Part shown: positions 1 through 64,000 of the stretch, piece after piece
Layout: every line of letters starts with the position of its first letter
Position numbering within the stretch: the stretch's first letter is position 1
Source: Mariniflexile gromovii
Lineage (GTDB): Bacteria > Bacteroidota > Bacteroidia > Flavobacteriales > Flavobacteriaceae
Length of the DNA: 64,000 nt
Direction of reading: 5' to 3'
Assembly: GCF_017814435.1 (NCBI RefSeq)
Contig: NZ_JAGJCB010000018.1
Span: forward strand, 1-64,000
Translations under genes and position numbers: made by a program
The notes under the pieces: model-generated
Database searches by the model: none
What the model was told of the DNA's origin: nothing
What the model saw: the letters and a program-made list of their open reading frames with translations, nothing else

Positions 1-93
1 TGATTCTATTTCTTGAACAACCTGAAGCTTAAAAGAAATCGAATAATCTTTTTGAGTACGCTTTACATACCCACTGTTTTCTGGTGTTTTCAT
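1..93 (-). CDS. IS3-family transposase OrfA, N-terminal fragment (cut by window edge)
   Basis: The reverse strand from 93 reads 31 codons beginning MKTPENSGYVKRTQKDYSIS and running open to the window edge. The charged start followed by 'FKLQVVQEIE' resembles the N-terminus of the helix-turn-helix OrfA proteins of IS3-family elements in Flavobacteriaceae, which bind the element ends and are joined to the OrfB integrase by frameshifting. Only the N-terminus is present, so integrity of the element cannot be judged. The start lies about 47 bases inside the putative element end at 140, a normal distance for an IS3 left end. The family call is from memory of similar proteins and rests on few residues. 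Confidence 0.65.
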   Translation of the reverse strand, partial: MKTPENSGYVKRTQKDYSISFKLQVVQEIES

Positions 94-140
94 TACACTA
101 AGGTTTGAGTGTATCGCTATTGCCGGACGGGACAAATACA
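1..140 (-). mobile_element. Terminal part of an IS3-family insertion sequence
   Basis: The reverse strand begins TGTATTTGTCCCGTCC at 140, followed by a short leader and then the OrfA start at 93. A 5' TG terminus just ahead of orfA is what IS3-family ends look like. The other end, the second inverted repeat and any target duplication lie outside the window. The element stops seven bases before the mazG terminator, so it sits in the mazG 3' flank without breaking a visible gene. The exact boundary at 140 is an inference. Confidence 0.5.
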
Positions 141-146
141 GCAATT

Positions 147-180
147 AAAAAAGCTTAAGGTTTCTCAAGCTTTTTTTTTT
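147..180. terminator. Rho-independent terminator, mazG side
   Basis: AAAAAAGCTT (147-156) and AAGCTTTTTT (167-176) form a perfect 10-bp stem around a 10-base loop, with T runs on either strand. It lies 19 bases beyond the mazG stop and probably ends that leftward transcript. It could also insulate mazG from read-through in the other direction. Confidence 0.75.
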
Positions 181-198
181 ATTTCCCATAGTTTCTAA

Positions 199-972
199 TT
201 AAATACGCTTTGCTTCTTCCCAAAACACATCCATTTCAGCCAATGTCATCTCTTTTAAAGGTTTGTTAATTGACTTTGCTTTCTCTTCAAGATATTGAAA
301 GCGTTTTGAGAATTTTTTATTGGTCCGTTCTAAAGCATTTTCCGGATTAATCTTTAGAAAACGGGCATAATTAACCATGGAAAACATTACATCTCCAAAC
401 TCGCTTTCCATAGCATCCTTATCGCCTTTTTCTACTTCAGTTTTAAATTCGGCAAGTTCTTCTTCCACTTTTTCCCAAACTTGATTTGGTTGTTCCCAGT
501 CAAAACCCACGCCTGCTACTTTTTCTTGTATTCTATTGGCTTTAACCAGTGCTGGCAAACTATTTGGAACCCCCTCTAAAACACTTTTTTTCCCTTCTTT
601 CAACTTTAAATTTTCCCAATTGCGCTTAACATCCTCTTCTTTTTCAACGGTTACATCGCCATAAATATGTGGATGCCTACTTATCAATTTTTCACATATA
701 CTATTGCATACATCGCCAATATCAAAATCATTGGTCTCACTTCCTATTTTGGAATAAAACACAATATGAAGCAGTACATCGCCTAATTCCTTTTTAACTT
801 CTTCTAAATCATTATCTAAAATAGCATCACCCAGTTCGTAAGTTTCTTCTATGGTTAAATGCCGCAATGTTTCCATGGTTTGTTTTTTATCCCATGGGCA
901 CTGGGCTCGTAACTCGTCCATGATTGTTAATAATCTATCAAAAGCTTTAAGTTGTTCCTTTCTACTATTCAT
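199..972 (-). CDS. mazG: Nucleoside triphosphate pyrophosphohydrolase MazG
   Basis: This 257-residue protein is a full-length two-domain MazG. It hydrolyses (d)NTPs to NMP and pyrophosphate in the cytoplasm, a house-cleaning role that also influences ppGpp levels. The N-terminal half carries the family start 'LDELRAQCPWDKKQT'-like block (about residues 18-32) and the metal-binding EExxE motif in 'IEETYELGD' (about 41-49), followed by 'KKELGDVLLHIVFYS'. The second copy has 'EEELAEFK' and 'EFGDVMFSMVNYARF'. ATG at 972 matches the usual family N-terminus. It stands alone between an IS end and a divergent secreted-protein gene, with a terminator just downstream. Identification is secure. Confidence 0.96.
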   Translation of the reverse strand: MNSRKEQLKAFDRLLTIMDELRAQCPWDKKQTMETLRHLTIEETYELGDAILDNDLEEVKKELGDVLLHIVFYSKIGSETNDFDIGDVCNSICEKLISRHPHIYGDVTVEKEEDVKRNWENLKLKEGKKSVLEGVPNSLPALVKANRIQEKVAGVGFDWEQPNQVWEKVEEELAEFKTEVEKGDKDAMESEFGDVMFSMVNYARFLKINPENALERTNKKFSKRFQYLEEKAKSINKPLKEMTLAEMDVFWEEAKRI

Positions 973-1198
973 ATATATTTCTTTAATGGATGCTTTTTAT
1001 ATTTTATAGAAAAGTAAATGTATTAAATATGACAGAGAATAGTGTATTAATATTATTTTCAATTTGTGATGAACCGTAAAAATTTTAATCCGTACATCGA
1101 AAAAAAACTAAAACCATCAAAATATATTATATTTTTTACTATTTTGTAAGGATAAGTCTCTCATATATAATTTCTGTTTATTAATCTTAAATTAAAAT

Positions 1199-1873
1199 AT
1201 GATGAACAAAATCATTTTTTTTCTACTTTTCACACCAACATTATTTGCTCAAGTTGGTATAGGAATTACAACTCCCACAGCAACACTTGATGTTAACGGC
1301 ACAGTCCGAATTAGAAGCACTACAAATGAAACCGATGTAGATGTTATTAATGATTCTATTTTAGTGGTATCTAAATCTGGAAATATTAATAGCGTTAAAG
1401 GTGTCGATATCATAAACGCTACGTTACCCAGTATGGTTAGGGCTTCTTTTTCAAGTGGTGGAAATATTTCTCACAACATAGTTTCAGGCAGCTCTATAAT
1501 TAAATTTAATAACGAACTGACTGATTATAATAATGAATTTGATACTGCTACAAACACATTTACGGCAAAACAAGACGGTATTTATAGCATTAGCGCACAA
1601 ATAAAACTTAATTCTTCAATTAGTGTGAGTACAAACTTTGGTTTAGGAATTTATAAAAATAATGTTTTAATAGCTGAACAAAACTTTCTCAGCGTTGTTG
1701 TGAGCATATTAAGTGTTAATATTAATGTATCACCACCCATTCGATATATTTCGACTATATTGGATTTAGCATCAAACGACACTATCACTTTTAAAGTAAG
1801 TTCAACCCTTGCTACGGTCAATATTTTAGGAACATCCTCTGATAGTTATTGTGCAATTTATCAATTAAGGTAA
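1199..1873 (+). CDS. Secreted protein with C1q/TNF-like jelly-roll domain, function unknown
   Basis: A 224-residue protein (223 if the second of two adjacent ATGs is used). Residues 1-18 are a signal peptide ending FAQ. It is followed by 'VGIGITTPTATLDVNGTVRIR', the repeat-like opening seen in many secreted Bacteroidota proteins related to phage-tail and adhesin repeats. The C-terminal 130 residues look like a C1q/TNF-like beta sandwich: 'FTAKQDGIYSISAQIKL', 'GIYKNNVLIAEQNF' and 'SSDSYCAIYQLR' match the usual strand order. Such proteins are exported and often surface-associated, but no ligand can be deduced. There is no sorting tail and no operon partner. The fold call comes from pattern memory. 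Confidence 0.7.
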   Translation: MMNKIIFFLLFTPTLFAQVGIGITTPTATLDVNGTVRIRSTTNETDVDVINDSILVVSKSGNINSVKGVDIINATLPSMVRASFSSGGNISHNIVSGSSIIKFNNELTDYNNEFDTATNTFTAKQDGIYSISAQIKLNSSISVSTNFGLGIYKNNVLIAEQNFLSVVVSILSVNINVSPPIRYISTILDLASNDTITFKVSSTLATVNILGTSSDSYCAIYQLR

Positions 1874-1888
1874 AAAAACCTAAAGCAA

Positions 1889-1914
1889 AAGCCACTACAA
1901 ATATGTAATGGCTT
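1889..1914. terminator. Possible bidirectional terminator between convergent genes
   Basis: AAGCCA..TAC (1889-1898) pairs with GTA.TGGCTT (1905-1914) with one mismatch around a six-base loop. It lies between the convergent C1q-like gene and the aconitase gene. T runs are weak on both sides, so this is tentative. Confidence 0.4.
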
Positions 1915-1941
1915 ATGTTTATGTAATAACTTGTAAATTTA

Positions 1942-4218
1942 TTAAGAGGCTTTATTATTTTCCTTTTTAATTAAGTTTAAAGCAGATCCTTCATTATACC
2001 ATGCTATTTGTGCAGCATTATAGGTATGATTCAATTTGATGTTATCTTTACTACCATCTGCATGTACAGCTTCCAGTGTTAATTGTTTATCGGGAGCAAA
2101 CTCATTTAAATCCAAAAAGTTGAATGTATCATCTTCTTGAATTAAATCATAATCGGCTTCATTAGCAAACGTTAATCCTAACATACCTTGTTTTTTAAGG
2201 TTTGTTTCATGAATACGGGCAAACGATTTTACAATAACCGCAGCAACTCCTAAAAAGCGAGGTTCCATAGCTGCATGTTCACGTGAAGACCCTTCACCAT
2301 AATTATGATCTCCCACAACAATGGTTTTAATGCCTTTAGCTTTGTATTGACGTTGTACATCTGGCACACCACCGTATTCACCCGTTAATTGATTTTTAAC
2401 AAAATTTGTTTTTTGGTTATAGGCATTTACCGCACCAATTAAACAGTTGTTTGAAATATTATCTAAATGCCCACGGAAACGCAACCAAGGTCCAGCCATA
2501 CTAATATGGTCGGTTGTACATTTACCGAATGCTTTTATTAATAATTTAGCGCCTTTTATAGTGTTTCCTATAGGTTCGAAAGGCTCTAATAATTGTAAAC
2601 GCTCTGAAGTTGGAGACACATTTACTTGCACATGACTACCATCTTCTTCAGGAGCCAAATAGCCATTATCTTTAACTTCAAAACCTTTTGGAGGTAGTTC
2701 CCATCCCGTTGGCTCTTCGAACATGACTTCTTCACCATTTTCGCTGATAAGCTTATCCGTCATAGGGTTGAAATCCAAACGCCCTGCAATGGCAATAGCC
2801 GCTGTAATTTCTGGTGAAGCCACAAAAGCATGTGTATTTGGGTTTCCATCGGCACGCTTCGCAAAGTTTCTATTGAATGAATGCACGATGCTATTCTTTG
2901 GAGCATTTTTCGGATCGCTATATCTAGCCCACTGCCCAATACAAGGGCCACAGGCATTGGTGAAAATTTTTGCGTCTAATTTTTCAAATACTTGAAGAAT
3001 ACCGTCTCTTTCAGCAGTATATCTTACTTGTTCAGAACCTGGATTAATACCCAGTTCAGATTTCATTTTAATGCCCTTATCTAAAGCTTGTTGTGCAATA
3101 GATGCGGCACGCGATAAATCTTCATACGATGAATTGGTACAAGATCCAATCAATCCCCATTCTACGGCAATTGGCCAATCGTTAGCAGTTGCTTTCTCCT
3201 TCATTTCTTTACCAACATTCGTTGATAAATCTGGAGTAAACGGACCATTTAACAAAGGTCCTAGTTCTGATAAGTTGATTTCAATAACCTGATCGAAATA
3301 TTTTTCTGGTGAAGCATAAACTTCGGGATCGGCAGTTAAATATTCTTTAACTTTATTAGCAGCATCGGCAACATCTGCTCTATCGGTAGAACGTAAATAG
3401 CGCTCCATAGATTCATCATAACCAAAAGTTGATGTGGTAGCACCTATTTCTGCACCCATATTACAAATGGTTCCTTTACCGGTACAGGACATGGCTGTTG
3501 CTCCAGGTCCAAAATACTCTACAATCGCTCCGGTACCACCTTTAACGGTTAAAATTTCGGCTACTTTTAAAATAACATCTTTTGGTGCTGTCCAACCCGA
3601 TAATTTACCTGTTAACTTCACTCCTATTAACTTAGGGAATTTAAGTTCCCAAGCCATACCTGCCATTACATCAACCGCATCTGCTCCACCAACACCAATA
3701 GCAACCATACCTAAACCACCTGCGTTAACGGTATGGGAATCGGTACCAATCATCATCCCTCCAGGGAATGCATAATTTTCCAATACTACTTGGTGGATAA
3801 TACCGGCACCTGGTTTCCAGAAACCAATTCCGTATTTATTTGAAACCGACTCTAAGAAATTAAACACCTCACTACTTACGCTATTGGCATGTTTTAAATC
3901 GACTGCCGCACCTTCTTTAGCTTGTATTAAGTGATCGCAATGCACCGTAGTGGGAACAGCAACTTTGCTTTTTCCAGCTTGCATAAACTGTAATAACGCC
4001 ATTTGAGCTGTTGCGTCTTGACATGCAATTCTATCAGGAGCAAAATCTACATAATCCTTGCCTCTTTCAAAAGCTGTTGTTGCGTTTCCATCCCATAGAT
4101 GATTGTATAATATTTTTTCAGATAATGTTAGTGGTTTACCAACAATGTCTCGGGCAACATCTACGCGTTCTTTCATTCTAGCGTAAACCCCTTTTATCAT
4201 ATCAATGTCAAATGCCAT
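1942..4218 (-). CDS. acnA: Aconitate hydratase, AcnA/mitochondrial type
   Basis: Interconverts citrate and isocitrate in the TCA cycle with a [4Fe-4S] cluster. The three cluster cysteines are visible: Cys360 in '[10 protein letters not shown]' and Cys423/Cys426 in '[10 protein letters not shown]'. Their 63-residue spacing equals that of mitochondrial aconitase. The C-terminal swivel domain has the substrate loop '[10 protein letters not shown]'. I start at ATG 4218 ([10 protein letters not shown], 758 residues), because the 18 residues upstream of it do not look like family sequence. The gene is followed by a second, unrelated-architecture aconitase on the same strand, with a strong terminator between them, so each is probably transcribed separately. 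Resemblance is to the eukaryotic mitochondrial enzyme more than to E. coli AcnA. Confidence 0.95.
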
Positions 4219-4370
4219 AAATTTTATTTTTTCAATTTTGATTAACACAAGATACGAAATATAGAAGGGCAATAAAAATTGATTTCTACTTTTAATGATT
4301 TTTTACAACATTACTATATTAATCGTCTAATTATTGTTTAAAAAAAGTAATCATTTCACAGTGCAAAAAA

Positions 4371-4400
4371 AAAAAGCCCGAGCATAAAACTCGGGCTTTT
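4371..4400 (-). terminator. Strong rho-independent terminator after acnB
   Basis: AAAAGCCCGAG (4372-4382) pairs perfectly with CTCGGGCTTTT (4390-4400) around a seven-base loop. On the reverse strand it is followed by about ten T residues. It sits 25 bases past the acnB stop and separates acnB from acnA. Confidence 0.93.
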
Positions 4401-4424
4401 GAATTACGTTTATATAAATCAAGA

Positions 4425-7202
4425 TTACTTCACTAGTAATTTACTTGAAGGTTTAAACTTGGTTAAGTTAATGCCAACTACAGCAGCTTGATATTCAGCT
4501 AAATTAGGTGTTCTACCTAAAACTGTAGATAAAACAACAACTGGCGTTGACGATAATAAAGATTCACCCTTTTTCTCACCAGAATCTTTCACCACTCTTC
4601 CTTGGAATAAGCGTGTGGATGTCGCCATTACAGTATCACCTGGTTCTGCTTTTTCTTGGTTACCCATACACAAGTTACAACCTGGACGCTCTAAGTACAG
4701 CATATTTTCATATTTAGTACGAGCTGCAGCTTTAGGGTCGTTGTCATCAAACTCAAAACCAGAGTATTTTTGTAAAACTTCCCAATCGCCTTCTGCTCTT
4801 AACTCATCTACAATATTATATGTAGGAGGCGCTACTACTAGAGGTGCTTTAAACTCAACTTTTCCTTGTTGCGACTCAATATTTTTCAACATTTGAGCTA
4901 ATATTTTCATATCACCTTTGTGAACCATACAAGATCCTACAAAGCCTAAATCTACTTTTTTAGTACCACCATAAAAAGACAATGGTCTGATAGTATCATG
5001 CGTATAACGTTTAGAAACATCATCGTTATATACATCTGGATCAGCAATCATTGGTTCTTCTATTTTATCAAGATCAATAACAACTTCTGCAAAATACTTA
5101 GCATAGGCATCTGGGGTTAATGCTGGTTTTTCACCAGATTTAATCTCAGCTATTCGTTTATCAGCAATGGCAACCAAACCTTTAAGAACTTGCAATTTAT
5201 TATCCATCCCTTTATCAATCATGATTTGGATTCTTTCCTTTGCAATCTCTAAAGATTCAATTAAAGTAGCATCTTCAGAAATACAGATAGAGGCTTTTGC
5301 TTTCATTTCTGCAGTCCAATCTGTAAATGTGAATGCCTGATCTGCTGTAAGTGTTCCTAAATGAACCTCAATCACTCTACCTTGGAATACATTATCTCCA
5401 CCAAATTGCGAAAGCATTTGAGATTGCGTTGCATGAACAACATCACGGAAATCCATGTAATCTTTCATAGTTCCTTTAAAAGTCACTTTTACAGATTGTG
5501 GAATTGGCATGGTAGCTTCACCAGTAGCAAGTGCTAAAGCAACTGTTCCAGAATCGGCACCAAAAGCAACACCTTTAGACATTCTTGTATGAGAATCTCC
5601 ACCAATAATTATTGCCCAATCATCAACCGTAATATCATTCAAAACTTTATGGATTACATCCGTCATAGCATGATATTCTCCTTTAGGATCGCGCGCAGTA
5701 ATTAAACCAAAATCGTTCATGAACTTCATTAACTTTGGAATATTTGCTTTCGATTTATTGTCCCAAACAGAAGCTGTATGGCATCCAGATTGGTAAGCAC
5801 CGTCCACAATAGGCGAAATAACCTTAGCTGCCATAGATTCAAGCTCTTGAGCGGTCATTAAACCTGTGGTATCTTGCGAACCAACAATATTTACCTCTAC
5901 ACGAACATCCGATCCTGCATGCAATACTTTTCCGGGTGTATTACCAACAGCATTTTTATTGAATATTTTTTCAACAGCCGTAAGACCTTGGCCTTCAATA
6001 GAAATCTCTTTTGATGGTGCATACACTTGAGGAATATCAATTCCTAAAGTTTTAGCTGCAAATGTTTGTAGTTTTTTACCAAATACAATAGCATAAGAAC
6101 CTCCCGCTTTGATAAACTCCACTTTTTGTGGTGTTAATGAAGCCGAAATATCCATTAACTCTTGATTGCCCTTGTATAACTTTTTCTCTTTTGTGTTTAT
6201 TGTTAAAACCGTACCTGTTTCAACAGAATATTTTTGCTCTAATACAGGTTCTCCATCGGCACCCATAATGGTATTGCCATCAGCATCTTTTTGCTTTACC
6301 CAGTTTTGTAAATCAATTCCAATACCTCCTGTTACACCAACTGTAGTTAAGAAAATTGGAGAAATACCGTTAGTACCTGCAATAATTGGAGCTATATTGA
6401 TAAAAGGCACATACGGACTTGCTTGAACACCTGTCCATAAAGCCACATTGTTTACACCTGACATTCTTGAAGAACCAACTCCCATGGTTCCTTTTTCGGC
6501 AATTAACATCACACGTTTGTCTGGATGCTGCTCTTTTAATTTTAAAAGATTCTTTTGCATTTCTTTATTATGCTCAAAGATACACTGACCGTGCAACTCA
6601 CGATCAGATCTTGAATGCGCATCACCACCAGGCGAAAGTAAATCGGTAGAAATATCACCAATACCCGCAATAAATGTCACGATATCTATTTTCTCATCAA
6701 TCTCTGGAAGTTTTGTAAAAAACTCTGCTTGGGCATAGCTTTCCAAAATATCTTTAGCAATAGCGCTATCGCTTTTATAAGCTTCCTTTAAACGATACAT
6801 GTCTGCCTCATAAAGGTAAACTTGTGTTTTTAAAACTTCGGCAGCCGCTTTGGCTTTTGCTTCATCATCACCTAAAGCGATATCAAGTAACACTTCAATA
6901 GAAGGCCCCCCTTTCATATGTGATAACAACTCTAAAGCAAAGGCAGGTGAAATTTCTTTAACTAAAGATTCACCAAGAATGATCTCTTTTAAAAATTTAG
7001 CTTTTGCTCCTGCTGCACTGGTAGTACCTGGCACAACATTGTAAATGAAAAAGTTAAGAGAATCTTCTCTATACTTGTTATCTAAATCTTTAATTTGCTC
7101 AATAATTGCGCTTAACAATTCGGCACTTTCAATTGGCTTTGGACTTAGCCCTTGAGCTTTTCTTTCTTCAATCTCCTTGATGTAATCATTGTAAATGTTC
7201 AT
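4425..7202 (-). CDS. acnB: Bifunctional aconitate hydratase 2 / 2-methylisocitrate dehydratase
   Basis: A 925-residue AcnB, longer than the roughly 865 residues of E. coli AcnB. It should interconvert citrate and isocitrate and may also hydrate 2-methyl-cis-aconitate. Domain order is the AcnB order: an alpha-helical HEAT-like N-terminus (about 1-160), then the swivel domain, then the catalytic domains. Cluster ligands are Cys758 in 'GFVGSCMVHKGD' and Cys842/Cys845 in 'ERPGCNLCMGNQ'. The 84-residue gap between them is longer than the 59 in E. coli, so the extra length lies partly there. It is preceded by a 290-base gap after the moxR operon, with no clear promoter found. No prp genes are nearby, so the methylisocitrate role is only by family. 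Confidence 0.95.
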   Translation of the reverse strand: MNIYNDYIKEIEERKAQGLSPKPIESAELLSAIIEQIKDLDNKYREDSLNFFIYNVVPGTTSAAGAKAKFLKEIILGESLVKEISPAFALELLSHMKGGPSIEVLLDIALGDDEAKAKAAAEVLKTQVYLYEADMYRLKEAYKSDSAIAKDILESYAQAEFFTKLPEIDEKIDIVTFIAGIGDISTDLLSPGGDAHSRSDRELHGQCIFEHNKEMQKNLLKLKEQHPDKRVMLIAEKGTMGVGSSRMSGVNNVALWTGVQASPYVPFINIAPIIAGTNGISPIFLTTVGVTGGIGIDLQNWVKQKDADGNTIMGADGEPVLEQKYSVETGTVLTINTKEKKLYKGNQELMDISASLTPQKVEFIKAGGSYAIVFGKKLQTFAAKTLGIDIPQVYAPSKEISIEGQGLTAVEKIFNKNAVGNTPGKVLHAGSDVRVEVNIVGSQDTTGLMTAQELESMAAKVISPIVDGAYQSGCHTASVWDNKSKANIPKLMKFMNDFGLITARDPKGEYHAMTDVIHKVLNDITVDDWAIIIGGDSHTRMSKGVAFGADSGTVALALATGEATMPIPQSVKVTFKGTMKDYMDFRDVVHATQSQMLSQFGGDNVFQGRVIEVHLGTLTADQAFTFTDWTAEMKAKASICISEDATLIESLEIAKERIQIMIDKGMDNKLQVLKGLVAIADKRIAEIKSGEKPALTPDAYAKYFAEVVIDLDKIEEPMIADPDVYNDDVSKRYTHDTIRPLSFYGGTKKVDLGFVGSCMVHKGDMKILAQMLKNIESQQGKVEFKAPLVVAPPTYNIVDELRAEGDWEVLQKYSGFEFDDNDPKAAARTKYENMLYLERPGCNLCMGNQEKAEPGDTVMATSTRLFQGRVVKDSGEKKGESLLSSTPVVVLSTVLGRTPNLAEYQAAVVGINLTKFKPSSKLLVK

Positions 7203-7492
7203 ATTGGAAAGTCTTTTCGTTTTTTTAGCTTTTTATAAACACACTAGCTGTAAGCCCAGTAAACTGATTACAGACTTTAATATTCATGTTAAAAGCCCTA
7301 ATTATAGTTGTTAGTTCATTTTAAAAGTGATGCAAAATACTAAATAAATACAAAGTTTTGAAAATAAAACACGGAATGCTACACACAACAATATTAAATT
7401 ATTATAGTACTATTATTTTTTAATATGATTTGTGTTTTTTTAATGAAATCAACAAAAAAATGATGATTTAATAACGCTTTAATATTAAAGAA

Positions 7493-8446
7493 TTAAAAAA
7501 GACTATTTATAATTTGTATCTCTGAAATTCCTTCAGCTTCCGCTTTGTAGTTTTTAATAATTCTATGCCTTAAAATACTATGTGCTACCGCTTGTACGTT
7601 TTCAATATCTGGAGAAAATTTACCATGTATAGCGGCATGTGTTTTGGCTGCTAAAATTAAGTTTTGTGAAGCTCTTGGTCCTGCTCCCCAATCGATGTAG
7701 TTTTTAACCAAATCGTTAGCAGCATCGCCATTTGGTCTTGTTTTACCAACCATAGCCACGGCATATTCAATAACATTATCGGCTACTGGTATTCTTCTTA
7801 TTAAATGTTGAAAATCTATTATTTCCTTTGCAGAAAAAAGTGCATTCACTTTAGCTTGTGTATCTGTAGTAGTTGCTTTTACAACATCAACTTCTTCTTG
7901 AAATGATGGATAATCTAAATTTATTGCGAACATAAAACGGTCTAACTGTGCTTCAGGCAACGGATAAGTTCCTTCTTGCTCAATTGGGTTTTGAGTTGCT
8001 AAAACAAAATAAGGTAATTCCAATTTATAGTGATGCCCTGCAACGGTTACGGCACGCTCCTGCATGGCTTCCAATAAAGCTGCTTGGGTTTTTGGCGGTG
8101 TTCTGTTAATCTCATCTGCCAAAATAATATTTGAAAAAATAGGGCCTTTTATAAATTTAAAATGGCGGTCTTCATCCAATATCTCACTACCAAGAATATC
8201 ACTCGGCATTAAATCTGGGGTGAATTGAATGCGTTTAAAATCGAGTCCTAAAGCTTGTGCAATGGTATTTACCATTAAGGTTTTTGCTAAACCAGGAACA
8301 CCAATAAGCAAAGAGTGACCACCAGAAAAAATAGAAATCAATATTTGATTAACTACTTCATCTTGACCAACAATAACTTTGGCAATTTCGGTTTTTAAAT
8401 CTTTATATCGTTTTACAAATTGTTCAATCGCAGCTACATCAGACAT
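7493..8446 (-). CDS. MoxR-family AAA+ ATPase
   Basis: A 317-residue MoxR-type AAA+ ATPase, cytoplasmic, thought to act as a chaperone that activates or assembles partner complexes, often with VWA proteins. The Walker A motif is GVPGLAKT (49-56). Walker B plus the MoxR signature is 'ILADEINRTPPKTQAALLEA' (from about 108), and sensor 1 is 'LATQNPIEQEGTYPLPEAQ'. It is the last gene of a leftward operon, starting four bases after the third SurA-like gene. No VWA or DUF58 partner is visible downstream, which is unusual for MoxR. Here the neighbours suggest an envelope-related client, but that is inference. Confidence 0.93.
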   Translation of the reverse strand: MSDVAAIEQFVKRYKDLKTEIAKVIVGQDEVVNQILISIFSGGHSLLIGVPGLAKTLMVNTIAQALGLDFKRIQFTPDLMPSDILGSEILDEDRHFKFIKGPIFSNIILADEINRTPPKTQAALLEAMQERAVTVAGHHYKLELPYFVLATQNPIEQEGTYPLPEAQLDRFMFAINLDYPSFQEEVDVVKATTTDTQAKVNALFSAKEIIDFQHLIRRIPVADNVIEYAVAMVGKTRPNGDAANDLVKNYIDWGAGPRASQNLILAAKTHAAIHGKFSPDIENVQAVAHSILRHRIIKNYKAEAEGISEIQIINSLF

Positions 8447-8450
8447 ATAA

Positions 8451-9905
8451 TTATTTCTTTAACCAGTTGCTAGAAAATTCACAGTTTCTGTATTCCCCGC
8501 TAATTTTTATATAAGTATCTAAGATTTTCTCCTCTTGCCATTTTGCAATTGCCTTTATCTTCTTTTCGTCTAAAGCCAAACTTTTGATTTTCAAATAATC
8601 GCGCGCATAATCTGCTTCATGCTCATTGATTCTATCTGTAACCATTAAAATTTTAAACTTCACTTTGCCAGTTCGGTCTTCTTCTTTTAAAACAAGGCTT
8701 ACTTCATTATCTTTCAAGTTCTGAATTTGCGAATATAATTCTGGTTCCATCCTAGTCAACTCAAAATTATAATCTTGTGTGGTTGGGTTTATAAGTTGGC
8801 CACCATCTCCACGTGTTTCTTTTTCATCACTTGCCTCTCTTGCTGCATCTGCAAACGATATTTTTCCATCAACAATACGTTGTCTAACTTTTTCTAAACG
8901 CTCTTTTGCTTCCTTTACAGCTTCGGTAGAAACCTTAGGTGATAGTAAAATATGGGCTACATCATATTCTTGTCCTCTAATTTTATCACATTGAATGATA
9001 TGGTATCCAAATTCAGTTTCAAAAGGTTCTGATATTTCTCCTTCTTGAAGCGAAAAAGCCACTTGTCTAAACTCCTTAACCATTCGAGGTTGCTTTCTGT
9101 TTAACGTGTATTTTCCACCTTTACTTGCCGACCCAGGATCTTCTGAATACAAAACAGCTTTGGAACGGAAGCTTGCTCCGTTTTCGATGATATCTGCTTT
9201 AAATTCCTTTAACCTGTTAATAACACGTTGTTTTTCTTCTTCAGACACCCTAGGTTCTGCAACTATTTGGGCAACTTTTAATTCGGTACCAAATGTTGGG
9301 CGTTCTTCTTTAGGAATTCTTTCAAAAAAAGCACGTACTTCTTCAGGCGTTATTTCAATGGACTCAACAATTTTAGCTTGCATCTTTTGTGCTAACTGGT
9401 TGGTTTTATTGATTTCAAACATTTCATCTCTAAAAGATTTTTCATCATCCTTTTTGTAGAACTCTAAAAGTTCTTTCATAGATTTCCCAGATTGTGCTAA
9501 AAATTGCTCCACTTGATAGTCTACATTTCTTCTAATTTCAGCGTCTGATACTAATATACTGTCTTGTACTGCTTGATGTGCATACAACTTATCTTCTAAC
9601 AATTTTCCGAATAACTCACAGGGTTTAATACTAGAGGTATTTACACCTTGTGCCTGTAGTTGCAAATAGGCTTTATCAACATCTGAATCCAAAAGAATAT
9701 AATCACCCACAACCGCTGCAACACCATCTACTTTTTTAGCATTTTGGGCTTTAGTTGTGTCTACTTTTTTAGGTGCATCCTCTACTATCTCGTCGTTAAT
9801 TACTTCTTGAGCAGATATATTATTTACTAGCAATAGGGTTATACATAAAAACCCAAGGTGTTTCAAATTATTTATAAATTTCAAATTGTTTATTTTTAAT
9901 AGCAT
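8451..9905 (-). CDS. Periplasmic peptidyl-prolyl isomerase, SurA-like
   Basis: A 484-residue exported chaperone. An N-terminal hydrophobic stretch (about 16-31) ends in NNISAQ, a likely signal cleavage site. A SurA-type N-domain follows ('VAAVVGDYILLDSDVDKAYLQ'), then two parvulin rotamase domains. The first has 'EDPGSASKGGKYTL' and 'GYHIIQCD'; the second has 'AHILLSP', 'SDEKETRGDGGQL' and 'FADAAREASD'. It should help outer-membrane proteins fold. ATG 9905 lies inside the 3' end of the preceding gene (38-base overlap), which implies translational coupling. This member has the most classical SurA architecture of the three in the operon. Confidence 0.92.
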   Translation of the reverse strand: MLLKINNLKFINNLKHLGFLCITLLLVNNISAQEVINDEIVEDAPKKVDTTKAQNAKKVDGVAAVVGDYILLDSDVDKAYLQLQAQGVNTSSIKPCELFGKLLEDKLYAHQAVQDSILVSDAEIRRNVDYQVEQFLAQSGKSMKELLEFYKKDDEKSFRDEMFEINKTNQLAQKMQAKIVESIEITPEEVRAFFERIPKEERPTFGTELKVAQIVAEPRVSEEEKQRVINRLKEFKADIIENGASFRSKAVLYSEDPGSASKGGKYTLNRKQPRMVKEFRQVAFSLQEGEISEPFETEFGYHIIQCDKIRGQEYDVAHILLSPKVSTEAVKEAKERLEKVRQRIVDGKISFADAAREASDEKETRGDGGQLINPTTQDYNFELTRMEPELYSQIQNLKDNEVSLVLKEEDRTGKVKFKILMVTDRINEHEADYARDYLKIKSLALDEKKIKAIAKWQEEKILDTYIKISGEYRNCEFSSNWLKK

Positions 9906-10719
9906 CTTTAGTAATGTCTTTTTCTAATTCTCTAATAAGTTCAAGCTTTCTTTTGTTAACGACAATTTGGTCTATAGTTGGCCTTACATACTCTAAAGGC
10001 GCCGTATCATTTCGAAGTAAAACGTCATTAATTTGCATCAAATATACTCCTAATGAGTCTTTGAGTTGTACAAAATTAGATTTTTTTAACAGTTGATTTT
10101 TATTTTCGGGAGTTATTGCCGAAATTTTATTGATTACTTGGTTGGTTTTAATCCAAATAGTATCATTTAAAGAATAGGATTTAAACTGAATTGATATCGC
10201 GTTTAAATCTTTTTTGTCTTTGGAATTGAAGCGTTTAAATTTTTCTACAACAGAATTGAAATTTAAAATATTTTCATCTATATGAATGTATCTAAATTTA
10301 AGCAAGTCTTCGTTTAGTTTAAATACATCTTTATTTTCATTGTAATAAGTTTCGGCTTCTTGGGTGGTAACAACCGTATCCATATCCCTTTTTACCAATG
10401 CTTCAATATAAGCCTTGGTATACAAGTCATTTTTATATTGCTGTATTAATTTATTAAATTCGTCTTGTTTCGATTGGCTTAAATTTACTTTGGCACCATC
10501 AACAAATAATTGTTGGGTTGCCCAACGATTGATAAAGTTTTGAACCACTAACATACTATCTTCTTTAGGTGTTCCTTCAGATACCAAATCTTTAATATCA
10601 TCATAATACAAATAGGTATCGTTCACCCTTGCGACAGGTACCCTATCGTCTGTTTTTTTAAAAAAGTCGCAGGAATTGACTAAAATAAAAAGAAAAAATA
10701 TGATGGTTTTATTTCGCAC
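9868..10719 (-). CDS. SurA-N-like lipoprotein, probable divergent peptidyl-prolyl isomerase homologue
   Basis: A 283-residue lipoprotein with a hydrophobic leader and lipobox ending in Cys17 (VNSC). After it, 'VPVARVNDTYLYYDDI' resembles the start of the SurA/PpiA N-domain. I see no clear GGxL/GYHI rotamase signature, so it may be a chaperone without isomerase activity. The start is GTG at 10719, which directly follows the TAA of the upstream gene, and no other Met exists in the first 70 residues. It is the middle gene of three related chaperone genes and overlaps the next by 38 bases. Lipid anchoring suggests the periplasmic side of the inner or outer membrane. Confidence 0.8.
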   Translation of the reverse strand: MRNKTIIFFLFILVNSCDFFKKTDDRVPVARVNDTYLYYDDIKDLVSEGTPKEDSMLVVQNFINRWATQQLFVDGAKVNLSQSKQDEFNKLIQQYKNDLYTKAYIEALVKRDMDTVVTTQEAETYYNENKDVFKLNEDLLKFRYIHIDENILNFNSVVEKFKRFNSKDKKDLNAISIQFKSYSLNDTIWIKTNQVINKISAITPENKNQLLKKSNFVQLKDSLGVYLMQINDVLLRNDTAPLEYVRPTIDQIVVNKRKLELIRELEKDITKDAIKNKQFEIYK

Positions 10720-12675
10720 TTATTGGTTTTTTATTTGAGTTTTTACACTTTCTAAAGCCTCTTGGTTTACAACTACTTTGTATTTTTCCGCCAACTCTTT
10801 TAGCCATTTTTCTTCTTTAAAAGCTTGATAGTCGCTTATAACCAAGCCCTTAGCTTCATCCAATGTTTTTTGAGTTTCAGGCAACACCTCATTTACTTGA
10901 ACCAAAACAAAGGCGTTGTTATGATTGTATATTTTAGAGATGCCTTTTTTAAATTCAAACGCTTTTGGCAATGCTTGGTGGTTAGCCTCCATAGTATCTA
11001 CAGTAAAGATAACGTCTATTTTGTTATTACTATTGATAAGGGCTTTAATTTCTGGTAAACCCATACGCTTTTTCAATAGTTTTCCGACTTTTTTAAGCGT
11101 TTTTTGGTCTTTTGAAGAAGCAACAACCGCATCTATTCGCTTTGGAGTTGTGTACTTATTTTTGTGTGCGTTATAGTAATTTTCAATTTCCAAAGAATCG
11201 GTTTTAGCCGTATTCCAAATAGTTGTTTCCATTAAATCGAACAATAATAATCCGTCTCTATATTCTGCAACTACATGGGCGTATTCTTCGTTTTCGCTTT
11301 CTAGATTATCTTCCTGATAAGTTACAACATTGGTATTTAAAAACGTGTTGTACTGTTTTGAAACCAATGTTTTAAAATCGGTTTTTGAAGGCATATTTCG
11401 TTGTGCCGAAACTAAATAATCGCCAAAATCTTTATAAGTTAATTGCTTGTTCCCTATTTTAACAAGAGGTTTGCTTTCGGTAAAACCTTTTGGGAGTTCC
11501 CAAGTACCTTTAAAAAAATTGTCGTTTAAAATGGATGCAAAATAAGCTAATGCTTTGTTTTCTTCCTTAAGGTTATACTTTGCCTTAAGCTTCGTATACA
11601 AAGCCTCGTCTATTAACTTAGAACGTTCATCGCGTTTAACTTTTTGTTCCAATTCCGGTTTCATTTTTTCAAAAGATGCTACAGGCCTTTTACCAAGCAA
11701 CTTAACAATATGCCAACCGTAAGCCGATTTAAAAGGCTCAGACACATCTCCTATTTCCTTTAAACCAAAAGCAGTACCTTCAAACTCTTCCGAATTTATT
11801 TGTCCACCCGAAAACGGCGCAAGCTTACCTCCGTTTGGAGCCGAATTTCCATCGTCTGAAAACTGTTTTGCCAAGGCTTCAAAATCTTCACCTTGTTTTA
11901 GTTTTTTATAAATATCTTGAATTCTATTTTCTGGTTTTTCCGCTAAGGAATCCCCTGGTTTTTCAACAACCATAATATGCGCTACGGTACGCTCACCTCT
12001 CGATTTTCTTTTATCTTGCACATATACAATATGGTAGCCAAATTGGGTTTTAAACGGTTGCGAAATAGCGCCTACTTTGGTATTGTATGCGGCATTTTCA
12101 AACGGATAAACCATTCTGAAACCCGAAAAATAACCTAAATCTTCTCCATAAACCGTTTGTCCATTGTGCACTTCTTTTCTAACTTTTTCAAAACCTTCTT
12201 TTAAAGCTCTTTCACGTAATTTTACGATGGTATTATAAGCTGCCAGCGTATCTTTAGGATTTGCGTTTTCTGGAATTTTTATTAAAATATGCGATGCTTT
12301 TACATCGTTGGAAACACGTTCATAAGCTTCTTGAACCAAAGCATCTGTTACTTCAGAATCTGAAATAAAACTTTTAGCCAACTGCTTTTTATATGAATCC
12401 AATTCGCGTATGTACGATGGTTTCTCATGAAGCTCTAAAGCTTTTGCTTCCTTTAATTTTAATTTATAATTGGTGAAAAGTGATAAATATTCATCTACAT
12501 TTTTTTGAGATTCATCTTGAACCAAATCTAAATTCTTATTATAAACCCTTAAAAACTCCGATGTATAAACGGGTTCACCATCTACTGAAAAAAGGATATC
12601 TTTATTAGCAGATTGACCATAAATATTGAAAATTGCTGTTGAAAAAAATAAAATAAATAAATACTTATAATTCAT
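10720..12675 (-). CDS. Periplasmic peptidyl-prolyl isomerase with two parvulin domains
   Basis: A 651-residue exported PPIase. I use ATG 12675 (MNYKYLFIL..), because the signal peptide begins there and the eight residues upstream add nothing. The signal ends near IYGQS. Parvulin domain 1 runs from 'ASHILIKIP' to 'QFGYHIVYVQDKR'. Domain 2 runs from 'VAHIMVVEKP' through 'DDGNSAPNGGKLAPF' to 'AYGWHIVKLLGKRP'. A long C-terminal part (about 370-651) has no motif I recognise. It opens the chaperone operon under a good promoter at 12699-12728 and its stop abuts the GTG of the next gene. Role: folding of exported and outer-membrane proteins. Confidence 0.92.
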   Translation of the reverse strand: MNYKYLFILFFSTAIFNIYGQSANKDILFSVDGEPVYTSEFLRVYNKNLDLVQDESQKNVDEYLSLFTNYKLKLKEAKALELHEKPSYIRELDSYKKQLAKSFISDSEVTDALVQEAYERVSNDVKASHILIKIPENANPKDTLAAYNTIVKLRERALKEGFEKVRKEVHNGQTVYGEDLGYFSGFRMVYPFENAAYNTKVGAISQPFKTQFGYHIVYVQDKRKSRGERTVAHIMVVEKPGDSLAEKPENRIQDIYKKLKQGEDFEALAKQFSDDGNSAPNGGKLAPFSGGQINSEEFEGTAFGLKEIGDVSEPFKSAYGWHIVKLLGKRPVASFEKMKPELEQKVKRDERSKLIDEALYTKLKAKYNLKEENKALAYFASILNDNFFKGTWELPKGFTESKPLVKIGNKQLTYKDFGDYLVSAQRNMPSKTDFKTLVSKQYNTFLNTNVVTYQEDNLESENEEYAHVVAEYRDGLLLFDLMETTIWNTAKTDSLEIENYYNAHKNKYTTPKRIDAVVASSKDQKTLKKVGKLLKKRMGLPEIKALINSNNKIDVIFTVDTMEANHQALPKAFEFKKGISKIYNHNNAFVLVQVNEVLPETQKTLDEAKGLVISDYQAFKEEKWLKELAEKYKVVVNQEALESVKTQIKNQ

Positions 12676-12698
12676 TTGAAAAAATTTAATTGATAGCA

Positions 12699-12728
12699 CA
12701 AAAATAGCAATATAAACCTTTTATGCAA
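12699..12728 (-). promoter_or_regulatory. Bacteroidota-type promoter for the SurA-like/MoxR operon
   Basis: On the reverse strand, TATTTTTG (12706-12699) matches the -7 consensus TAnnTTTG exactly, and TTG (12728-12726) lies 19 bases upstream at the -33 position. The -7 element ends about 24 bases before the ATG at 12675. Both elements and their spacing fit, so this is one of the better promoter calls here. Confidence 0.75.
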
Positions 12729-12818
12729 GTTGCTTTAACAAACGATGAAAAAGATAAAATATTACCATTCTAAATGATATATTTTTTTACCTTTCCATAT
12801 TCATATTTATAAAATAAC

Positions 12819-13055
12819 ATGCGAAAATTAAAGCTAATATGGGATTTTCATGGGCCAGACGCCAATAAAATTGCGGAACACCATGAAATACATTTAAAAG
12901 AATATATTCAACTCGAAAAATTAGACATTTCCATTACGGGTTTTGAAGCTGTAAGCGATGTACATGCTATCGCTTTTTTAGTGGTTGATGAAGCGGATAT
13001 GAAACCCATTCGAGATGCTTTAAAACCGCATAGAGGACAGTTTTTTTCAAATTAA
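12819..13055 (+). CDS. Conserved small protein of unknown function
   Basis: A 78-residue protein starting MRKLKLIWDFHG and ending HRGQFFSN. The first strand (KLKLIWDF), the helix with 'ANKIAEHHEIHLKEYI' and the strand 'ISITGFEAVSDVHAIAFLVVDE' suggest a small alpha/beta ferredoxin-like fold. There is no signal peptide or membrane segment. The His-rich centre (HGPDANKIAEHHEIH) could bind metal, but that is speculation. It diverges from the chaperone operon. Its codon use and compact composition look like a real, conserved gene; I recall similar short proteins in other Flavobacteriaceae but no function. Confidence 0.7.
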   Translation: MRKLKLIWDFHGPDANKIAEHHEIHLKEYIQLEKLDISITGFEAVSDVHAIAFLVVDEADMKPIRDALKPHRGQFFSN

Positions 13056-13189
13056 TTCCGGAAATGCTAAACCGTAATCCAATAATCTTCTTAGTAATAC
13101 TACTTAAATCAACTGTTGTGTAATCGAAAATTATGCTTTGCACAAAATTTGATTTTATAAGAAAAATCAACTAACTTCGTTTAACAATC

Positions 13190-13218
13190 GATAAAGTTCA
13201 TTGAAACGGAACTTTATC
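13190..13218. promoter_or_regulatory. Perfect 10-bp inverted repeat upstream of an orphan gene
   Basis: GATAAAGTTC (13190-13199) and GAACTTTATC (13209-13218) are exact inverse copies separated by nine bases. The right arm overlaps TATCTTCG (13215-13222), one mismatch from the TAnnTTTG -7 element, about 56 bases before the ATG at 13278. It could be an operator or a small palindromic repeat. Confidence 0.4.
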
Positions 13219-13277
13219 TTCGCATTGTACGCAATTTGAGAAAAATCATTCCGTGAAAAAATATTAAACCTATTTTA

Positions 13278-13859
13278 ATGATAAATAAGAGAAAAACAGA
13301 TATTGCTTTCAAGTTTTTGATTCAAGGACTTTATGGTCAAAATGATTATTATAAAGTAAAAAATTCTCAAACTGTTGCTAAAGCGAAACGTTACTATTTG
13401 AAAATTCTTGATACCTTCTTAATAGCAATAAATGAAACAATCATTATTTCTGACAAAACTCATGTGCAATTGTTGAAATCTATAATCTCGGAAGGAAAAA
13501 AAAGATTGAGCAGTTCAAAAACCTTTGAATCTCTTGACAATTCTCTTATCTGTACTCAAACTGAATTAATTTTTCAATTAATAGGTAATAATCCTGAACG
13601 AAATTTTGAAAAAAATGTACCGAATAGAAAAGACAAATGGAAATTAAATAGACATAGACAAATTCAATACATCCAAACTAACGAACAAAAATTAAATCAG
13701 ATTTTTAATTTAATTCAATCTAGATACAGTGACCGATTTCCGAAATTTATAGATGATTTCTTTAATAAAGTTTATCTGGACGAATGTCAAAGTGATTTTG
13801 GGAATTTAATTCGTTGGATAAAAATAAGTCACCCAGATATTTATTTGGAAATAATATAA
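13278..13859 (+). CDS. Hypothetical protein, accessory gene
   Basis: A 193-residue protein I do not recognise. It is rich in Lys, Asn and Ile, with no signal peptide or membrane span, and looks mostly helical. Tryptophan- and aromatic-containing blocks ('FPKFIDDFFNKVY', 'NLIRWIKISHPDIYLEI') near the C-terminus suggest a folded domain. The base composition is more AT-rich than the neighbours. The gene is isolated, has an inverted repeat upstream, and is followed by a 22-base sequence that also occurs next to two other orphan genes at 57304. It probably arrived as accessory DNA. Confidence 0.6.
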   Translation: MINKRKTDIAFKFLIQGLYGQNDYYKVKNSQTVAKAKRYYLKILDTFLIAINETIIISDKTHVQLLKSIISEGKKRLSSSKTFESLDNSLICTQTELIFQLIGNNPERNFEKNVPNRKDKWKLNRHRQIQYIQTNEQKLNQIFNLIQSRYSDRFPKFIDDFFNKVYLDECQSDFGNLIRWIKISHPDIYLEII

Positions 13860-13927
13860 AAACTGGTTGTAACTCTATGTAAAAAAAAACATTGTTTATT
13901 TTAGTTAAACCGTTTGCTCATTGCTTT

Positions 13928-13949
13928 GTTTGTTAGCTTCTGATTTTCC
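13928..13949. repeat. 22-base dispersed repeat, copy 1
   Basis: This stretch, beginning GTTTGTTAGC and ending GATTTTCC, recurs exactly at 57304-57325. Both copies lie just 3' of a hypothetical gene (13278-13859 and 56502-57239). An exact 22-base match is not expected by chance in 64 kb, even at high AT. Confidence 0.75.
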
Positions 13950-13997
13950 AAGATATAATAAACGTTAAACGAACTCATAAATCCATAAATCATAAAA

Positions 13998-14020
13998 AAA
14001 TCCAGCAATTAGCTGGATTT
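13998..14020 (-). terminator. Rho-independent terminator after the response-regulator gene
   Basis: AAATCCAGC (13998-14006) and GCTGGATTT (14012-14020) form a perfect 9-bp stem around five bases. On the reverse strand it is followed by a run of seven T (forward A run 13994-14000). It ends the leftward rprX-rprY transcript 26 bases after its stop. Confidence 0.85.
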
Positions 14021-14045
14021 TAAATATCTAAAACAATTTGTTCAA

Positions 14046-14747
14046 TTAGTTTACCACCAATCTAAAACCTTCACCGTGAATGTTAAGGATTTCAACTTTT
14101 TCATCAAGTTTTAAGTACTTACGCAGTTTTGCAATGTACACATCCATACTACGAGAGGTAAAATAATTATCGTCTCTCCAAATTTTGGTAAGTGCTAATT
14201 CACGTGGCATTAAATCGTTTTCATGCAATGCCAACAAACGTAACAATTCATTTTCTTTGGGCGATAATTTAACGGGGTCTCCGCCATCAAATTTTAAAAA
14301 ACGCAATTTGGAGTTTAAATCGAACCTTCCAATTTTAAACTCAAATTGTTTGCTGTCCGAAATTGTTTCGGTGGCTTTGCGTTGCATAATAGCCTTAATT
14401 TTCATGAGCAATACTTCGCTATCAAACGGTTTGTTTAAATAATCGTCTGCGCCTACTTTATAGCCTTTTAAAACATCTTCTTTCATGGTTTTGGCCGTTA
14501 AGAAAACAATAGGCACATCGGTATTCTTTTCACGAATTTCCTTAGCTAGCGTGAAGCCATCTTTGTAAGGCATCATAACATCTAAAATGCATAAATCGTA
14601 ATCGTCCTTTTTAAATTTTTCGAAGCCTTCCATTCCGTTTTTTGCATGAACAACATCGTAATCGTTCATCATCAAATAATCTTTAAGAATAATTCCGAAA
14701 TTCGGATCGTCTTCAACTAATAATATTTTCTTTTTTTGCTCTTCCAT
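14046..14747 (-). CDS. rprY: OmpR-family response regulator, RprY-like
   Basis: A 233-residue two-domain regulator. The receiver domain (about 7-120) has the acidic pair in 'LLVEDDPNF', the phospho-acceptor Asp56 in 'CILDVMMPYKDG' and the conserved Lys in 'DDYLNKPF'. The C-terminal winged-helix DNA-binding domain (about 135-233) contains 'SPKENELLRLLALHENDLMPRE' and 'SMDVYIAKLRKYL'. It should bind direct repeats about 11 bases apart. It lies two bases downstream of its kinase. By family (Bacteroides and Porphyromonas RprY) it is implicated in oxidative or envelope stress, but the signal here is unknown. GTTAA-type repeats upstream of its own operon and of degQ are candidate targets. Confidence 0.9.
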   Translation of the reverse strand: MEEQKKKILLVEDDPNFGIILKDYLMMNDYDVVHAKNGMEGFEKFKKDDYDLCILDVMMPYKDGFTLAKEIREKNTDVPIVFLTAKTMKEDVLKGYKVGADDYLNKPFDSEVLLMKIKAIMQRKATETISDSKQFEFKIGRFDLNSKLRFLKFDGGDPVKLSPKENELLRLLALHENDLMPRELALTKIWRDDNYFTSRSMDVYIAKLRKYLKLDEKVEILNIHGEGFRLVVN

Positions 14748-14749
14748 GT

Positions 14750-16321
14750 TTATGATATTATTGGAAGCTTTATTATAAATGTGCTTCCTTTGTCTTTTTC
14801 ACTTTCTACTGATACATGACCTTGATGGTCTTCTACAATACGTTTTACATAGGCCAAACCTAAACCATGACCTTTTACGTTATGAATGTTTCCGGTGTGT
14901 TCTCTATAAAATTTTTCGAACACGCGTTTGGCAGCTGCTTTGCTCATACCACTGCCATGATCTTTTATTTTTAACAAAATATTGTTTCCAACATTTTCGG
15001 TATATACTTCTATTTTTGGTGCTTCTGGTGAATACTTAATGGCATTATCCAGAATGTTAACTATTACATTCGTAAAGTGGGTATCGTTTGCTAAAACCGT
15101 GGATTTTGGTGCATCAAAAAATGTTTTGATATACCCTTGCCTGTCTTCAACTATAAGCCCTACATGCGTTATGGCATCTTCCACTAAGTCGTGCAAATCC
15201 AACCTATCCTTACTTATATTTAATTCATTTTTCTCTAGTTTAGATATACGCAATACGTTTTCTACTTGGGCGTGCATGCGTTTGTTTTCTTCCTTTATCA
15301 TTGCCAAATAGCGCACTACTTTTTCTTTATCATCAATAACTTTTGGGTTTTTAATGGCATCTAAAGCTAAATTTATGGTAGCAATAGGTGTTTTAAACTC
15401 GTGCGTCATGTTATTGATGAAATCTGTTTTTATTTCAGATATTTTACGCTGTTTTACTAATTGGTACAAAGCACTTCCGTAAGCTAAAATGATGATGGAT
15501 GTGAAAATTACCGATAGTAAAATCATACCCATAATAGATGATAAAATGAATCTTTTATCATCTGGAAAATTCACCAACAGTTTGTATGTGCTTTGGTTGC
15601 TTTCATTATAAAACATAAAAACACTGAATGCCGATTCGTCGTAATTTTCAAAATTATCGCTACGTATTCTAGTGGCTAAACCGTTGCTGTAAATAGCAAA
15701 TTCAAAATCGATGTTAATGCCATCTTCTTTTAGCTTTTCAGATAATAACTTTTGAATTTCTTCTTTTGTTACACGCTTATGAATTGGTAAACGAGATGTT
15801 AAATCTTTATAAACATCTTCAAAAACAATTTCATCGGTACTGGACATTTTGTCTAAAAGCAACAACTTATCGTTTGTACTTAAATCCAAATCCAAACTAG
15901 AGCCACTATTTTGGTACACTTTGGTTTCGCGATTACTTAAAATCCGCTTTACACTAATGGTATCTAAACCTATGTCAAAGAGCGATGAATTAAACTTATA
16001 ATTTTCTTCTAAAGTACCGTTTCTGTAAATTGTGGTCTCTTTTGAGTCTAAATCTTCTTTTATGATATATAAATTTCTAATTGCCGTGGTGTCAACTTTT
16101 TCACCCTTAGAAATTAAATCTTGAAGTTTGTACACATATTCTGAGTACTCGCGTTTTTCAATGGTATTTGAAACATAGTTAAGCACTTTGTTTACATTAA
16201 ACTTAAAACGTTCTTTTTCATTTTTTACAGAACCATTTATATAGTATGCCTGAACAAAAATGATACCTATTAGAGATAAACTCATTAACAGGATTAATAG
16301 TACGAAAATCTTTTTGCTCAT
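14750..16321 (-). CDS. rprX: Sensor histidine kinase, RprX-like
   Basis: A 523-residue inner-membrane kinase and the likely partner of the adjacent RprY-like regulator. A first membrane segment (about 5-26) is followed by a roughly 230-residue periplasmic sensor region and a second membrane segment (about 260-284). The HisKA H-box 'FINNMTHEFKTPIATI' gives phospho-acceptor His307. The ATPase domain shows the N-box 'NVIVNILDNAIKYSPEAP', the G1 box 'IKDHGSGM' and the G2 box 'GHGLGLAYVKRI'. I see no clear HAMP domain. The first gene of a two-gene leftward operon, it has inverted and direct GTTAA repeats just upstream, suggesting autoregulation. Confidence 0.92.
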   Translation of the reverse strand: MSKKIFVLLILLMSLSLIGIIFVQAYYINGSVKNEKERFKFNVNKVLNYVSNTIEKREYSEYVYKLQDLISKGEKVDTTAIRNLYIIKEDLDSKETTIYRNGTLEENYKFNSSLFDIGLDTISVKRILSNRETKVYQNSGSSLDLDLSTNDKLLLLDKMSSTDEIVFEDVYKDLTSRLPIHKRVTKEEIQKLLSEKLKEDGINIDFEFAIYSNGLATRIRSDNFENYDESAFSVFMFYNESNQSTYKLLVNFPDDKRFILSSIMGMILLSVIFTSIIILAYGSALYQLVKQRKISEIKTDFINNMTHEFKTPIATINLALDAIKNPKVIDDKEKVVRYLAMIKEENKRMHAQVENVLRISKLEKNELNISKDRLDLHDLVEDAITHVGLIVEDRQGYIKTFFDAPKSTVLANDTHFTNVIVNILDNAIKYSPEAPKIEVYTENVGNNILLKIKDHGSGMSKAAAKRVFEKFYREHTGNIHNVKGHGLGLAYVKRIVEDHQGHVSVESEKDKGSTFIIKLPIIS

Positions 16322-16330
16322 TATTCAAAA

Positions 16331-16391
16331 TTAACATTTTAACATTTAGTGCTAAGCCCTTTTAACCTTACATTAACAAAAATGTTAAAAT
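16331..16391 (-). promoter_or_regulatory. Cluster of TTAAC direct and inverted repeats upstream of rprX
   Basis: The 76-base gap before rprX contains TTAAC at 16331, 16339, 16362 and 16373. The last two are exactly 11 bases apart, one helical turn, as in PhoB/OmpR-family boxes. In addition, 16336-16347 and 16380-16391 are a perfect 12-bp inverted repeat (ATTTTAACATTT and its complement). This is a candidate autoregulatory operator for the RprY-like protein; the pairing of site and regulator is inferred. Confidence 0.45.
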
Positions 16392-16397
16392 TTGTGT

Positions 16398-16985
16398 TTA
16401 TTTAATAGATTTTAGAATTTTAACGTGAATTTTCTTTACTTGATTTATAGTATCTTCAAGTGTTGTATTTGTAATTACATAATCTGAAAGTTTTACTTTT
16501 TCATCGTCAGACCATTGATTTTTCATGATAGCTTCTACTTTCTCTTCCGTAGTATCGTCACGTTTTAACAAACGTTGTATACGCACTTCTTTTGGTGCTG
16601 TAACGGTAATCACATAATCGCATAGTTTATGACCTCCATTTTCAAACAAAATAGCCACTTCTTTTATTACATAAGGACTATTTTGCTTTGCTGACCATTT
16701 TTTAAAGTGAGCTGCCACACGTGGGTGCACCATGGCATTCATTTGCTGTAAATAACTTTTATCGTTAAAAATGATATTTGCAATAAAAGGTTTGTTTAAT
16801 CGATTATCCAAATACGCCTCTTCACCAAACAAGGCTATAAGTTTGCGTTTGATAACTTTAGAACGGTTCATGAGTTTTTTGGCCTCTTCATCAGCTATAT
16901 AAACGGGAATACCCAACGCCTCAAATTGTTTGGCAACCGTTGTTTTACCACTTCCTATACCACCTGTTAAACCTACTACAATCAT
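16398..16985 (-). CDS. coaE: Dephospho-CoA kinase
   Basis: Phosphorylates dephospho-CoA at the 3' hydroxyl, the last step of coenzyme A synthesis, in the cytoplasm. At 195 residues it is the normal length. The P-loop is GGIGSGKT (8-15). The family block 'VYIADEEAKKLM' (about 28-39), the 'MVHPRVAAHFKKW' region and the 'RLLKRDDTTEEKVEAIMKNQ' lid are all present. ATG at 16985 overlaps the stop of the YbbR gene by four bases (ATGA type), so it is translationally coupled to it. coaBC lies 5 kb away in another operon. Confidence 0.96.
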   Translation of the reverse strand: MIVVGLTGGIGSGKTTVAKQFEALGIPVYIADEEAKKLMNRSKVIKRKLIALFGEEAYLDNRLNKPFIANIIFNDKSYLQQMNAMVHPRVAAHFKKWSAKQNSPYVIKEVAILFENGGHKLCDYVITVTAPKEVRIQRLLKRDDTTEEKVEAIMKNQWSDDEKVKLSDYVITNTTLEDTINQVKKIHVKILKSIK

Positions 16986-17941
16986 TCTATTATGATGAAC
17001 TCTATACGTTGTTGTTTAATTTTAACATTTTTTGCTGATTTTGGAAATTTTTCCAATTCTGGCACCAATAGCGATTGATTATTTACCACTTTACTGTAAT
17101 CGCAAACCACCCTGAAATCTTTAGCCGAAATAGAATTAAAGTTACTTAAACTTACATAATAAGACACATTAACTTCTTTAGGAAAATATTTTAAATTGAT
17201 ATTTTCCGGCACATTAATAACAAATACCGGTATTTTTAAAGTACCTTCTGTAAACTTTTCAACTTTTGCTTTTAAGATTATTTTGTCGGTTGAAAACTTT
17301 ACATCTTTGTTCTTTCTAGCTGTTTTCAGCTTAACGGTTTCGGATAGATTTTTTTTAACATCTTTTAATGATACCTTTTCGGTTTCAACAAAATCAATAT
17401 TAGACACCAATGCCTTTGGCCCCACTACAAGCAACGAGTCGGGTTCCAAAACATAAGTGCTAGACACATCAAAACCCACGCTATATTTTATATCTTCATT
17501 TAGTTTAATAGGCACTTTTTTCACCATGTTTAAACCATATCTAAAGGTGAGCACCTCTGGAGCTATGTTTAGTAATTCAACTTGTTTGCCAAATTGTGTG
17601 TTTTCTAAATAGGCCTTGGACTTATTCCAAACAAAAACAGAATCCTTTTTATAGACATCTTTTTTAAAATCTATTTTAATTTTAGGTTTCGAAAAATAAT
17701 AGGTTAACCATTTAAATCCATGTGTTTTTAAGGTGATGTTTAAAGCTACGGAATCATCAAAAACAACATCTTCTTCTGGAATATTGATTTTTTCAATATT
17801 AAAAACCACTGTATTGGTATAGGTTTTTGAAAGTTTGGTAAATATCAAAATGATGAATGCCAAGAGCAAAAACAGAAAAAACACATTTATTTTTTTGTTT
17901 TTGATAGAGGTTAATATGTCGGATTTTATTTTTTTTATCAT
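16982..17941 (-). CDS. YbbR-like (CdaR) domain membrane-anchored protein
   Basis: A 319-residue protein with one N-terminal membrane segment (about 18-38, 'VFFLFLLLAFIILIFTKL') and an extracytoplasmic region made of YbbR-type beta repeats. An example is 'PIKLNEDIKYSVGFDVSSTYVLEPDSLLVVGPKALVSNIDFV'. In Firmicutes, CdaR regulates the c-di-AMP cyclase CdaA. No cdaA is visible next to it here, so that role cannot be assumed. It overlaps coaE by four bases and the upstream glycosyltransferase by four, forming a tight three-gene operon. In Flavobacteriaceae I recall this gene next to coaE commonly. Confidence 0.85.
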   Translation of the reverse strand: MIKKIKSDILTSIKNKKINVFFLFLLLAFIILIFTKLSKTYTNTVVFNIEKINIPEEDVVFDDSVALNITLKTHGFKWLTYYFSKPKIKIDFKKDVYKKDSVFVWNKSKAYLENTQFGKQVELLNIAPEVLTFRYGLNMVKKVPIKLNEDIKYSVGFDVSSTYVLEPDSLLVVGPKALVSNIDFVETEKVSLKDVKKNLSETVKLKTARKNKDVKFSTDKIILKAKVEKFTEGTLKIPVFVINVPENINLKYFPKEVNVSYYVSLSNFNSISAKDFRVVCDYSKVVNNQSLLVPELEKFPKSAKNVKIKQQRIEFIIIE

Positions 17942-18945
17942 GATGATTTAAAAAACAAATTAGGAAAATGCGTTTCGGGGTTGTTTTTGAAAACGTTTAT
18001 AGCAAGTGTGGATTTTAAAAAACCATAACCATATCCAAAAAACTGGACTGTAATTGCCAATAACGATAAAACAGAAACCAGCAAGTTTTTAGTTGTATAT
18101 AACGCTATTAAAAACGCCAAAACAAAGTAAAACGCATAAAAAGCAATGAAAAACTTTATTTGGAAAAACAGTAAAAGTAACGAAACAACAAGCCCTAAAC
18201 TAAACACCGTTGGAAACCAATAAGTTATTTTTTTTGTTGAAGGATGCCAGTTATTTAAAATAGGGCGCACCAACCCAAACTTATGCACTTGCTTGTAAAA
18301 TTTACTCCAGGAAATACGTCGTTTATGATACACAAATGCTTCTGGAATAAGCTTTGTTTTAAAACCTAAATTCCAAAGGCGGATGGATAAATCGGGGTCT
18401 TCACCGGGATGGATAAAACCAAAACCACCTGAAGCTAAAAAAGCTTCCTTTGAAAGTCCCATATTGAAACTTCGTGGTTGAAACGTATCAACACTTTTTT
18501 TGTTGCCTCTAATACCACCGGTGGTGATAAAAGACGTCATTGAAAAATTAATGGCTTTTTGCAAATTGGTAAACGAATGGTGTGCCGCATCAGGACCGCC
18601 AAAACAATCTACGTAATTTGCTTTTAAACTTTTTTCAACTTCAAACAAATAGTTTTCAGGCAAAATACAATCGGAATCTAAAATAATAAAATAGTTGCCT
18701 TTTGCCTTTTGCATCCCAAAGTTTCTAGAGTCTCCAGGACCTGAATTTTCTTTGAAATAATATGAAATATCGAGCGAAGATGTAAAAGCATCCACCACTG
18801 CTTTAGATGATATGGTGGAGCCATCTTCAACAATAACAATTTCAAACTTAGTATCCGTTTTCAACCCAAAAAAACTTTGCAAAAGTTCTTGTGTTTCGTC
18901 CGGACGATTATAAACTGGAATGATGAATGAAAATTGTAATTGCAT
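17938..18945 (-). CDS. Family 2 glycosyltransferase with C-terminal membrane segments
   Basis: A 335-residue GT-A fold glycosyltransferase. The N-terminus 'FSIIPVYNRPDETQELL'-like block, the nucleotide-sugar site 'IVEDGS' (about 39-44) and the metal-binding 'IILDSDCILP' (DxD type, about 91-100) identify GT2. After the catalytic part, two or three hydrophobic segments (about 240-315) anchor it in the inner membrane. Acceptor and sugar cannot be inferred. It heads the operon with the YbbR protein and coaE, which says little about its substrate. It may act on an envelope polysaccharide or glycolipid. Confidence 0.87.
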   Translation of the reverse strand: MQLQFSFIIPVYNRPDETQELLQSFFGLKTDTKFEIVIVEDGSTISSKAVVDAFTSSLDISYYFKENSGPGDSRNFGMQKAKGNYFIILDSDCILPENYLFEVEKSLKANYVDCFGGPDAAHHSFTNLQKAINFSMTSFITTGGIRGNKKSVDTFQPRSFNMGLSKEAFLASGGFGFIHPGEDPDLSIRLWNLGFKTKLIPEAFVYHKRRISWSKFYKQVHKFGLVRPILNNWHPSTKKITYWFPTVFSLGLVVSLLLLFFQIKFFIAFYAFYFVLAFLIALYTTKNLLVSVLSLLAITVQFFGYGYGFLKSTLAINVFKNNPETHFPNLFFKSS

Positions 18946-18974
18946 AACACAAATGTAATTAAAGCAAACAAAAA

Positions 18975-18995
18975 AGCCACCTTATACAAGTGGCT
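18975..18995 (-). terminator. Rho-independent terminator after fabI
   Basis: AGCCAC (18975-18980) and GTGGCT (18990-18995) form a 6-bp stem with a nine-base loop. On the reverse strand it is followed by TTTTTTGTTT. It is the second hairpin past the fabI stop and the one with the proper T tract for leftward termination. Confidence 0.7.
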
Positions 18996-19011
18996 ATGTT
19001 TTTATTTTTTT

Positions 19012-19044
19012 AGACCTCACAGGTTTCAAAAACCTGTGTGGTCT
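19012..19044. repeat. 33-base palindromic REP-like repeat
   Basis: AGACCTCACAGGTTT (19012-19026) and its inverse copy ending at 19044 form a 15-bp stem with one mismatch around three bases. It lies 12 bases past the fabI stop. I recall near-identical 'cacaggttt..aaacctgtg' palindromes scattered between genes in many Flavobacteriaceae, so I treat it as a dispersed repeat that may also help stop transcription. Confidence 0.65.
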
Positions 19045-19055
19045 ATCTATATTTT

Positions 19056-19871
19056 TTATTCTTCTCCTACGAAAGTACTCATTACGGCATCACTCACACC
19101 CATGTTACTAAAACCGCCATCGTTATACAGGTTTTGTAAGGTGACGCGTTTTGTTAAATCGCTAAACAATGTTACGGTGTAGTTTGCACAATCTAAAGCT
19201 GTCGCATTACCAAGTGGCGACATTTTATCGGCATAGGCAATAAATCCGTCAAAACCTTTTACACCACTACCCGCAGTCGTTGGTGTTGGTGATTGTGAAA
19301 TGGTATTTACGCGCACTTTTTTGTCACGACCAAAGAAATACCCAAAACTACGTGCAATACTTTCTAAATATGCTTTATTATCGGCCATATCGTTATAATC
19401 TGGGAATACACGTTGCGCAGCCATATAACTTAATGCTACAATACTTCCCCACTCGTTCATAGCATCTTGCTTGTAAAGTGTTTGCATCACTTTATGGAAA
19501 GACATAGCAGAAACATCGGTTCCTTTTTGCGTCCAATCATAATTTTGGTCGGTATAGTGCTTTCCTTTTCTAACGTTTATAGACATCCCAATGGAATGTA
19601 AAACGAAATCTATTTTACCTCCAAGAATTTCCATAGATTGCTTCACCAAATTTTCTAAATCTTCTAAAGAAGTAGCATCAGCAGGAATAATTTGAGACCC
19701 TGTTTTTTCAGCTAACTCGTTAATTTGCCCCATACGCATGGCAACTGGTGCATTGGTTAAAACAAACGTTCCACCTTCTTCATGAACACGTTCTGCTGTT
19801 TTCCAAGCAATTGAATTTGAGTCTAATGCTCCAAAAATGATCCCTCTTTTTCCTTTCAGTAAATTATACAT
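19056..19871 (-). CDS. fabI: Enoyl-[acyl-carrier-protein] reductase [NADH]
   Basis: Reduces trans-2-enoyl-ACP in the last step of each fatty-acid elongation cycle, cytoplasmic. It is a 271-residue short-chain dehydrogenase-like protein with the FabI features. The N-terminal dinucleotide loop is 'IIFGALDSNSIAW' (11-23) and the catalytic residues are Tyr149, Tyr159 and Lys166 ('PDYNDMADNK', the Tyr-x6-Lys spacing of FabI). The C-terminus 'NLYNDGGFSNMGVS' is the usual end of the Bacteroidota enzyme. It is transcribed alone, with a palindrome and terminator downstream and a region of short tandem repeats upstream. Identification is secure. Confidence 0.96.
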   Translation of the reverse strand: MYNLLKGKRGIIFGALDSNSIAWKTAERVHEEGGTFVLTNAPVAMRMGQINELAEKTGSQIIPADATSLEDLENLVKQSMEILGGKIDFVLHSIGMSINVRKGKHYTDQNYDWTQKGTDVSAMSFHKVMQTLYKQDAMNEWGSIVALSYMAAQRVFPDYNDMADNKAYLESIARSFGYFFGRDKKVRVNTISQSPTPTTAGSGVKGFDGFIAYADKMSPLGNATALDCANYTVTLFSDLTKRVTLQNLYNDGGFSNMGVSDAVMSTFVGEE

Positions 19872-19956
19872 ATGCGTTAGTTTATATGTTGATTTGTTAA
19901 TTCGTTGATGTGCTGACTTATTGATTCGTCAGAGTTTCAAAGTCCAAAAATACTAA

Positions 19957-19992
19957 ACTTTATACTTTTAAACTTTATACTTTATACTTTTT
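19957..19992. repeat. Heptanucleotide tandem repeat (ACTTTAT-type) at the recN 3' end
   Basis: About five imperfect copies of ACTTTAT run from 19957 into the recN stop region. One copy has an extra A, and the last reads ACTTTTT. A different heptamer repeat occurs on the other side of recN at 21647-21680 and a third at 27425-27466. Confidence 0.7.
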
Positions 19993-21643
19993 AGTTCAAT
20001 AATTCTTTTGCGTGAGCTATGGCAGAAGACGACATCTCCAATCCACCAAGCATTTGAGCGATTTCAACAATGCGCTCGTCGTGGTTTAATTTCACCAAGT
20101 TTGTTTGCGTAACATTGTTAACATCTTCTTTAAATACTTTAAAATGCGAATGCCCTTTAGCTGCAATTTGCGGTAAATGGGTTATTGAAAATACCTGCAT
20201 GGTCTTGCTCATTTGCAACATGATATCACCCATTTTATTGGAGATTTCACCTGAAACACCCGTATCAATTTCATCAAACATGATGGTTGGTAACTGGATG
20301 TATTTTGCCAATACCGATTTTATGGCTAACATAATTCGAGACAATTCGCCGCCAGAAGCCGCTTTTTTAAGCTCGTTAAAATTCCCGCCTTTGTTGGCTG
20401 AAAATAAGAATGATAAATCGTCTTTTCCGTTAGCAAAAAATTCGGTACCGTAAACAACTTCTATTTTAAACTGGGCATTTGGCATACCCAAGGTAGCTAA
20501 AATAGCTTCCAATTGTTCTTTTAATTGCGGAATAACCTCTGTACGCTTATCATGGATGGCTTTTGAAACAACATCAAGCTCCACTTCTTTAGAAGTAATT
20601 TCCAAACGTTTTTTCTCGATAGCATCATCTAAATTTTCTGTAAATGCTACTTTTTCTTCCAGTTGATTTTTTATGTCGATTAATTCTGAAATACTAGTTA
20701 CTACATGCTTTTGCATCAAATTATGAAGCACACGTAATTTAGAATCTACAGCTTCCAATCGTTTGGGGTCTGCTTCCAAGTTTTCGTGCAACACATCAAC
20801 TTCTTTAAAAACATCATCCATTTCAATTAAACTACTATTTACTCTAGTGAATAAATCTTCGTATTTAGCAGCGTAGCTTGATAGTTTTTGAAATGTATTT
20901 TTTAAAGACGTTAAGGTTGGCAACACCCCTATTTGCTCTTCATTTAATAATTGATAGGCTTCAGAAAGTTTTTCTTTAATGCCCTCAATATTATTTAAAG
21001 TTTCGTATTCTTCTTCAAGCAATTCCAATTCGCCTTCCACTAAATTAGCTTCTACCAATTCATTTAATAAAAACGAATTATAATCGTGTTCTTTTATAGC
21101 TTCCGCTTGAAAATCCAAAAGTTCTTGAAGCTCTTTTTTTAATTTTTTATAAGATTTTAATTCTAATTTATATGTTTGAAGCGTTTCCTCATTGTTTGCT
21201 AAAGCATCAATAATTTGAAACTGAAACTCATTACTTATAAGTTGCAAGGTTTCGTGTTGTGAATGGATATCAATCAATCGTTCTCCTAATAATTGCAAAC
21301 TATTCAAATTTACGGGTGAATCGTTTACAAAAGCTCTCGATTTTCCTGAAGGCAATATCTCCCTACGGATGATGGTTTCATTTTCATAATCTAAATCTTC
21401 TGCTTTAAAAAGCGATTGAAGTTTGTAATTTGATATATTAAAAACCGCTTCAATGACACACTTTTCTTCGGTATTTTTTAAGCTGCTTAAATCGGCACGC
21501 TTCCCTAGAATTAAAGACAAACCACCTAAAAGTATGGATTTACCAGCACCAGTTTCACCTGTAATTATTGAAAAACCATCATTGAAATCTACATGAAGGT
21601 TATCAATTAATGCGTAATTTTTTATGGAAAGTGATGTTAACAT
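19991..21643 (-). CDS. recN: DNA repair protein RecN
   Basis: A 550-residue SMC-like ATPase of double-strand break repair, which tethers and presents broken ends to the RecF/RecA machinery. The Walker A motif is GETGAGKS (29-36) in the usual N-terminal 'IKNYALIDNLHVDF' context. The ABC signature and Walker B are in 'ASGGELSRIMLAIKSVLAK' and 'IMFDEIDTGVSGEIS' in the C-terminal third. The middle (about 150-370) is coiled coil with heptad-like Leu/Glu/Lys content. Length is typical. It is last in the bamD-rpoZ-coaBC-porD cluster, 42 bases after porD, with that gap consisting of short tandem repeats. Confidence 0.96.
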   Translation of the reverse strand: MLTSLSIKNYALIDNLHVDFNDGFSIITGETGAGKSILLGGLSLILGKRADLSSLKNTEEKCVIEAVFNISNYKLQSLFKAEDLDYENETIIRREILPSGKSRAFVNDSPVNLNSLQLLGERLIDIHSQHETLQLISNEFQFQIIDALANNEETLQTYKLELKSYKKLKKELQELLDFQAEAIKEHDYNSFLLNELVEANLVEGELELLEEEYETLNNIEGIKEKLSEAYQLLNEEQIGVLPTLTSLKNTFQKLSSYAAKYEDLFTRVNSSLIEMDDVFKEVDVLHENLEADPKRLEAVDSKLRVLHNLMQKHVVTSISELIDIKNQLEEKVAFTENLDDAIEKKRLEITSKEVELDVVSKAIHDKRTEVIPQLKEQLEAILATLGMPNAQFKIEVVYGTEFFANGKDDLSFLFSANKGGNFNELKKAASGGELSRIMLAIKSVLAKYIQLPTIMFDEIDTGVSGEISNKMGDIMLQMSKTMQVFSITHLPQIAAKGHSHFKVFKEDVNNVTQTNLVKLNHDERIVEIAQMLGGLEMSSSAIAHAKELLN

Positions 21644-21646
21644 GGA

Positions 21647-21680
21647 AGTTAAAAGTTGTAAGTTAAAAGTTAAAAGTTGG
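21647..21680. repeat. Heptanucleotide tandem repeat (AGTTAAA-type) between porD and recN
   Basis: Nearly five consecutive 7-base units (AGTTAAA, AGTTGTA, AGTTAAA, AGTTAAA, AGTTGG) fill almost the whole gap between the recN start and the porD stop. Slipped-strand length change here would alter recN spacing without touching its coding sequence. Confidence 0.75.
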
Positions 21681-21685
21681 TTTGC

Positions 21686-22573
21686 TTAAAACTTGATATT
21701 CTGCCATTTGCTATTGTACATGGGCGCTACCTTTTGAAGCGTTTCTTTTACACTGGCTATGTTTACGTTAGGACCGCCACTAAAAATTTGTTCTATTTCA
21801 TCTGCCTTCGCATCAAAAAAAGTTCGAAGTAAAAAGGAATTTGGTCTACGCGTGTTCATAACCTGAAATTGTTTTAAAGACGCCGCTATTTGCTCTTTAC
21901 CTTCTTTTGTGTTATTGCTCATAACATCCAAACCTTTACGGTGGTACGTGTACATAACATCCTTATATTCTTTATAGGTTGGCGACAAAATATTGTCTAT
22001 AAGTGCAAACCGGCTTTGTAAGCCATCTGCCAATTTCCAACCTTTAAAATTACCTTGTTGTGAGTAATTAACAATGGTTTGGGCTTGTTGAAAATACGGA
22101 TCGCCGCCGTTTGGAGAAAAAGATTCGGCATCTAAACCTAAAATCATATGGATGTGAAATGCCAAAACAGATACTAAATTAGATTCGAATTGTGTTGGAC
22201 TGAAAATTAAATTTTGAAATTCTAAATATGTGAAATTAAAATCTTTATCGTTGAAATTATAAATTGGAGTAGTAAATGAAGAACCATAAACAGGTCTAGA
22301 CGATTGCACTTGCAATGATGCTTGAAATAATTCACCACTGTAATTCACTACATTCACTACCATGCTGCAATCTATACGCTCTTGGGCAGCAAAGGTTTTT
22401 TTTGTCCATTTTGTATTGTTAACAAACTCTTTTAATTGTTTTTCTAAAGTTTTAAAAATTTGCAGATTTTCATTACCAGTTTGTTGGGCATTTACAACCA
22501 CATCGCAGTTTAACTCTTGTGAAAAACCTACAACTCCTAAACTGAATATTAAAACTATAAGTATGTTACGCAT
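21686..22573 (-). CDS. porD: DUF4835 family protein, type IX secretion component PorD
   Basis: A 295-residue exported protein with a signal peptide (about 1-18, ending GFSQ). It matches the DUF4835 family: 'LNCDVVVNAQQT' just after the signal, 'FTTPIYNFNDKDFNFTYLEFQNLIFSPTQFESNLVSVLAFH' in the middle and 'FFDAKADEIEQIFSGGP' near the end. The Porphyromonas gingivalis member PorD is required for type IX secretion, although its exact place in the machine is not clear. It sits between coaBC (8-base overlap) and recN, an order I recall as conserved in Flavobacteriaceae. Presence of T9SS fits the sorting tail seen on the sugar dehydrogenase at 39009. Confidence 0.85.
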   Translation of the reverse strand: MRNILIVLIFSLGVVGFSQELNCDVVVNAQQTGNENLQIFKTLEKQLKEFVNNTKWTKKTFAAQERIDCSMVVNVVNYSGELFQASLQVQSSRPVYGSSFTTPIYNFNDKDFNFTYLEFQNLIFSPTQFESNLVSVLAFHIHMILGLDAESFSPNGGDPYFQQAQTIVNYSQQGNFKGWKLADGLQSRFALIDNILSPTYKEYKDVMYTYHRKGLDVMSNNTKEGKEQIAASLKQFQVMNTRRPNSFLLRTFFDAKADEIEQIFSGGPNVNIASVKETLQKVAPMYNSKWQNIKF

Positions 22574-23777
22574 TAATTTGTTCTAAGATTTTATTTAATA
22601 AATCGCTGGCAACCTCTGCTTTCGATTTTAACTGAAACTCGGTTACGGTTTCGTCTGCATCAATAAAAGTTACTTTATTTGTTTCACTTTTAAAACCAGC
22701 ACCTGCATCGTTTAACGAATTTAAAACAATTAAATTTAAATTCTTTCTTTTTAATTTGTCTTTTGCGTTTTCCAGTTCGTTATTGGTTTCTAATGCAAAC
22801 CCCACTAAGTACTGATTGGTTTTAATGACACCCAATGACGCTAAAATATCTTTTGTTTTTTCTAGCTCTAAAGTTAACGTTGCTTCTTTCTTTTTTATTT
22901 TTTGTGAAGTGACTTCTTTTGGTTTGTAATCTGCTACTGCTGCTGAAAGTATGGCAACATCAACTGTTTTGAAATGCTGGTGAACCGCGTTATACATAGC
23001 ATCTGCACTAACAACTGGGATGACATTTATAAGACTGTTAGCTACTTTTTCGTACGTTGGTCCCGTAATTAAAATGACCTCAGCACCCAAGTTTGCCGAT
23101 ACTTTTGCTATCTCAAACCCCATTTTTCCACTGGAATGATTGCCAATAAACCGAACAGGATCAATAGCTTCATAAGTTGGTCCTGCGGTGATAAGTACTT
23201 TTTTTCCTTTTAAGGGAAGTTTATCTAAAATATCGTTTTCAATAAAAGTTACAATATCTTCAGGTTCTGCCATTCTACCCTCGCCTATCAAACCACTTGC
23301 AAGTTCTCCATTGGTAGCGGGAATCATAATATTTCCGTAGGTTTTTAAGATTTTAAAGGAGCGCAATGTGCTTTCATGCTTGTACATATCCAAATCCATG
23401 GCTGGAGCAAAATACACGGGGCATTTAGCCGATAAATAGGTTGCCAACAACAAATTATCGCAAACGCCATTTGCCATTTTTGATAAGGTATTTGCGGTGG
23501 CTGGAGCTATAACGAAAAAATCTGCCCACAAACCTAAATCTACATGGTTATTCCACACAGCGTTATCATCTTCTTCATTGGTAAACGATGAAAAAACTGG
23601 ATGTTTTGAAAGTGTTGATAAGGTTAAAGGTGTAATAAAATCTTTAGAAGCAGGCGTCATAACGACTTTTACGTTAGCACCCAATTTTACAAACAACCTT
23701 ACAAGAGAAGCTGTTTTGTAAGCGGCAATACCACCACTAATTCCTAATAGTATGTTCTTGCCGCTTAATATTGACAT
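22566..23777 (-). CDS. coaBC: Bifunctional phosphopantothenoylcysteine decarboxylase / phosphopantothenate-cysteine ligase
   Basis: Catalyses two consecutive steps of coenzyme A synthesis: cysteine addition to 4'-phosphopantothenate and decarboxylation of the product. It has 403 residues in the usual order, with an N-terminal flavoprotein CoaC domain (about 1-185). That domain has 'GISGGIAAYK', the active-site His in 'NNHVDLGLWAD' and 'PATANTLSKMANGVCDNLL'. The C-terminal CoaB domain carries 'VLITAGPTYEAIDPVRFIGNHSSGKMG', 'AAVADYKP' and 'LVGFALETN'. It lies 11 bases after rpoZ and overlaps porD by eight bases. coaE, the last enzyme of the pathway, is at 16398. Confidence 0.96.
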   Translation of the reverse strand: MSILSGKNILLGISGGIAAYKTASLVRLFVKLGANVKVVMTPASKDFITPLTLSTLSKHPVFSSFTNEEDDNAVWNNHVDLGLWADFFVIAPATANTLSKMANGVCDNLLLATYLSAKCPVYFAPAMDLDMYKHESTLRSFKILKTYGNIMIPATNGELASGLIGEGRMAEPEDIVTFIENDILDKLPLKGKKVLITAGPTYEAIDPVRFIGNHSSGKMGFEIAKVSANLGAEVILITGPTYEKVANSLINVIPVVSADAMYNAVHQHFKTVDVAILSAAVADYKPKEVTSQKIKKKEATLTLELEKTKDILASLGVIKTNQYLVGFALETNNELENAKDKLKRKNLNLIVLNSLNDAGAGFKSETNKVTFIDADETVTEFQLKSKAEVASDLLNKILEQINA

Positions 23778-23788
23778 TTTAAAAAAGT

Positions 23789-24115
23789 TTACTGATTATC
23801 TTCCTCAGTATTTCTAAAATATATTTTATCTGTTAACCATTCTTGAACAGCTAAAGCATGTGGTTTTGGTAATTTTTCGTAAAATTTAGAAACCTCTATT
23901 TGCTCTTTATTTTCAAAGATCTCTTCTAAACTATCGTTGTAAGTAGCAAATTCCTCTAACTTATCGATAAGTTCTTTTTTAATCTCTGTGTTAATCTGTT
24001 CAGCACGTCTTGCTATGATTGAAATTGACTCGTAGATGTTCTCTGTTGGTTCGTCAATTTGGTTTCTGTCGTACGTGATGGTATTAACAGGTGCATTGGT
24101 TTTCTTTAAATCCAT
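23789..24115 (-). CDS. rpoZ: RNA polymerase omega subunit, Bacteroidota type
   Basis: A 108-residue protein of the RpoZ/Rpb6 family. The core 'NIYESISIIARRAEQINTEIKKEL' (about 27-50) is the conserved helix that clamps the beta' subunit. The rest, 'KFYEKLPKPHALAVQEWLTDKIYFR', is the Bacteroidota-specific extension. It assists RNA polymerase assembly. It lies 12 bases after bamD and 11 before coaBC, in one leftward operon. The family is small and divergent, but gene order (bamD-rpoZ-coaBC) strongly supports it. Confidence 0.88.
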   Translation of the reverse strand: MDLKKTNAPVNTITYDRNQIDEPTENIYESISIIARRAEQINTEIKKELIDKLEEFATYNDSLEEIFENKEQIEVSKFYEKLPKPHALAVQEWLTDKIYFRNTEEDNQ

Positions 24116-24127
24116 TGTCTTTGTTAT

Positions 24128-24955
24128 TTAACTTTTAGTGCTATATTTTTTTAATTGTTCATTTAATTCAATCGCCATTTTTTCAACTTCTTCTTTATGT
24201 TTAGAATTAGCATATGCTTTTTTAAATGAATCGTGGTATTCTTTAGCTTTTTCCAAACGGTTTTTCTTTAAGGGAATAAGGCCATTAACTGTATTTTTGT
24301 ATTCAATACTATTAACGGCTAGTTTATACGCCGCATCAAATCTTAAAAACAAAGCTTCTTCTCGCAATGTAGAACCTGGGAAATCGAACATAAAATTATC
24401 AAACGACCTTACAGATGCAGGATAATCGGAAATAGTATTGTATTGCTTGGCTATTTCAAAAGCTTTCTTCTCTAACTTAAAATCTAATTCTTTAACTAGT
24501 TTGTTAGCTTCTGAAAGATGCTCAGATTCTGGAAACAAATTGATGAATTCTTGTAGCTTCTCAATAGCCGATTTTGTTTCTTTTTGGTCCTTACTGTAAA
24601 CTGGAGATAGCATATAATAACTCTTAGCACTTAAAAAAGATGCTTCTTCCCGTTTTTCACTATTAGGGTAACTAGATGCAAAACGTTCAAACTGATATCC
24701 TGCCGTATAAAAATCTTTCATTTGATAAAAAGAATTTGAATACAAATACATAAGCTTTTCTGCTTGGGGCTTACCTCTATAACTAGGTACTATTTGCGCA
24801 AATAATTTATTGGCCTTAGAAAATTTACCTTCGTTATATAGGTCTTCTCCCATTTTAAACTTAGTGGCAATATCTTCATTTTTTAATGCTTTTTGATATT
24901 CGCTACAAGAGCTTAAAAGTGTGATAGTTATTAATATGTAAAGAAATCTATTCAT
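24128..24955 (-). CDS. bamD: Outer membrane protein assembly factor BamD
   Basis: A 275-residue lipoprotein of the BAM complex that inserts beta-barrel proteins into the outer membrane. The signal ends in a lipobox with Cys17 (LSSC). The rest is tetratricopeptide-like: 'GEDLYNEGKFSKANKLFAQIVPSYRGKP', 'AGYQFERFASSYPNSEKREEASFLSAKSYY' and 'AIEKLQEFINLFPESEHLSEA' are successive TPR helices with the PxS/PGS turns typical of BamD. It heads the bamD-rpoZ-coaBC-porD-recN cluster. With three SurA-like chaperones nearby it forms the local outer-membrane assembly set. Confidence 0.94.
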   Translation of the reverse strand: MNRFLYILITITLLSSCSEYQKALKNEDIATKFKMGEDLYNEGKFSKANKLFAQIVPSYRGKPQAEKLMYLYSNSFYQMKDFYTAGYQFERFASSYPNSEKREEASFLSAKSYYMLSPVYSKDQKETKSAIEKLQEFINLFPESEHLSEANKLVKELDFKLEKKAFEIAKQYNTISDYPASVRSFDNFMFDFPGSTLREEALFLRFDAAYKLAVNSIEYKNTVNGLIPLKKNRLEKAKEYHDSFKKAYANSKHKEEVEKMAIELNEQLKKYSTKS

Positions 24956-25060
24956 ATGAGAATTAACATCTGCTTTTTAAAGGTCATATGCAATCGCTAC
25001 ATTTTTAATGCTATTCAAAAGAATATTGTAATTGCGATTTCATAGTTTTGAAACAAGATG

Positions 25061-25068
25061 CAAAATTA
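25061..25068 (-). promoter_or_regulatory. Possible -7 element for the bamD operon
   Basis: The reverse strand reads TAATTTTG, an exact TAnnTTTG match, about 106 bases before the bamD ATG and followed by CATC. No convincing -33 TTTG is seen at the right distance, so this is only moderately supported. Confidence 0.45.
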
Positions 25069-25180
25069 AGTTATTAATATGGATTTTAAAAATATTATTT
25101 TACCGCTAAAATAATGGCTTAAATACAGCAATCATAAGGATTAAGTAATATTTAACAGATATATGAAATTAACTTAGCTC

Positions 25181-26059
25181 TTAAAACTTTTCCACAAACA
25201 ATTTGATTTTCTCTTTTAGTGCATTTGAAGCTGGCACCAAAGGCAACCTTACTCTGTCTTTACACAACCCTAATGCTTCAAAAACCGCTTTAATACCAGC
25301 AGGATTATTTTCTTCAAAAATATAGCCGATAACATCCATTAACCTGAAGTGCAGTTTATAAGCGTCTTTTGCTTTTCCGTTTAACCCTAAACGAATCATT
25401 TCTGAAAATTCTTTAGGAAACCCTTGACCTATTACTGAAATGACGCCGGCACCTCCTGCCAATACAACACCTAAAGCTAAATCGTCATCTCCAGAAATTA
25501 TTAAAAAATCTTCTGGCTTGTTTTTAATTAACTCCAAATATTGAGAAACATTGTTCCCTGCCTCTTTTACGGCAACAATATTTTTAAAATCGTTGGCCAA
25601 TCTTAAGGTTGTTTCAACTTCCATATTTTTAGAAGTACGTCCAGGAACATTATATAGAATAATATCAATAGGTGACGCTTCAGAGATTGCTTTGAAATGC
25701 TGATAAATTCCTTCTTGAGTTGGCTTACTATAATATGGAGATACCGATAAAATAGCATCGATATTACTTAAATCTGTAGATTTTATTTCTTCTATAACCT
25801 GAGCTGTATTATTTCCACCAATCCCTAAAACCATAGGCACGCGCCCCATATTCGCTTTAGATATAGTTTCAATAACTTCCTTTTTTTCTTGCTTAGAAAT
25901 GGTAACACTTTCGCCTGTAGTACCACATACCACAAGATATTCTACGCCATTCTCAATATTGAAATTCACTATGCTTGTTAAGGCATCATGATCTATCGTT
26001 AAATCTGATTTAAAAGGTGTAACCAATGCAACTCCAGTTCCTAGAAACTTACTATTCAT
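25181..26059 (-). CDS. dapA: 4-hydroxy-tetrahydrodipicolinate synthase
   Basis: Condenses pyruvate with aspartate semialdehyde, the first committed step to diaminopimelate and lysine. The 292-residue (beta/alpha)8 enzyme shows '[10 protein letters not shown]' at the N-terminus and '[17 protein letters not shown]' with the Thr-Thr pair. The catalytic Tyr is in '[12 protein letters not shown]' and the Schiff-base lysine in '[11 protein letters not shown]'. The C-terminal '[14 protein letters not shown]' is also typical. ATG at 26059 overlaps the end of the upstream DUF6913 gene by eight bases. dapF is at 44384, so the pathway is dispersed. Confidence 0.96.
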
Positions 26060-26579
26060 TTTTAATTTTTTTTAATATAGTTAGGTATTTAAAAACTTCA
26101 TCTTTAAATACGTTAAATTCTTTTAGGTTTGTTTTAACAATTAAATCGTTAATCCGTTCGTCTGTTTGCAATAAACCTACCTTAAATTCAGCCTTAGATT
26201 TGGCCGTAAGCAATTTTAGCTCGGTAATATCAGCTTCGTAATAACTAATTAAAACATCGAATTTAGTATCCAAAAAGGTTTGCAATTCGCTATTTTTTAT
26301 AGCGCCTTTCCATCCAAAATCATCTGGATTAAAACAAACATCCCAAGATTTAAGTGTTTCTTTTTTATTTGAAGAAAACGCTATAACCTTTAACTTATTT
26401 GGTTTAACCTTTAAACAAGATGCCAATGTATTAAACTGTTCAAAATTATCTAACTCATCTAAATTAAAGATAATCCCTAAACTTTCAACCTGCTTACCTG
26501 AAACATTTACATAACGTTCAGACAACAATTTATTGATGTGTTTTTTAATAGATTTTTCTTTAAAACCTTTTAAAATCAT
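26052..26579 (-). CDS. DUF6913 family protein of unknown function
   Basis: A 175-residue cytoplasmic protein. It begins with a basic helix '[20 protein letters not shown]'. It then shows alternating strands and helices ('[18 protein letters not shown]', '[31 protein letters not shown]', '[18 protein letters not shown]', '[19 protein letters not shown]') that resemble a Rossmann-like or TIR-like alpha/beta fold. I recall this family directly upstream of dapA in Flavobacteriaceae, with no known function. It overlaps dapA by eight bases, so the two are co-translated. Its role may relate to lysine or wall synthesis, but only context suggests that. Confidence 0.72.
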
Positions 26580-26597
26580 TTATCTTTATACTTTGGG

Positions 26598-26605
26598 CAA
26601 AGGTA
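26598..26605 (-). promoter_or_regulatory. -7 element for the DUF6913-dapA operon
   Basis: The reverse strand reads TACCTTTG followed by CCC, an exact TAnnTTTG match 19 bases before the ATG at 26579. The -33 region is T-rich but has no clean TTTG at 18-20 bases. Confidence 0.5.
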
Positions 26606-26637
26606 ACAAAAGTACACTCAAAAAATCTATTAAAAAT

Positions 26638-27396
26638 ATGAGGTTTACATATTTAATTTATTTGTTATATATATTAGTACTTTTTAACTGCAAGCAACCT
26701 AAAGAATATCTAACAAAAATTGAAGGGAAGCAAATTCAAATTACAGATTCATTAGCCATTGATCAGGATATTGAAGCTTTTATAAAACCATACAGAACAC
26801 ATATTAAAAAAGACCTGGACAGTGTGTTGGCGTTTTCGGCTGGCACTTACACAAAATCTGATGGGGAGTTTAATACAGCGATTGGAAATTTTATGGCCGA
26901 TGCCGTTTTTGATGAAGCAAACCCTGTTTTTAAAAAGAGAACGGGTAAAGACATAGACATGGTTATTTTAAACCACGGTGGCATCCGCTCTATAATCAAT
27001 AAAGGAAACATAACTACAAGGACTGCTTTTGAATTAATGCCTTTTGAAAACAGTATTATAGTGGTAGCCATGAAAGGGAGTCAGATAGATAGTTTGGTAA
27101 ACTACCTAAGTAAAGCATATAAAGCGCACCCCATATCGAAACTTAAACTTTCAATTGATAAAAATTTTGATGTGATTGAAGCTTTAATTAATGGCCAAGA
27201 AATAGACCCTCACAAAACATATTATGTTGCTACAAACGATTATTTGTATAATGGAGGTGACGACATGACATTTTTTAAACCAAATGAAGAAGTTTATGTT
27301 TTAGATTACAAAATACGAAATGCCTTAATTGATAATTTCAAAAAAGTTGACACTATAAGCCCAATAATGGACGATAGGTTTATTATGATTAAGTAG
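26638..27396 (+). CDS. 5'-nucleotidase C-terminal domain lipoprotein
   Basis: A 253-residue lipoprotein corresponding to the substrate-binding C-terminal domain of UshA-type 5'-nucleotidases, encoded without the metallophosphatase half. ATG 26638 is chosen because it gives a signal peptide with lipobox Cys18 (LFNC); upstream in-frame codons lack such a signal. Family motifs are 'AIGNFMADAVFDEA', 'ILNHGGIRSIINKGNITTRTAFELMPFENSI' and 'YYVATNDYLYNGGDDMTFF'. The following gene encodes the missing N-terminal catalytic domain, so the pair probably forms one periplasmic enzyme releasing phosphate and nucleoside from nucleotides. The gene order is the reverse of the domain order in UshA. Confidence 0.88.
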   Translation: MRFTYLIYLLYILVLFNCKQPKEYLTKIEGKQIQITDSLAIDQDIEAFIKPYRTHIKKDLDSVLAFSAGTYTKSDGEFNTAIGNFMADAVFDEANPVFKKRTGKDIDMVILNHGGIRSIINKGNITTRTAFELMPFENSIIVVAMKGSQIDSLVNYLSKAYKAHPISKLKLSIDKNFDVIEALINGQEIDPHKTYYVATNDYLYNGGDDMTFFKPNEEVYVLDYKIRNALIDNFKKVDTISPIMDDRFIMIK

Positions 27397-27424
27397 CAAA
27401 GTTTCAAAGTGACAAAGAGGCAAA

Positions 27425-27466
27425 GTTATGAGTTATGAGTTATGAGTTATGAGTTATGAGTTATGA
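27425..27466. repeat. Six perfect copies of the heptamer GTTATGA
   Basis: Six uninterrupted 7-base units lie between the two halves of the split nucleotidase. Because the copies are perfect, the tract is recent or maintained, and copy number is likely to vary between strains. Confidence 0.93.
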
Positions 27467-27511
27467 GCAAAATAAGAGTAACTGAACTTAATAACCCTGA
27501 TAAACTTGAAA

Positions 27512-27559
27512 TCTTTGAATCTTTGAAACTGTGAAGCTTTGAAGCTCTGAAACACTGAA
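27512..27559. repeat. Six diverged 8-base units (NCTTTGAA type)
   Basis: Six consecutive octamers ending TGAA (for example TCTTTGAA, ACTGTGAA, GCTTTGAA, GCTCTGAA, ACACTGAA) run to 12 bases before the ATG of the metallophosphatase gene. With the heptamer tract just upstream, simple repeats cover more than half of this 174-base gap. Confidence 0.7.
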
Positions 27560-27570
27560 ACTCAAAAAAA

Positions 27571-28488
27571 ATGAAGCGTAGAGATTTTATACAACAAGTA
27601 TCGGCAACAACGGCAGTGGTAACCATTGGAGGTTTCGGACTTCAATCGTTTTCTACATTACCTAAAACCACAAAAATTACCATTCTACATACCAACGATG
27701 TCCATAGCCATATTGATGCTTTTGGACCTGATGATGGTAGAAATGCCAATAAAGGAGGCGTAGCAAGAAGAGCTGCGTTAATTGAATCTATTAGAAATGA
27801 AAATCCAAACACCCTTTTATTGGATGCTGGCGATATTTTTCAAGGAACCCCCTACTTTAATTATTATGGAGGCGAACTGGAATTTAAATTGATGAGTAAA
27901 TTAAAATATGATGCAGCCACTATTGGCAATCATGATTTTGATAACGGAATTGATGGGCTATATGCCCAACTTCCACATGCTGAATTTCAGTTTATATCTT
28001 CAAATTATGATTTTTCAAACACCATCATGGATACACACGTAAAACCATACAAAACCTTTATAAAAGAGGGTATTAAAATTGGTGTTTTCGGGTTAGGTAT
28101 TGAATTAGATGGTTTGGTAGACCCTGCCATGTACAATGAAACAAAGTATTTAGACCCTGTTGAAATGGCTCAGGAGATGACCCACATTTTAAAAACCAAT
28201 GAAAAGTGCGATTTGGTAATATGCTTATCGCATTTAGGGTATGATTACAAAACGAATCCTAACAAAATAAGCGATTTAAAACTGGCAGCTTTAACAAAAG
28301 ATATTGATTTAATTATTGGAGGGCACACACATACTTTTTTACCAAAACCGACTGTTATAAAAAATATTGAAAACAAAAACATGCTGGTAAACCAAGTGGG
28401 ATGCTATGGAATAAATTTAGGCAAAATAGATTTTTATTTTGATGCCAACAAAGATAAATCTGCAAACGGCACTTCCATCATTGTTTAA
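27571..28488 (+). CDS. Metallophosphatase, 5'-nucleotidase N-terminal domain
   Basis: A 305-residue exported calcineurin-like phosphatase. The N-terminus MKRRDFIQQVSATTAVVTIGGFG looks like a Tat-type leader (Arg-Arg followed by a hydrophobic stretch). Metal ligands are visible in order: Asp and His in 'ILHTNDVHSHID', Asp in 'LLDAGDIFQGTPYF', the Asn-His pair in 'AATIGNHDFDNG', His in 'VICLSHLGYD' and His-x-His in 'LIIGGHTHTFLPKP'. It lacks the C-terminal nucleotide-binding domain, which is supplied by the preceding gene. Its stop overlaps that of the convergent YhhN-like gene by four bases. Confidence 0.92.
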   Translation: MKRRDFIQQVSATTAVVTIGGFGLQSFSTLPKTTKITILHTNDVHSHIDAFGPDDGRNANKGGVARRAALIESIRNENPNTLLLDAGDIFQGTPYFNYYGGELEFKLMSKLKYDAATIGNHDFDNGIDGLYAQLPHAEFQFISSNYDFSNTIMDTHVKPYKTFIKEGIKIGVFGLGIELDGLVDPAMYNETKYLDPVEMAQEMTHILKTNEKCDLVICLSHLGYDYKTNPNKISDLKLAALTKDIDLIIGGHTHTFLPKPTVIKNIENKNMLVNQVGCYGINLGKIDFYFDANKDKSANGTSIIV

Positions 28489-29240
28489 GATAAAACTGTA
28501 TCAGTCCTATAACTTTCCTTTAATAGTAATGGTTTAGGCTTTTTTACTTTAATACCTGTATTCATTATATACTTAAACATAATGTATAGTCCCAATGCAT
28601 ACAATACCCTATGCAATAGCTCTAAACTCCAGTCGTTTAAATAATATAATTTTAAATAGTTCAATGTTACAGATAAACCAATAAACAATACGGCTGTTAA
28701 AAATAAGGTAGATTGTTTTGTTTGTGTGTTTAAATAAACCCCTAAAGACACTAACATTAAAACAATTAAGAAAATACTTTTTATACCATACAGCATCACT
28801 TCAGTTCTATTTGATACAACTTCACTTAAAATACCATATATAATATTCAAGAAATAAAGGTTTATTGAAAGCACAACCAACAAATAGACTCCAATTAAAA
28901 TAGTAACTTCCGAAAGTTTAAATTTGGGAACCACCATAATTAATAAATACAAGTAACTTATTATATAAAGTATGCTTGACGTTTCAATTATGACATCTTC
29001 ATTAAAAAACATAGGGCTTATATCCCCCAAAAAAGAGAATAATAAAAAGGAGATAAAAACAAATCCCAAAGATGAAAATCTAACAAAGAAGAAAATTAAT
29101 AATACAGGTATGAAAAGAGGCATAGCTGTTTTCATTATGAGAGCATCATTTGTGATAACTCCATAAACGTTTAATGCTATTAATAGGATTAATGCACAAA
29201 AAAAGATCGTACTAAAAGTAAATTTGGGCCAATTTTTCAT
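28485..29240 (-). CDS. YhhN-like integral membrane protein, copy 1
   Basis: A 251-residue polytopic inner-membrane protein with about eight hydrophobic helices. ATG 29240 (MKNWPKFTF..) is preferred over a TTG nine codons upstream. The topology, with the 'SFLGDISPMFF' segment after the third helix and 'LLHRVLYALGLYIMF' at the end, resembles the YhhN family, which includes mammalian lysoplasmalogenase TMEM86B. Catalytic Asp residues of that family are not confidently aligned, so enzymatic activity is unproven. A second protein of like topology is encoded next at 29403. The two are probably co-transcribed, although 162 bases apart. Confidence 0.65.
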   Translation of the reverse strand: MKNWPKFTFSTIFFCALILLIALNVYGVITNDALIMKTAMPLFIPVLLIFFFVRFSSLGFVFISFLLFSFLGDISPMFFNEDVIIETSSILYIISYLYLLIMVVPKFKLSEVTILIGVYLLVVLSINLYFLNIIYGILSEVVSNRTEVMLYGIKSIFLIVLMLVSLGVYLNTQTKQSTLFLTAVLFIGLSVTLNYLKLYYLNDWSLELLHRVLYALGLYIMFKYIMNTGIKVKKPKPLLLKESYRTDTVLS

Positions 29241-29402
29241 GATTTCAAGACAAGTAGGTTGACTCAAATATATAAATAAAAACGTTTTAAACGTTAAAAT
29301 AATACCTTTTATCGATGTTTAGTGTTTTTTTTGTGCGTTTTATCGGTTATTGAATTATTTATCTGACAGAAAATAATTAAAAACGGGTGTGATTGTATGA
29401 AA

Positions 29403-30122
29403 TTAATCAAGATACATCTTCTCTTCTTCCCACTTTACACGGTCAGGTTCGATTTTAGATTGTTTATAGAAAAAATAAACTGAGAACAAAAACAAAGTCG
29501 TAGAAATCACTTGAAGAAAATTTCTTGCTGTAATATAAGTATAAGCCACCCATATTACCTCTCCAAAAACAATGCATAACGACCCTAAAAACAAGTACAA
29601 AGCCTTCACATTATCTCTGTAAAAATAATTTATTAATGTAACCGATAAAAGTATTAGCATGATTATGTTGTAGGCTAATTCAAAATAATATTCATTGGCA
29701 TCCACCACATAGGGGGCTATTATCCCTTGTAAAACATAAATGATATATATATTTAAAATTGTTAAAATTAGTATATGAATTGTATAATTTTTTAGTGAGT
29801 AACTTAAAGAAATAGATTTTAAAACTTCTATAGTTAAAAAAGCATAAGCAAGTATATACAAACCGTTTGCTACATAATAATAAAAATCATGCGAAATATA
29901 AGGTGCTATAAAAATCATTAATTCCGAAAGAGAAAACAGCACTAAAAAAAGCGTAAAAAACAAAGATTTTTTATTTACGGTAACGAAATACAAAACAGTA
30001 ACTACGGGCAATATAATGGATTTGAGAGCGTTTGCTATTATATCTTCACTCCTAAGCTGAAATATGACAGATAGTATGTAAAGTAATAATGCTAAAATCA
30101 CCAAGACTTTCGACTTGTTCAT
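29403..30122 (-). CDS. YhhN-like integral membrane protein, copy 2
   Basis: A 239-residue polytopic membrane protein with about eight hydrophobic segments ('VLVILALLLYILSVIFQL', 'SIILPVVTVLYFVTV', 'LFFTLFLVLFSLSELMIFIAPYI'). The layout parallels the protein encoded at 28485, suggesting an old duplication within the YhhN-like group, but sequence identity by eye is low. It ends with the hydrophilic tail 'KQSKIEPDRVKWEEEKMYLD'. No motif indicates a substrate. It is flanked downstream by its paralogue and upstream by ligA. Confidence 0.6.
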   Translation of the reverse strand: MNKSKVLVILALLLYILSVIFQLRSEDIIANALKSIILPVVTVLYFVTVNKKSLFFTLFLVLFSLSELMIFIAPYISHDFYYYVANGLYILAYAFLTIEVLKSISLSYSLKNYTIHILILTILNIYIIYVLQGIIAPYVVDANEYYFELAYNIIMLILLSVTLINYFYRDNVKALYLFLGSLCIVFGEVIWVAYTYITARNFLQVISTTLFLFSVYFFYKQSKIEPDRVKWEEEKMYLD

Positions 30123-30209
30123 AATAACAATTTATTGTTGAATTACAAATATAACTACATTATGTTTTTAAACGGCAAAAAAATACATTTTACCTACAAA
30201 ACGCAACGT

Positions 30210-33103
<2,894 letters not shown>

Positions 33104-33171
33104 AATAATATTTTAAAATAATTAGTGCTCACCTATACTAGCACCTACGGTAATCTAATAAAAATATTTGA

Positions 33172-33663
33172 TTACAAATCTTTTACCATCCAAACACCAC
33201 ATGAGTAATGCCCGGTATTTCCTAAAGCGCTTTTCAAATGCTTAAAACCGTAACTTTCGTAGATATGAATAGCGGCTTTTAGCTGTGGTGCCGATTCCAA
33301 ATAACATTTTTTATATCCCAAATTTTTGGCAGTTTCCAAACATTTTTCAAAAAGGGCGCGTCCAAAACCTTTTCCTCGTATTTTAGGTGAAAAATACATT
33401 TTTTGAATTTCGCACACATCAGTTTCAAAATCCTTTAATGGTTTTACCCCACCGCCACCTAAAATTTCACCATCGGCATCAATTACAAAATAAGCATCAT
33501 TGGTGTTTTGATAAGATTCGTACATTCTTGGTGTTTCTTCATCAGCATACGCCGTTCCTTCCAAAGGAATTTTAAATTCATGAAAACACGCTCTAATAAC
33601 TTGCTCTATTTGAGCGTTATCTTTAGGTGCTATTTTCCGAATAACAATAGTATCTTTACTCAC
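33172..33663 (-). CDS. GNAT family N-acetyltransferase
   Basis: A 163-residue acetyl-CoA-dependent acetyltransferase of unknown acceptor. The GNAT core is visible: 'IVIRKIAPKDNAQIEQVIRACF' at the N-terminus, 'FVIDADGEILGGGGVKPL', the acetyl-CoA loop in 'MYFSPKIRGKGFGRALFEKCLE' (about 89-110) and 'YESYGFKHL' near the C-terminus. The start is GTG at 33663, with no earlier ATG. The gene diverges from the lipoprotein-ribD operon. Related small GNATs may act on amines or amino acids, but nothing here fixes the substrate. Confidence 0.87.
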   Translation of the reverse strand: MSKDTIVIRKIAPKDNAQIEQVIRACFHEFKIPLEGTAYADEETPRMYESYQNTNDAYFVIDADGEILGGGGVKPLKDFETDVCEIQKMYFSPKIRGKGFGRALFEKCLETAKNLGYKKCYLESAPQLKAAIHIYESYGFKHLKSALGNTGHYSCGVWMVKDL

Positions 33664-33672
33664 TTAAAATGT

Positions 33673-33680
33673 TAATTTTG
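33673..33680 (+). promoter_or_regulatory. -7 element for the lipoprotein-ribD-HAD-yigZ operon
   Basis: TAATTTTG matches TAnnTTTG exactly, 50 bases before the ATG at 33730, in the short divergent gap. The -33 region (near 33654) reads TTTAC, a partial match. Confidence 0.5.
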
Positions 33681-33729
33681 TACTCGATGTTTATCGGGAT
33701 GAAGATACATTAAATCTAAAAAATCAGGA

Positions 33730-34182
33730 ATGAAACGCCTTATAATCTTATCAACAATATTGCTTACCCTTTTTAATTGCTCTGTAAATGAGAAGCCTGA
33801 GTTTTTAGGTGTTGAAAATATAAAAATACTTGAATCTACCCCAGAATACATCATTCTTACTGCTGACGCTCTATTTGAAAACCCTAATATTATTGGTGGT
33901 GAACTGGAAGTTAGCGATATAAAAGTTTATGTAAACAACAGCGAAATGGCTTCAGTTTCATCAAATAATTTTGAAATTCCTGCTAAAAAGGAGTTTTCAA
34001 TACCATTGACCGCCAATGTACCTATTGACAGCATTTTTGGTGATGAAAATTTAAGCAGTTTGATAGGGAGTTTGTTAACCAAAAAAATAAAAGTAAACTA
34101 TAAAGGCGTAATTAACTATAAAGTTTTAGGCTATTCACATAGTTATGAGGTTGATAAAACCGAAGACGTAAAAATTAAATAA
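33730..34182 (+). CDS. LEA14/WHy-type lipoprotein
   Basis: A 150-residue lipoprotein: signal peptide with lipobox Cys17 (LFNC), then a beta-rich domain. 'YIILTADALFENPNIIGGELEVSDIKVYVN' followed by 'FEIPAKKEFSIPLTANVPID' and 'IKVNYKGVINYKVLG' is the pattern of the LEA14/water-stress-hypersensitive (WHy) fold, an immunoglobulin-like sandwich. These proteins occur in Bacteroidota as small periplasmic lipoproteins of unknown function. It begins the four-gene operon with ribD 10 bases downstream, but a link to riboflavin synthesis is not implied. Confidence 0.8.
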   Translation: MKRLIILSTILLTLFNCSVNEKPEFLGVENIKILESTPEYIILTADALFENPNIIGGELEVSDIKVYVNNSEMASVSSNNFEIPAKKEFSIPLTANVPIDSIFGDENLSSLIGSLLTKKIKVNYKGVINYKVLGYSHSYEVDKTEDVKIK

Positions 34183-34192
34183 CCTATTTTTT

Positions 34193-35245
34193 TTGAACAA
34201 CCACGAAACATACATAAAACGTTGCATTGAAATTGCCAAAAACGGTTTAGGCACTACCAGACCCAACCCCATGGTTGGCAGCGTGATTGTTTATAACCAA
34301 CAAATTATTGGCGAAGGTTTTACCAGTGCTTATGGTGGCAACCATGCCGAAGCGAATGCTATCAATGCGGTAAAAGACAAATCGCTTTTAAAAGAAGCTA
34401 CTCTATATGTTACTTTAGAACCTTGTTCCCATTTTGGAAAAACACCACCTTGTAGTGACCTCATTATCAAACACCAAATACCAAATGTAGTTATTGGTTG
34501 TATTGACGATAATTTACAAGTTGCTGGAAAAGGCATAGAAAAACTAAAAAATGCCGGTTGCCATGTAACTATTGGTGTTTTAGAAAAAGAATGCAAAGCG
34601 CACCACAAACGCTTTTTCACATTTCACAATAAAAAAAGGCCTTATATTATTTTAAAATGGGCCGAAACCGCCGATGGTTTTATTGCCCCAGAAACAAAGA
34701 ACGAACAAAAACCTGTTTGGATAACCAATGCATATTCCAGACAGTTAGTCCACAAATGGCGCACCGAAGAGCAAGCTATTTTAGTAGGAACAAATACCGT
34801 TTTGCAAGACAACCCCAGTTTAACCGTTAGAGATTGGACAGGGCACAACCCTATTAGAGTTGTTTTAGACAAAAACGAAAAGTTACCAAAAAGCCTAAAT
34901 GTTTTTAATGTACAAGCTGAAACAATTGTAATAAGCTCAAAAAATCAAAACACAAATTCCAAAAACCAACATTGGAATTTGGAATTTATAAATTGGGATT
35001 TAAAAACTTCTATAGCAAAACAAATTTGCGACTGTCTTTATAACCGTAACATCAATTCCATTATTATTGAAGGGGGCACAAAAACGCTTCAAACTTTTAT
35101 AAATGAAAACCTTTGGGATGAAGCGCGCATTTTTACAGGAACTACCACATTCAAAAATGGTGTAAAAGCACCTAATTTTTCTGGAACATTAATTTCAGAA
35201 GAAAAAATATTAACCGATATACTCAAAACCTACAAGAATGATTAA
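34193..35245 (+). CDS. ribD: Bifunctional riboflavin deaminase-reductase RibD
   Basis: Performs the second and third steps of riboflavin synthesis, deaminating the pyrimidine and reducing the ribosyl side chain with NADPH. The 350-residue protein has the N-terminal deaminase with zinc ligands His51 (HAE motif, Glu53 catalytic), Cys78 and Cys87 ('PCSHFGKTPPC'). The C-terminal reductase domain starts at 'RPYIILKWAETADGFI', with 'ILVGTNTVLQDNPSLTVR' and 'SIIIEGGTKTL'. The start is TTG at 34193, giving the usual 'YIKRCIEIAKNGLGTTRPNPMVG' N-terminus. It overlaps the HAD gene by eight bases. Confidence 0.95.
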   Translation: MNNHETYIKRCIEIAKNGLGTTRPNPMVGSVIVYNQQIIGEGFTSAYGGNHAEANAINAVKDKSLLKEATLYVTLEPCSHFGKTPPCSDLIIKHQIPNVVIGCIDDNLQVAGKGIEKLKNAGCHVTIGVLEKECKAHHKRFFTFHNKKRPYIILKWAETADGFIAPETKNEQKPVWITNAYSRQLVHKWRTEEQAILVGTNTVLQDNPSLTVRDWTGHNPIRVVLDKNEKLPKSLNVFNVQAETIVISSKNQNTNSKNQHWNLEFINWDLKTSIAKQICDCLYNRNINSIIIEGGTKTLQTFINENLWDEARIFTGTTTFKNGVKAPNFSGTLISEEKILTDILKTYKND

Positions 35246-35849
35246 AGCCATTATATTCGACTTTGGCAACGTGTTCATCAACCTAGATATTGAAGGCGCT
35301 ATTAAACACACTTTTAATCAATTTAAAATTGATACCCTTTCGGAAGAAATGACGGCTTTTAATGGTTTATATGAACAAGGATTAATTTCAACCGAAGAAT
35401 TCCTTGAGTTTTATGTTGAAAATTTTCCAGATATGTCTTCAGAAGCATTAATAGACATTTGGAATTTCATGCTTAAAGATTTTCCGAAGCACCGATTGGA
35501 ATTTTTAAAAGAGTTAAAAGCATCTTCAAAGTACAAACTCATACTTTTAAGCAATACCAACGAACTTCATATAGATTACATAAAAAGAAATGTTCCGTTT
35601 TACGATGCATTTAAAAATTATTTTGATGCATTTTATTTATCGCACGAAATCAATTTAAGAAAACCGAACCGCGATATTTTCGATTTTGTTTTAAATGAAA
35701 ACAAATTAAATGCCAACGAATGTCTTTTTATAGATGACAATGAAGCCAATTGCAACACCTCAAAAGCCTTAGGCATTGAAACATGGCACATTAATCCAGA
35801 AACCGAAGATGTTTCAAATTTATTTAAAACTAAAAAAGACCTATTTTAA
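35238..35849 (+). CDS. HAD-superfamily phosphatase, YihX-like
   Basis: A 203-residue HAD hydrolase with helical cap, class IA. Motif I is 'IIFDFGNVFINLD': the nucleophile Asp9 is present and the second position is Gly, as in YihX and epoxide-hydrolase-type HADs (DxGNV) rather than DxD. Motif II is 'LILLSNTNELH', motif III Lys is in 'EINLRKPNRDIFDF' and motif IV acids are in 'CLFIDDNEAN'. YihX removes phosphate from glucose-1-phosphate. In a riboflavin operon the protein could instead be the missing phosphatase for 5-amino-6-ribitylamino-uracil phosphate, which is inference from context. It overlaps ribD and abuts yigZ. Confidence 0.87.
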   Translation: MIKAIIFDFGNVFINLDIEGAIKHTFNQFKIDTLSEEMTAFNGLYEQGLISTEEFLEFYVENFPDMSSEALIDIWNFMLKDFPKHRLEFLKELKASSKYKLILLSNTNELHIDYIKRNVPFYDAFKNYFDAFYLSHEINLRKPNRDIFDFVLNENKLNANECLFIDDNEANCNTSKALGIETWHINPETEDVSNLFKTKKDLF

Positions 35850-36464
35850 TTGAGTTTGGTTGAAAAAGACACATACAAAACCATCAAAACTTCAACCGAA
35901 GCCATACTGTTTAAAGAGAAGAACAGCAAGTTTTTTGGTTATGCCTACCCTGTTTTAAATGAAGATGATGTAAAGCTTCATTTGGAAACATTAAAAAAAG
36001 AACACCATGCAGCAAGACATTGGTGCTACGCATACCAACTTGGAACGGAAACCATATACTACCGAGCCAATGACGATGGCGAACCCAGTAATTCTGCTGG
36101 CATGCCCATTTACGGGCAAATACAATCGTTTGAGGTTACCAATATTTTAGTTGTGGTGGTTCGTTACTTTGGAGGCGTTAAACTGGGTGTTGGCGGTTTA
36201 ATAAGCGCCTATCGCGCCACAGCGCAATTAACCCTGGAAGCATCCACAATTATTGAAAAAACCATCAATGTTGATTATGTAATCTCTTTTGATTACAAAA
36301 ACATGAACACCGTGATGCGGATTATAAAAGAGAAAAATTTAAACATTACCAACCAAAAATTGGAATTGGATTGCCAAATAACAATCTCTGTTAGAAAAAA
36401 AGAAGCCGAATCTGTTTTTGAAACTTTCAATCATCTTTTTGAAATCGACATAAAAGAAATTTAG
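35850..36464 (+). CDS. YigZ/IMPACT family protein
   Basis: A 204-residue protein with the two-domain YigZ layout: an N-terminal IMPACT domain (about 20-125) with 'KKEHHAARHWCYAYQLG', 'DDGEPSNSAGMPIYGQI' and 'VVVVRYFGGVKLGVGGLISAYRATAQ', and a C-terminal DUF1949-type ferredoxin-like domain. The eukaryotic relative IMPACT/YIH1 inhibits the kinase GCN2; the bacterial role is unknown, perhaps nucleic-acid binding. The start is TTG at 35850, directly after the TAA of the HAD gene. It converges on the thioesterase gene with one base between stops. Confidence 0.92.
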   Translation: MSLVEKDTYKTIKTSTEAILFKEKNSKFFGYAYPVLNEDDVKLHLETLKKEHHAARHWCYAYQLGTETIYYRANDDGEPSNSAGMPIYGQIQSFEVTNILVVVVRYFGGVKLGVGGLISAYRATAQLTLEASTIIEKTINVDYVISFDYKNMNTVMRIIKEKNLNITNQKLELDCQITISVRKKEAESVFETFNHLFEIDIKEI

Positions 36465-36465
36465 A

Positions 36466-36864
36466 TTAATTATTAATAGCGTCTAAAATGTATTGAGGCA
36501 CTTTCATTGGTCTGTTGGTTTTCATATCTATAAACACCAATGTGGTACTTGCCAAGGTTAAAATCTCACCCTTTTCATTAGTAATTTCATACTCAAATTC
36601 AATCTTAGCGGTGGGCCTATTTTTTAGTTGAGTTTTTACATTAATTACATCATCATAAACAGCTGATTTTTTATAGTTTATACTTAAAGAAACTACGGGT
36701 AGCATCACGCCATTTTCCTCCATACTCTTATAAGAAATTCCTAATTTCCTAAGCCACTCAATACGCCCCATTTCCAGATATAATGCGTAGTTTCCGTGAT
36801 AAACAACGCCCATTTGGTCTGTTTCACCGTATCTCACTCTTATTTGTATTTCGTCGATTTTCAT
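36466..36864 (-). CDS. Acyl-CoA thioesterase, YbgC/4-hydroxybenzoyl-CoA type
   Basis: A 132-residue single hot-dog domain. The signature block is 'VRYGETDQMGVVYHGNYALYLEMGRIEWLRKLG' (about 9-41). It contains the 'Dx(M)GVVYHGNY' active-site stretch, although the catalytic Asp position is occupied as 'TDQMG' as in other family members. It should hydrolyse acyl-CoA thioesters; YbgC proteins associate with the Tol-Pal envelope system or act on short or medium acyl-CoA. It is monocistronic and divergent from dnaA. Substrate cannot be set from sequence. Confidence 0.9.
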   Translation of the reverse strand: MKIDEIQIRVRYGETDQMGVVYHGNYALYLEMGRIEWLRKLGISYKSMEENGVMLPVVSLSINYKKSAVYDDVINVKTQLKNRPTAKIEFEYEITNEKGEILTLASTTLVFIDMKTNRPMKVPQYILDAINN

Positions 36865-37048
36865 AAGGTTAATTAAATAATTTTTTGTAGCTTCGGCAAA
36901 GGGATAAACATGGGGAAAAAATTCTAAAAATTCAATACTATTTCATTTTTTTTTTAAGAATTTTGTTCACATATTTGCCAAACCAAAAAGGGGGTTAATA
37001 ATATTAATTTTCTTTCACAACCTAACAAACAAAATCAGAATAATAAAA

Positions 37049-38476
37049 ATGAGTATAACTGCGCAAACGGTATGGAATAATTGTCTTGAATTCATAAAGG
37101 ATAATATTCAACCGCAAGCATACAAAACTTGGTTTGAACCCATTCAAGCAGTTAAACTTACAGATAACGCTTTGAGTATTCAAGTACCTAGTAAATTTTT
37201 TTACGAATGGCTTGAAGAACACTACGTAAAAATCCTAAAGGTATCATTAACTAAAGAATTAGGCGAAAAAGCCAAACTTGTTTACATTATTAAAATGGAA
37301 AACACGTATGGCAACAAGCAGCCTTTTACCGAAAAAATTCCAAGTGCCAACAGAAGCGCCATGAAATCTCAGGAAGTTGATGTGCCACTGAACAATAAAA
37401 GCCCAGAATTACGCAATCCGTTTGTTATTCCGGGTATCAGAAATGTTAAGATTGAATCACAACTTAATCCTAATTACAGTTTTGAAAACTTTTTAGAAGG
37501 TGACTCTAACCGATTGGCACGTAGCGCAGGTTTAGCAGTGGCTTCCAAACCAGGAGGTACTTCTTTTAATCCGTTGCTTATTTTTGGAGGTGTTGGTTTA
37601 GGAAAAACCCACTTAGCGCATGCTATTGGTGTGGACATTAAAGATAAATACCCCGAGAAAACGGTTTTATACATTTCTGCTGAGAAATTTACACAACAAT
37701 ATATAGATTCTGTTAAGAAGAACAACAGAAATGATTTTATACATTTCTACCAAATTATTGATGTGTTGATTATTGACGATGTACAATTCCTTTCTGGAAA
37801 AACCGGTACACAAGATGTATTCTTCCATATTTTTAACCATTTACACCAAAATGGTAAGCAAGTTATTTTAACGAGTGATAAAGCACCTGTTGATATGCAA
37901 GATATTGAACAACGCTTGTTATCTCGTTTCAAATGGGGACTTTCAGCTGAATTGCAAACACCGGATTTTGAAACCCGTGTATCAATTCTAAAGAATAAAT
38001 TATATCGTGATGGTGTAGATATGCCAGATGATATTATTGAGTATGTTGCCAAAAACATCAAGTCCAATGTACGTGAATTGGAAGGTGCTATTATTTCGTT
38101 AATTGCGCAATCATCTTTCAACAAAAAAGAAATCACTATTGATCTTGCTAGAGTTATCGTTGAGAAGTTTGTAAAAAACACGAAACGTGAAGTTTCTATT
38201 GATTATATACAAAAAGTAGTGTCCGATTATTTCCAAATGGATATTGACACACTTCAATCAAAAACCAGAAAACGACACATTGTTCAAGCGAGGCAATTGG
38301 CCATGTTTTTTGCTAAAAAATTCACCAAGGCTTCATTGGCAAGTATTGGTTCTCAAATAGGAAAACGCGACCATGCCACTGTTTTACACGCTTGTAAAAC
38401 TGTAGACAACCTATCTTCAACGGATAAGCAATTTAAAAAATACGTTGAAGATATTACTAAAAAACTATCTGTTTAA
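37049..38476 (+). CDS. dnaA: Chromosomal replication initiator DnaA
   Basis: Binds DnaA boxes and opens the origin in an ATP-dependent way. The 475-residue protein has all four domains. The N-terminal interaction domain is 'VWNNCLEFIKDNIQPQAYKTWF'. A short linker leads to AAA+ with Walker A GGVGLGKT (180-187), Walker B 'DVLIIDDVQFLSGK' and the box VII-type Arg in 'RLLSRFKWGL'. The C-terminal helix-turn-helix has the signature 'GKRDHATVLHACKTV'. The gene has a 184-base upstream gap shared with a divergent thioesterase gene. I looked for DnaA boxes there and found none that match TTATNCACA. Confidence 0.97.
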   Translation: MSITAQTVWNNCLEFIKDNIQPQAYKTWFEPIQAVKLTDNALSIQVPSKFFYEWLEEHYVKILKVSLTKELGEKAKLVYIIKMENTYGNKQPFTEKIPSANRSAMKSQEVDVPLNNKSPELRNPFVIPGIRNVKIESQLNPNYSFENFLEGDSNRLARSAGLAVASKPGGTSFNPLLIFGGVGLGKTHLAHAIGVDIKDKYPEKTVLYISAEKFTQQYIDSVKKNNRNDFIHFYQIIDVLIIDDVQFLSGKTGTQDVFFHIFNHLHQNGKQVILTSDKAPVDMQDIEQRLLSRFKWGLSAELQTPDFETRVSILKNKLYRDGVDMPDDIIEYVAKNIKSNVRELEGAIISLIAQSSFNKKEITIDLARVIVEKFVKNTKREVSIDYIQKVVSDYFQMDIDTLQSKTRKRHIVQARQLAMFFAKKFTKASLASIGSQIGKRDHATVLHACKTVDNLSSTDKQFKKYVEDITKKLSV

Positions 38477-38488
38477 AACACAATTAAG

Positions 38489-38944
38489 ATGACTAAAATT
38501 CTGATGGTATGCTTGGGAAACATTTGTCGTTCTCCGCTTGCCGAAGGCATTTTAAAATCAAAACTATCCAACGATTCTTTTATTGTAGATTCTGCTGGCA
38601 CGGGCGATTACCATATTGGTAAAAACCCAGACACTCGTTCTATTGCTGTAGCCAAAAAATACGGTTTAGATATTTCCAATTTAAGAGGCAGACAATTTAA
38701 CGTATCCGATTTTGATACCTTCGATATTATTTATGTGATGGATGAATCGAACTATCGAAATGTGATACAACTTGCCCGAAACGAACAAGACAAAGCTAAA
38801 GTCAACTTCATTTTAAACGAAATTCACCCAGACCAAAACTTTAATGTTCCAGACCCCTATTATGGCGGAAACGATGGTTTTGAAAATGTTTATAGAATGT
38901 TAGACGAAGCATGTTCGGTAATTGCCACTAAACTTCAGAATTAA
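38489..38944 (+). CDS. Low molecular weight protein tyrosine phosphatase
   Basis: A 151-residue LMW-PTP. The phosphate-binding loop 'CLGNICRSP' starts at Cys8 (nucleophile) with Arg14 (C-x5-R), and the general acid Asp lies in the 'VPDPYYGG' block (about 124-131), as the family requires. In bacteria these enzymes dephosphorylate tyrosine kinases of exopolysaccharide systems or arginine/tyrosine phosphoproteins. No kinase is nearby. It starts 12 bases after dnaA and is probably co-transcribed with it. Cytoplasmic. Confidence 0.94.
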   Translation: MTKILMVCLGNICRSPLAEGILKSKLSNDSFIVDSAGTGDYHIGKNPDTRSIAVAKKYGLDISNLRGRQFNVSDFDTFDIIYVMDESNYRNVIQLARNEQDKAKVNFILNEIHPDQNFNVPDPYYGGNDGFENVYRMLDEACSVIATKLQN

Positions 38945-39008
38945 CTTATATTTTCATCAAAGATTTTTTGTAACTTTAGGAAATTGTAACCTCCTAAAAA
39001 ACAATAAG

Positions 39009-40418
39009 ATGAAAAAAACAACCTTTCTTTTTATAATCTGTTTTACTTCTATAATAGCTGCACAAAACATCCAAATAGAACTAGTTGCAAACGGTTTTGA
39101 GGCTCCTGTAAGTATCAAAAACGCAAACGACAGCAAACTATTTATTGTTGAACGAAAAGGAGTTATTAAAATTTTAAATGCCAATGGCAGCGTAAATAGT
39201 ACAGCGTTTTTAGACATCGATAGTAAAGTAAGTGATTCTGGTGGCGAACGCGGTTTGTTGGGCTTAGCATTCCACCCAAACTACAGTAGTAATGGCTTTT
39301 TTTATGTTAATTATGTAAACAACTCCGGCAACACGGTTATAGCAAGATATTCCAGAACAAATGAAACTACAGCCGATGTCAATTCCGAACTTATTTTACT
39401 TACAATAAACCAACCTGCATCAAACCACAATGGAGGCGATATGAATTTTGGATCTGATGGTTATTTATATATTGCTAGTGGCGATGGCGGGGGCGCGGGA
39501 GACCCAAGTAATTATGCCCAAAGCCTGAATACCTTATTAGGAAAATTGCTTAGAATAGACGTTGATAACACCAGCAATGGCAACAACTATGCGATTCCCT
39601 CTAACAATCCGTATTTGAATGATGGAGATACTAATACATTACCAGAAATTTGGGCTTACGGATTAAGAAACCCTTGGAAATTTTCATTTGACAAAACTAC
39701 ATCCGACATTTGGATAGCCGATGTTGGGCAAGACAACTACGAAGAAATTAATAAAATCAATACGGCAAATGGAGCTGGGAACAACTTTGGGTGGCGTTGT
39801 TTTGAAGGCAATAACCATATTTTCAATTCAACAGGCAACTGCAGCACAATAGACTTCAATAATACGGTTGCTCCCGTGGCGGAGTATCCACACGTAGGGA
39901 CTGGGTGCTCGGGCTCTATAACAGGAGGCTATTTGTATAGAGGTTCTCTATATAGCAGTTTTATAGGCAAGTATTTTTTTGCAGACTATTGCAAGCAGAC
40001 CATTGGAATTTTGACAGATACCGGATCTGGTTGGTCTCTTTCTTTTCAAACTCCAAACATCACTGCGGGGTGGACTACTTTTGGAGAAGATGTAAATGGT
40101 GAAATTTACATTGCAGGCGGATCTTCTATCTACAAAATCGTAGATGCTAATTTAAGTGTTAAAGACGATACTATTTCAAATATCAAAATATATCCAAACC
40201 CAACAAATAATATTTTAAATTTTAATGTGTCGCAAATAAGCAATCCTTTAGCATATATCAAAGTCATTGATATTCAAGGTAAACAAATAAAATCAATCAC
40301 TTCCATTAGCAGCCCTGTTACCACCATATCAATAAACAACTTGGCAAATGGTATGTATTTTATAGAATTATCAGATATTAGCGGTGTGAAAGCAATTAAA
40401 AAACTCATCAAATATTAA
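39009..40418 (+). CDS. Secreted PQQ-dependent sugar dehydrogenase with T9SS sorting tail
   Basis: A 469-residue exported protein. ATG 39009 (MKKTTFLFII..) gives a clean signal peptide ending IIAAQ; upstream in-frame codons overlap the phosphatase gene. Residues about 25-375 form a six-bladed beta-propeller of the soluble glucose/aldose dehydrogenase type: 'GERGLLGLAFHPNY', 'NHNGGDMNFGSDGYLYIASGDGGG', 'WAYGLRNPWKFSFD', 'DVGQDNYEEIN' and 'GGYLYRG'. The last 75 residues ('IKIYPNPTNNILNF' to 'GMYFIEL..KKLIKY') are a T9SS type A sorting domain, so the enzyme is displayed or released by type IX secretion. Cofactor PQQ and an aldose substrate are inferred from the family. Confidence 0.92.
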   Translation: MKKTTFLFIICFTSIIAAQNIQIELVANGFEAPVSIKNANDSKLFIVERKGVIKILNANGSVNSTAFLDIDSKVSDSGGERGLLGLAFHPNYSSNGFFYVNYVNNSGNTVIARYSRTNETTADVNSELILLTINQPASNHNGGDMNFGSDGYLYIASGDGGGAGDPSNYAQSLNTLLGKLLRIDVDNTSNGNNYAIPSNNPYLNDGDTNTLPEIWAYGLRNPWKFSFDKTTSDIWIADVGQDNYEEINKINTANGAGNNFGWRCFEGNNHIFNSTGNCSTIDFNNTVAPVAEYPHVGTGCSGSITGGYLYRGSLYSSFIGKYFFADYCKQTIGILTDTGSGWSLSFQTPNITAGWTTFGEDVNGEIYIAGGSSIYKIVDANLSVKDDTISNIKIYPNPTNNILNFNVSQISNPLAYIKVIDIQGKQIKSITSISSPVTTISINNLANGMYFIELSDISGVKAIKKLIKY

Positions 40419-41134
40419 TGGCAAATCCTTTAGGAAAATTATTCCTTATACCAACAACATTAGGCGACAACGAACCTTTAGAGGTGCTTCCTATTACCGT
40501 TAAACAAGTTATTGAAGAAACCGATACCTTTATTGTTGAAAACGATAAAACAGCTAGACACTTTATAAAGCGTATTACTCCAGAAAAATCGCAACCTTCA
40601 TTAAAAATGTTCCATTTGAACAAACATACTGAAGTTGCAGATTTACCAACCTTTTTAGAGCCTTGCTTGAACGGTTTCAACGTTGGTCTTTTATCTGAAG
40701 CGGGCTGCCCTGGCGTTGCAGATCCTGGTGCCGACATTGTTAAAATTGCGCATCAAAAAAACATTAAAGTAATTCCATTGGTGGGGCCATCGTCTATTTT
40801 AATGGCACTGATGAGTTCTGGCATGAATGGGCAAAGTTTTGCTTTTAATGGCTATTTACCAATTGATAAAGGCGAAAGAAAAAGTGAAATTAAACGCTTA
40901 GAACGTTTATCTTTTGAACACAATCAATCGCAAATATTTATTGAAACGCCTTATAGAAACAATAAAATGCTTGAAGATTTAAGTAATATTCTCGACCTGA
41001 ACACCCAAGTTTGTGTGGCTTGTGATATTACTTTATCTACCGAATTTATAAAAACACAAACGGCAAACCAATGGAAAAAAAATATCGTAGACCTTCATAA
41101 AAGACCTACGATATTTATTATCCATAAAAGCTAA
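40418..41134 (+). CDS. SAM-dependent methyltransferase of the RsmI/tetrapyrrole methylase family
   Basis: A 238-residue protein related to RsmI, the 16S rRNA 2'-O-methyltransferase acting on C1402. RsmI-type blocks are 'LFLIPTTLGDNEP', 'LLSEAGCPGVADPGADIVKIAH' (SAM loop), 'VIPLVGPSSILMALMSSGMNGQSFAFNGYLP' and 'IFIETPYRNNKMLEDL'. It is shorter than E. coli RsmI (286) and lacks the C-terminal part, which is common for the Bacteroidota version. Whether it keeps the same target is uncertain. Its ATG overlaps the stop of the dehydrogenase gene (TAATG). Confidence 0.85.
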   Translation: MANPLGKLFLIPTTLGDNEPLEVLPITVKQVIEETDTFIVENDKTARHFIKRITPEKSQPSLKMFHLNKHTEVADLPTFLEPCLNGFNVGLLSEAGCPGVADPGADIVKIAHQKNIKVIPLVGPSSILMALMSSGMNGQSFAFNGYLPIDKGERKSEIKRLERLSFEHNQSQIFIETPYRNNKMLEDLSNILDLNTQVCVACDITLSTEFIKTQTANQWKKNIVDLHKRPTIFIIHKS

Positions 41135-41148
41135 AGTTAAATAGCTTT
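41080..41148. terminator. Two overlapping terminator-like hairpins between convergent genes
   Basis: AAATATCGTAG (41080-41090) pairs perfectly with CTACGATATTT (41106-41116) inside the last codons of the RsmI-like gene. A second stem, AAAGCTA (41127-41133) with TAGCTTT (41142-41148), spans both stop codons. Together they probably stop transcription in both directions in a gap of only two bases. T tracts are short. Confidence 0.55.
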
Positions 41149-41796
41149 GGCTTTCTTATTAGCTTTAATAGAAGATGTATCGTAACCTGAGAACTTTTTC
41201 ATATAGTACTCAATGGTAGTACCATAGCTATCTTCAAAATTATCAATACCGTAACTTCTTAAGTAGTTTTTCACACTACCTGCGCCTGCTAAATGGGCTG
41301 CTGCCAAAATACCAGATTCGGTAATTAAGATACCATTAAGCTTTTTACCCACAAAGTTTTTAATATCTCTACGCAAAATCCATTTGTTACGTTGGGTATT
41401 AGCTATAAATGCCTTTTCTTGAAGCTCAGGGGTTTTTAAAAACAGGGAAGGATTATGGATACCAATTAATTTTAAAGTTTCTGCTCCAAATTGGTATTTT
41501 CCTAAATAACCCAAAGTGTTAACTACAAAATAATCGCCTCGGGATTCTTTAAATGCTAAGGCTTCTTTAAATCCTACAAACGATTTTCCTAATATTGGAG
41601 AAATTGGCTTGTTAACTTCATTTGACACTAAAGCATCATCCTTAATGCTATGGTCTTGACTTACGGTATAATTTAACTTTAAGCCAGCTGTTGAATACTT
41701 ACTTAAATCCATCGCTTCATCTGGTGAAAACGATACGAACAATAGAATACATATTGTTACAGTTAACATTAAGTAACTTGCAATACTTTTTCTCAT
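41137..41796 (-). CDS. Membrane-anchored lysozyme-like (lytic transglycosylase fold) protein
   Basis: A 219-residue protein with an N-terminal hydrophobic segment (about 7-24) that is a signal anchor or uncleaved signal. From residue 76 it resembles the lysozyme/SLT superfamily: 'EALAFKESRGDYFVVNTLGYLGKYQFGAETLKLIG' has a candidate catalytic Glu84 followed by the Gly-rich 'GYLGKYQFG' block. 'LAAAHLAGAGSVKNYL' resembles the later SLT helix. It may cleave peptidoglycan glycan strands in the periplasm. The assignment is by pattern and the enzyme could be inactive. MltG, another transglycosylase, is 1 kb upstream. Confidence 0.7.
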   Translation of the reverse strand: MRKSIASYLMLTVTICILLFVSFSPDEAMDLSKYSTAGLKLNYTVSQDHSIKDDALVSNEVNKPISPILGKSFVGFKEALAFKESRGDYFVVNTLGYLGKYQFGAETLKLIGIHNPSLFLKTPELQEKAFIANTQRNKWILRRDIKNFVGKKLNGILITESGILAAAHLAGAGSVKNYLRSYGIDNFEDSYGTTIEYYMKKFSGYDTSSIKANKKAKAI

Positions 41797-41907
41797 AGTT
41801 TTTAAATTTCTTCAGCAAAATTACATGGTAAAATCACTTGAAAATTTCAGCGTGCAAAGGTACACTTATTTTTAAATATTTCAAAACTAATCGTTTAACT
41901 ACTTTTT

Positions 41908-42819
41908 TTAGTAGTAGAATAGATGAAATACACAGCCTTTTTTATTGAATTCTAAAGTTGGCAAGGGAACTTTTATCATATTAAAAATATCTAAAACCGA
42001 CCTAAGCAACTTTGAGTTTGTTTCAATGTTTGATAAATTTACATCTAAACTCAAATAGAATTGACGTTGCCTATCTAAATTTGTTAACAACTGATTGTCA
42101 ACATCTTTCACACCAGTCAACATACCATCAGCCCCATACCCTACTGCTACATTCAACCATTTAGGTATGTTTTTTTCTTTAAAAAACGAATGTAAATTTC
42201 CACTTAGCCAATATGTTTGACCGTTATAGTCCTTCAAAATCTGTTCCAAAAAATCTTCACCCAGTTTATCAGGCCGTTCTAAAGCATATTTTGTTTGATG
42301 AAAAGAGAATTTTAAAGCAATGCGTTGTTCATTCCAAAGCAATTCTTGACCCACATACAAACCCGTTCCGGATGCATTTGCCAAAATATCGCCCCAAGAA
42401 AAACCCCATTCTTGGGAATAACCATCAAAAATTTCAACGGTTGTTAAAAAACCGATCCCTAAAGTTGCTCCGTAAATTAATTGGTCTTTTTTACTAACAC
42501 CGCTCCAGTTTAATAATTGCGCACCATGTTTCCCCATTTGATACGAGGTGAACACATGCCCCATTTTATCCATTTGAAGCCACTCATTGTTATCATTTAT
42601 AGTATGAAACTTGGATTGCTCATAATCGGCATACCAAAGTTGATGCAGACCAATTAACGAGATACCAGCAAGTGAAGCCTCGGCAATTACAACCGCATTT
42701 CGTCGGGGTTTATTAAGTGTATCGCTGGGTGTTAAAAAAGCATCAAGATTAGATTGTGAAAACGAAAACAGCGGCAATAAAACAAAAAACAACAGGTATT
42801 TTATTGCCGGTTGTATCAC
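41908..42819 (-). CDS. DUF2279 family exported protein
   Basis: A 303-residue protein with a signal peptide (ending FSFSQ, about residue 22). The central part 'MDKMGHVFTSYQMGKHGAQLLNWSGVSKKDQLIYGATLGIGFLTTVEIFDGYSQEWGFSWGDILANASG' is the DUF2279/YfiM block, with conserved Lys-Met-Gly-His, Glu and Asp positions. The rest is beta-rich and ends with aromatic residues (HLFYY), compatible with an outer-membrane location. Function unknown. The start is GTG at 42819, overlapping the mltG stop by one base, so it is coupled to mltG. Confidence 0.83.
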   Translation of the reverse strand: MIQPAIKYLLFFVLLPLFSFSQSNLDAFLTPSDTLNKPRRNAVVIAEASLAGISLIGLHQLWYADYEQSKFHTINDNNEWLQMDKMGHVFTSYQMGKHGAQLLNWSGVSKKDQLIYGATLGIGFLTTVEIFDGYSQEWGFSWGDILANASGTGLYVGQELLWNEQRIALKFSFHQTKYALERPDKLGEDFLEQILKDYNGQTYWLSGNLHSFFKEKNIPKWLNVAVGYGADGMLTGVKDVDNQLLTNLDRQRQFYLSLDVNLSNIETNSKLLRSVLDIFNMIKVPLPTLEFNKKGCVFHLFYY

Positions 42820-43862
42820 TATTTATTTATGCCTTGAGATGATAAATAGTGTTGATATTCACGTGCGTTCGCATTATGCTGCGATAAAGTTTTGGCAAAT
42901 TTATGAAACCCTAAGCGTTTAGCATCCGCACAGAAATATAGATAATCATGCTTTTCATAATTTAAAACCGCATCGATAGCCGAAATATCAGGCATAGCGA
43001 TAAGACCTGGAGGTAATCCTAAATTTTTATAGGTATTATAAGGAGATACTATTTCCTTATGGATATTTAAAACACGTTTTATTACGGTATCTTTATATTC
43101 TGGCAATTGATATGCTGCAAATTTCAAGGTTGGGTCTGCTTGCAGTGGCATACCTATTCTAATACGGTTCATGTAAACACCTGCTATACGTGGTTGTTCT
43201 GAAGCTTGTTTGGATTCTTCATAAACAATGGATGCCAAAGCAATAACTTGATCCCTTGATAAACCAATGGCTTTTGCTTTTTCATTTCGAGCCTGCGTCC
43301 AAAAACGATTATACTCTTTAAGCATGCGCTCTCTAAATTGTTCTGCGGAAGTGTTCCAAAAAAACTCGTAACTATTTGGTAAATACATCCCCAAAGCTGT
43401 TGCATTGCTGAAACCGTATTTAGATAAAAACGACGTGTCTTTCATAGCTTTTAACAAAGACAGGCTATCTGCTTCAATTTGTAAAGAAACGCGTCCTGCT
43501 AATTTTTCAAGACTTTCTTGATTGTTAAAAGCTAATGTTATAGGAAGGTTTTTGCTTCTAATGGAATTGATAATATCGTTATTGTTCATGCCTTTGGTAA
43601 TAGCAAAACGTCCTGCTTTCACATTCGTTACATACTTTTTTTGTTTCGCCAAAGCATCAAACGTATTGATATCTTTTAATAAAGGTTCCAATTGCTCCCT
43701 AACATCATCATAAGTAGCATTAGTGGCCACAAAAACGTAAGCGGTATCGTTGTAAAAAGCAGTGTTGGAATTCATCATAACACTATAAACATAGTATGCA
43801 AAATATGCAGCAGCAACCAACCCAATAAACGCAATGGCAATAAGTATTTTTTTTATGTACAT
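42819..43862 (-). CDS. mltG: Endolytic peptidoglycan transglycosylase MltG
   Basis: Cleaves nascent peptidoglycan strands at the outer face of the inner membrane and so sets glycan chain length. The 347-residue protein has one N-terminal membrane segment (about 6-28), then a LysM-like region and the YceG catalytic domain. 'ALASIVYEESKQASEQPRIAGVYMNRIRIGMPLQADPTLKFA' contains the conserved Glu of the family, and 'SPYNTYKNLGLPPGLIAMPDISAIDAVLNYEKHDYLYFCAD' is the C-terminal signature. It is next to the GNAT gene (adjacent stop/start) and DUF2279 in a leftward operon starting at dapF. Confidence 0.95.
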   Translation of the reverse strand: MYIKKILIAIAFIGLVAAAYFAYYVYSVMMNSNTAFYNDTAYVFVATNATYDDVREQLEPLLKDINTFDALAKQKKYVTNVKAGRFAITKGMNNNDIINSIRSKNLPITLAFNNQESLEKLAGRVSLQIEADSLSLLKAMKDTSFLSKYGFSNATALGMYLPNSYEFFWNTSAEQFRERMLKEYNRFWTQARNEKAKAIGLSRDQVIALASIVYEESKQASEQPRIAGVYMNRIRIGMPLQADPTLKFAAYQLPEYKDTVIKRVLNIHKEIVSPYNTYKNLGLPPGLIAMPDISAIDAVLNYEKHDYLYFCADAKRLGFHKFAKTLSQHNANAREYQHYLSSQGINK

Positions 43863-44387
43863 TTAATTTTTAATAAGCTGAAATATATACTCGTTTTTAT
43901 AAGAACCGTTAACTAAATTCCAATCCTTTTTTAATCCTATTTTTTCAAAACCTTGATTGGCAAAAAGCTTAATACTTGCATTGTTTTCTTCGGAAATATT
44001 ACAATACAACTGATGCAATCCCAAATGGTTGAAACTGTAATTTATTAGTAAATTAAGAGCTTCACTACCATAACCTTTAGCTCTGTCCTTAGTTTCTTTT
44101 AGCAAAATACCAACACCAGCTCTACTGTTTTTAAAATCGAAATCGAACAAATCTATCATACCCAAAGCCACATCATCATAATTTGAAATTACCAAGCGTA
44201 ATTGTTTCACTTCAAAAATATCTTTGTGAGATTGTTTTAAATACTGCTTAATTAAAAACCTGGAATAAGGTGTTATGGTATTGCTTATTTCCCATACCGA
44301 TTCGTCGTTTTCAATTGCATGAATAAACTCTAAATCTTCTGGCTCTAAAGCACGTAAATAGATATGTTCTCCTTTTAGGGTAATCAT
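43863..44387 (-). CDS. GNAT family N-acetyltransferase (RimJ/SpeG-like)
   Basis: A 174-residue acetyltransferase. 'MITLKGEHIYLRALEPEDLEFIHAIENDESVWEIS' is the opening of the RimJ/RimL/SpeG-like branch, 'GVGILLKETKDRAKGYGSEALNLLINYSF' holds the acetyl-CoA loop (Arg-x-x-Gly-x-Gly variant as RAKGYG) and 'NNASIKLFANQGFEKIG' is the C-terminal block. The acceptor could be a ribosomal protein N-terminus, a polyamine or an amino acid. The ATG overlaps the dapF stop by four bases, so the pair is translationally coupled. Confidence 0.88.
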   Translation of the reverse strand: MITLKGEHIYLRALEPEDLEFIHAIENDESVWEISNTITPYSRFLIKQYLKQSHKDIFEVKQLRLVISNYDDVALGMIDLFDFDFKNSRAGVGILLKETKDRAKGYGSEALNLLINYSFNHLGLHQLYCNISEENNASIKLFANQGFEKIGLKKDWNLVNGSYKNEYIFQLIKN

Positions 44388-45157
44388 ATCGTTCCGCTAA
44401 ACACGTAAGTTGCCGGCCCAATAAGCCAAACGTTTTTATAAACGCCATTTTCCACATCAAAACTTACTTGCAATTCGCCTCCTTGAACTTTTAAGGTTAT
44501 CAAATTATCGTTCGTTTCTTTTAGTGCATGCATTGCCAAAGCTACAGCTGTAACACCGGTTCCACATGACAAAGTTTCATCTTCTACACCACGTTCGTAA
44601 GTTCTTACAGCAAAAATTTGGTCGCTAATTTTCTTTACGAAGTTTACATTGCTGCCCGCTTCGTTGTAAGGTGCACCATATCTAATTTTGGCACCTTTTG
44701 TTTTAATATCGAAATTTTCTATTTGCTCTTCAAACTGTACATGGTGTGGCGATCCTGTATTCAAAAATACGTGATTTTCGTGTTTTTCAACTACATCTAC
44801 ATCTAGCATTTGAAGTTTTACAATGCCATTATTTATGGTGGCATGGTGTAACCCATCTATCGCCTCAAACACCGCTTTATCTTTTATAACGCCTAATTGA
44901 TTTGCGAAAGCCACCAAACAGCGCCCACCGTTGCCACACATGGTGCTCTCATTACCATCGGCATTGTAGTACACCATTTTAAAATCTAAAGTTGGGTGGT
45001 TTTCCAATAGAATTAAACCATCGGCACCTATGCCAAAACGACGGTCGCACAAGTATGCGATGTGTTTGGTATCTTTTTTGTTGAACGATTCTTGACGATT
45101 ATCTATCATCACAAAATCGTTTCCTGTTCCTTGATATTTGTAAAAAGTCTGTTGCAT
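44384..45157 (-). CDS. dapF: Diaminopimelate epimerase
   Basis: Converts LL- to meso-diaminopimelate, the precursor of lysine and of the peptidoglycan cross-link. The 257-residue protein has the two catalytic cysteines Cys74 ('TMCGNGGRC') and Cys198 ('ETLSCGTGVTAV') and the N-terminal 'KYQGTGNDFVMIDN'. I use ATG 45157; an upstream in-frame TTG at 45169 falls inside the probable -7 element, so it cannot be in the mRNA. First gene of the dapF-GNAT-mltG-DUF2279 operon, a cell-wall grouping. Confidence 0.96.
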   Translation of the reverse strand: MQQTFYKYQGTGNDFVMIDNRQESFNKKDTKHIAYLCDRRFGIGADGLILLENHPTLDFKMVYYNADGNESTMCGNGGRCLVAFANQLGVIKDKAVFEAIDGLHHATINNGIVKLQMLDVDVVEKHENHVFLNTGSPHHVQFEEQIENFDIKTKGAKIRYGAPYNEAGSNVNFVKKISDQIFAVRTYERGVEDETLSCGTGVTAVALAMHALKETNDNLITLKVQGGELQVSFDVENGVYKNVWLIGPATYVFSGTI

Positions 45158-45166
45158 AATAATGCA

Positions 45167-45174
45167 CAAAGATA
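45167..45174 (-). promoter_or_regulatory. -7 element for the dapF operon
   Basis: The reverse strand reads TATCTTTG, an exact TAnnTTTG match that ends nine bases before the dapF ATG, so the mRNA would have a very short leader. No good -33 TTTG is seen. It decides the dapF start in favour of 45157. Confidence 0.55.
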
Positions 45175-45235
45175 AAGAAGTCTTTTTATGATTTACGAAT
45201 TTTGATTAACGATTAACGAATTTTGTGACTATTAC

Positions 45236-45380
45236 TAAGCCTGTTGCTAGGTGCATTAGGGATTACTCATGCATGCTATTTTAGATTAATGAAATTGTGA
45301 ATGCTACGCATTTGAAGTGGAAAGCCCACAGAGATCCAGATATTTATCGGGAAGGGTAACACCCATATTATGGTTGCGTT
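45236..45380. repeat. Gene-free stretch with REP-like intergenic element A
   Basis: The 339-base gap 45158-45496 between dapF and degQ has no ORF of note. Its middle contains 'TTAGGGATTACTC', 'GTGGAAAGCCCACAGAGATC' and 'TATTTATCGGGAAGGG', which resemble from memory a family of intergenic repeats scattered in Flavobacteriaceae genomes. Alignment to databases was not possible, so the element boundaries are approximate. Confidence 0.4.
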
Positions 45381-45397
45381 TGTGTTTGTTAAATAGG

Positions 45398-45438
45398 CGT
45401 TAAAGTGGGCGTTAAAAATCGTTAAAGTTGAATTGTTA
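45398..45438 (+). promoter_or_regulatory. Triple CGTTAAA direct repeat upstream of degQ
   Basis: CGTTAAA occurs at 45398, 45410 and 45420, spaced 12 and 10 bases, followed by a partial GTTAAG at 45434. Such helically phased repeats are typical of OmpR-family sites. Similar GTTAA repeats precede rprX at 16331-16391. The site ends about 60 bases before the degQ ATG. Confidence 0.5.
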
Positions 45439-45496
45439 AGTCAATAAATATTTAATTTTAATCGTTAATTAAAAATAAAACTTAAACTGAAAATAT

Positions 45497-46894
45497 ATGA
45501 AGAAGATATTATCATTAGTACTGGTTTCGGCATTAGGTGGGGCTTTAACCCTTGGGGCTTACAAAGTTTTTGTAGAGCCAAAAAGTGAATTTGTTTTAAC
45601 TACACCAGCTGCGACTCCGGCATTTTTGCCAACTAGCAATGTAAATAATTTGGCTTACGAAGCTCCTGATTTTACAGTGGCCGCAGAAAATGCGGTGAAT
45701 GCTGTGGTGCACGTTAAAAACGTGTCGATTAGTTCAGGTCAAATGAGTTTGCAGGATTTGTTTTCGGGCAGAACAACACCGCGAGCACAAATGGGAACAG
45801 GTTCGGGCGTAATTATTAACTCGGATGGGTATATTATTACTAATAACCACGTTATTAATAATTCGGATGAACTGTCGGTTACTTTGAACAACAATAGAAC
45901 CTATAAAGCTGAAATTGTGGGGTCTGACCCTAAAACCGATATAGCGCTTTTAAAAATTGATGCTGATGAAGATTTGCCGTTTGTAACGTTTGCCGATTCA
46001 GACCAAGCTAAAATTGGCGAATGGGTGCTGGCCGTTGGTAATCCATTTAACTTAACATCTACCGTTACAGCGGGTATTATAAGTGCGAAAGCTAGAGATT
46101 TATCGGGTACCAGTTCACAATCGTTTATACAAACCGATGCTGCTGTAAACCCAGGTAATTCGGGTGGTGCGCTTGTAAATACCAGAGGGGAGCTTATTGG
46201 TATTAATACCGCTATATCATCGCAAACCGGGTCTTATATAGGTTATTCATTTGCTGTACCTAGCAACATTGCACGTCGCGTTATTGAAGATATTATGGAG
46301 TTTGGTAACGTACAAAATGGTATTCTTGGTATTAGCGGGGGCTCATTAAACAGTGAGTTTTCTGATAAGTTAGGCATCAACGACACGCAAGGTATTTATG
46401 TTGATAGTGTGGTTGAAGAATCGGGTGCTGAAAAAGCAGGTATAAAAAAAGGCGACATTATTAAGGAAATTGATAATGTGAAGGTTTCTAAATTTGCCGA
46501 TTTAACCGGACACATTGGAGCAAAACGCGTGGGAGATGTTGTAAATTTAAAAATATCTAGAGATGGTTCGTTAAAAACCATTAACGTAACATTAACCCGA
46601 AATGAAACTTTAACACTTCCATTAGTAGGTCGTGTAAAAAATGCGAAACACGAAGATTTAAAACGATTTAAAGCTTCTAACGGAATTAAAATTATTGAAC
46701 TGGATGAAAAATATGCCGACTATTGGAAAAAGAACGGTGTAAAAGAAGGAACCATCATCACCTCCATCAACGATACCAAAATCAACTCGGTTGATGATGC
46801 GCAGGAAGCCATTAAAAACAAATCGGCTTACGAACCGTTACGCATAGAACTTATAAATGCTAATGGCGAAAAAGAACGTTATAATTTTAGATAG
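45497..46894 (+). CDS. degQ: Periplasmic serine endoprotease, DegP/DegQ (HtrA) family
   Basis: Degrades or refolds damaged envelope proteins. The 465-residue protein has an N-terminal signal or anchor segment (about 4-24), a trypsin-like domain and two PDZ domains (about 270-365 and 375-465). The catalytic triad is His118 ('TNNHVI'), Asp148 ('KTDIALL') and Ser222 ('NPGNSGGAL'). PDZ 1 has 'GIYVDSVVEESGAEKAGIKKGDII'. Length and domain count match DegP/DegQ. It is monocistronic with a terminator at 46917-46955 and a phased CGTTAAA triplet upstream, consistent with envelope-stress control. DegP versus DegQ cannot be separated here. Confidence 0.94.
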   Translation: MKKILSLVLVSALGGALTLGAYKVFVEPKSEFVLTTPAATPAFLPTSNVNNLAYEAPDFTVAAENAVNAVVHVKNVSISSGQMSLQDLFSGRTTPRAQMGTGSGVIINSDGYIITNNHVINNSDELSVTLNNNRTYKAEIVGSDPKTDIALLKIDADEDLPFVTFADSDQAKIGEWVLAVGNPFNLTSTVTAGIISAKARDLSGTSSQSFIQTDAAVNPGNSGGALVNTRGELIGINTAISSQTGSYIGYSFAVPSNIARRVIEDIMEFGNVQNGILGISGGSLNSEFSDKLGINDTQGIYVDSVVEESGAEKAGIKKGDIIKEIDNVKVSKFADLTGHIGAKRVGDVVNLKISRDGSLKTINVTLTRNETLTLPLVGRVKNAKHEDLKRFKASNGIKIIELDEKYADYWKKNGVKEGTIITSINDTKINSVDDAQEAIKNKSAYEPLRIELINANGEKERYNFR

Positions 46895-46916
46895 TACTTA
46901 AATATTTATAAACTTT

Positions 46917-46955
46917 AAAAACCGCTTGAAATTAAATTTTTAAGTGGTTTTTTTT
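46917..46955 (+). terminator. Rho-independent terminator after degQ
   Basis: AAAACCGCTT (46917-46926) pairs with AAGTGGTTTT (46942-46951, one G-T pair), with extra AAATT/AATTT pairing inside the loop and a T run to 46955. It lies 22 bases past the degQ stop. Confidence 0.85.
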
Positions 46956-46989
46956 ATTAAAATAATTCACGAAAACGTTTGAGTTGTAG

Positions 46990-46997
46990 TATTTTTG
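46990..46997 (+). promoter_or_regulatory. -7 element for the GAPDH gene
   Basis: TATTTTTG followed by C is an exact TAnnTTTG match 31 bases before the ATG at 47029. No clear TTTG lies 18-20 bases upstream, so the -33 box is weak. Confidence 0.5.
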
Positions 46998-47028
46998 CTA
47001 AAGAATAAACAACCTAAACTATTTAAGA

Positions 47029-48477
47029 ATGCCTTTGAATAAAAATTATGAAAAGGAATTAGCCTTTCAAGCAGATCGTAGAAAAGCCACTGTAGAATTT
47101 ATAAAAATTGTGAGCGATTTATGGTACGACAAGTCTATTGAGCTGGTAATTTTTAGAAACCAGTTAATTGACAGAAACGTAAGCCAAATTTTAAGCTTGC
47201 ATGAATATGCTGGCAAATTTGTGCAAAAACCTATTTCTATTTTCGATTCTGTTGAAATTGCCCAAGCTATTAAAGCTATGGAAATTCCACCTGCAAAGTT
47301 AGATATTGGTAAACTAACCTATGAATTCCATTCTGAAGAAAACAATTTTGAAAATGCCAGAAGCTTTATTACAGAAAAATTAAAAGGTGCAAAAAAAGCG
47401 GAAGATTTTCAACCAAAAAATGTTGTTCTCTACGGTTTTGGTAGAATTGGCAGATTGGTTGCCCGCGAACTCATGGCACGGACTGGAAAAGGAAGTCAGT
47501 TACGTTTAAGGGCCATTGTTACACGAGGAACAATTGATGCCCAAATACTTGAAAAAAGAGCCGCATTGTTGCGTAATGATTCGGTTCATGGTGTTTTTTC
47601 AGGTTCTGTTTCTGTTGATGTAAAAAATAATGCCTTAATAATAAATGGCACTACGGTAAATATCATTTCAGCAAATGCTCCAGAAGAAATTGATTATACA
47701 GCCTATGGTATAGATAATGCTTTAGTTATTGACAATACAGGTGCCTATAGAGATAAAACGGCTTTAAGTAGACATTTAAAATCTAAAGGCGTTGATAAAG
47801 TATTGTTAACAGCACCAGGAAAAGAGGTTCCAAATATTGTTTACGGGGTTAACCATTTAGAAAACAATCCTGATAAATTGGATATATTTTCAGCCGCATC
47901 ATGTACCACAAATGCTATTACCCCTATTTTAAAAGTTGTTGAAGATTCTTTTGGAATAAAAAGCGGCCATATAGAAACCATTCACGCCTATACTAACGAC
48001 CAGAATTTAGTTGATAATTTGCACAGCAAGTACCGTCGTGGTCGTGCAGCAGCATTAAACATGGTAATTACCGAAACCGGTGCTGGTAGCGCAGTAGCTA
48101 AAGCACTGCCTAGTTTAGCTGGTAAATTAACTTCAAACGCCATACGTGTTCCAGTACCCAACGGATCGTTAGCTATTTTAAATTTAGAATTGAAAAACAA
48201 AACTTCGGTGGATGGCATCAATACCATTTTAAAAAAATATGCTTTAGAAGGCGATTTGGTTGAACAAATAAAATATGAGTTAAGCGACGAGTTAGTATCC
48301 ACCGATATTGTTGGCTGTTCTGCGCCCGCTATTTACGATAGCAAGGCAACGATAGTGCGTTCTGATGGAAAAAATGCAGTGCTCTATATCTGGTACGATA
48401 ACGAGTATGGTTATAGCCATCAAGTAATTAGGCTCTCAAAATACATTGCGAAAGTGAGACGTTTTACATACTATTAA
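47029..48477 (+). CDS. Glyceraldehyde-3-phosphate dehydrogenase, long form
   Basis: A 482-residue GAPDH with an N-terminal extension of about 130 residues. The canonical enzyme begins at 'VVLYGFGRIGRLVARE' (Rossmann GFGRIG at 136-141) and has the catalytic Cys292 in 'SAASCTTNAITP' and the usual 'ETIHAYTNDQNLVDNLH' and 'WYDNEYGYSHQVI' motifs. The extension ('NKNYEKELAFQADRRKATVEFIKIVSDLWYDKS') is helical. I recall the same long form in Bacteroidota and Gammaproteobacteria, where it is thought to serve gluconeogenesis or a distinct cofactor preference. No other glycolytic gene is adjacent. Confidence 0.92.
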   Translation: MPLNKNYEKELAFQADRRKATVEFIKIVSDLWYDKSIELVIFRNQLIDRNVSQILSLHEYAGKFVQKPISIFDSVEIAQAIKAMEIPPAKLDIGKLTYEFHSEENNFENARSFITEKLKGAKKAEDFQPKNVVLYGFGRIGRLVARELMARTGKGSQLRLRAIVTRGTIDAQILEKRAALLRNDSVHGVFSGSVSVDVKNNALIINGTTVNIISANAPEEIDYTAYGIDNALVIDNTGAYRDKTALSRHLKSKGVDKVLLTAPGKEVPNIVYGVNHLENNPDKLDIFSAASCTTNAITPILKVVEDSFGIKSGHIETIHAYTNDQNLVDNLHSKYRRGRAAALNMVITETGAGSAVAKALPSLAGKLTSNAIRVPVPNGSLAILNLELKNKTSVDGINTILKKYALEGDLVEQIKYELSDELVSTDIVGCSAPAIYDSKATIVRSDGKNAVLYIWYDNEYGYSHQVIRLSKYIAKVRRFTYY

Positions 48478-48519
48478 ATTATAAAAAATCTAATTTACGT
48501 TTTTACCCGTATATAATTT

Positions 48520-48544
48520 AGCCTCACTTTCGTGAGGCTTTTTG
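48520..48544 (+). terminator. Rho-independent terminator after the GAPDH gene
   Basis: AGCCTCAC (48520-48527) and GTGAGGCT (48532-48539) form a perfect 8-bp stem around TTTC, followed by TTTTTG. It lies 42 bases past the stop. Confidence 0.92.
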
Positions 48545-48606
48545 TTAAATTTTAACTGTTTATCGACAATATTTTTTAAATTAGTAAATTGAAAACCAAA
48601 CTTAAA

Positions 48607-49239
48607 ATGAATTTTACCAAAGCTTTAACCCTACTAACACTTTTATTCTCTTTAGCCGCAATTTCTCAAACAACTGATAATGATGATGATAAACTATCAT
48701 TAAACAGTGGAACTCTTGATAATCAATTTGATTATGTTATAAAAAAATCGAATGGTTGGAATGATGAACGAGGACAATCATATAGAGTTATAAAAACCTA
48801 TTGGCTAACCGAGCTAAAGGAGCATGTACTAGATTCATTGGCAACTATTAAGAAAGATATCATAGCTACCGAAATAACCGTAAAAGCACAAACGCAAGAA
48901 ATTGCAGATTTAAAAACCAGTCTTGCTAACACCCAAAACACTTTAGACAAAACCAAGAGCGAGAAAAACAATATGTCGTTGCTTGGAATACAAATGAGCA
49001 AAAGCAGCTATAGCGGAATTATGTGGTCTATAATAGGCGTACTATTAGCTTTGCTTATTTTCTTTATTTATCAATTTAAAAACAGTAACGCTGTTACCAA
49101 AGAGGCCAAACGTACACTTGCAGATGTAGAAGATGAATTTGAAGAACACCGCAAAACAGCTGTAGAGCGCGAACAAAAAGTACGCCGCCAATTACAAGAC
49201 GAAATAAACAAACAAAAGGTGATTAAGGCTAAAAAATAG
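48607..49239 (+). CDS. Exported coiled-coil membrane protein of unknown function
   Basis: A 210-residue protein. ATG 48607 is preferred to a TTG six codons upstream, because the signal peptide (about 1-20, ending AAISQ) begins there. After an acidic linker and a 'GQSYRVIKTYWLTELKEHVLDSL' helix comes a coiled coil (about 80-125, 'AQTQEIADLKTSLANTQNTLDKTKSEKNN'). A single membrane span follows (about 140-160, 'IMWSIIGVLLALLIFFIYQF') and a charged C-terminal helix. I recall homologues carrying the name tRNA (guanine-N1)-methyltransferase in databases, which is not supported by anything in this sequence; the true TrmD is at 55618. Confidence 0.75.
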   Translation: MNFTKALTLLTLLFSLAAISQTTDNDDDKLSLNSGTLDNQFDYVIKKSNGWNDERGQSYRVIKTYWLTELKEHVLDSLATIKKDIIATEITVKAQTQEIADLKTSLANTQNTLDKTKSEKNNMSLLGIQMSKSSYSGIMWSIIGVLLALLIFFIYQFKNSNAVTKEAKRTLADVEDEFEEHRKTAVEREQKVRRQLQDEINKQKVIKAKK

Positions 49240-49264
49240 GCTTTTAACAACTGAATAATACCTT

Positions 49265-49298
49265 AAAAAAATCTGTAATTTATGTTACGGATTTTTTT
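49265..49298 (+). terminator. Rho-independent terminator after the coiled-coil gene
   Basis: AAAAAATCTGTAA pairs with TTACGGATTTTTTT (one T-G wobble) around a short loop, ending in a T run. It lies 26 bases past the stop at 49239. Confidence 0.87.
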
Positions 49299-49345
49299 AT
49301 GTGTTGTTTTGTTTGATCGTAATAAAATCAACTAATTTCATAAAC

Positions 49346-50074
49346 CTAAACTCCAAAACGTTTTACAACATCATCTTTATAAGTATCTCCAATGGGTATT
49401 TGAATACCATCAACAATAACCTTTGTTTTTTGCAGGGCTTTTATAAAATCGATATTCACTACGTACGATCTATGAACTCTTATAAAACGTGCTGCTGGCA
49501 ACTTATCTAAAATATCCTTAAAACTAGAAAGGGTTAAAATGGCTTTATCAGATTCTGAAGTGTAGATTTTTATATAATCTTTCAAACCCTGAATGTACTT
49601 TATGGTATCGATGTTTATTTTAATGTTTTCGTATTCCGATTTCACAAAAATAAAATTGTCCTGTGTATTGGCTTGAGGAACTTCTATAATAGTATCAGTT
49701 TTTGAAACGCTTTTATTTTCCAACTCATACTTTTCTTTGGCGCGGGTTACCGCTTTTAAAAACCTATGAAATGGTATGGGTTTTACCAAATAATCGGTGG
49801 CATTAAGGTTAAAACCATCTAAAGCATATTGCGGATACGCTGTTGTAAAAATAAATTGAGGCATATTGTCCAATGCTTTTACCAAATCGATACCCGTTAG
49901 GTTTGGCATTTCAATATCTAAAAAAATAAGATCTACCTTGTTCTTATTCAATAGCGTTATGGCTTCCAACGGATTGGTGCACTTAACAACAATTTCCAGT
50001 CCTCCTATTTGTTTTATATAAGATTCAATAATGTCGATTGCTAAAGGCTCATCGTCTATAATTACACACTTCAT
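49346..50074 (-). CDS. LytTR-family response regulator
   Basis: A 242-residue regulator with a receiver domain (phospho-acceptor Asp53 in 'DLIFLDIEMPNLTG') and a C-terminal LytTR DNA-binding domain (about 140-240, 'FIFVKSEYENIKINIDTIKYIQGLKDYIKIYT', 'RFIRVHRSYVVNIDFI'). It pairs with the LytS-type kinase upstream, which it overlaps by four bases. LytTR regulators bind direct repeats and in Bacteroidota commonly control envelope, gliding or polysaccharide genes, but the target set here is unknown. Confidence 0.93.
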   Translation of the reverse strand: MKCVIIDDEPLAIDIIESYIKQIGGLEIVVKCTNPLEAITLLNKNKVDLIFLDIEMPNLTGIDLVKALDNMPQFIFTTAYPQYALDGFNLNATDYLVKPIPFHRFLKAVTRAKEKYELENKSVSKTDTIIEVPQANTQDNFIFVKSEYENIKINIDTIKYIQGLKDYIKIYTSESDKAILTLSSFKDILDKLPAARFIRVHRSYVVNIDFIKALQKTKVIVDGIQIPIGDTYKDDVVKRFGV

Positions 50075-51117
50075 AAGCTTAAATTAATTTTTAAACTTAC
50101 AATAAATCTGTTATCTTTTTCTTCAACATGTAGTAAATGTTTCTTTGGGTACAAAAGTTCCAAACGTTCTTTGGTGTTTTGTAGGCCAATGCCCGAACTG
50201 TCTTTATCGGTTTTTCTAATCCCTATTACGTTGATGCATTTAAACTGTAAGTCATCACCATTAATCTTAATTTCAATTTTAACCTCTGTATGTCCTTTAA
50301 AATCAGTACCATACTTAAAGGCATTTTCAATAAACGAAATAAAAAGTAGCGGTCTAATTTTTTGATTTGTAACAGCACCGTGTATATTTAACGTGACATC
50401 TTTATTATTTGCTATGCGCAAGCGTTGTAACTTTAAATAATTTTGAATGTACTCCAAATCTTTTACTAACGGCACAAATTCGCTATTGGTTTCGTATAGC
50501 ATATACCGCATTAACTCTGAAAGTGTTATGATGGCTTCAGGAGCATCATTTGATTTTTTTGTTGTAAGCGAATAAATGCTGTTTAATGAATTAAACAAAA
50601 AATGCGGATTTATTTGATGCTTTAAAGCATGCAATTCGGTTGATGTTTTTTGTACCTCAATTTCTTTTTTCTTTCTTTCATTCCTATTCCATTCTGCATA
50701 AACCCTTAAAGCGGTTCCTGTAACCACTAACAAAACATTAAAAATAATAGGCCCAATGAGTTTTATACGAAAAAAAGAATCTGGTTTGTTTTTTGGAAAA
50801 GGTGGGTTAAAATCTGGATTATGTCTAACTTCTGGCATCAGCCCATTAGTTATAACTGCGGATAATATGATTAACGCCAACACCAATACCACATATAAAA
50901 GTGTCTTTTTTTTAAGAAGAAATTTAGTTACTAAATAGGAGTAGTTAATATAAAAAAGAAACATGTTGCCCATTAAAGCAAAAAAAATGCGTTTTGCTAC
51001 CACATCAGATTCTGCTCTGGGTTGCATTAAATTAAAACATATAAAAACCGCCCAAATAGAACCGTGCAATAAAATTTGGTTACGCTTTCTGGCGTTTGTT
51101 AAGTCTATGTGTTCCAT
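50071..51117 (-). CDS. LytS-type sensor histidine kinase (His_kinase family)
   Basis: A 348-residue kinase with four hydrophobic segments in the first 140 residues ('LLHGSIWAVFICFNL', 'IFFALMGNMFLFYINYSYL', 'LLYVVLVLALIILSAVI', 'LIGPIIFNVLLVVTGTAL'), followed by the LytS/YehU-type phospho-acceptor block 'LKHQINPHFLFNSLNSIYSL' (His172 in PHFLFN). The ATPase part is 'PLLFISFIENAFKYG' and 'SSGIGLQNTKERLELLYP'. It is the sensor for the overlapping LytTR regulator. The DUF4907 protein encoded four bases upstream may be a periplasmic accessory. Confidence 0.92.
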   Translation of the reverse strand: MEHIDLTNARKRNQILLHGSIWAVFICFNLMQPRAESDVVAKRIFFALMGNMFLFYINYSYLVTKFLLKKKTLLYVVLVLALIILSAVITNGLMPEVRHNPDFNPPFPKNKPDSFFRIKLIGPIIFNVLLVVTGTALRVYAEWNRNERKKKEIEVQKTSTELHALKHQINPHFLFNSLNSIYSLTTKKSNDAPEAIITLSELMRYMLYETNSEFVPLVKDLEYIQNYLKLQRLRIANNKDVTLNIHGAVTNQKIRPLLFISFIENAFKYGTDFKGHTEVKIEIKINGDDLQFKCINVIGIRKTDKDSSGIGLQNTKERLELLYPKKHLLHVEEKDNRFIVSLKINLSL

Positions 51118-51121
51118 AGCA

Positions 51122-51457
51122 CTAATTTATACAGTTTAATTTAATACCAAGCTGTTTTAACTCTGAAAGTGTAATTTTCGGGTTTTCTTTATGGTTCAAT
51201 TTCTTCTTAACTAAATCGGCAACTTTTTGGGCATCTTGGGGCGTGCAAAAAGACACATTATTTTGTATGGTTGGTATATAGTCTTGTTTTATTAACAGGG
51301 TATTTCTAAAACTTATGCTATAACCGTATCCGGAATCTGTTTTAAAAACCTTGGTGTTAAAAGGTTCTTCCACATTGGTTTTGGAAATAATTACACCTAT
51401 TAAAATAACGCTTAAAATTAGTAATAGCGCTATCACATATTTTGATTTTTTATTCAT
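51122..51457 (-). CDS. DUF4907 family small membrane-anchored protein
   Basis: A 111-residue protein with one N-terminal membrane segment (about 7-26) and an exported domain: 'GYGYSISFRNTLLIKQDYIPTIQNNVSFCTPQDAQKVADLVKKKLNHKENPKITLSELKQLGI'. This layout (Gly-Tyr-Gly-Tyr, IPT-x-Q, then an alternating helix with Val-Lys-Lys) matches the DUF4907 family. Function unknown. It ends four bases before the LytS-type kinase and is probably co-transcribed with it. I recall DUF4907 genes next to Kelch-repeat genes elsewhere, as here. Confidence 0.78.
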   Translation of the reverse strand: MNKKSKYVIALLLILSVILIGVIISKTNVEEPFNTKVFKTDSGYGYSISFRNTLLIKQDYIPTIQNNVSFCTPQDAQKVADLVKKKLNHKENPKITLSELKQLGIKLNCIN

Positions 51458-51473
51458 AACTTAAAAATAAAAA

Positions 51474-51523
51474 AAATCCAAAGCACTCAATTTTAACTAC
51501 CTAAGAGCTTGTGCTTTGGATTT
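51474..51523 (-). terminator. Strong terminator between the Kelch gene and the DUF4907 gene
   Basis: AAATCCAAAGCAC (51474-51486) and its exact inverse copy (51511-51523) form a 13-bp stem with a 24-base loop. On the reverse strand it is followed by TTTTTTTATTTTT. It ends the leftward Kelch transcript 26 bases past its stop and separates it from the DUF4907-kinase operon. Confidence 0.9.
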
Positions 51524-51549
51524 AAAACAAAACTATCAATCAAACAAAT

Positions 51550-52536
51550 TTAATCTTCATCATCATAATCATCCATCGGGAACAATTCATATATATCATC
51601 TAAGTACAAACTACCTGTTCTACCCATTAATACAAAACCTCTACTTCCGTTTGAAAAAGCAACAGCATCTTGACGAACGGTTGCTTCTAAAGCAGATATT
51701 TCTTCCCAAGTATCAAAGGTTGGATCATATTCCCAAATGGTTTTTATTGCACCACCATAATACCCGGTAGCTATATAACCCAAACCACCTATATTTAGAC
51801 CCACTGCATTGGATCTGATAATGGAGTAATCATCATCTTCATCCAAATCATTTTTACGAGTCCACACTTCAGTTGTTGGATCGAATTCCCAAAAGTCAAC
51901 TTTGTACAACCCGTTGCTAACACCCGTTCCTAAATACACTTTATTGTTTATGGTAAAAGTGGTAGCATCCACTCTTTTTTCACCTCCAAAACCTACAAGC
52001 TCAGACCAAGCATCTGTTACAGGATCATATTTCCAAAAATCCTTTTTATCATTGTCGCCATCGTTACCAGTTCCAATATAACCTTTACCATTAATTCCAA
52101 ATTCCACGGCAGCACGTCTTACACCACCACCAAAATTGGCTTTTTGGGTCCATGCGTTTGTGGTTGGGTTATATTCCCAAAAATCGGCCAATTCATCGTC
52201 ACCATCATAACCAACACCAACATAGCCTTTATCATCAATAGCAAAACCAGATGCTGAACTTCTGGCAACTCCGGGAAAATCTGCTTTTTGCACCCAATAA
52301 TTACCTTCAATATTATATTGCCAAAAATCATTTAAATAATCATCGCCATCATAACCTGTTCCCATATAACCAAAATCGCCAATAGTGAAACTAACGGAAT
52401 TGCTTCTTGGAGTACCATCAAAAACCGAACGTTCTTGCCAGTTTCCTCTATCTGTATCCTCATCAGATGAACATCCAATAAAAGTGATGGATGCCATAGA
52501 AATGATTAATATTAAAAGTGTTTTATTGTTTTTCAT
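51550..52536 (-). CDS. Kelch-repeat lipoprotein
   Basis: A 328-residue lipoprotein. ATG 52536 gives a signal peptide with lipobox Cys22 (IGCSSDED); a TTG nine codons upstream was rejected. The body is five or six Kelch-type beta-propeller blades with the recurring unit 'W-x-(Q/E)K-x-x-F-x-G-x-x-R-x-x-A-x-x-F-x-I-x-x-K-G-Y-x-G-x-G-x-D', each ending in DFW-x-Y-x-P-x-T-x-x-W. It ends in an acidic tail (PMDDYDDED). The fold suggests protein or glycan binding at the cell surface. Promoter at 52577-52606 and its own terminator make it monocistronic. Confidence 0.88.
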   Translation of the reverse strand: MKNNKTLLILIISMASITFIGCSSDEDTDRGNWQERSVFDGTPRSNSVSFTIGDFGYMGTGYDGDDYLNDFWQYNIEGNYWVQKADFPGVARSSASGFAIDDKGYVGVGYDGDDELADFWEYNPTTNAWTQKANFGGGVRRAAVEFGINGKGYIGTGNDGDNDKKDFWKYDPVTDAWSELVGFGGEKRVDATTFTINNKVYLGTGVSNGLYKVDFWEFDPTTEVWTRKNDLDEDDDYSIIRSNAVGLNIGGLGYIATGYYGGAIKTIWEYDPTFDTWEEISALEATVRQDAVAFSNGSRGFVLMGRTGSLYLDDIYELFPMDDYDDED

Positions 52537-52576
52537 CTTTTGTTGTTTTGTTATATTCTTCAATTCAAATTTTTGC

Positions 52577-52606
52577 CAAAACTATTTTTTACAATCAAGA
52601 AACAAA
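52577..52606 (-). promoter_or_regulatory. Bacteroidota-type promoter for the Kelch gene
   Basis: On the reverse strand TTTG (52606-52603) and TAGTTTTG (52584-52577) are separated by 18 bases. Both match the -33/-7 consensus. The -7 element ends 40 bases before the ATG at 52536. Confidence 0.72.
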
Positions 52607-52782
52607 AAGATTATAGCTGTTCTGGCCATTAGTCTATACAAACACCGCTTTTTACAAGACCAACGCCTCCAATCAAATTTGGTAGAAACTATTAGCCTAT
52701 TTGCATATTAAAACCCTGTATTTGTATAACTAATTTTAATTGAAAAGGCTGTTTAATTAAGTTCGCCGAAATTATTTTTTTT

Positions 52783-54099
52783 ATGACCCTGAAGCAAGCC
52801 CTTGCGGTTCCCTTATGTACATTCATAGTAATATGTACACTAATAACATCATGCACCAAAGACGACGAAAATTACCCGGTGGGAGAAGATTGGATAAACC
52901 TAGATACGCAGGTTTTCTATATTGATACCTTAACCGTTAAAACAAGCACTTTTAAACTTGATTCTATTGCTATTTCCTCTACTGCTAGGTTATTAATTGG
53001 TGCTTACACCGATCCTGTTTTTGGAAAAACCACAAGCAAAGCATATTCCCAAATAACAAACGCTACTTACACATTAAGTAGCAATGCTGTTTTTGATTCG
53101 GTTGCTTTAATTTTAAATTACGACTCCTATTTTTATAATGATACCATCCCCGTTCAAAAAATAAATGTTTATGAATTACTAAAGGATTTGGAACCCGATG
53201 AAGATGCAGATAGCTATTATAATACAACAAAAATTTCAGCAAGCAGTTCTCCTATAGGCACAAAAAGTTTTTATGCTAAACCCAAAAAAGACGATTCATT
53301 ACATGTTACTTTGAATAACGCCTACGGAAAAACCCTTTTTGAAAATTTAAGAGACAATAAAATAAATAATACAGACGAATTTTTAAAAGTCTACAAAGGG
53401 TTACTTATTGAACCAGACGCAAATAACACCGCCATTTTAGGTTTTTTAGAAAGCAGTTTTGTTAGAGTTTATTACACCGTTAAAGGAGAACTCTCCACCG
53501 ATACAGAACTCACTTTGGACATGCCTTTTGATGCAACAAACAGTTTTCATAACATTTCAAGTGACAAAGTGGGCACTAATTTTGAAACATTAACCGATCA
53601 AGAAACCTACTTATCAAGTACCGCCACCAGCAACAACAGTTATATGCAAGCAGGAACGGGTATTGCTACAAGAATTGACATTCCCAATTTAGAATCGTTA
53701 TATGACATACCAGGTACGGGAATTATTATTGATGCTAGCCTATCCATATCGTTAAAGCAAAACTCTAGCACTAATAACCTGCATACAAACGACTCTCTAA
53801 ACGTCTATATCATAGATAAAAAAGCAAATATTATAAGTGCATTGGTAGATACACAAGGCAATACCGTATTAGCTACCATTACAAATGAAGACACGGAATT
53901 TAATGTAACCACCTACTCCATGCCCCTTAAATATTTTCTAAACTTCAAACTAAACGATGCTAATGGCGATGATTATTATTTAGCCTTGTATCCAAAAGAT
54001 TTTGATCAATCTGTAAACCGGTATATTTTAAATGGCGAAGCCGCTTCAAACAATTTAAAAACCAAAATCGAATTAATTTACGCTATTTATGATAAATAA
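52783..54099 (+). CDS. DUF4270 family lipoprotein
   Basis: A 438-residue lipoprotein with signal peptide and lipobox Cys24 (LITSC). The DUF4270 block follows at once: 'LDTQVFYIDTLTVKTSTFKLDSIAISSTARLLIGAYTDPVFGKTTSKAYSQI'. The remainder is beta-rich with the family end 'DANGDDYYLALYPKDF' and 'RYILNGEAASNNLKTKIELIYA'. Such proteins occur only in Bacteroidota and have no known activity; they are likely outer-membrane lipoproteins. Its last codons overlap the start of the next gene by 11 bases, so the two are coupled. Confidence 0.88.
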   Translation: MTLKQALAVPLCTFIVICTLITSCTKDDENYPVGEDWINLDTQVFYIDTLTVKTSTFKLDSIAISSTARLLIGAYTDPVFGKTTSKAYSQITNATYTLSSNAVFDSVALILNYDSYFYNDTIPVQKINVYELLKDLEPDEDADSYYNTTKISASSSPIGTKSFYAKPKKDDSLHVTLNNAYGKTLFENLRDNKINNTDEFLKVYKGLLIEPDANNTAILGFLESSFVRVYYTVKGELSTDTELTLDMPFDATNSFHNISSDKVGTNFETLTDQETYLSSTATSNNSYMQAGTGIATRIDIPNLESLYDIPGTGIIIDASLSISLKQNSSTNNLHTNDSLNVYIIDKKANIISALVDTQGNTVLATITNEDTEFNVTTYSMPLKYFLNFKLNDANGDDYYLALYPKDFDQSVNRYILNGEAASNNLKTKIELIYAIYDK

Positions 54100-55339
54100 G
54101 TTAATAATACTAAGCCTGTTCTTGGTGGTACTTACAGAGCAAACCTTGGCACAAACCAACGCCTTATCCAGCTCGCCATATTCCTTATATGGGTTAGGTT
54201 TAAGCAACGAAACATCTACCGGAAAAGTAAATGCTTTGGGTGGTTTAGGAATTGCTATGCCTTCTAACTCTTTTATTAATAATTCCAACCCCGCTTCATT
54301 TGGTAATGTGTTATTAAACTCATTTTTCTATGATTTTGGCTTTAAAGCACAAACCAATACTTTGGCCGAAGGCAGCAGTTCAAACTCAAACATCATAGCC
54401 AATTTTTCTAACATTGCCATTGCATTTCCTGTAACAAAACAATCTGGTTTGGGCATCACCCTCATTCCATTAACCAGTGTGGGATATAGTATTTCGGGCA
54501 TTCAAACAAATATTGAAGGCACTAACAATAGCAATTTTATTACCGATATAAATGGTACCGGAGGCATAAACGATTTAAAACTAAACTATGGCTATGCTTT
54601 AACCAATAAATTTAGAATTGGTATTATGGCTTCGGCCCTATTTGGTAAAATAACGCAAACGGAAACCGATTATTTACCAAGTAACACTTTAGTAATTGAA
54701 GATGAAAACTATTATTCTGGTTTCCGTGTGGGCACAGGTTTCCAATATAATGCCTTAAAGAATTTTTCTATAGGTGGCACCGTCCAGTTACCAACCAGTT
54801 TAAACGGAAGCAAATCGAGCACCATCACTTTAAATAGCACAGATTCCACCACCGATTTAACTGAAAACTCCGAAACTGATATTGATAATTTCAACTTACC
54901 ATTAGAGCTCGGTTTTGGATTAAATACAATGCTTAAAAATAATTTTTCGCTAAATGTTGATTACAAAAAAAGCTATTGGGATAACACCAACCAAACAGAC
55001 CAATTGGGTACCTATGTAAACCAAAACTTGTTTGCCATGGGTTTACAATATGCCGCCGAAAAAAAAGTATCTAAATTCTTTAATAACCTAGAATACCGGG
55101 TTGGTTATAGTTTTAATGATGGCAATTTAGAAGTAAACAACCAACGTATAAAAAACAGCAGTATGAGTTTAGGTATAGGAATCCCTTTAGATCCTTACAC
55201 AAATTCCATGATAAATATTGGCTATTCTTATGGAAGCAAGGGACAAATTACCAACGGTTTAATAAAAGAAAACTACCACTTACTTTCTATAAATCTAAGT
55301 TTAGAAGGCATTTGGTTCCAAAAAAGAAAATATGATTAG
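54089..55339 (+). CDS. Outer-membrane beta-barrel protein of unknown function
   Basis: A 416-residue exported protein: signal peptide (about 1-22, ending TLAQT), then 'SSPYSLYGLGLSNETSTGKVNALGGLGIAMPSNSFINNSNPASFGNV', the opening seen in FadL-like Bacteroidota outer-membrane proteins. Alternating hydrophobic strands follow ('YGYALTNKFRIGIMASALFGKI', 'GTGFQYNALKNFSIGGTVQLP', 'ELGFGLNTMLKNNFSLNVDYKK', 'SSMSLGIGIPLDPYTNSMINIGYSYG'), and the protein ends in a strand, as a barrel should. It probably forms about 14 strands. Co-translated with the DUF4270 lipoprotein, it may act with it at the outer membrane. Confidence 0.8.
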   Translation: MINKLIILSLFLVVLTEQTLAQTNALSSSPYSLYGLGLSNETSTGKVNALGGLGIAMPSNSFINNSNPASFGNVLLNSFFYDFGFKAQTNTLAEGSSSNSNIIANFSNIAIAFPVTKQSGLGITLIPLTSVGYSISGIQTNIEGTNNSNFITDINGTGGINDLKLNYGYALTNKFRIGIMASALFGKITQTETDYLPSNTLVIEDENYYSGFRVGTGFQYNALKNFSIGGTVQLPTSLNGSKSSTITLNSTDSTTDLTENSETDIDNFNLPLELGFGLNTMLKNNFSLNVDYKKSYWDNTNQTDQLGTYVNQNLFAMGLQYAAEKKVSKFFNNLEYRVGYSFNDGNLEVNNQRIKNSSMSLGIGIPLDPYTNSMINIGYSYGSKGQITNGLIKENYHLLSINLSLEGIWFQKRKYD

Positions 55340-55421
55340 GCTTAACCTATTTGAGATTATACCCTGATTTATAATGAAACATTTCTTTTCAAGTGAAATT
55401 TAAGCCAAATACTTCCAAAAT

Positions 55422-55479
55422 GTCAGTCTGACCTTGTCGAAGACCTAAAAAAAATCCACTTCGACAAGCTCAGTGTGAC
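55422..55479. repeat. 58-base imperfect palindrome (dispersed type)
   Basis: Two 21-base arms (55422-55442 and 55459-55479) are inverse copies except for three mismatches, with a 16-base A-rich loop. The right arm contains 'CTTCGACAAGCTCAGTGTGA', which I recall as one of the commonest intergenic repeats in Flavobacteriaceae. It lies between the outer-membrane protein gene and trmD and may double as a terminator. Confidence 0.75.
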
Positions 55480-55590
55480 ACAGAACATTCATTTGACATT
55501 TAAAACTTTAATTACAGCTAACGGTTTAAACTTACTTAAAGCATCCACAATTAGAATAACAAATCGATATTCAAAACCCATTAATTCAAT

Positions 55591-55598
55591 TATCTTTG
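55591..55598 (+). promoter_or_regulatory. -7 element for trmD
   Basis: TATCTTTG followed by CA matches TAnnTTTG exactly and ends 19 bases before the trmD ATG. The sequence TATCTTTGC is the same as at the rplS promoter. The -33 region is weak. Confidence 0.6.
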
Positions 55599-55617
55599 CA
55601 ATTCTTAAAACAGAACC

Positions 55618-56295
55618 ATGCGCATTGATATTATTACCGTTTTACCAGAATTACTTAAAAGTCCGTTTGAAGCCTCTATTTTAAAACGCGCTATTGAAGC
55701 TAATTTGGTTGAAGTCCATTTTCATAATTTACGAGATTATACTTCAGACAGATACAAATCTATTGACGACACCCAGTTTGGAGGAGGCGCTGGCATGGTG
55801 ATGATGATAGAACCTATTGATAAATGTATTTCTGCTTTAAAAGAACAACGCCATTACGACGAAGTTATCTATATGACCCCCGATGGAGAAACCCTAAAGC
55901 AGGGCATTGCCAACCAATTATCACTAAAAGAAAACATTATTATTTTATGCGGACATTATAAAGGTGTGGACCAACGGGTGCGCGACCATTTTATAACCCG
56001 CGAAATTTCTATTGGCGATTATGTACTATCTGGTGGCGAATTAGGCGCCGCCGTACTTTGCGATGCCATTATTAGGCTAATACCCGGTGTTTTGGGTAAT
56101 GAAACCTCTGCCCTAACCGATTCCTTTCAAGATAATTTGCTCGCACCACCTATTTACACCAAACCGCGCGAGTACAAAGGCTGGAAAGTACCAGAACTCC
56201 TTTTTAGTGGCAACTTCCCAAAAATTGAAAAGTGGCGTGAAGAACAAGCTTATTTACGCACAAAAGAACGTCGCCCCGATTTGTTGGAGGATTGA
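55618..56295 (+). CDS. trmD: tRNA (guanine-37-N1)-methyltransferase
   Basis: Methylates G37 of tRNAs read by CNN codons, preventing +1 frameshifts. The 225-residue SPOUT enzyme has '[13 protein letters not shown]', '[23 protein letters not shown]', and the trefoil-knot SAM site '[53 protein letters not shown]', followed by '[24 protein letters not shown]'. Normal length. In most bacteria it directly precedes rplS; here about 2.1 kb of accessory DNA lies between. Confidence 0.97.
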
Positions 56296-56501
56296 TTTTA
56301 CTTTATGAACCTCTCAATTATTAGCAAAATTTGTGAAGCCATCTGATTGCATTTATTTCTGACAGAAAAACTTAAAAACTCGTTTTTCTTACAAATAATA
56401 AATTATATTTACGGGATAACAACTATCCAAGACTTTCTATTTTCTGCCCTATTCGTGGGGTATGAAAGATAAAATTTGTTATATAACGAGTTGGTCACCA
56501 T

Positions 56502-57239
56502 ATGAGACAATTAACACTAAACGAATTAGAAGATAAATTCAGAGATTATATTTCTGATGTTGAATATTGTGAATTTTCAGATGTTATTACTAAATTGACT
56601 CAGTTGATAAATTTTTTAAAACATCAAAACATTTCAAATCGAATACTTGAAAGAATAGAAAGTGATTATTCTGAAATTAAAACAAAACTACCATCTGATA
56701 ACAATAATTTAAATTGGACAGATAAACAAAAAATAACCCAAGGATTGTTTACACCAGATATGCAGGGAGCATTTGCATATTTTACTATTCTTTCAAAATT
56801 TAATCAAGAAGACAAGTCGACACCACATTACATTCAACTAGCTAGAGATTGGTATGATAGAGGAAAAGATTTTTATGAATATCAGAGATATTTTAACACC
56901 AATTTCTTAAACCCATTCAAGGACTTATTCTTATGGTATATTTATGAAAGTAAAACAGAATCAACTTCTGATTATTTCTCATATAAAAGTCGAGATGAAA
57001 TAAAAGATCAGCTTGTGGATTTAAAGGAAATGCTATTAAAACAAGGTTATGGGCAACAAATAATCTTTGACGAAATTGAGGAATTAAAAGAATTAACCGA
57101 AAGAGTAAATAAAAAGAACTGGTTCGAATTGATAAAAGGTAAATTTATTGATTTGGCATTGAGCGGAGTGATTTCAATAGAAACAGCTAAAAAAATAATA
57201 GAAATACTAACAGGTTCTGAAATGAATCTTTTAAAATAA
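56502..57239 (+). CDS. Hypothetical protein inserted between trmD and rplS (1)
   Basis: A 245-residue cytoplasmic protein I do not recognise. It is helical throughout: an N-terminal Leu/Glu-rich segment ('LNELEDKFRDYISDVEYCEFSDVITKLTQLINFLKH'), an aromatic middle ('SKFNQEDKSTPHYIQLARDWYDRGKDFYEYQRYFNTNFLNPFKDLFLWYIYE') and a C-terminal 'KQGYGQQIIFDEIEELKELTERVNKKNWFELIKGKFIDLALSGVISIETAKKIIEIL'. The C-terminal helix pair looks like an oligomerisation or AbiTii-like region, but that is weak. Composition is more AT-rich than trmD. A 22-base repeat shared with 13928 follows 64 bases downstream. Confidence 0.6.
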   Translation: MRQLTLNELEDKFRDYISDVEYCEFSDVITKLTQLINFLKHQNISNRILERIESDYSEIKTKLPSDNNNLNWTDKQKITQGLFTPDMQGAFAYFTILSKFNQEDKSTPHYIQLARDWYDRGKDFYEYQRYFNTNFLNPFKDLFLWYIYESKTESTSDYFSYKSRDEIKDQLVDLKEMLLKQGYGQQIIFDEIEELKELTERVNKKNWFELIKGKFIDLALSGVISIETAKKIIEILTGSEMNLLK

Positions 57240-57303
57240 AATACGTTGCCCAAAAAAGTATATAAAAGAATGCTAGCTTTAGCTAAACCAAAAATTATCG
57301 CTC

Positions 57304-57334
57304 GTTTGTTAGCTTCTGATTTTCCTTCGGAAAA
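57304..57334. repeat. 22-base dispersed repeat, copy 2, with hairpin
   Basis: 57304-57325 is identical to 13928-13949. Here its end forms a perfect 8-bp hairpin, GATTTTCC and GGAAAATC around TTC (57317-57335 region), that is absent at the other copy. It is followed by 'CACGCAACGTTG' and 'TAAACGTTCTGTGCAATGCCC'-like ends that lie between two orphan genes. Confidence 0.75.
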
Positions 57335-57415
57335 TCCTCGCACACATCCACGCAACGTTGCTTACACATAAACGTTCTGTGCAATGCCCAAACAAACCGT
57401 TGAAAAATTAATTGA

Positions 57416-57952
57416 TTGAAAAACAAAATATTTAGAATAGGAAAAAATGCACTTGCGATTTGGGGTGGAATATCCTTAATTGGATTAATTCTTATTTTAG
57501 GCTATCTCGCCTACTCTACTTCAATGGGAAATAAAACTGTCGAAAACAAAGCGACAACATCTGACGTAAGATTCGTACTGAATTGGTGCGGACTTGGAGA
57601 CCAGCGAATTGAAAAAGTGCTGAATAGTTACGAATCTGGACGTTCATTCACTGGCGATTATCTTGATGCTTACGCAATCGAAATATCAAATGTGACTGAA
57701 ATGGAACTGCATAATAACAAAGGTTGGCATCGATTAGATAGTTTGCCAAAAGTATTAAATGATGCAGTGGAATTAGCCAATGGTTGGCAATATCAAATTC
57801 CTTGGTTTCCGAAAATGGACGAACTAAACCCTGAAAGCGTTTATGTTTATCCTTGGAGTATCTATTGTAACGGAATTGACCCATCTGGAACGGAATTAAT
57901 TTTTGTAATACCAAAAGACAAAATGGTCTATTATATTGGAACTAAAATGTAA
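57416..57952 (+). CDS. Hypothetical membrane-anchored protein inserted between trmD and rplS (2)
   Basis: A 178-residue protein I do not recognise. One membrane segment near the N-terminus (about 14-33, 'LAIWGGISLIGLILILGYLA') is followed by an exported or cytoplasmic domain with many Trp and Tyr residues. Examples are 'FVLNWCGLGDQRIEKVLNSYESGRSFTGDYLDAYAIEIS', 'LANGWQYQIPWFPKMDELNPESVYVYPWSIYCNGIDPSG' and 'FVIPKDKMVYYIG'. The start is TTG at 57416; a stop lies just upstream in frame and the next ATG would lose the membrane segment. The gene is bounded on both sides by ACGTT/ACACAACA-type sequences and looks like a small mobile cassette. Confidence 0.6.
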   Translation: MKNKIFRIGKNALAIWGGISLIGLILILGYLAYSTSMGNKTVENKATTSDVRFVLNWCGLGDQRIEKVLNSYESGRSFTGDYLDAYAIEISNVTEMELHNNKGWHRLDSLPKVLNDAVELANGWQYQIPWFPKMDELNPESVYVYPWSIYCNGIDPSGTELIFVIPKDKMVYYIGTKM

Positions 57953-57995
57953 AAAGCACAGACACACAACATGCGTATATAAAAAATAAAAAAAA

Positions 57996-58039
57996 CAAAA
58001 ACCTTAACAGCAAACAACAAGTTTCAATTAAGGTTTTTG
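57996..58039. terminator. Bidirectional terminator-like hairpin between the accessory gene and rplS
   Basis: CAAAAACCTTAA (57996-58007) and its exact inverse copy (58028-58039) form a 12-bp stem with a 20-base loop. The forward side is followed by TTTATTAATG. It may be the original trmD terminator, now displaced, or that of the accessory gene. Confidence 0.6.
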
Positions 58040-58093
58040 TTTATTAATGAAACGATTAGTTTTAAAGCAATCTACAAACAACTGAAAACCGCG

Positions 58094-58129
58094 ACTGAGA
58101 CTGTAAACTCCTACTGAGACTGTAAACTC
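58094..58129. repeat. Two 17-base direct repeats, 19-base period
   Basis: ACTGAGACTGTAAACTC occurs at 58094-58110 and 58113-58129, separated by CT. It sits just before a REP-like element in the trmD-rplS insertion region. Confidence 0.92.
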
Positions 58130-58138
58130 ATTTTCGTG

Positions 58139-58200
58139 TTAAGGATAGCAGCGGCATCCTTTTGCTTTTGGGCAAAAGATATAGCGGATAGCCTGACTTT
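58139..58200. repeat. REP-like intergenic element B
   Basis: The stretch contains AAGGAT (58141-58146) with ATCCTT (58156-58161) and TTTTGC (58160-58165) with GCAAAA (58172-58177), two adjacent hairpins, then GATATAGCGGATAGCC. I recall 'GGATAGCAGCGGCATCC..GATATAGCGGATAGCC' as a family found between genes in many Flavobacteriaceae. It is partial evidence, from memory, for a dispersed repeat. Confidence 0.5.
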
Positions 58201-58275
58201 TTGCTTTAATTAAATATTCAATTTTAGCGTATTGTTCAAAGCAAAAAGAAACACCATAAAAATTACAATTATTAA

Positions 58276-58305
58276 TTGTAGATATCTAATTATTAATTAT
58301 CTTTG
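58276..58305 (+). promoter_or_regulatory. Bacteroidota-type promoter for rplS
   Basis: TTG (58276-58278) and TATCTTTG (58298-58305) are separated by 19 bases, matching the -33/-7 consensus. The start would lie near 58311-58315, immediately before the structured leader at 58318. Confidence 0.8.
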
Positions 58306-58317
58306 CGCCCTATTTCG

Positions 58318-58361
58318 GGTTAACCTCTGGCGAGAGTCGTGAATGTTGTTCTGAATTAACC
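58318..58361 (+). promoter_or_regulatory. Ribosomal protein L19 leader hairpin
   Basis: Between promoter and rplS the RNA can fold: GGTTAA (58318-58323) pairs with TTAACC (58356-58361), enclosing the small stem CTCT(GGCG)AGAG (58325-58336). The outer stem closes 19 bases before the rplS ATG. Autogenous leader structures of this kind have been predicted for rplS in Flavobacteria, as I recall, where L19 binds its own mRNA. Location and folding support it; the family name cannot be confirmed here. Confidence 0.6.
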
Positions 58362-58380
58362 ATTATTAAAATTTAAAGAT

Positions 58381-58731
58381 ATGGAATCTTTAGTAAAGTT
58401 TGTACAAGACGAATTTGTAGCAAAAAAGGATTTTCCAGAGTTTGGAGCTGGAGACACAATTACAGTATACTACGAAATTAGAGAGGGCGAAAAAGTTCGT
58501 ACCCAGTTTTTTAGAGGTGTTGTAATACAAAGAAGAGGATCTGGATCATCAGAGACTTTCACCATCAGAAAAATGTCTGGTACTATTGGCGTGGAGCGTA
58601 TTTTCCCAGTTAATTTACCTGCATTACAAAAAATTGAAGTTAATAAACGTGGTAAAGTACGTAGAGCTAGAATTTACTACTTTAGAGGTCTTACTGGTAA
58701 AAAAGCCAGAATTAAAGAGCGTAGACGTTAA
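58381..58731 (+). CDS. rplS: 50S ribosomal protein L19
   Basis: Structural protein at the 30S-50S interface. The 116-residue sequence is canonical: 'FGAGDTITVYYEIREGEKVRTQFFRGVVIQRRGSGSSETFTIRKMSGTIGVERIFPVNLPALQKIEVNKRGKVRRARIYYFRGLTGKKARI'. It has its own promoter, a structured leader and a terminator, so it is monocistronic here instead of following trmD directly. Confidence 0.98.
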   Translation: MESLVKFVQDEFVAKKDFPEFGAGDTITVYYEIREGEKVRTQFFRGVVIQRRGSGSSETFTIRKMSGTIGVERIFPVNLPALQKIEVNKRGKVRRARIYYFRGLTGKKARIKERRR

Positions 58732-58756
58732 TAAAACAGTATTGCGAAAGCAAATT

Positions 58757-58789
58757 AAAAGCCTTGAAAAATTTCAAGGCTTTTTTTTA
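58757..58789 (+). terminator. Strong rho-independent terminator after rplS
   Basis: AAAAGCCTTGAA (58757-58768) pairs perfectly with TTCAAGGCTTTT (58773-58784) around four bases, followed by more T to 58788. It lies 26 bases past the rplS stop. Confidence 0.95.
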
Positions 58790-58846
58790 TTAACTTTTGT
58801 TAATAACCCTGGTTGATAAGTAGTTGATATTTAAAATGTTAAATGT

Positions 58847-58878
58847 TTTGGAATTTCAGCATTTGTGTTGTATCTTAG
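58847..58878 (+). promoter_or_regulatory. Promoter-like sequence at the start of the rplS-icd gap
   Basis: TTTG (58847-58850), a 20-base spacer, then TATCTTAG (58871-58878), one mismatch from TAnnTTTG. Transcription would begin near 58883-58885, right at a perfect 8-bp inverted repeat. No gene follows for more than 700 bases. Confidence 0.5.
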
Positions 58879-59181
58879 CTAAAATAAGAAACGGAAAAAC
58901 AATGCAAATTGGTTTCATCTAAACAATGAATTTAAATTCGGTTTCTTAATAAGGTAACGTTCTTTATAAATTGTAATTGTTTTTTGAGATTTTAATGCAG
59001 CATGTGTAAATGTGTTAAAGCAAAAAAATCATGATATTATAAAAAGTACTACATATAGATAATATAGGTAGCAACTAGTATAATTGAAAGTTTTAAAAAA
59101 ACAACAGTGCCGAAAGGATTGTTGTTATAATAGAAAACAATGTATTAAGAAATCTTGACGTTAAAACGAAAAGAAAGATTA

Positions 59182-59268
59182 ATGGCATCAAGAAAAGCAA
59201 TTATCAGAAACATTTTTGGTAATAGGTCAATACATTTTGAAAATTACAGAAGTGTTTCCTTGAAATAA
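59182..59268 (+). CDS. Possible 28-residue small protein inside the candidate RNA
   Basis: ATG at 59182 opens a 28-codon frame beginning MASRKAIIRNIFGNRSIHFE and ending in TAA at 59268. An A/G-rich stretch (GAAAAGAAAG) lies just upstream. The peptide is basic and has no hydrophobic span. Its stop overlaps the left arm of the 11-bp stem at 59260. ORFs of this length occur by chance in AT-rich DNA, so it is only a candidate, of interest if the transcript is dual-function. Confidence 0.22.
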   Translation: MASRKAIIRNIFGNRSIHFENYRSVSLK

Positions 59269-59351
59269 TAGCGCATCAATTGAAAAAATTTAGATAAAAC
59301 TAAATTGATTTGATAGAAGTATCAATTAGATTGGGTTATATTATTTCAAAG

Positions 59352-59400
59352 AAAGCCATGTCAAGGTAGATTAAATTCTGCAGGGATATGGCTTTTGTTT
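59352..59400 (+). terminator. Rho-independent terminator in the rplS-icd gap
   Basis: AAAGCCATGTC (59352-59362) pairs with GATATGGCTTT (59385-59395; one G-T pair) around a 22-base loop, followed by TGTTTTTAT. No annotated gene precedes it on this strand after the rplS terminator 560 bases upstream, so it implies another transcript. Confidence 0.75.
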
Positions 59401-59499
59401 TTATAGCTTCTCTGATATTTTATTAATAATTTCTTAATAGTTACTCTCTTTTTTATAATTCTGTGAAATATTGCTTTTATTAACACTTTTGATTAATCG

Positions 59500-59527
59500 T
59501 TTAAGCAAATATAAAAGTCTATTTTTG
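59500..59527 (+). promoter_or_regulatory. Probable icd promoter
   Basis: TATTTTTG (59520-59527) matches TAnnTTTG exactly; a TTTA at 59500-59503 lies 16-17 bases upstream as a partial -33. The -7 element ends 81 bases before the ATG. A perfect palindrome, TTCGCG-T-CGCGAA (59532-59544), follows at the expected start site and may be an operator or leader hairpin. Confidence 0.55.
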
Positions 59528-59531
59528 TATA

Positions 59532-59544
59532 TTCGCGTCGCGAA
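59532..59544. promoter_or_regulatory. Perfect GC-rich palindrome at the icd start site
   Basis: TTCGCG and CGCGAA flank a single T. Such GC-rich symmetry stands out in a gap that is otherwise about 75% A+T. Its position at the predicted transcription start fits a repressor operator. Confidence 0.4.
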
Positions 59545-59581
59545 AACATTATTGGTCGTCGCATTTTACATTATAGCCTAA

Positions 59582-61819
<2,238 letters not shown>

Positions 61820-61840
61820 TAAAAAGATAAATACTATTTT

Positions 61841-61868
61841 AAAAAGCTCCTTAAAAGGGGCTTTTTTT
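61841..61868 (+). terminator. Rho-independent terminator after icd
   Basis: AAAAAGCTCC (61841-61850) pairs with GGGGCTTTTT (61857-61866; one G-T pair) around six bases, followed by T. It lies 22 bases past the icd stop and 26 before the next ATG. Confidence 0.9.
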
Positions 61869-61893
61869 ATACTTTTATAAAAAAAAGCTTTTG

Positions 61894-64000
61894 ATGAAGA
61901 ACATAGTTTTATGCTTTCTTTTTATATGCTGTTTTGGTATTATATCTACAACTGCTCAAAATAAATTTACCTTAAAAGGTATTATTTCCGAAGAAAAAAA
62001 TAATGAAACTCTTATTGGTGTTAGTATCATTTTCCCTGAATTAAACACAGGCACAACTACCAACGAATATGGTTTTTATTCCATCACGCTTCCTAAAGGC
62101 ACCTATAAAGTCATTATAAGTTATTTGGGGTTTTCAACAAAAACCGAAACCATTGTGCTTTCTGATAACTTGACTAAAAATTTCAGTTTAGCAGATTCCT
62201 TAGAAACTTTGAATGAAATAGTTTTAACCCAAAACATTGAAAAACTAAACATTCAAACACCACAAATGAGCGTAAATCGTTTAACGGCGGGTAGCATAAA
62301 ACAAATACCCGTTGTATTGGGAGAGGCCGATATTATTAAAGCCATTACCCTGTTACCCGGTGTAACCAGTGCTGGCGAAGGCGCTTCGGGGTTCAATGTA
62401 CGTGGTGGTTCTGCAGATCAAAATTTGATTCTTTTAGATGAAGCTACTATTTTTAACTCATCACACCTATTTGGTTTCTTTTCTGTGTTTAACCCAGATG
62501 CCATTAAAGATATAAAACTTTACAAAGGCGGCATTCCTGCAAGGTATGGTGGTCGTATATCGTCTGTTTTGGATATTTACCAAAAAGACGGAAACAGCAA
62601 TGAGTTTCATGCCAATGGGGGCGTTGGTATCGTTTCTAGCAGATTGCTAGTTGAAGGCCCAATAGTAAAAGAAAAAGGGTCGTTCCTTTTGGGTGGTAGA
62701 TCCAGTTATGCACATTTATTTTTACCGATTTTTGATAATAATAATAGTGCCTATTTCTACGACTTAAACACCAAACTAAGCTTTAAACTAAACGATAAAA
62801 ACAGCATCTATTTATCAGGTTATTTTGGACGTGATGTTTTTAGAATTAGTGAGACTTTTAATAATAGCTATGGAAATACGGTTTTAAATTTTAGGTGGAA
62901 CCACTTACTTTCCAATAAATTGTTTTCAAATGTATCATTAATTTATTCGGATTATTATTATGGTTTAGAATTAAGCTTTGTGGAGTTTGATTGGGTTTCA
63001 GGCATTAAAAATTTCAACTTAAAGTATGATTTCAAACATTATATATCCGATAAATTTAAACTGGAATACGGATTAAACAGCATCTATTATAAATTTAATC
63101 CGGGCAACATTAACCCAACAACAGAAACTTCTGGCATAAATCCTTTTAAACTTATTGATAAATTTGCTTTAGAAAATGCCGTTTATGTGGATGCTGAACA
63201 TAAAATATCAGATAAGTTGGCATTGTCTTACGGTTTTAGGTTGAGTTCGTTTCTTAGATTAGGCCAAGATGAACTGAATATCTACGAAAATGATGAAGCC
63301 GTTACTTTTAATGAAGATTTTCAGATTTATGAAAAAGCAGATCCTATAGGAACAGAATCTTTTAAACGAAGTGCTGTAATTGCTGATTTTTTCAATGTGG
63401 AACCACGTTTATCATTATCCTATCAACTTAACTCAAACAGTTCTATTAAAGCGAGTTACAACAAGATGAGTCAGTATTTACATTTGTTATCAAACACGAG
63501 CTCTCCTACGCCTTTAGATATTTGGACGCCAAGTGGCAAATATGTAAAACCACAATTACTCCATCAATTTGCCATTGGGTATTTTAAAAATTTCAAAGAC
63601 GATAAGTACTCTTTAGAACTTGAAAGCTATTACAAAACTGTAAAAAACAGAATCGATTATATAGATGGTGCCGATTTAATTGCCAACAATGCCATAGAAC
63701 AAGTGATTTTAAACGGGAGAGCCAAAGCTTATGGTTTGGAAATGCTTTTAAGAAAAAATGAAGGTAGGTTTAAAGGTTGGTTAGCCTATACCCTATCAAA
63801 ATCTGAACAGCAAACACCTGGCAGAACTCCTACCGAAACTGGTATTAATAATGGGAATTGGTACAACACATCATATGACAAAACACATGATATTTCGCTA
63901 ACAAGCAGTTACGATTTAAGCAAAAAATTAAAAATTAACGCCAATTTTTTATTTCAAACAGGACAACCCAGCACATTCCCAAATGGGCAATATGTTTATA
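61894..64000 (+). CDS. TonB-dependent outer-membrane receptor (C-terminus beyond window)
   Basis: The frame from ATG 61894 stays open to the window edge (702 codons). A signal peptide ends near residue 22 (STTAQ). It is followed by a carboxypeptidase-D-like regulatory domain (about 25-105: 'LIGVSIIFPELNTGTTTNEYGFYSITLPKGTYKVIISYLGF') typical of Bacteroidota TonB receptors. A plug domain (about 130-235) has 'GASGFNVRGGSADQNLILLDEATIFNSSHLFGFFSVFNPDAIKDIKLYKGGIPARYGGRISSVLD'. From there on it is a beta barrel with alternating aromatic strands. It imports a ligand energised by TonB. No SusD gene is visible within the window, so the substrate is unknown. Confidence 0.93.
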   Translation, partial: MKNIVLCFLFICCFGIISTTAQNKFTLKGIISEEKNNETLIGVSIIFPELNTGTTTNEYGFYSITLPKGTYKVIISYLGFSTKTETIVLSDNLTKNFSLADSLETLNEIVLTQNIEKLNIQTPQMSVNRLTAGSIKQIPVVLGEADIIKAITLLPGVTSAGEGASGFNVRGGSADQNLILLDEATIFNSSHLFGFFSVFNPDAIKDIKLYKGGIPARYGGRISSVLDIYQKDGNSNEFHANGGVGIVSSRLLVEGPIVKEKGSFLLGGRSSYAHLFLPIFDNNNSAYFYDLNTKLSFKLNDKNSIYLSGYFGRDVFRISETFNNSYGNTVLNFRWNHLLSNKLFSNVSLIYSDYYYGLELSFVEFDWVSGIKNFNLKYDFKHYISDKFKLEYGLNSIYYKFNPGNINPTTETSGINPFKLIDKFALENAVYVDAEHKISDKLALSYGFRLSSFLRLGQDELNIYENDEAVTFNEDFQIYEKADPIGTESFKRSAVIADFFNVEPRLSLSYQLNSNSSIKASYNKMSQYLHLLSNTSSPTPLDIWTPSGKYVKPQLLHQFAIGYFKNFKDDKYSLELESYYKTVKNRIDYIDGADLIANNAIEQVILNGRAKAYGLEMLLRKNEGRFKGWLAYTLSKSEQQTPGRTPTETGINNGNWYNTSYDKTHDISLTSSYDLSKKLKINANFLFQTGQPSTFPNGQYVY

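Follow-up and report, generated by a model that had tools for sequence, protein, structure and literature searches.

The interval between rplS and icd in the window (the whole stretch of 64,000 nucleotides analysed here) almost certainly holds the gene of an independent structured RNA at 58884-59400, whose transcription is inferred, no transcript having been measured. Just upstream of the RNA promoter, at 58787-58830, lies an ordered array of four boxes, three of them TTATNAAC and one ATATCAAC, which is the best clue to the control of the RNA and was absent from an earlier account made from the letters alone (the sequence-only reading). The best model that we can offer is a large noncoding RNA whose transcription is set by DnaA, and we put its probability at about 0.55; neither a transcript nor DnaA binding has been measured. 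The features of the RNA gene are the following.

58757-58784, plus strand: intrinsic terminator of rplS, the left border, outside the RNA (12-pair hairpin, terminator scan)
58846-58850, plus strand: -33-type promoter element TTTTG (sequence, alignment)
58871-58878, plus strand: -7-type promoter element TATCTTAG, 40 nt after the array (sequence, alignment)
58884-59400, plus strand: structured noncoding RNA of about 517 nt (alignment, covariation, fold; start inferred from the -7 element)
58885-58948, plus strand: 5' domain closed by the 8-bp stem UAAGAAAC/GUUUCUUA at 58885-58892/58941-58948 (fold, alignment-free test)
58954-58965, plus strand: near-invariant island GTAACGTTCTTT (alignments)
58975-59202, plus strand: central domain with a long-range closing helix, 58975-58985/59192-59202, and several covarying stems inside (alignment fold, covariation)
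59207-59258, plus strand: stem-loop with the near-invariant tip UCAAUACAUUUUGA (alignment fold, covariation)
59260-59350, plus strand: 11-bp stem of the sequence-only reading, 59260-59270/59340-59350, with two hairpins near 59288-59307 and 59310-59325 (fold, covariation)
59351-59401, plus strand: intrinsic terminator of the RNA, stem 59351-59370/59377-59396 plus T-rich tail (alignment, fold)

Pfam identifies the left neighbour, rplS (58381-58731), as Ribosomal_L19 and the right one, icd (59609-61819), as a monomeric isocitrate dehydrogenase. The ORFs of the interval are all short in the ORF list of the window. No conserved ORF was found among 51 aligned relatives, where a start position was common to at most 7 sequences on the plus strand and 14 on the minus strand, and ORFs of 25 codons or more reached at most 0.71 (plus) and 1.10 (minus, overlapping frames) per alignment column. 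Short ORFs do occur, and the transcript could in principle be the mRNA of a small protein, but with starts so rarely shared and with variation that is compensatory, as in a structured RNA, we find this barely credible. The gap is thus free of protein genes, as had been proposed from the sequence alone, and of the idea of a new flavobacterial sRNA or a dual-function RNA the new structured RNA stands, whereas the coding role is not supported, for want of a shared ORF start.

An independent structured noncoding RNA gene should have its own promoter and terminator and be conserved between the two, and all of this is met here. The promoter elements TTTTG and TATCTTAG, of what we take to be the Bacteroidetes promoter type (TTTG/TAnnTTTG), are kept in the alignments of relatives, and from the -7 element the RNA is predicted to start near 58882-58884. 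A sigma-70 scan, whose scope does not include promoters of the Bacteroidetes type, gave six promoter-like sites against a mean of 8.2 in shuffled sequence, and the second terminator, with its stem within 59351-59396, was absent from the list of a simple terminator scan. The sequence-only reading had described the -33/-7-type promoter, the rplS terminator, the 8-bp stem at the predicted start, the 11-bp stem with its two hairpins and the last terminator stem followed by T-rich DNA, and each of them was recovered at the positions listed above.

The predicted RNA is strongly folded. The minimum free energy of 58884-59400 is -120.1 kcal/mol, compared with -83.5 (sd 5.2) in 100 shuffles (z -6.98), and the 3' domain gives a z of -6.58. 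RNAalifold on 51 sequences produced a multi-domain fold close to that of the single sequence. These 51 were drawn from 67 loci that carry the array, short or divergent ones being omitted, and 46 and 45 of them entered the alignments A1 (59205-59351) and A2 (58945-59204), on which compensatory changes were counted with structures derived from the same alignments. In A1, 98.2% of the cells pair and 83 changes affect both sides of a pair, as against 5-13 when the partners are slid; in A2 the figures are 93.4% and 269, as against 27-49. None of 500 shuffles of either alignment scored as high on any of five measures. Compensatory changes were found in 13 of the 14 helices counted, the 11-bp stem and its hairpins, whose covariation the sequence-only reading had proposed to check, being among the supported helices in A1; the tip stem 59227-59230/59237-59240 barely varies and neither supports nor contradicts its helix. 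The 5' stem lies in a poorly aligned region and was tested without alignment: duplex energies averaged -8.72 kcal/mol when both halves of the stem came from one locus and -4.68 when one half was taken from another species (P 3e-17, 53 loci, related species not being independent), a few loci with overlapping segments (L024, L097, L106, L195) having been kept.

No Rfam 15 family reached its gathering score inside the RNA when all models were run on the window and 14 relatives; the weak scores in relatives were below that threshold and fell outside the RNA body. The OLE, GOLLD, ROOL and raiA-motif/ModT families have Rfam models, and no covariance model of OLE, GOLLD, ROOL or raiA RNAs reached its gathering score inside the RNA in the same set. 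The gap likewise gave no match to 6S-Flavo RNA (RF01685) or RNase P RNA (RF00010), whose true copies lie elsewhere in the genome (G000:C18:23795-23901 and G000:C1:164890-165194, respectively), and tmRNA was found neither by ARAGORN in the window nor by Rfam in the gap. The view that the RNA is none of 6S, RNase P, tmRNA or SRP RNA is thereby upheld, SRP RNA being excluded by the Rfam scan only. With conservation that stops at the terminator, strong covariation and no Rfam 15 match, the earlier proposal of an independent structured transcript is also supported. A literature search, covering open-licence PMC text without supplements, retrieved no title or abstract on an RNA between rplS and icd or on a DnaA box TTATNAACA.

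The gene was conserved in other Flavobacteriaceae, where the sequence-only reading had suggested looking for it, within the genus and in 11 further genera of the family. When the whole gap was used to search 60 genomes (that of the window among them), all five other genomes of the genus had near full-length matches, of 74-87% identity, and the 11 further genera had matches with E <1e-7; in eight of these the match ends at query positions 607-615, the end of the second terminator. In 21 fetched loci, the window included, rplS lies on one side and icd on the other. The 51-sequence alignment contains near-invariant islands from promoter to terminator and little that is conserved beyond. This limit is hard to reconcile with a long leader or attenuator of icd, a reading that has in its favour only the position of the RNA upstream of icd on the same strand; moreover, icd is about 500 nt further away in six loci (L017, L020, L021, L090, L097, L116) and was not found within the fetched stretch in three others (L096, L102, L341). 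We regard such a leader as scarcely tenable, in line with the sequence-only reading, which had held that the RNA is not simply the leader of icd. In L017, L020 and L021 the extra stretch of about 500 nt between array and icd has the look of coding sequence in an alignment of such loci.

A profile of the RNA body, run on 46 further gaps, matched over nearly all or most of its length in three (L347, L341, L199) and at the 3' end in 16 (L025, L028, L029, L030, L105, L106, L114, L194, L204, L210, L214, L342, L345, L346, L353, L356), sometimes together with the ACGTTCTTT island (E <1e-4; shuffles reach 0.6 bits). Neither the array nor the RNA follows rplS in the eight genomes of genus g147 (probably Flavobacterium, although this is a guess), where icd begins 242-297 nt after rplS in five genomes and was not found within reach in three, and both are absent after rplS in nine genomes that belong to other families within the order, the sequence in one case being cut at 126 nt. 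When GTDB genomes were scanned for an exact pattern, at least 117 stretches matched, and the 80 among the matches listed were all named as Flavobacteriaceae, or only as Flavobacteriales or Bacteroidia. A covariance-model search of the order had hits in six of 246 genomes; it is no proof of absence, because only 12 of thousands of first-look candidates were scored per genome and it missed G006, G060 and G159, where the profile matches the 3' end. One weak hit of that search, L340 (38.2 bits, E 7e-4), comes from a genome of another family of the order (G054). No second copy was found in the genome of the window, the best further hit (L002) being inside a protein gene on the other strand. Extra hits of the island GTAACGTTCTTT fall in unrelated genes or outside genes and are about as many per genome as those of the reversed control, so that no antisense target was found. 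Judged from these comparisons, the putative RNA family is single copy where searched, strongly covarying, present in many genera of Flavobacteriaceae and absent from Rfam 15.

The array upstream of the promoter consists of four boxes.

58787-58795, plus strand: box 1, TTATTAACT; TTATNAAC in 65 of 67 loci
58798-58806, minus strand: box 2, TTATTAACA, inverted to box 1 and 2 bp from it; TTATNAAC in 60 of 67 loci
58811-58819, minus strand: box 3, TTATCAACC; TTATNAAC in 61 of 67 loci
58822-58830, minus strand: box 4, ATATCAACT, direct to box 3 and 2 bp from it; mostly ATATCAAC among the 67 loci

It adjoins rplS in 61 of the 67 loci and ends 40 nt from the -7 element in 46 of them and 41 nt from it in 15 (61 together). 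Boxes 2-4 with exact spacing and one mismatch at most occur once per genome in 59 of 149 genomes of the family, and the reversed control of this pattern in none of the 149. The conservation of boxes 2-4 is partly by construction, because L090-L119 and L194-L217 were fetched by that very pattern; this applies neither to box 1 nor to the spacing from the promoter. We infer with good, though not full, confidence that the array acts on the RNA promoter. The 9-mer TTATNAACA is fitted exactly by box 1 in 49 of the 67 loci, by box 2 in 43, by box 3 in six and by box 4 in three. Array and RNA do not always go together: in L342 and L346 the 3' part of the RNA can still be recognised but the array is absent, and the RNA profile finds nothing in L100, L119 and L209 (array with one mismatch at most), L360 (two mismatches) and L343 (three), perhaps as a result of divergence.

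The DnaA-like boxes, together with a dnaA gene that lies at a distance of about 20 kb in the window and of 9-19 kb in five relatives, could suggest that replication of the chromosome starts at this locus and that the RNA is an origin transcript like CcnA of Caulobacter. We examined this by third-codon GC skew, reading the genes of each strand apart, in samples from G005, G019, G029, G087 and G153; plain GC skew is unusable in these genomes, where it follows gene strand. A switch from negative to positive skew was absent at the RNA locus in all five sampled genomes (coarsely in G153, with the nearest samples about 90 and 120 kb away). In addition, G019, G087 and G153 have rRNA operons 8-20 kb downstream of the RNA locus that are directed towards it, and in G005 a distance of 239 kb separates dnaA from the locus. 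An origin at the rplS-icd locus was therefore rejected on skew and rRNA operon direction, and we consider it very improbable.

The skew switch was placed instead near rnr (RNase R) in four genomes: at 1.60-1.6475 Mb in G153 (rnr start at 1.646 Mb), 1.6-2.0 Mb in G005 (rnr at 1.668 Mb), 0.7-1.1 Mb in G019 (rnr at 0.912 Mb) and, noisily, 0.2-0.7 Mb in G087 (rnr at 0.386 Mb); the samples of G029 do not place it. The gene rpiB lies beside rnr in six of 12 genomes, and a rpiB-rnr gap is present in three of the four genomes with the switch near rnr. Four of the six gaps, one from each of four genera, together contain 11 copies of TTATNAACA, whereas shuffled sequence has 1.04 on average and none of 1000 shuffles scored as high. 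The E. coli-type TTATNCACA is found three times against 0.24 expected (two of 1000 shuffles as high), and two control 9-mers were not enriched (0 against 0.16 and 2 against 0.94). Three or more copies of TTATNAACA within 400 bp were met at three places in 2.04 Mb scanned, two of which were the rplS array and, in G019, the gap between rpiB and rnr, where an inverted pair, TTATTAACAATTGTTGACAA, closely resembles boxes 1 and 2. No box cluster was found before rnr in the remaining six of the 12 genomes, which include G087, G001 and G029. TTATNAACA is likely, but not proven, to be the flavobacterial DnaA box; the rpiB-rnr origin is itself inferred, and there are no binding data.

As a side observation, L126:11128-11842 and the rpiB-rnr gaps in L184, L187, L188, L189 and L192, which are situated near the skew switch and contain clusters of TTATNAACA as well as an inverted pair resembling the one in the array, make a candidate flavobacterial origin. 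It differs from the oriC labelled 'mnmG' in a related genus, in so far as the figure legend of PMC12843772 tells. In the window dnaA lies at 37049-38476 on the plus strand, about 20 kb from the RNA gene; the skew in relatives puts the likely origin far from dnaA, so that a record opening at dnaA would not open at the origin. The third cluster of TTATNAACA, three boxes at L057:14615-14760 in G005, is away from both the RNA gene and rnr and remains unexplained.

That the boxes of the array are DnaA boxes of a flavobacterial type is inferred from the enrichment of TTATNAACA in the rpiB-rnr gap, close to which the skew changes sign. On this inference, without binding data, DnaA is somewhat favoured as the protein of the array, which is then probably an off-origin array of DnaA boxes. 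As a direct pair 2 bp apart, boxes 3 and 4 also fit the preference of E. coli DnaA for direct pairs 2-3 bp apart, as given in the accessible part of PMC11317965; the inverted pair of boxes 1 and 2 has a geometry not described there.

The array might instead be bound by a transcription factor that recognises an AT-rich repeat and has no relation to DnaA, leaving the RNA as described. This is possible, though the less probable choice: a fixed distance from the promoter is usual for the site of any activator or repressor, TTATNAACA is not closely followed by boxes 3 and 4, and a whole array in single copy suits a dedicated site, but the same 9-mer, with the inverted pair of G019, recurs in the rpiB-rnr gap near the skew switch. 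We think it unlikely that the array is a reservoir or recycling site for DnaA, of the datA or DARS kind, with the RNA as a mere neighbour, since its near-constant distance to the RNA promoter and the two relatives that keep part of the RNA without it do not agree with such a site, even if an ordered, noncoding, off-origin box cluster, one per genome, would. Some observations also count against control by DnaA: boxes 3 and 4 are rarely exact TTATNAACA, TTATNCACA is enriched in the rpiB-rnr gaps as well, array and RNA are uncoupled in the two loci with part of the RNA and no array and in the five with an array and no detected RNA, rpiB adjoins rnr in only half of the 12 genomes and the third TTATNAACA cluster is unaccounted for.

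Under control by DnaA, the protein assembled on the array would help or block RNA polymerase at the promoter, and the amount of RNA would track the level of active DnaA and hence the state of replication. The RNA, with its many predicted helices, near-invariant loops and no conserved ORF, would act in trans; its likeliest role is that of a protein-binding scaffold or regulator, with a partner that is unidentified. The fuller proposal, of a new family of large RNAs in Flavobacteriaceae that has DnaA as a dedicated regulator through an off-origin array at fixed distance and that reports or enforces the replication state, is tentative, and we hold it at rather less than even odds.

The nearest published idea known to us is CcnA of Caulobacter crescentus, a cell-cycle noncoding RNA whose presumed activator is CtrA; as far as the available part of that source goes (PMC8959179), the likeness is that of a noncoding RNA gene beside DnaA boxes with the site of a cell-cycle regulator at its promoter. 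CcnA is an alphaproteobacterial RNA of 182 nt within the origin, whereas the RNA described here is of about 517 nt, off the origin and preceded by an ordered box array, and we claim likeness in layout, not kinship. The promoters of nrdA, purH and nrdD in E. coli, bound by DnaA at double boxes, share with the array a direct pair 2 bp apart upstream of an off-origin promoter (PMC11317965, seen in part). However, the E. coli box is TTATCCACA and that of the array TTATNAAC, and here the controlled gene is a structured RNA and there is an extra inverted pair. datA, DARS1 and DARS2 of E. coli are likewise noncoding clusters of DnaA boxes off the origin; what sets the array apart from them is that it keeps a near-constant distance from a promoter that serves a conserved RNA. 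A length of hundreds of nucleotides and a complex conserved fold also characterize the OLE, GOLLD, ROOL and raiA-motif/ModT RNAs, from what could be consulted of PMC12286853, PMC12054373 and PMC11706538, but no Rfam 15 model matches the rplS-icd RNA. The Rfp RNAs of Flavobacterium psychrophilum are flavobacterial RNAs without an Rfam family too (PMC9723704, in its accessible portion); genus g147, probably theirs by our guess, lacks array and RNA after rplS in all eight genomes.

The array offers a testable lead to the control of a conserved RNA absent from Rfam 15. If DnaA drives this RNA, it would be tied to replication initiation in Flavobacteriaceae, a link for which we know of no description. 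Two further products of the analysis can be tested directly, namely rpiB-rnr as a candidate flavobacterial origin and TTATNAACA as a candidate DnaA box.

The region upstream of rplS has features of its own. Two predicted proteins without a Pfam match (56502-57239 and 57416-57952, plus strand) are encoded between the tRNA (guanine-1) methyltransferase gene and a Flavo-1 RNA (RF01705, 53.8 bits) at 58134-58202 on the plus strand; L017 has the latter too, and L099 gives a match to it that falls short of the gathering score. Downstream of Flavo-1 and before rplS is the L19-Flavobacteria ribosomal protein leader (RF03130) at 58321-58348, on the plus strand.
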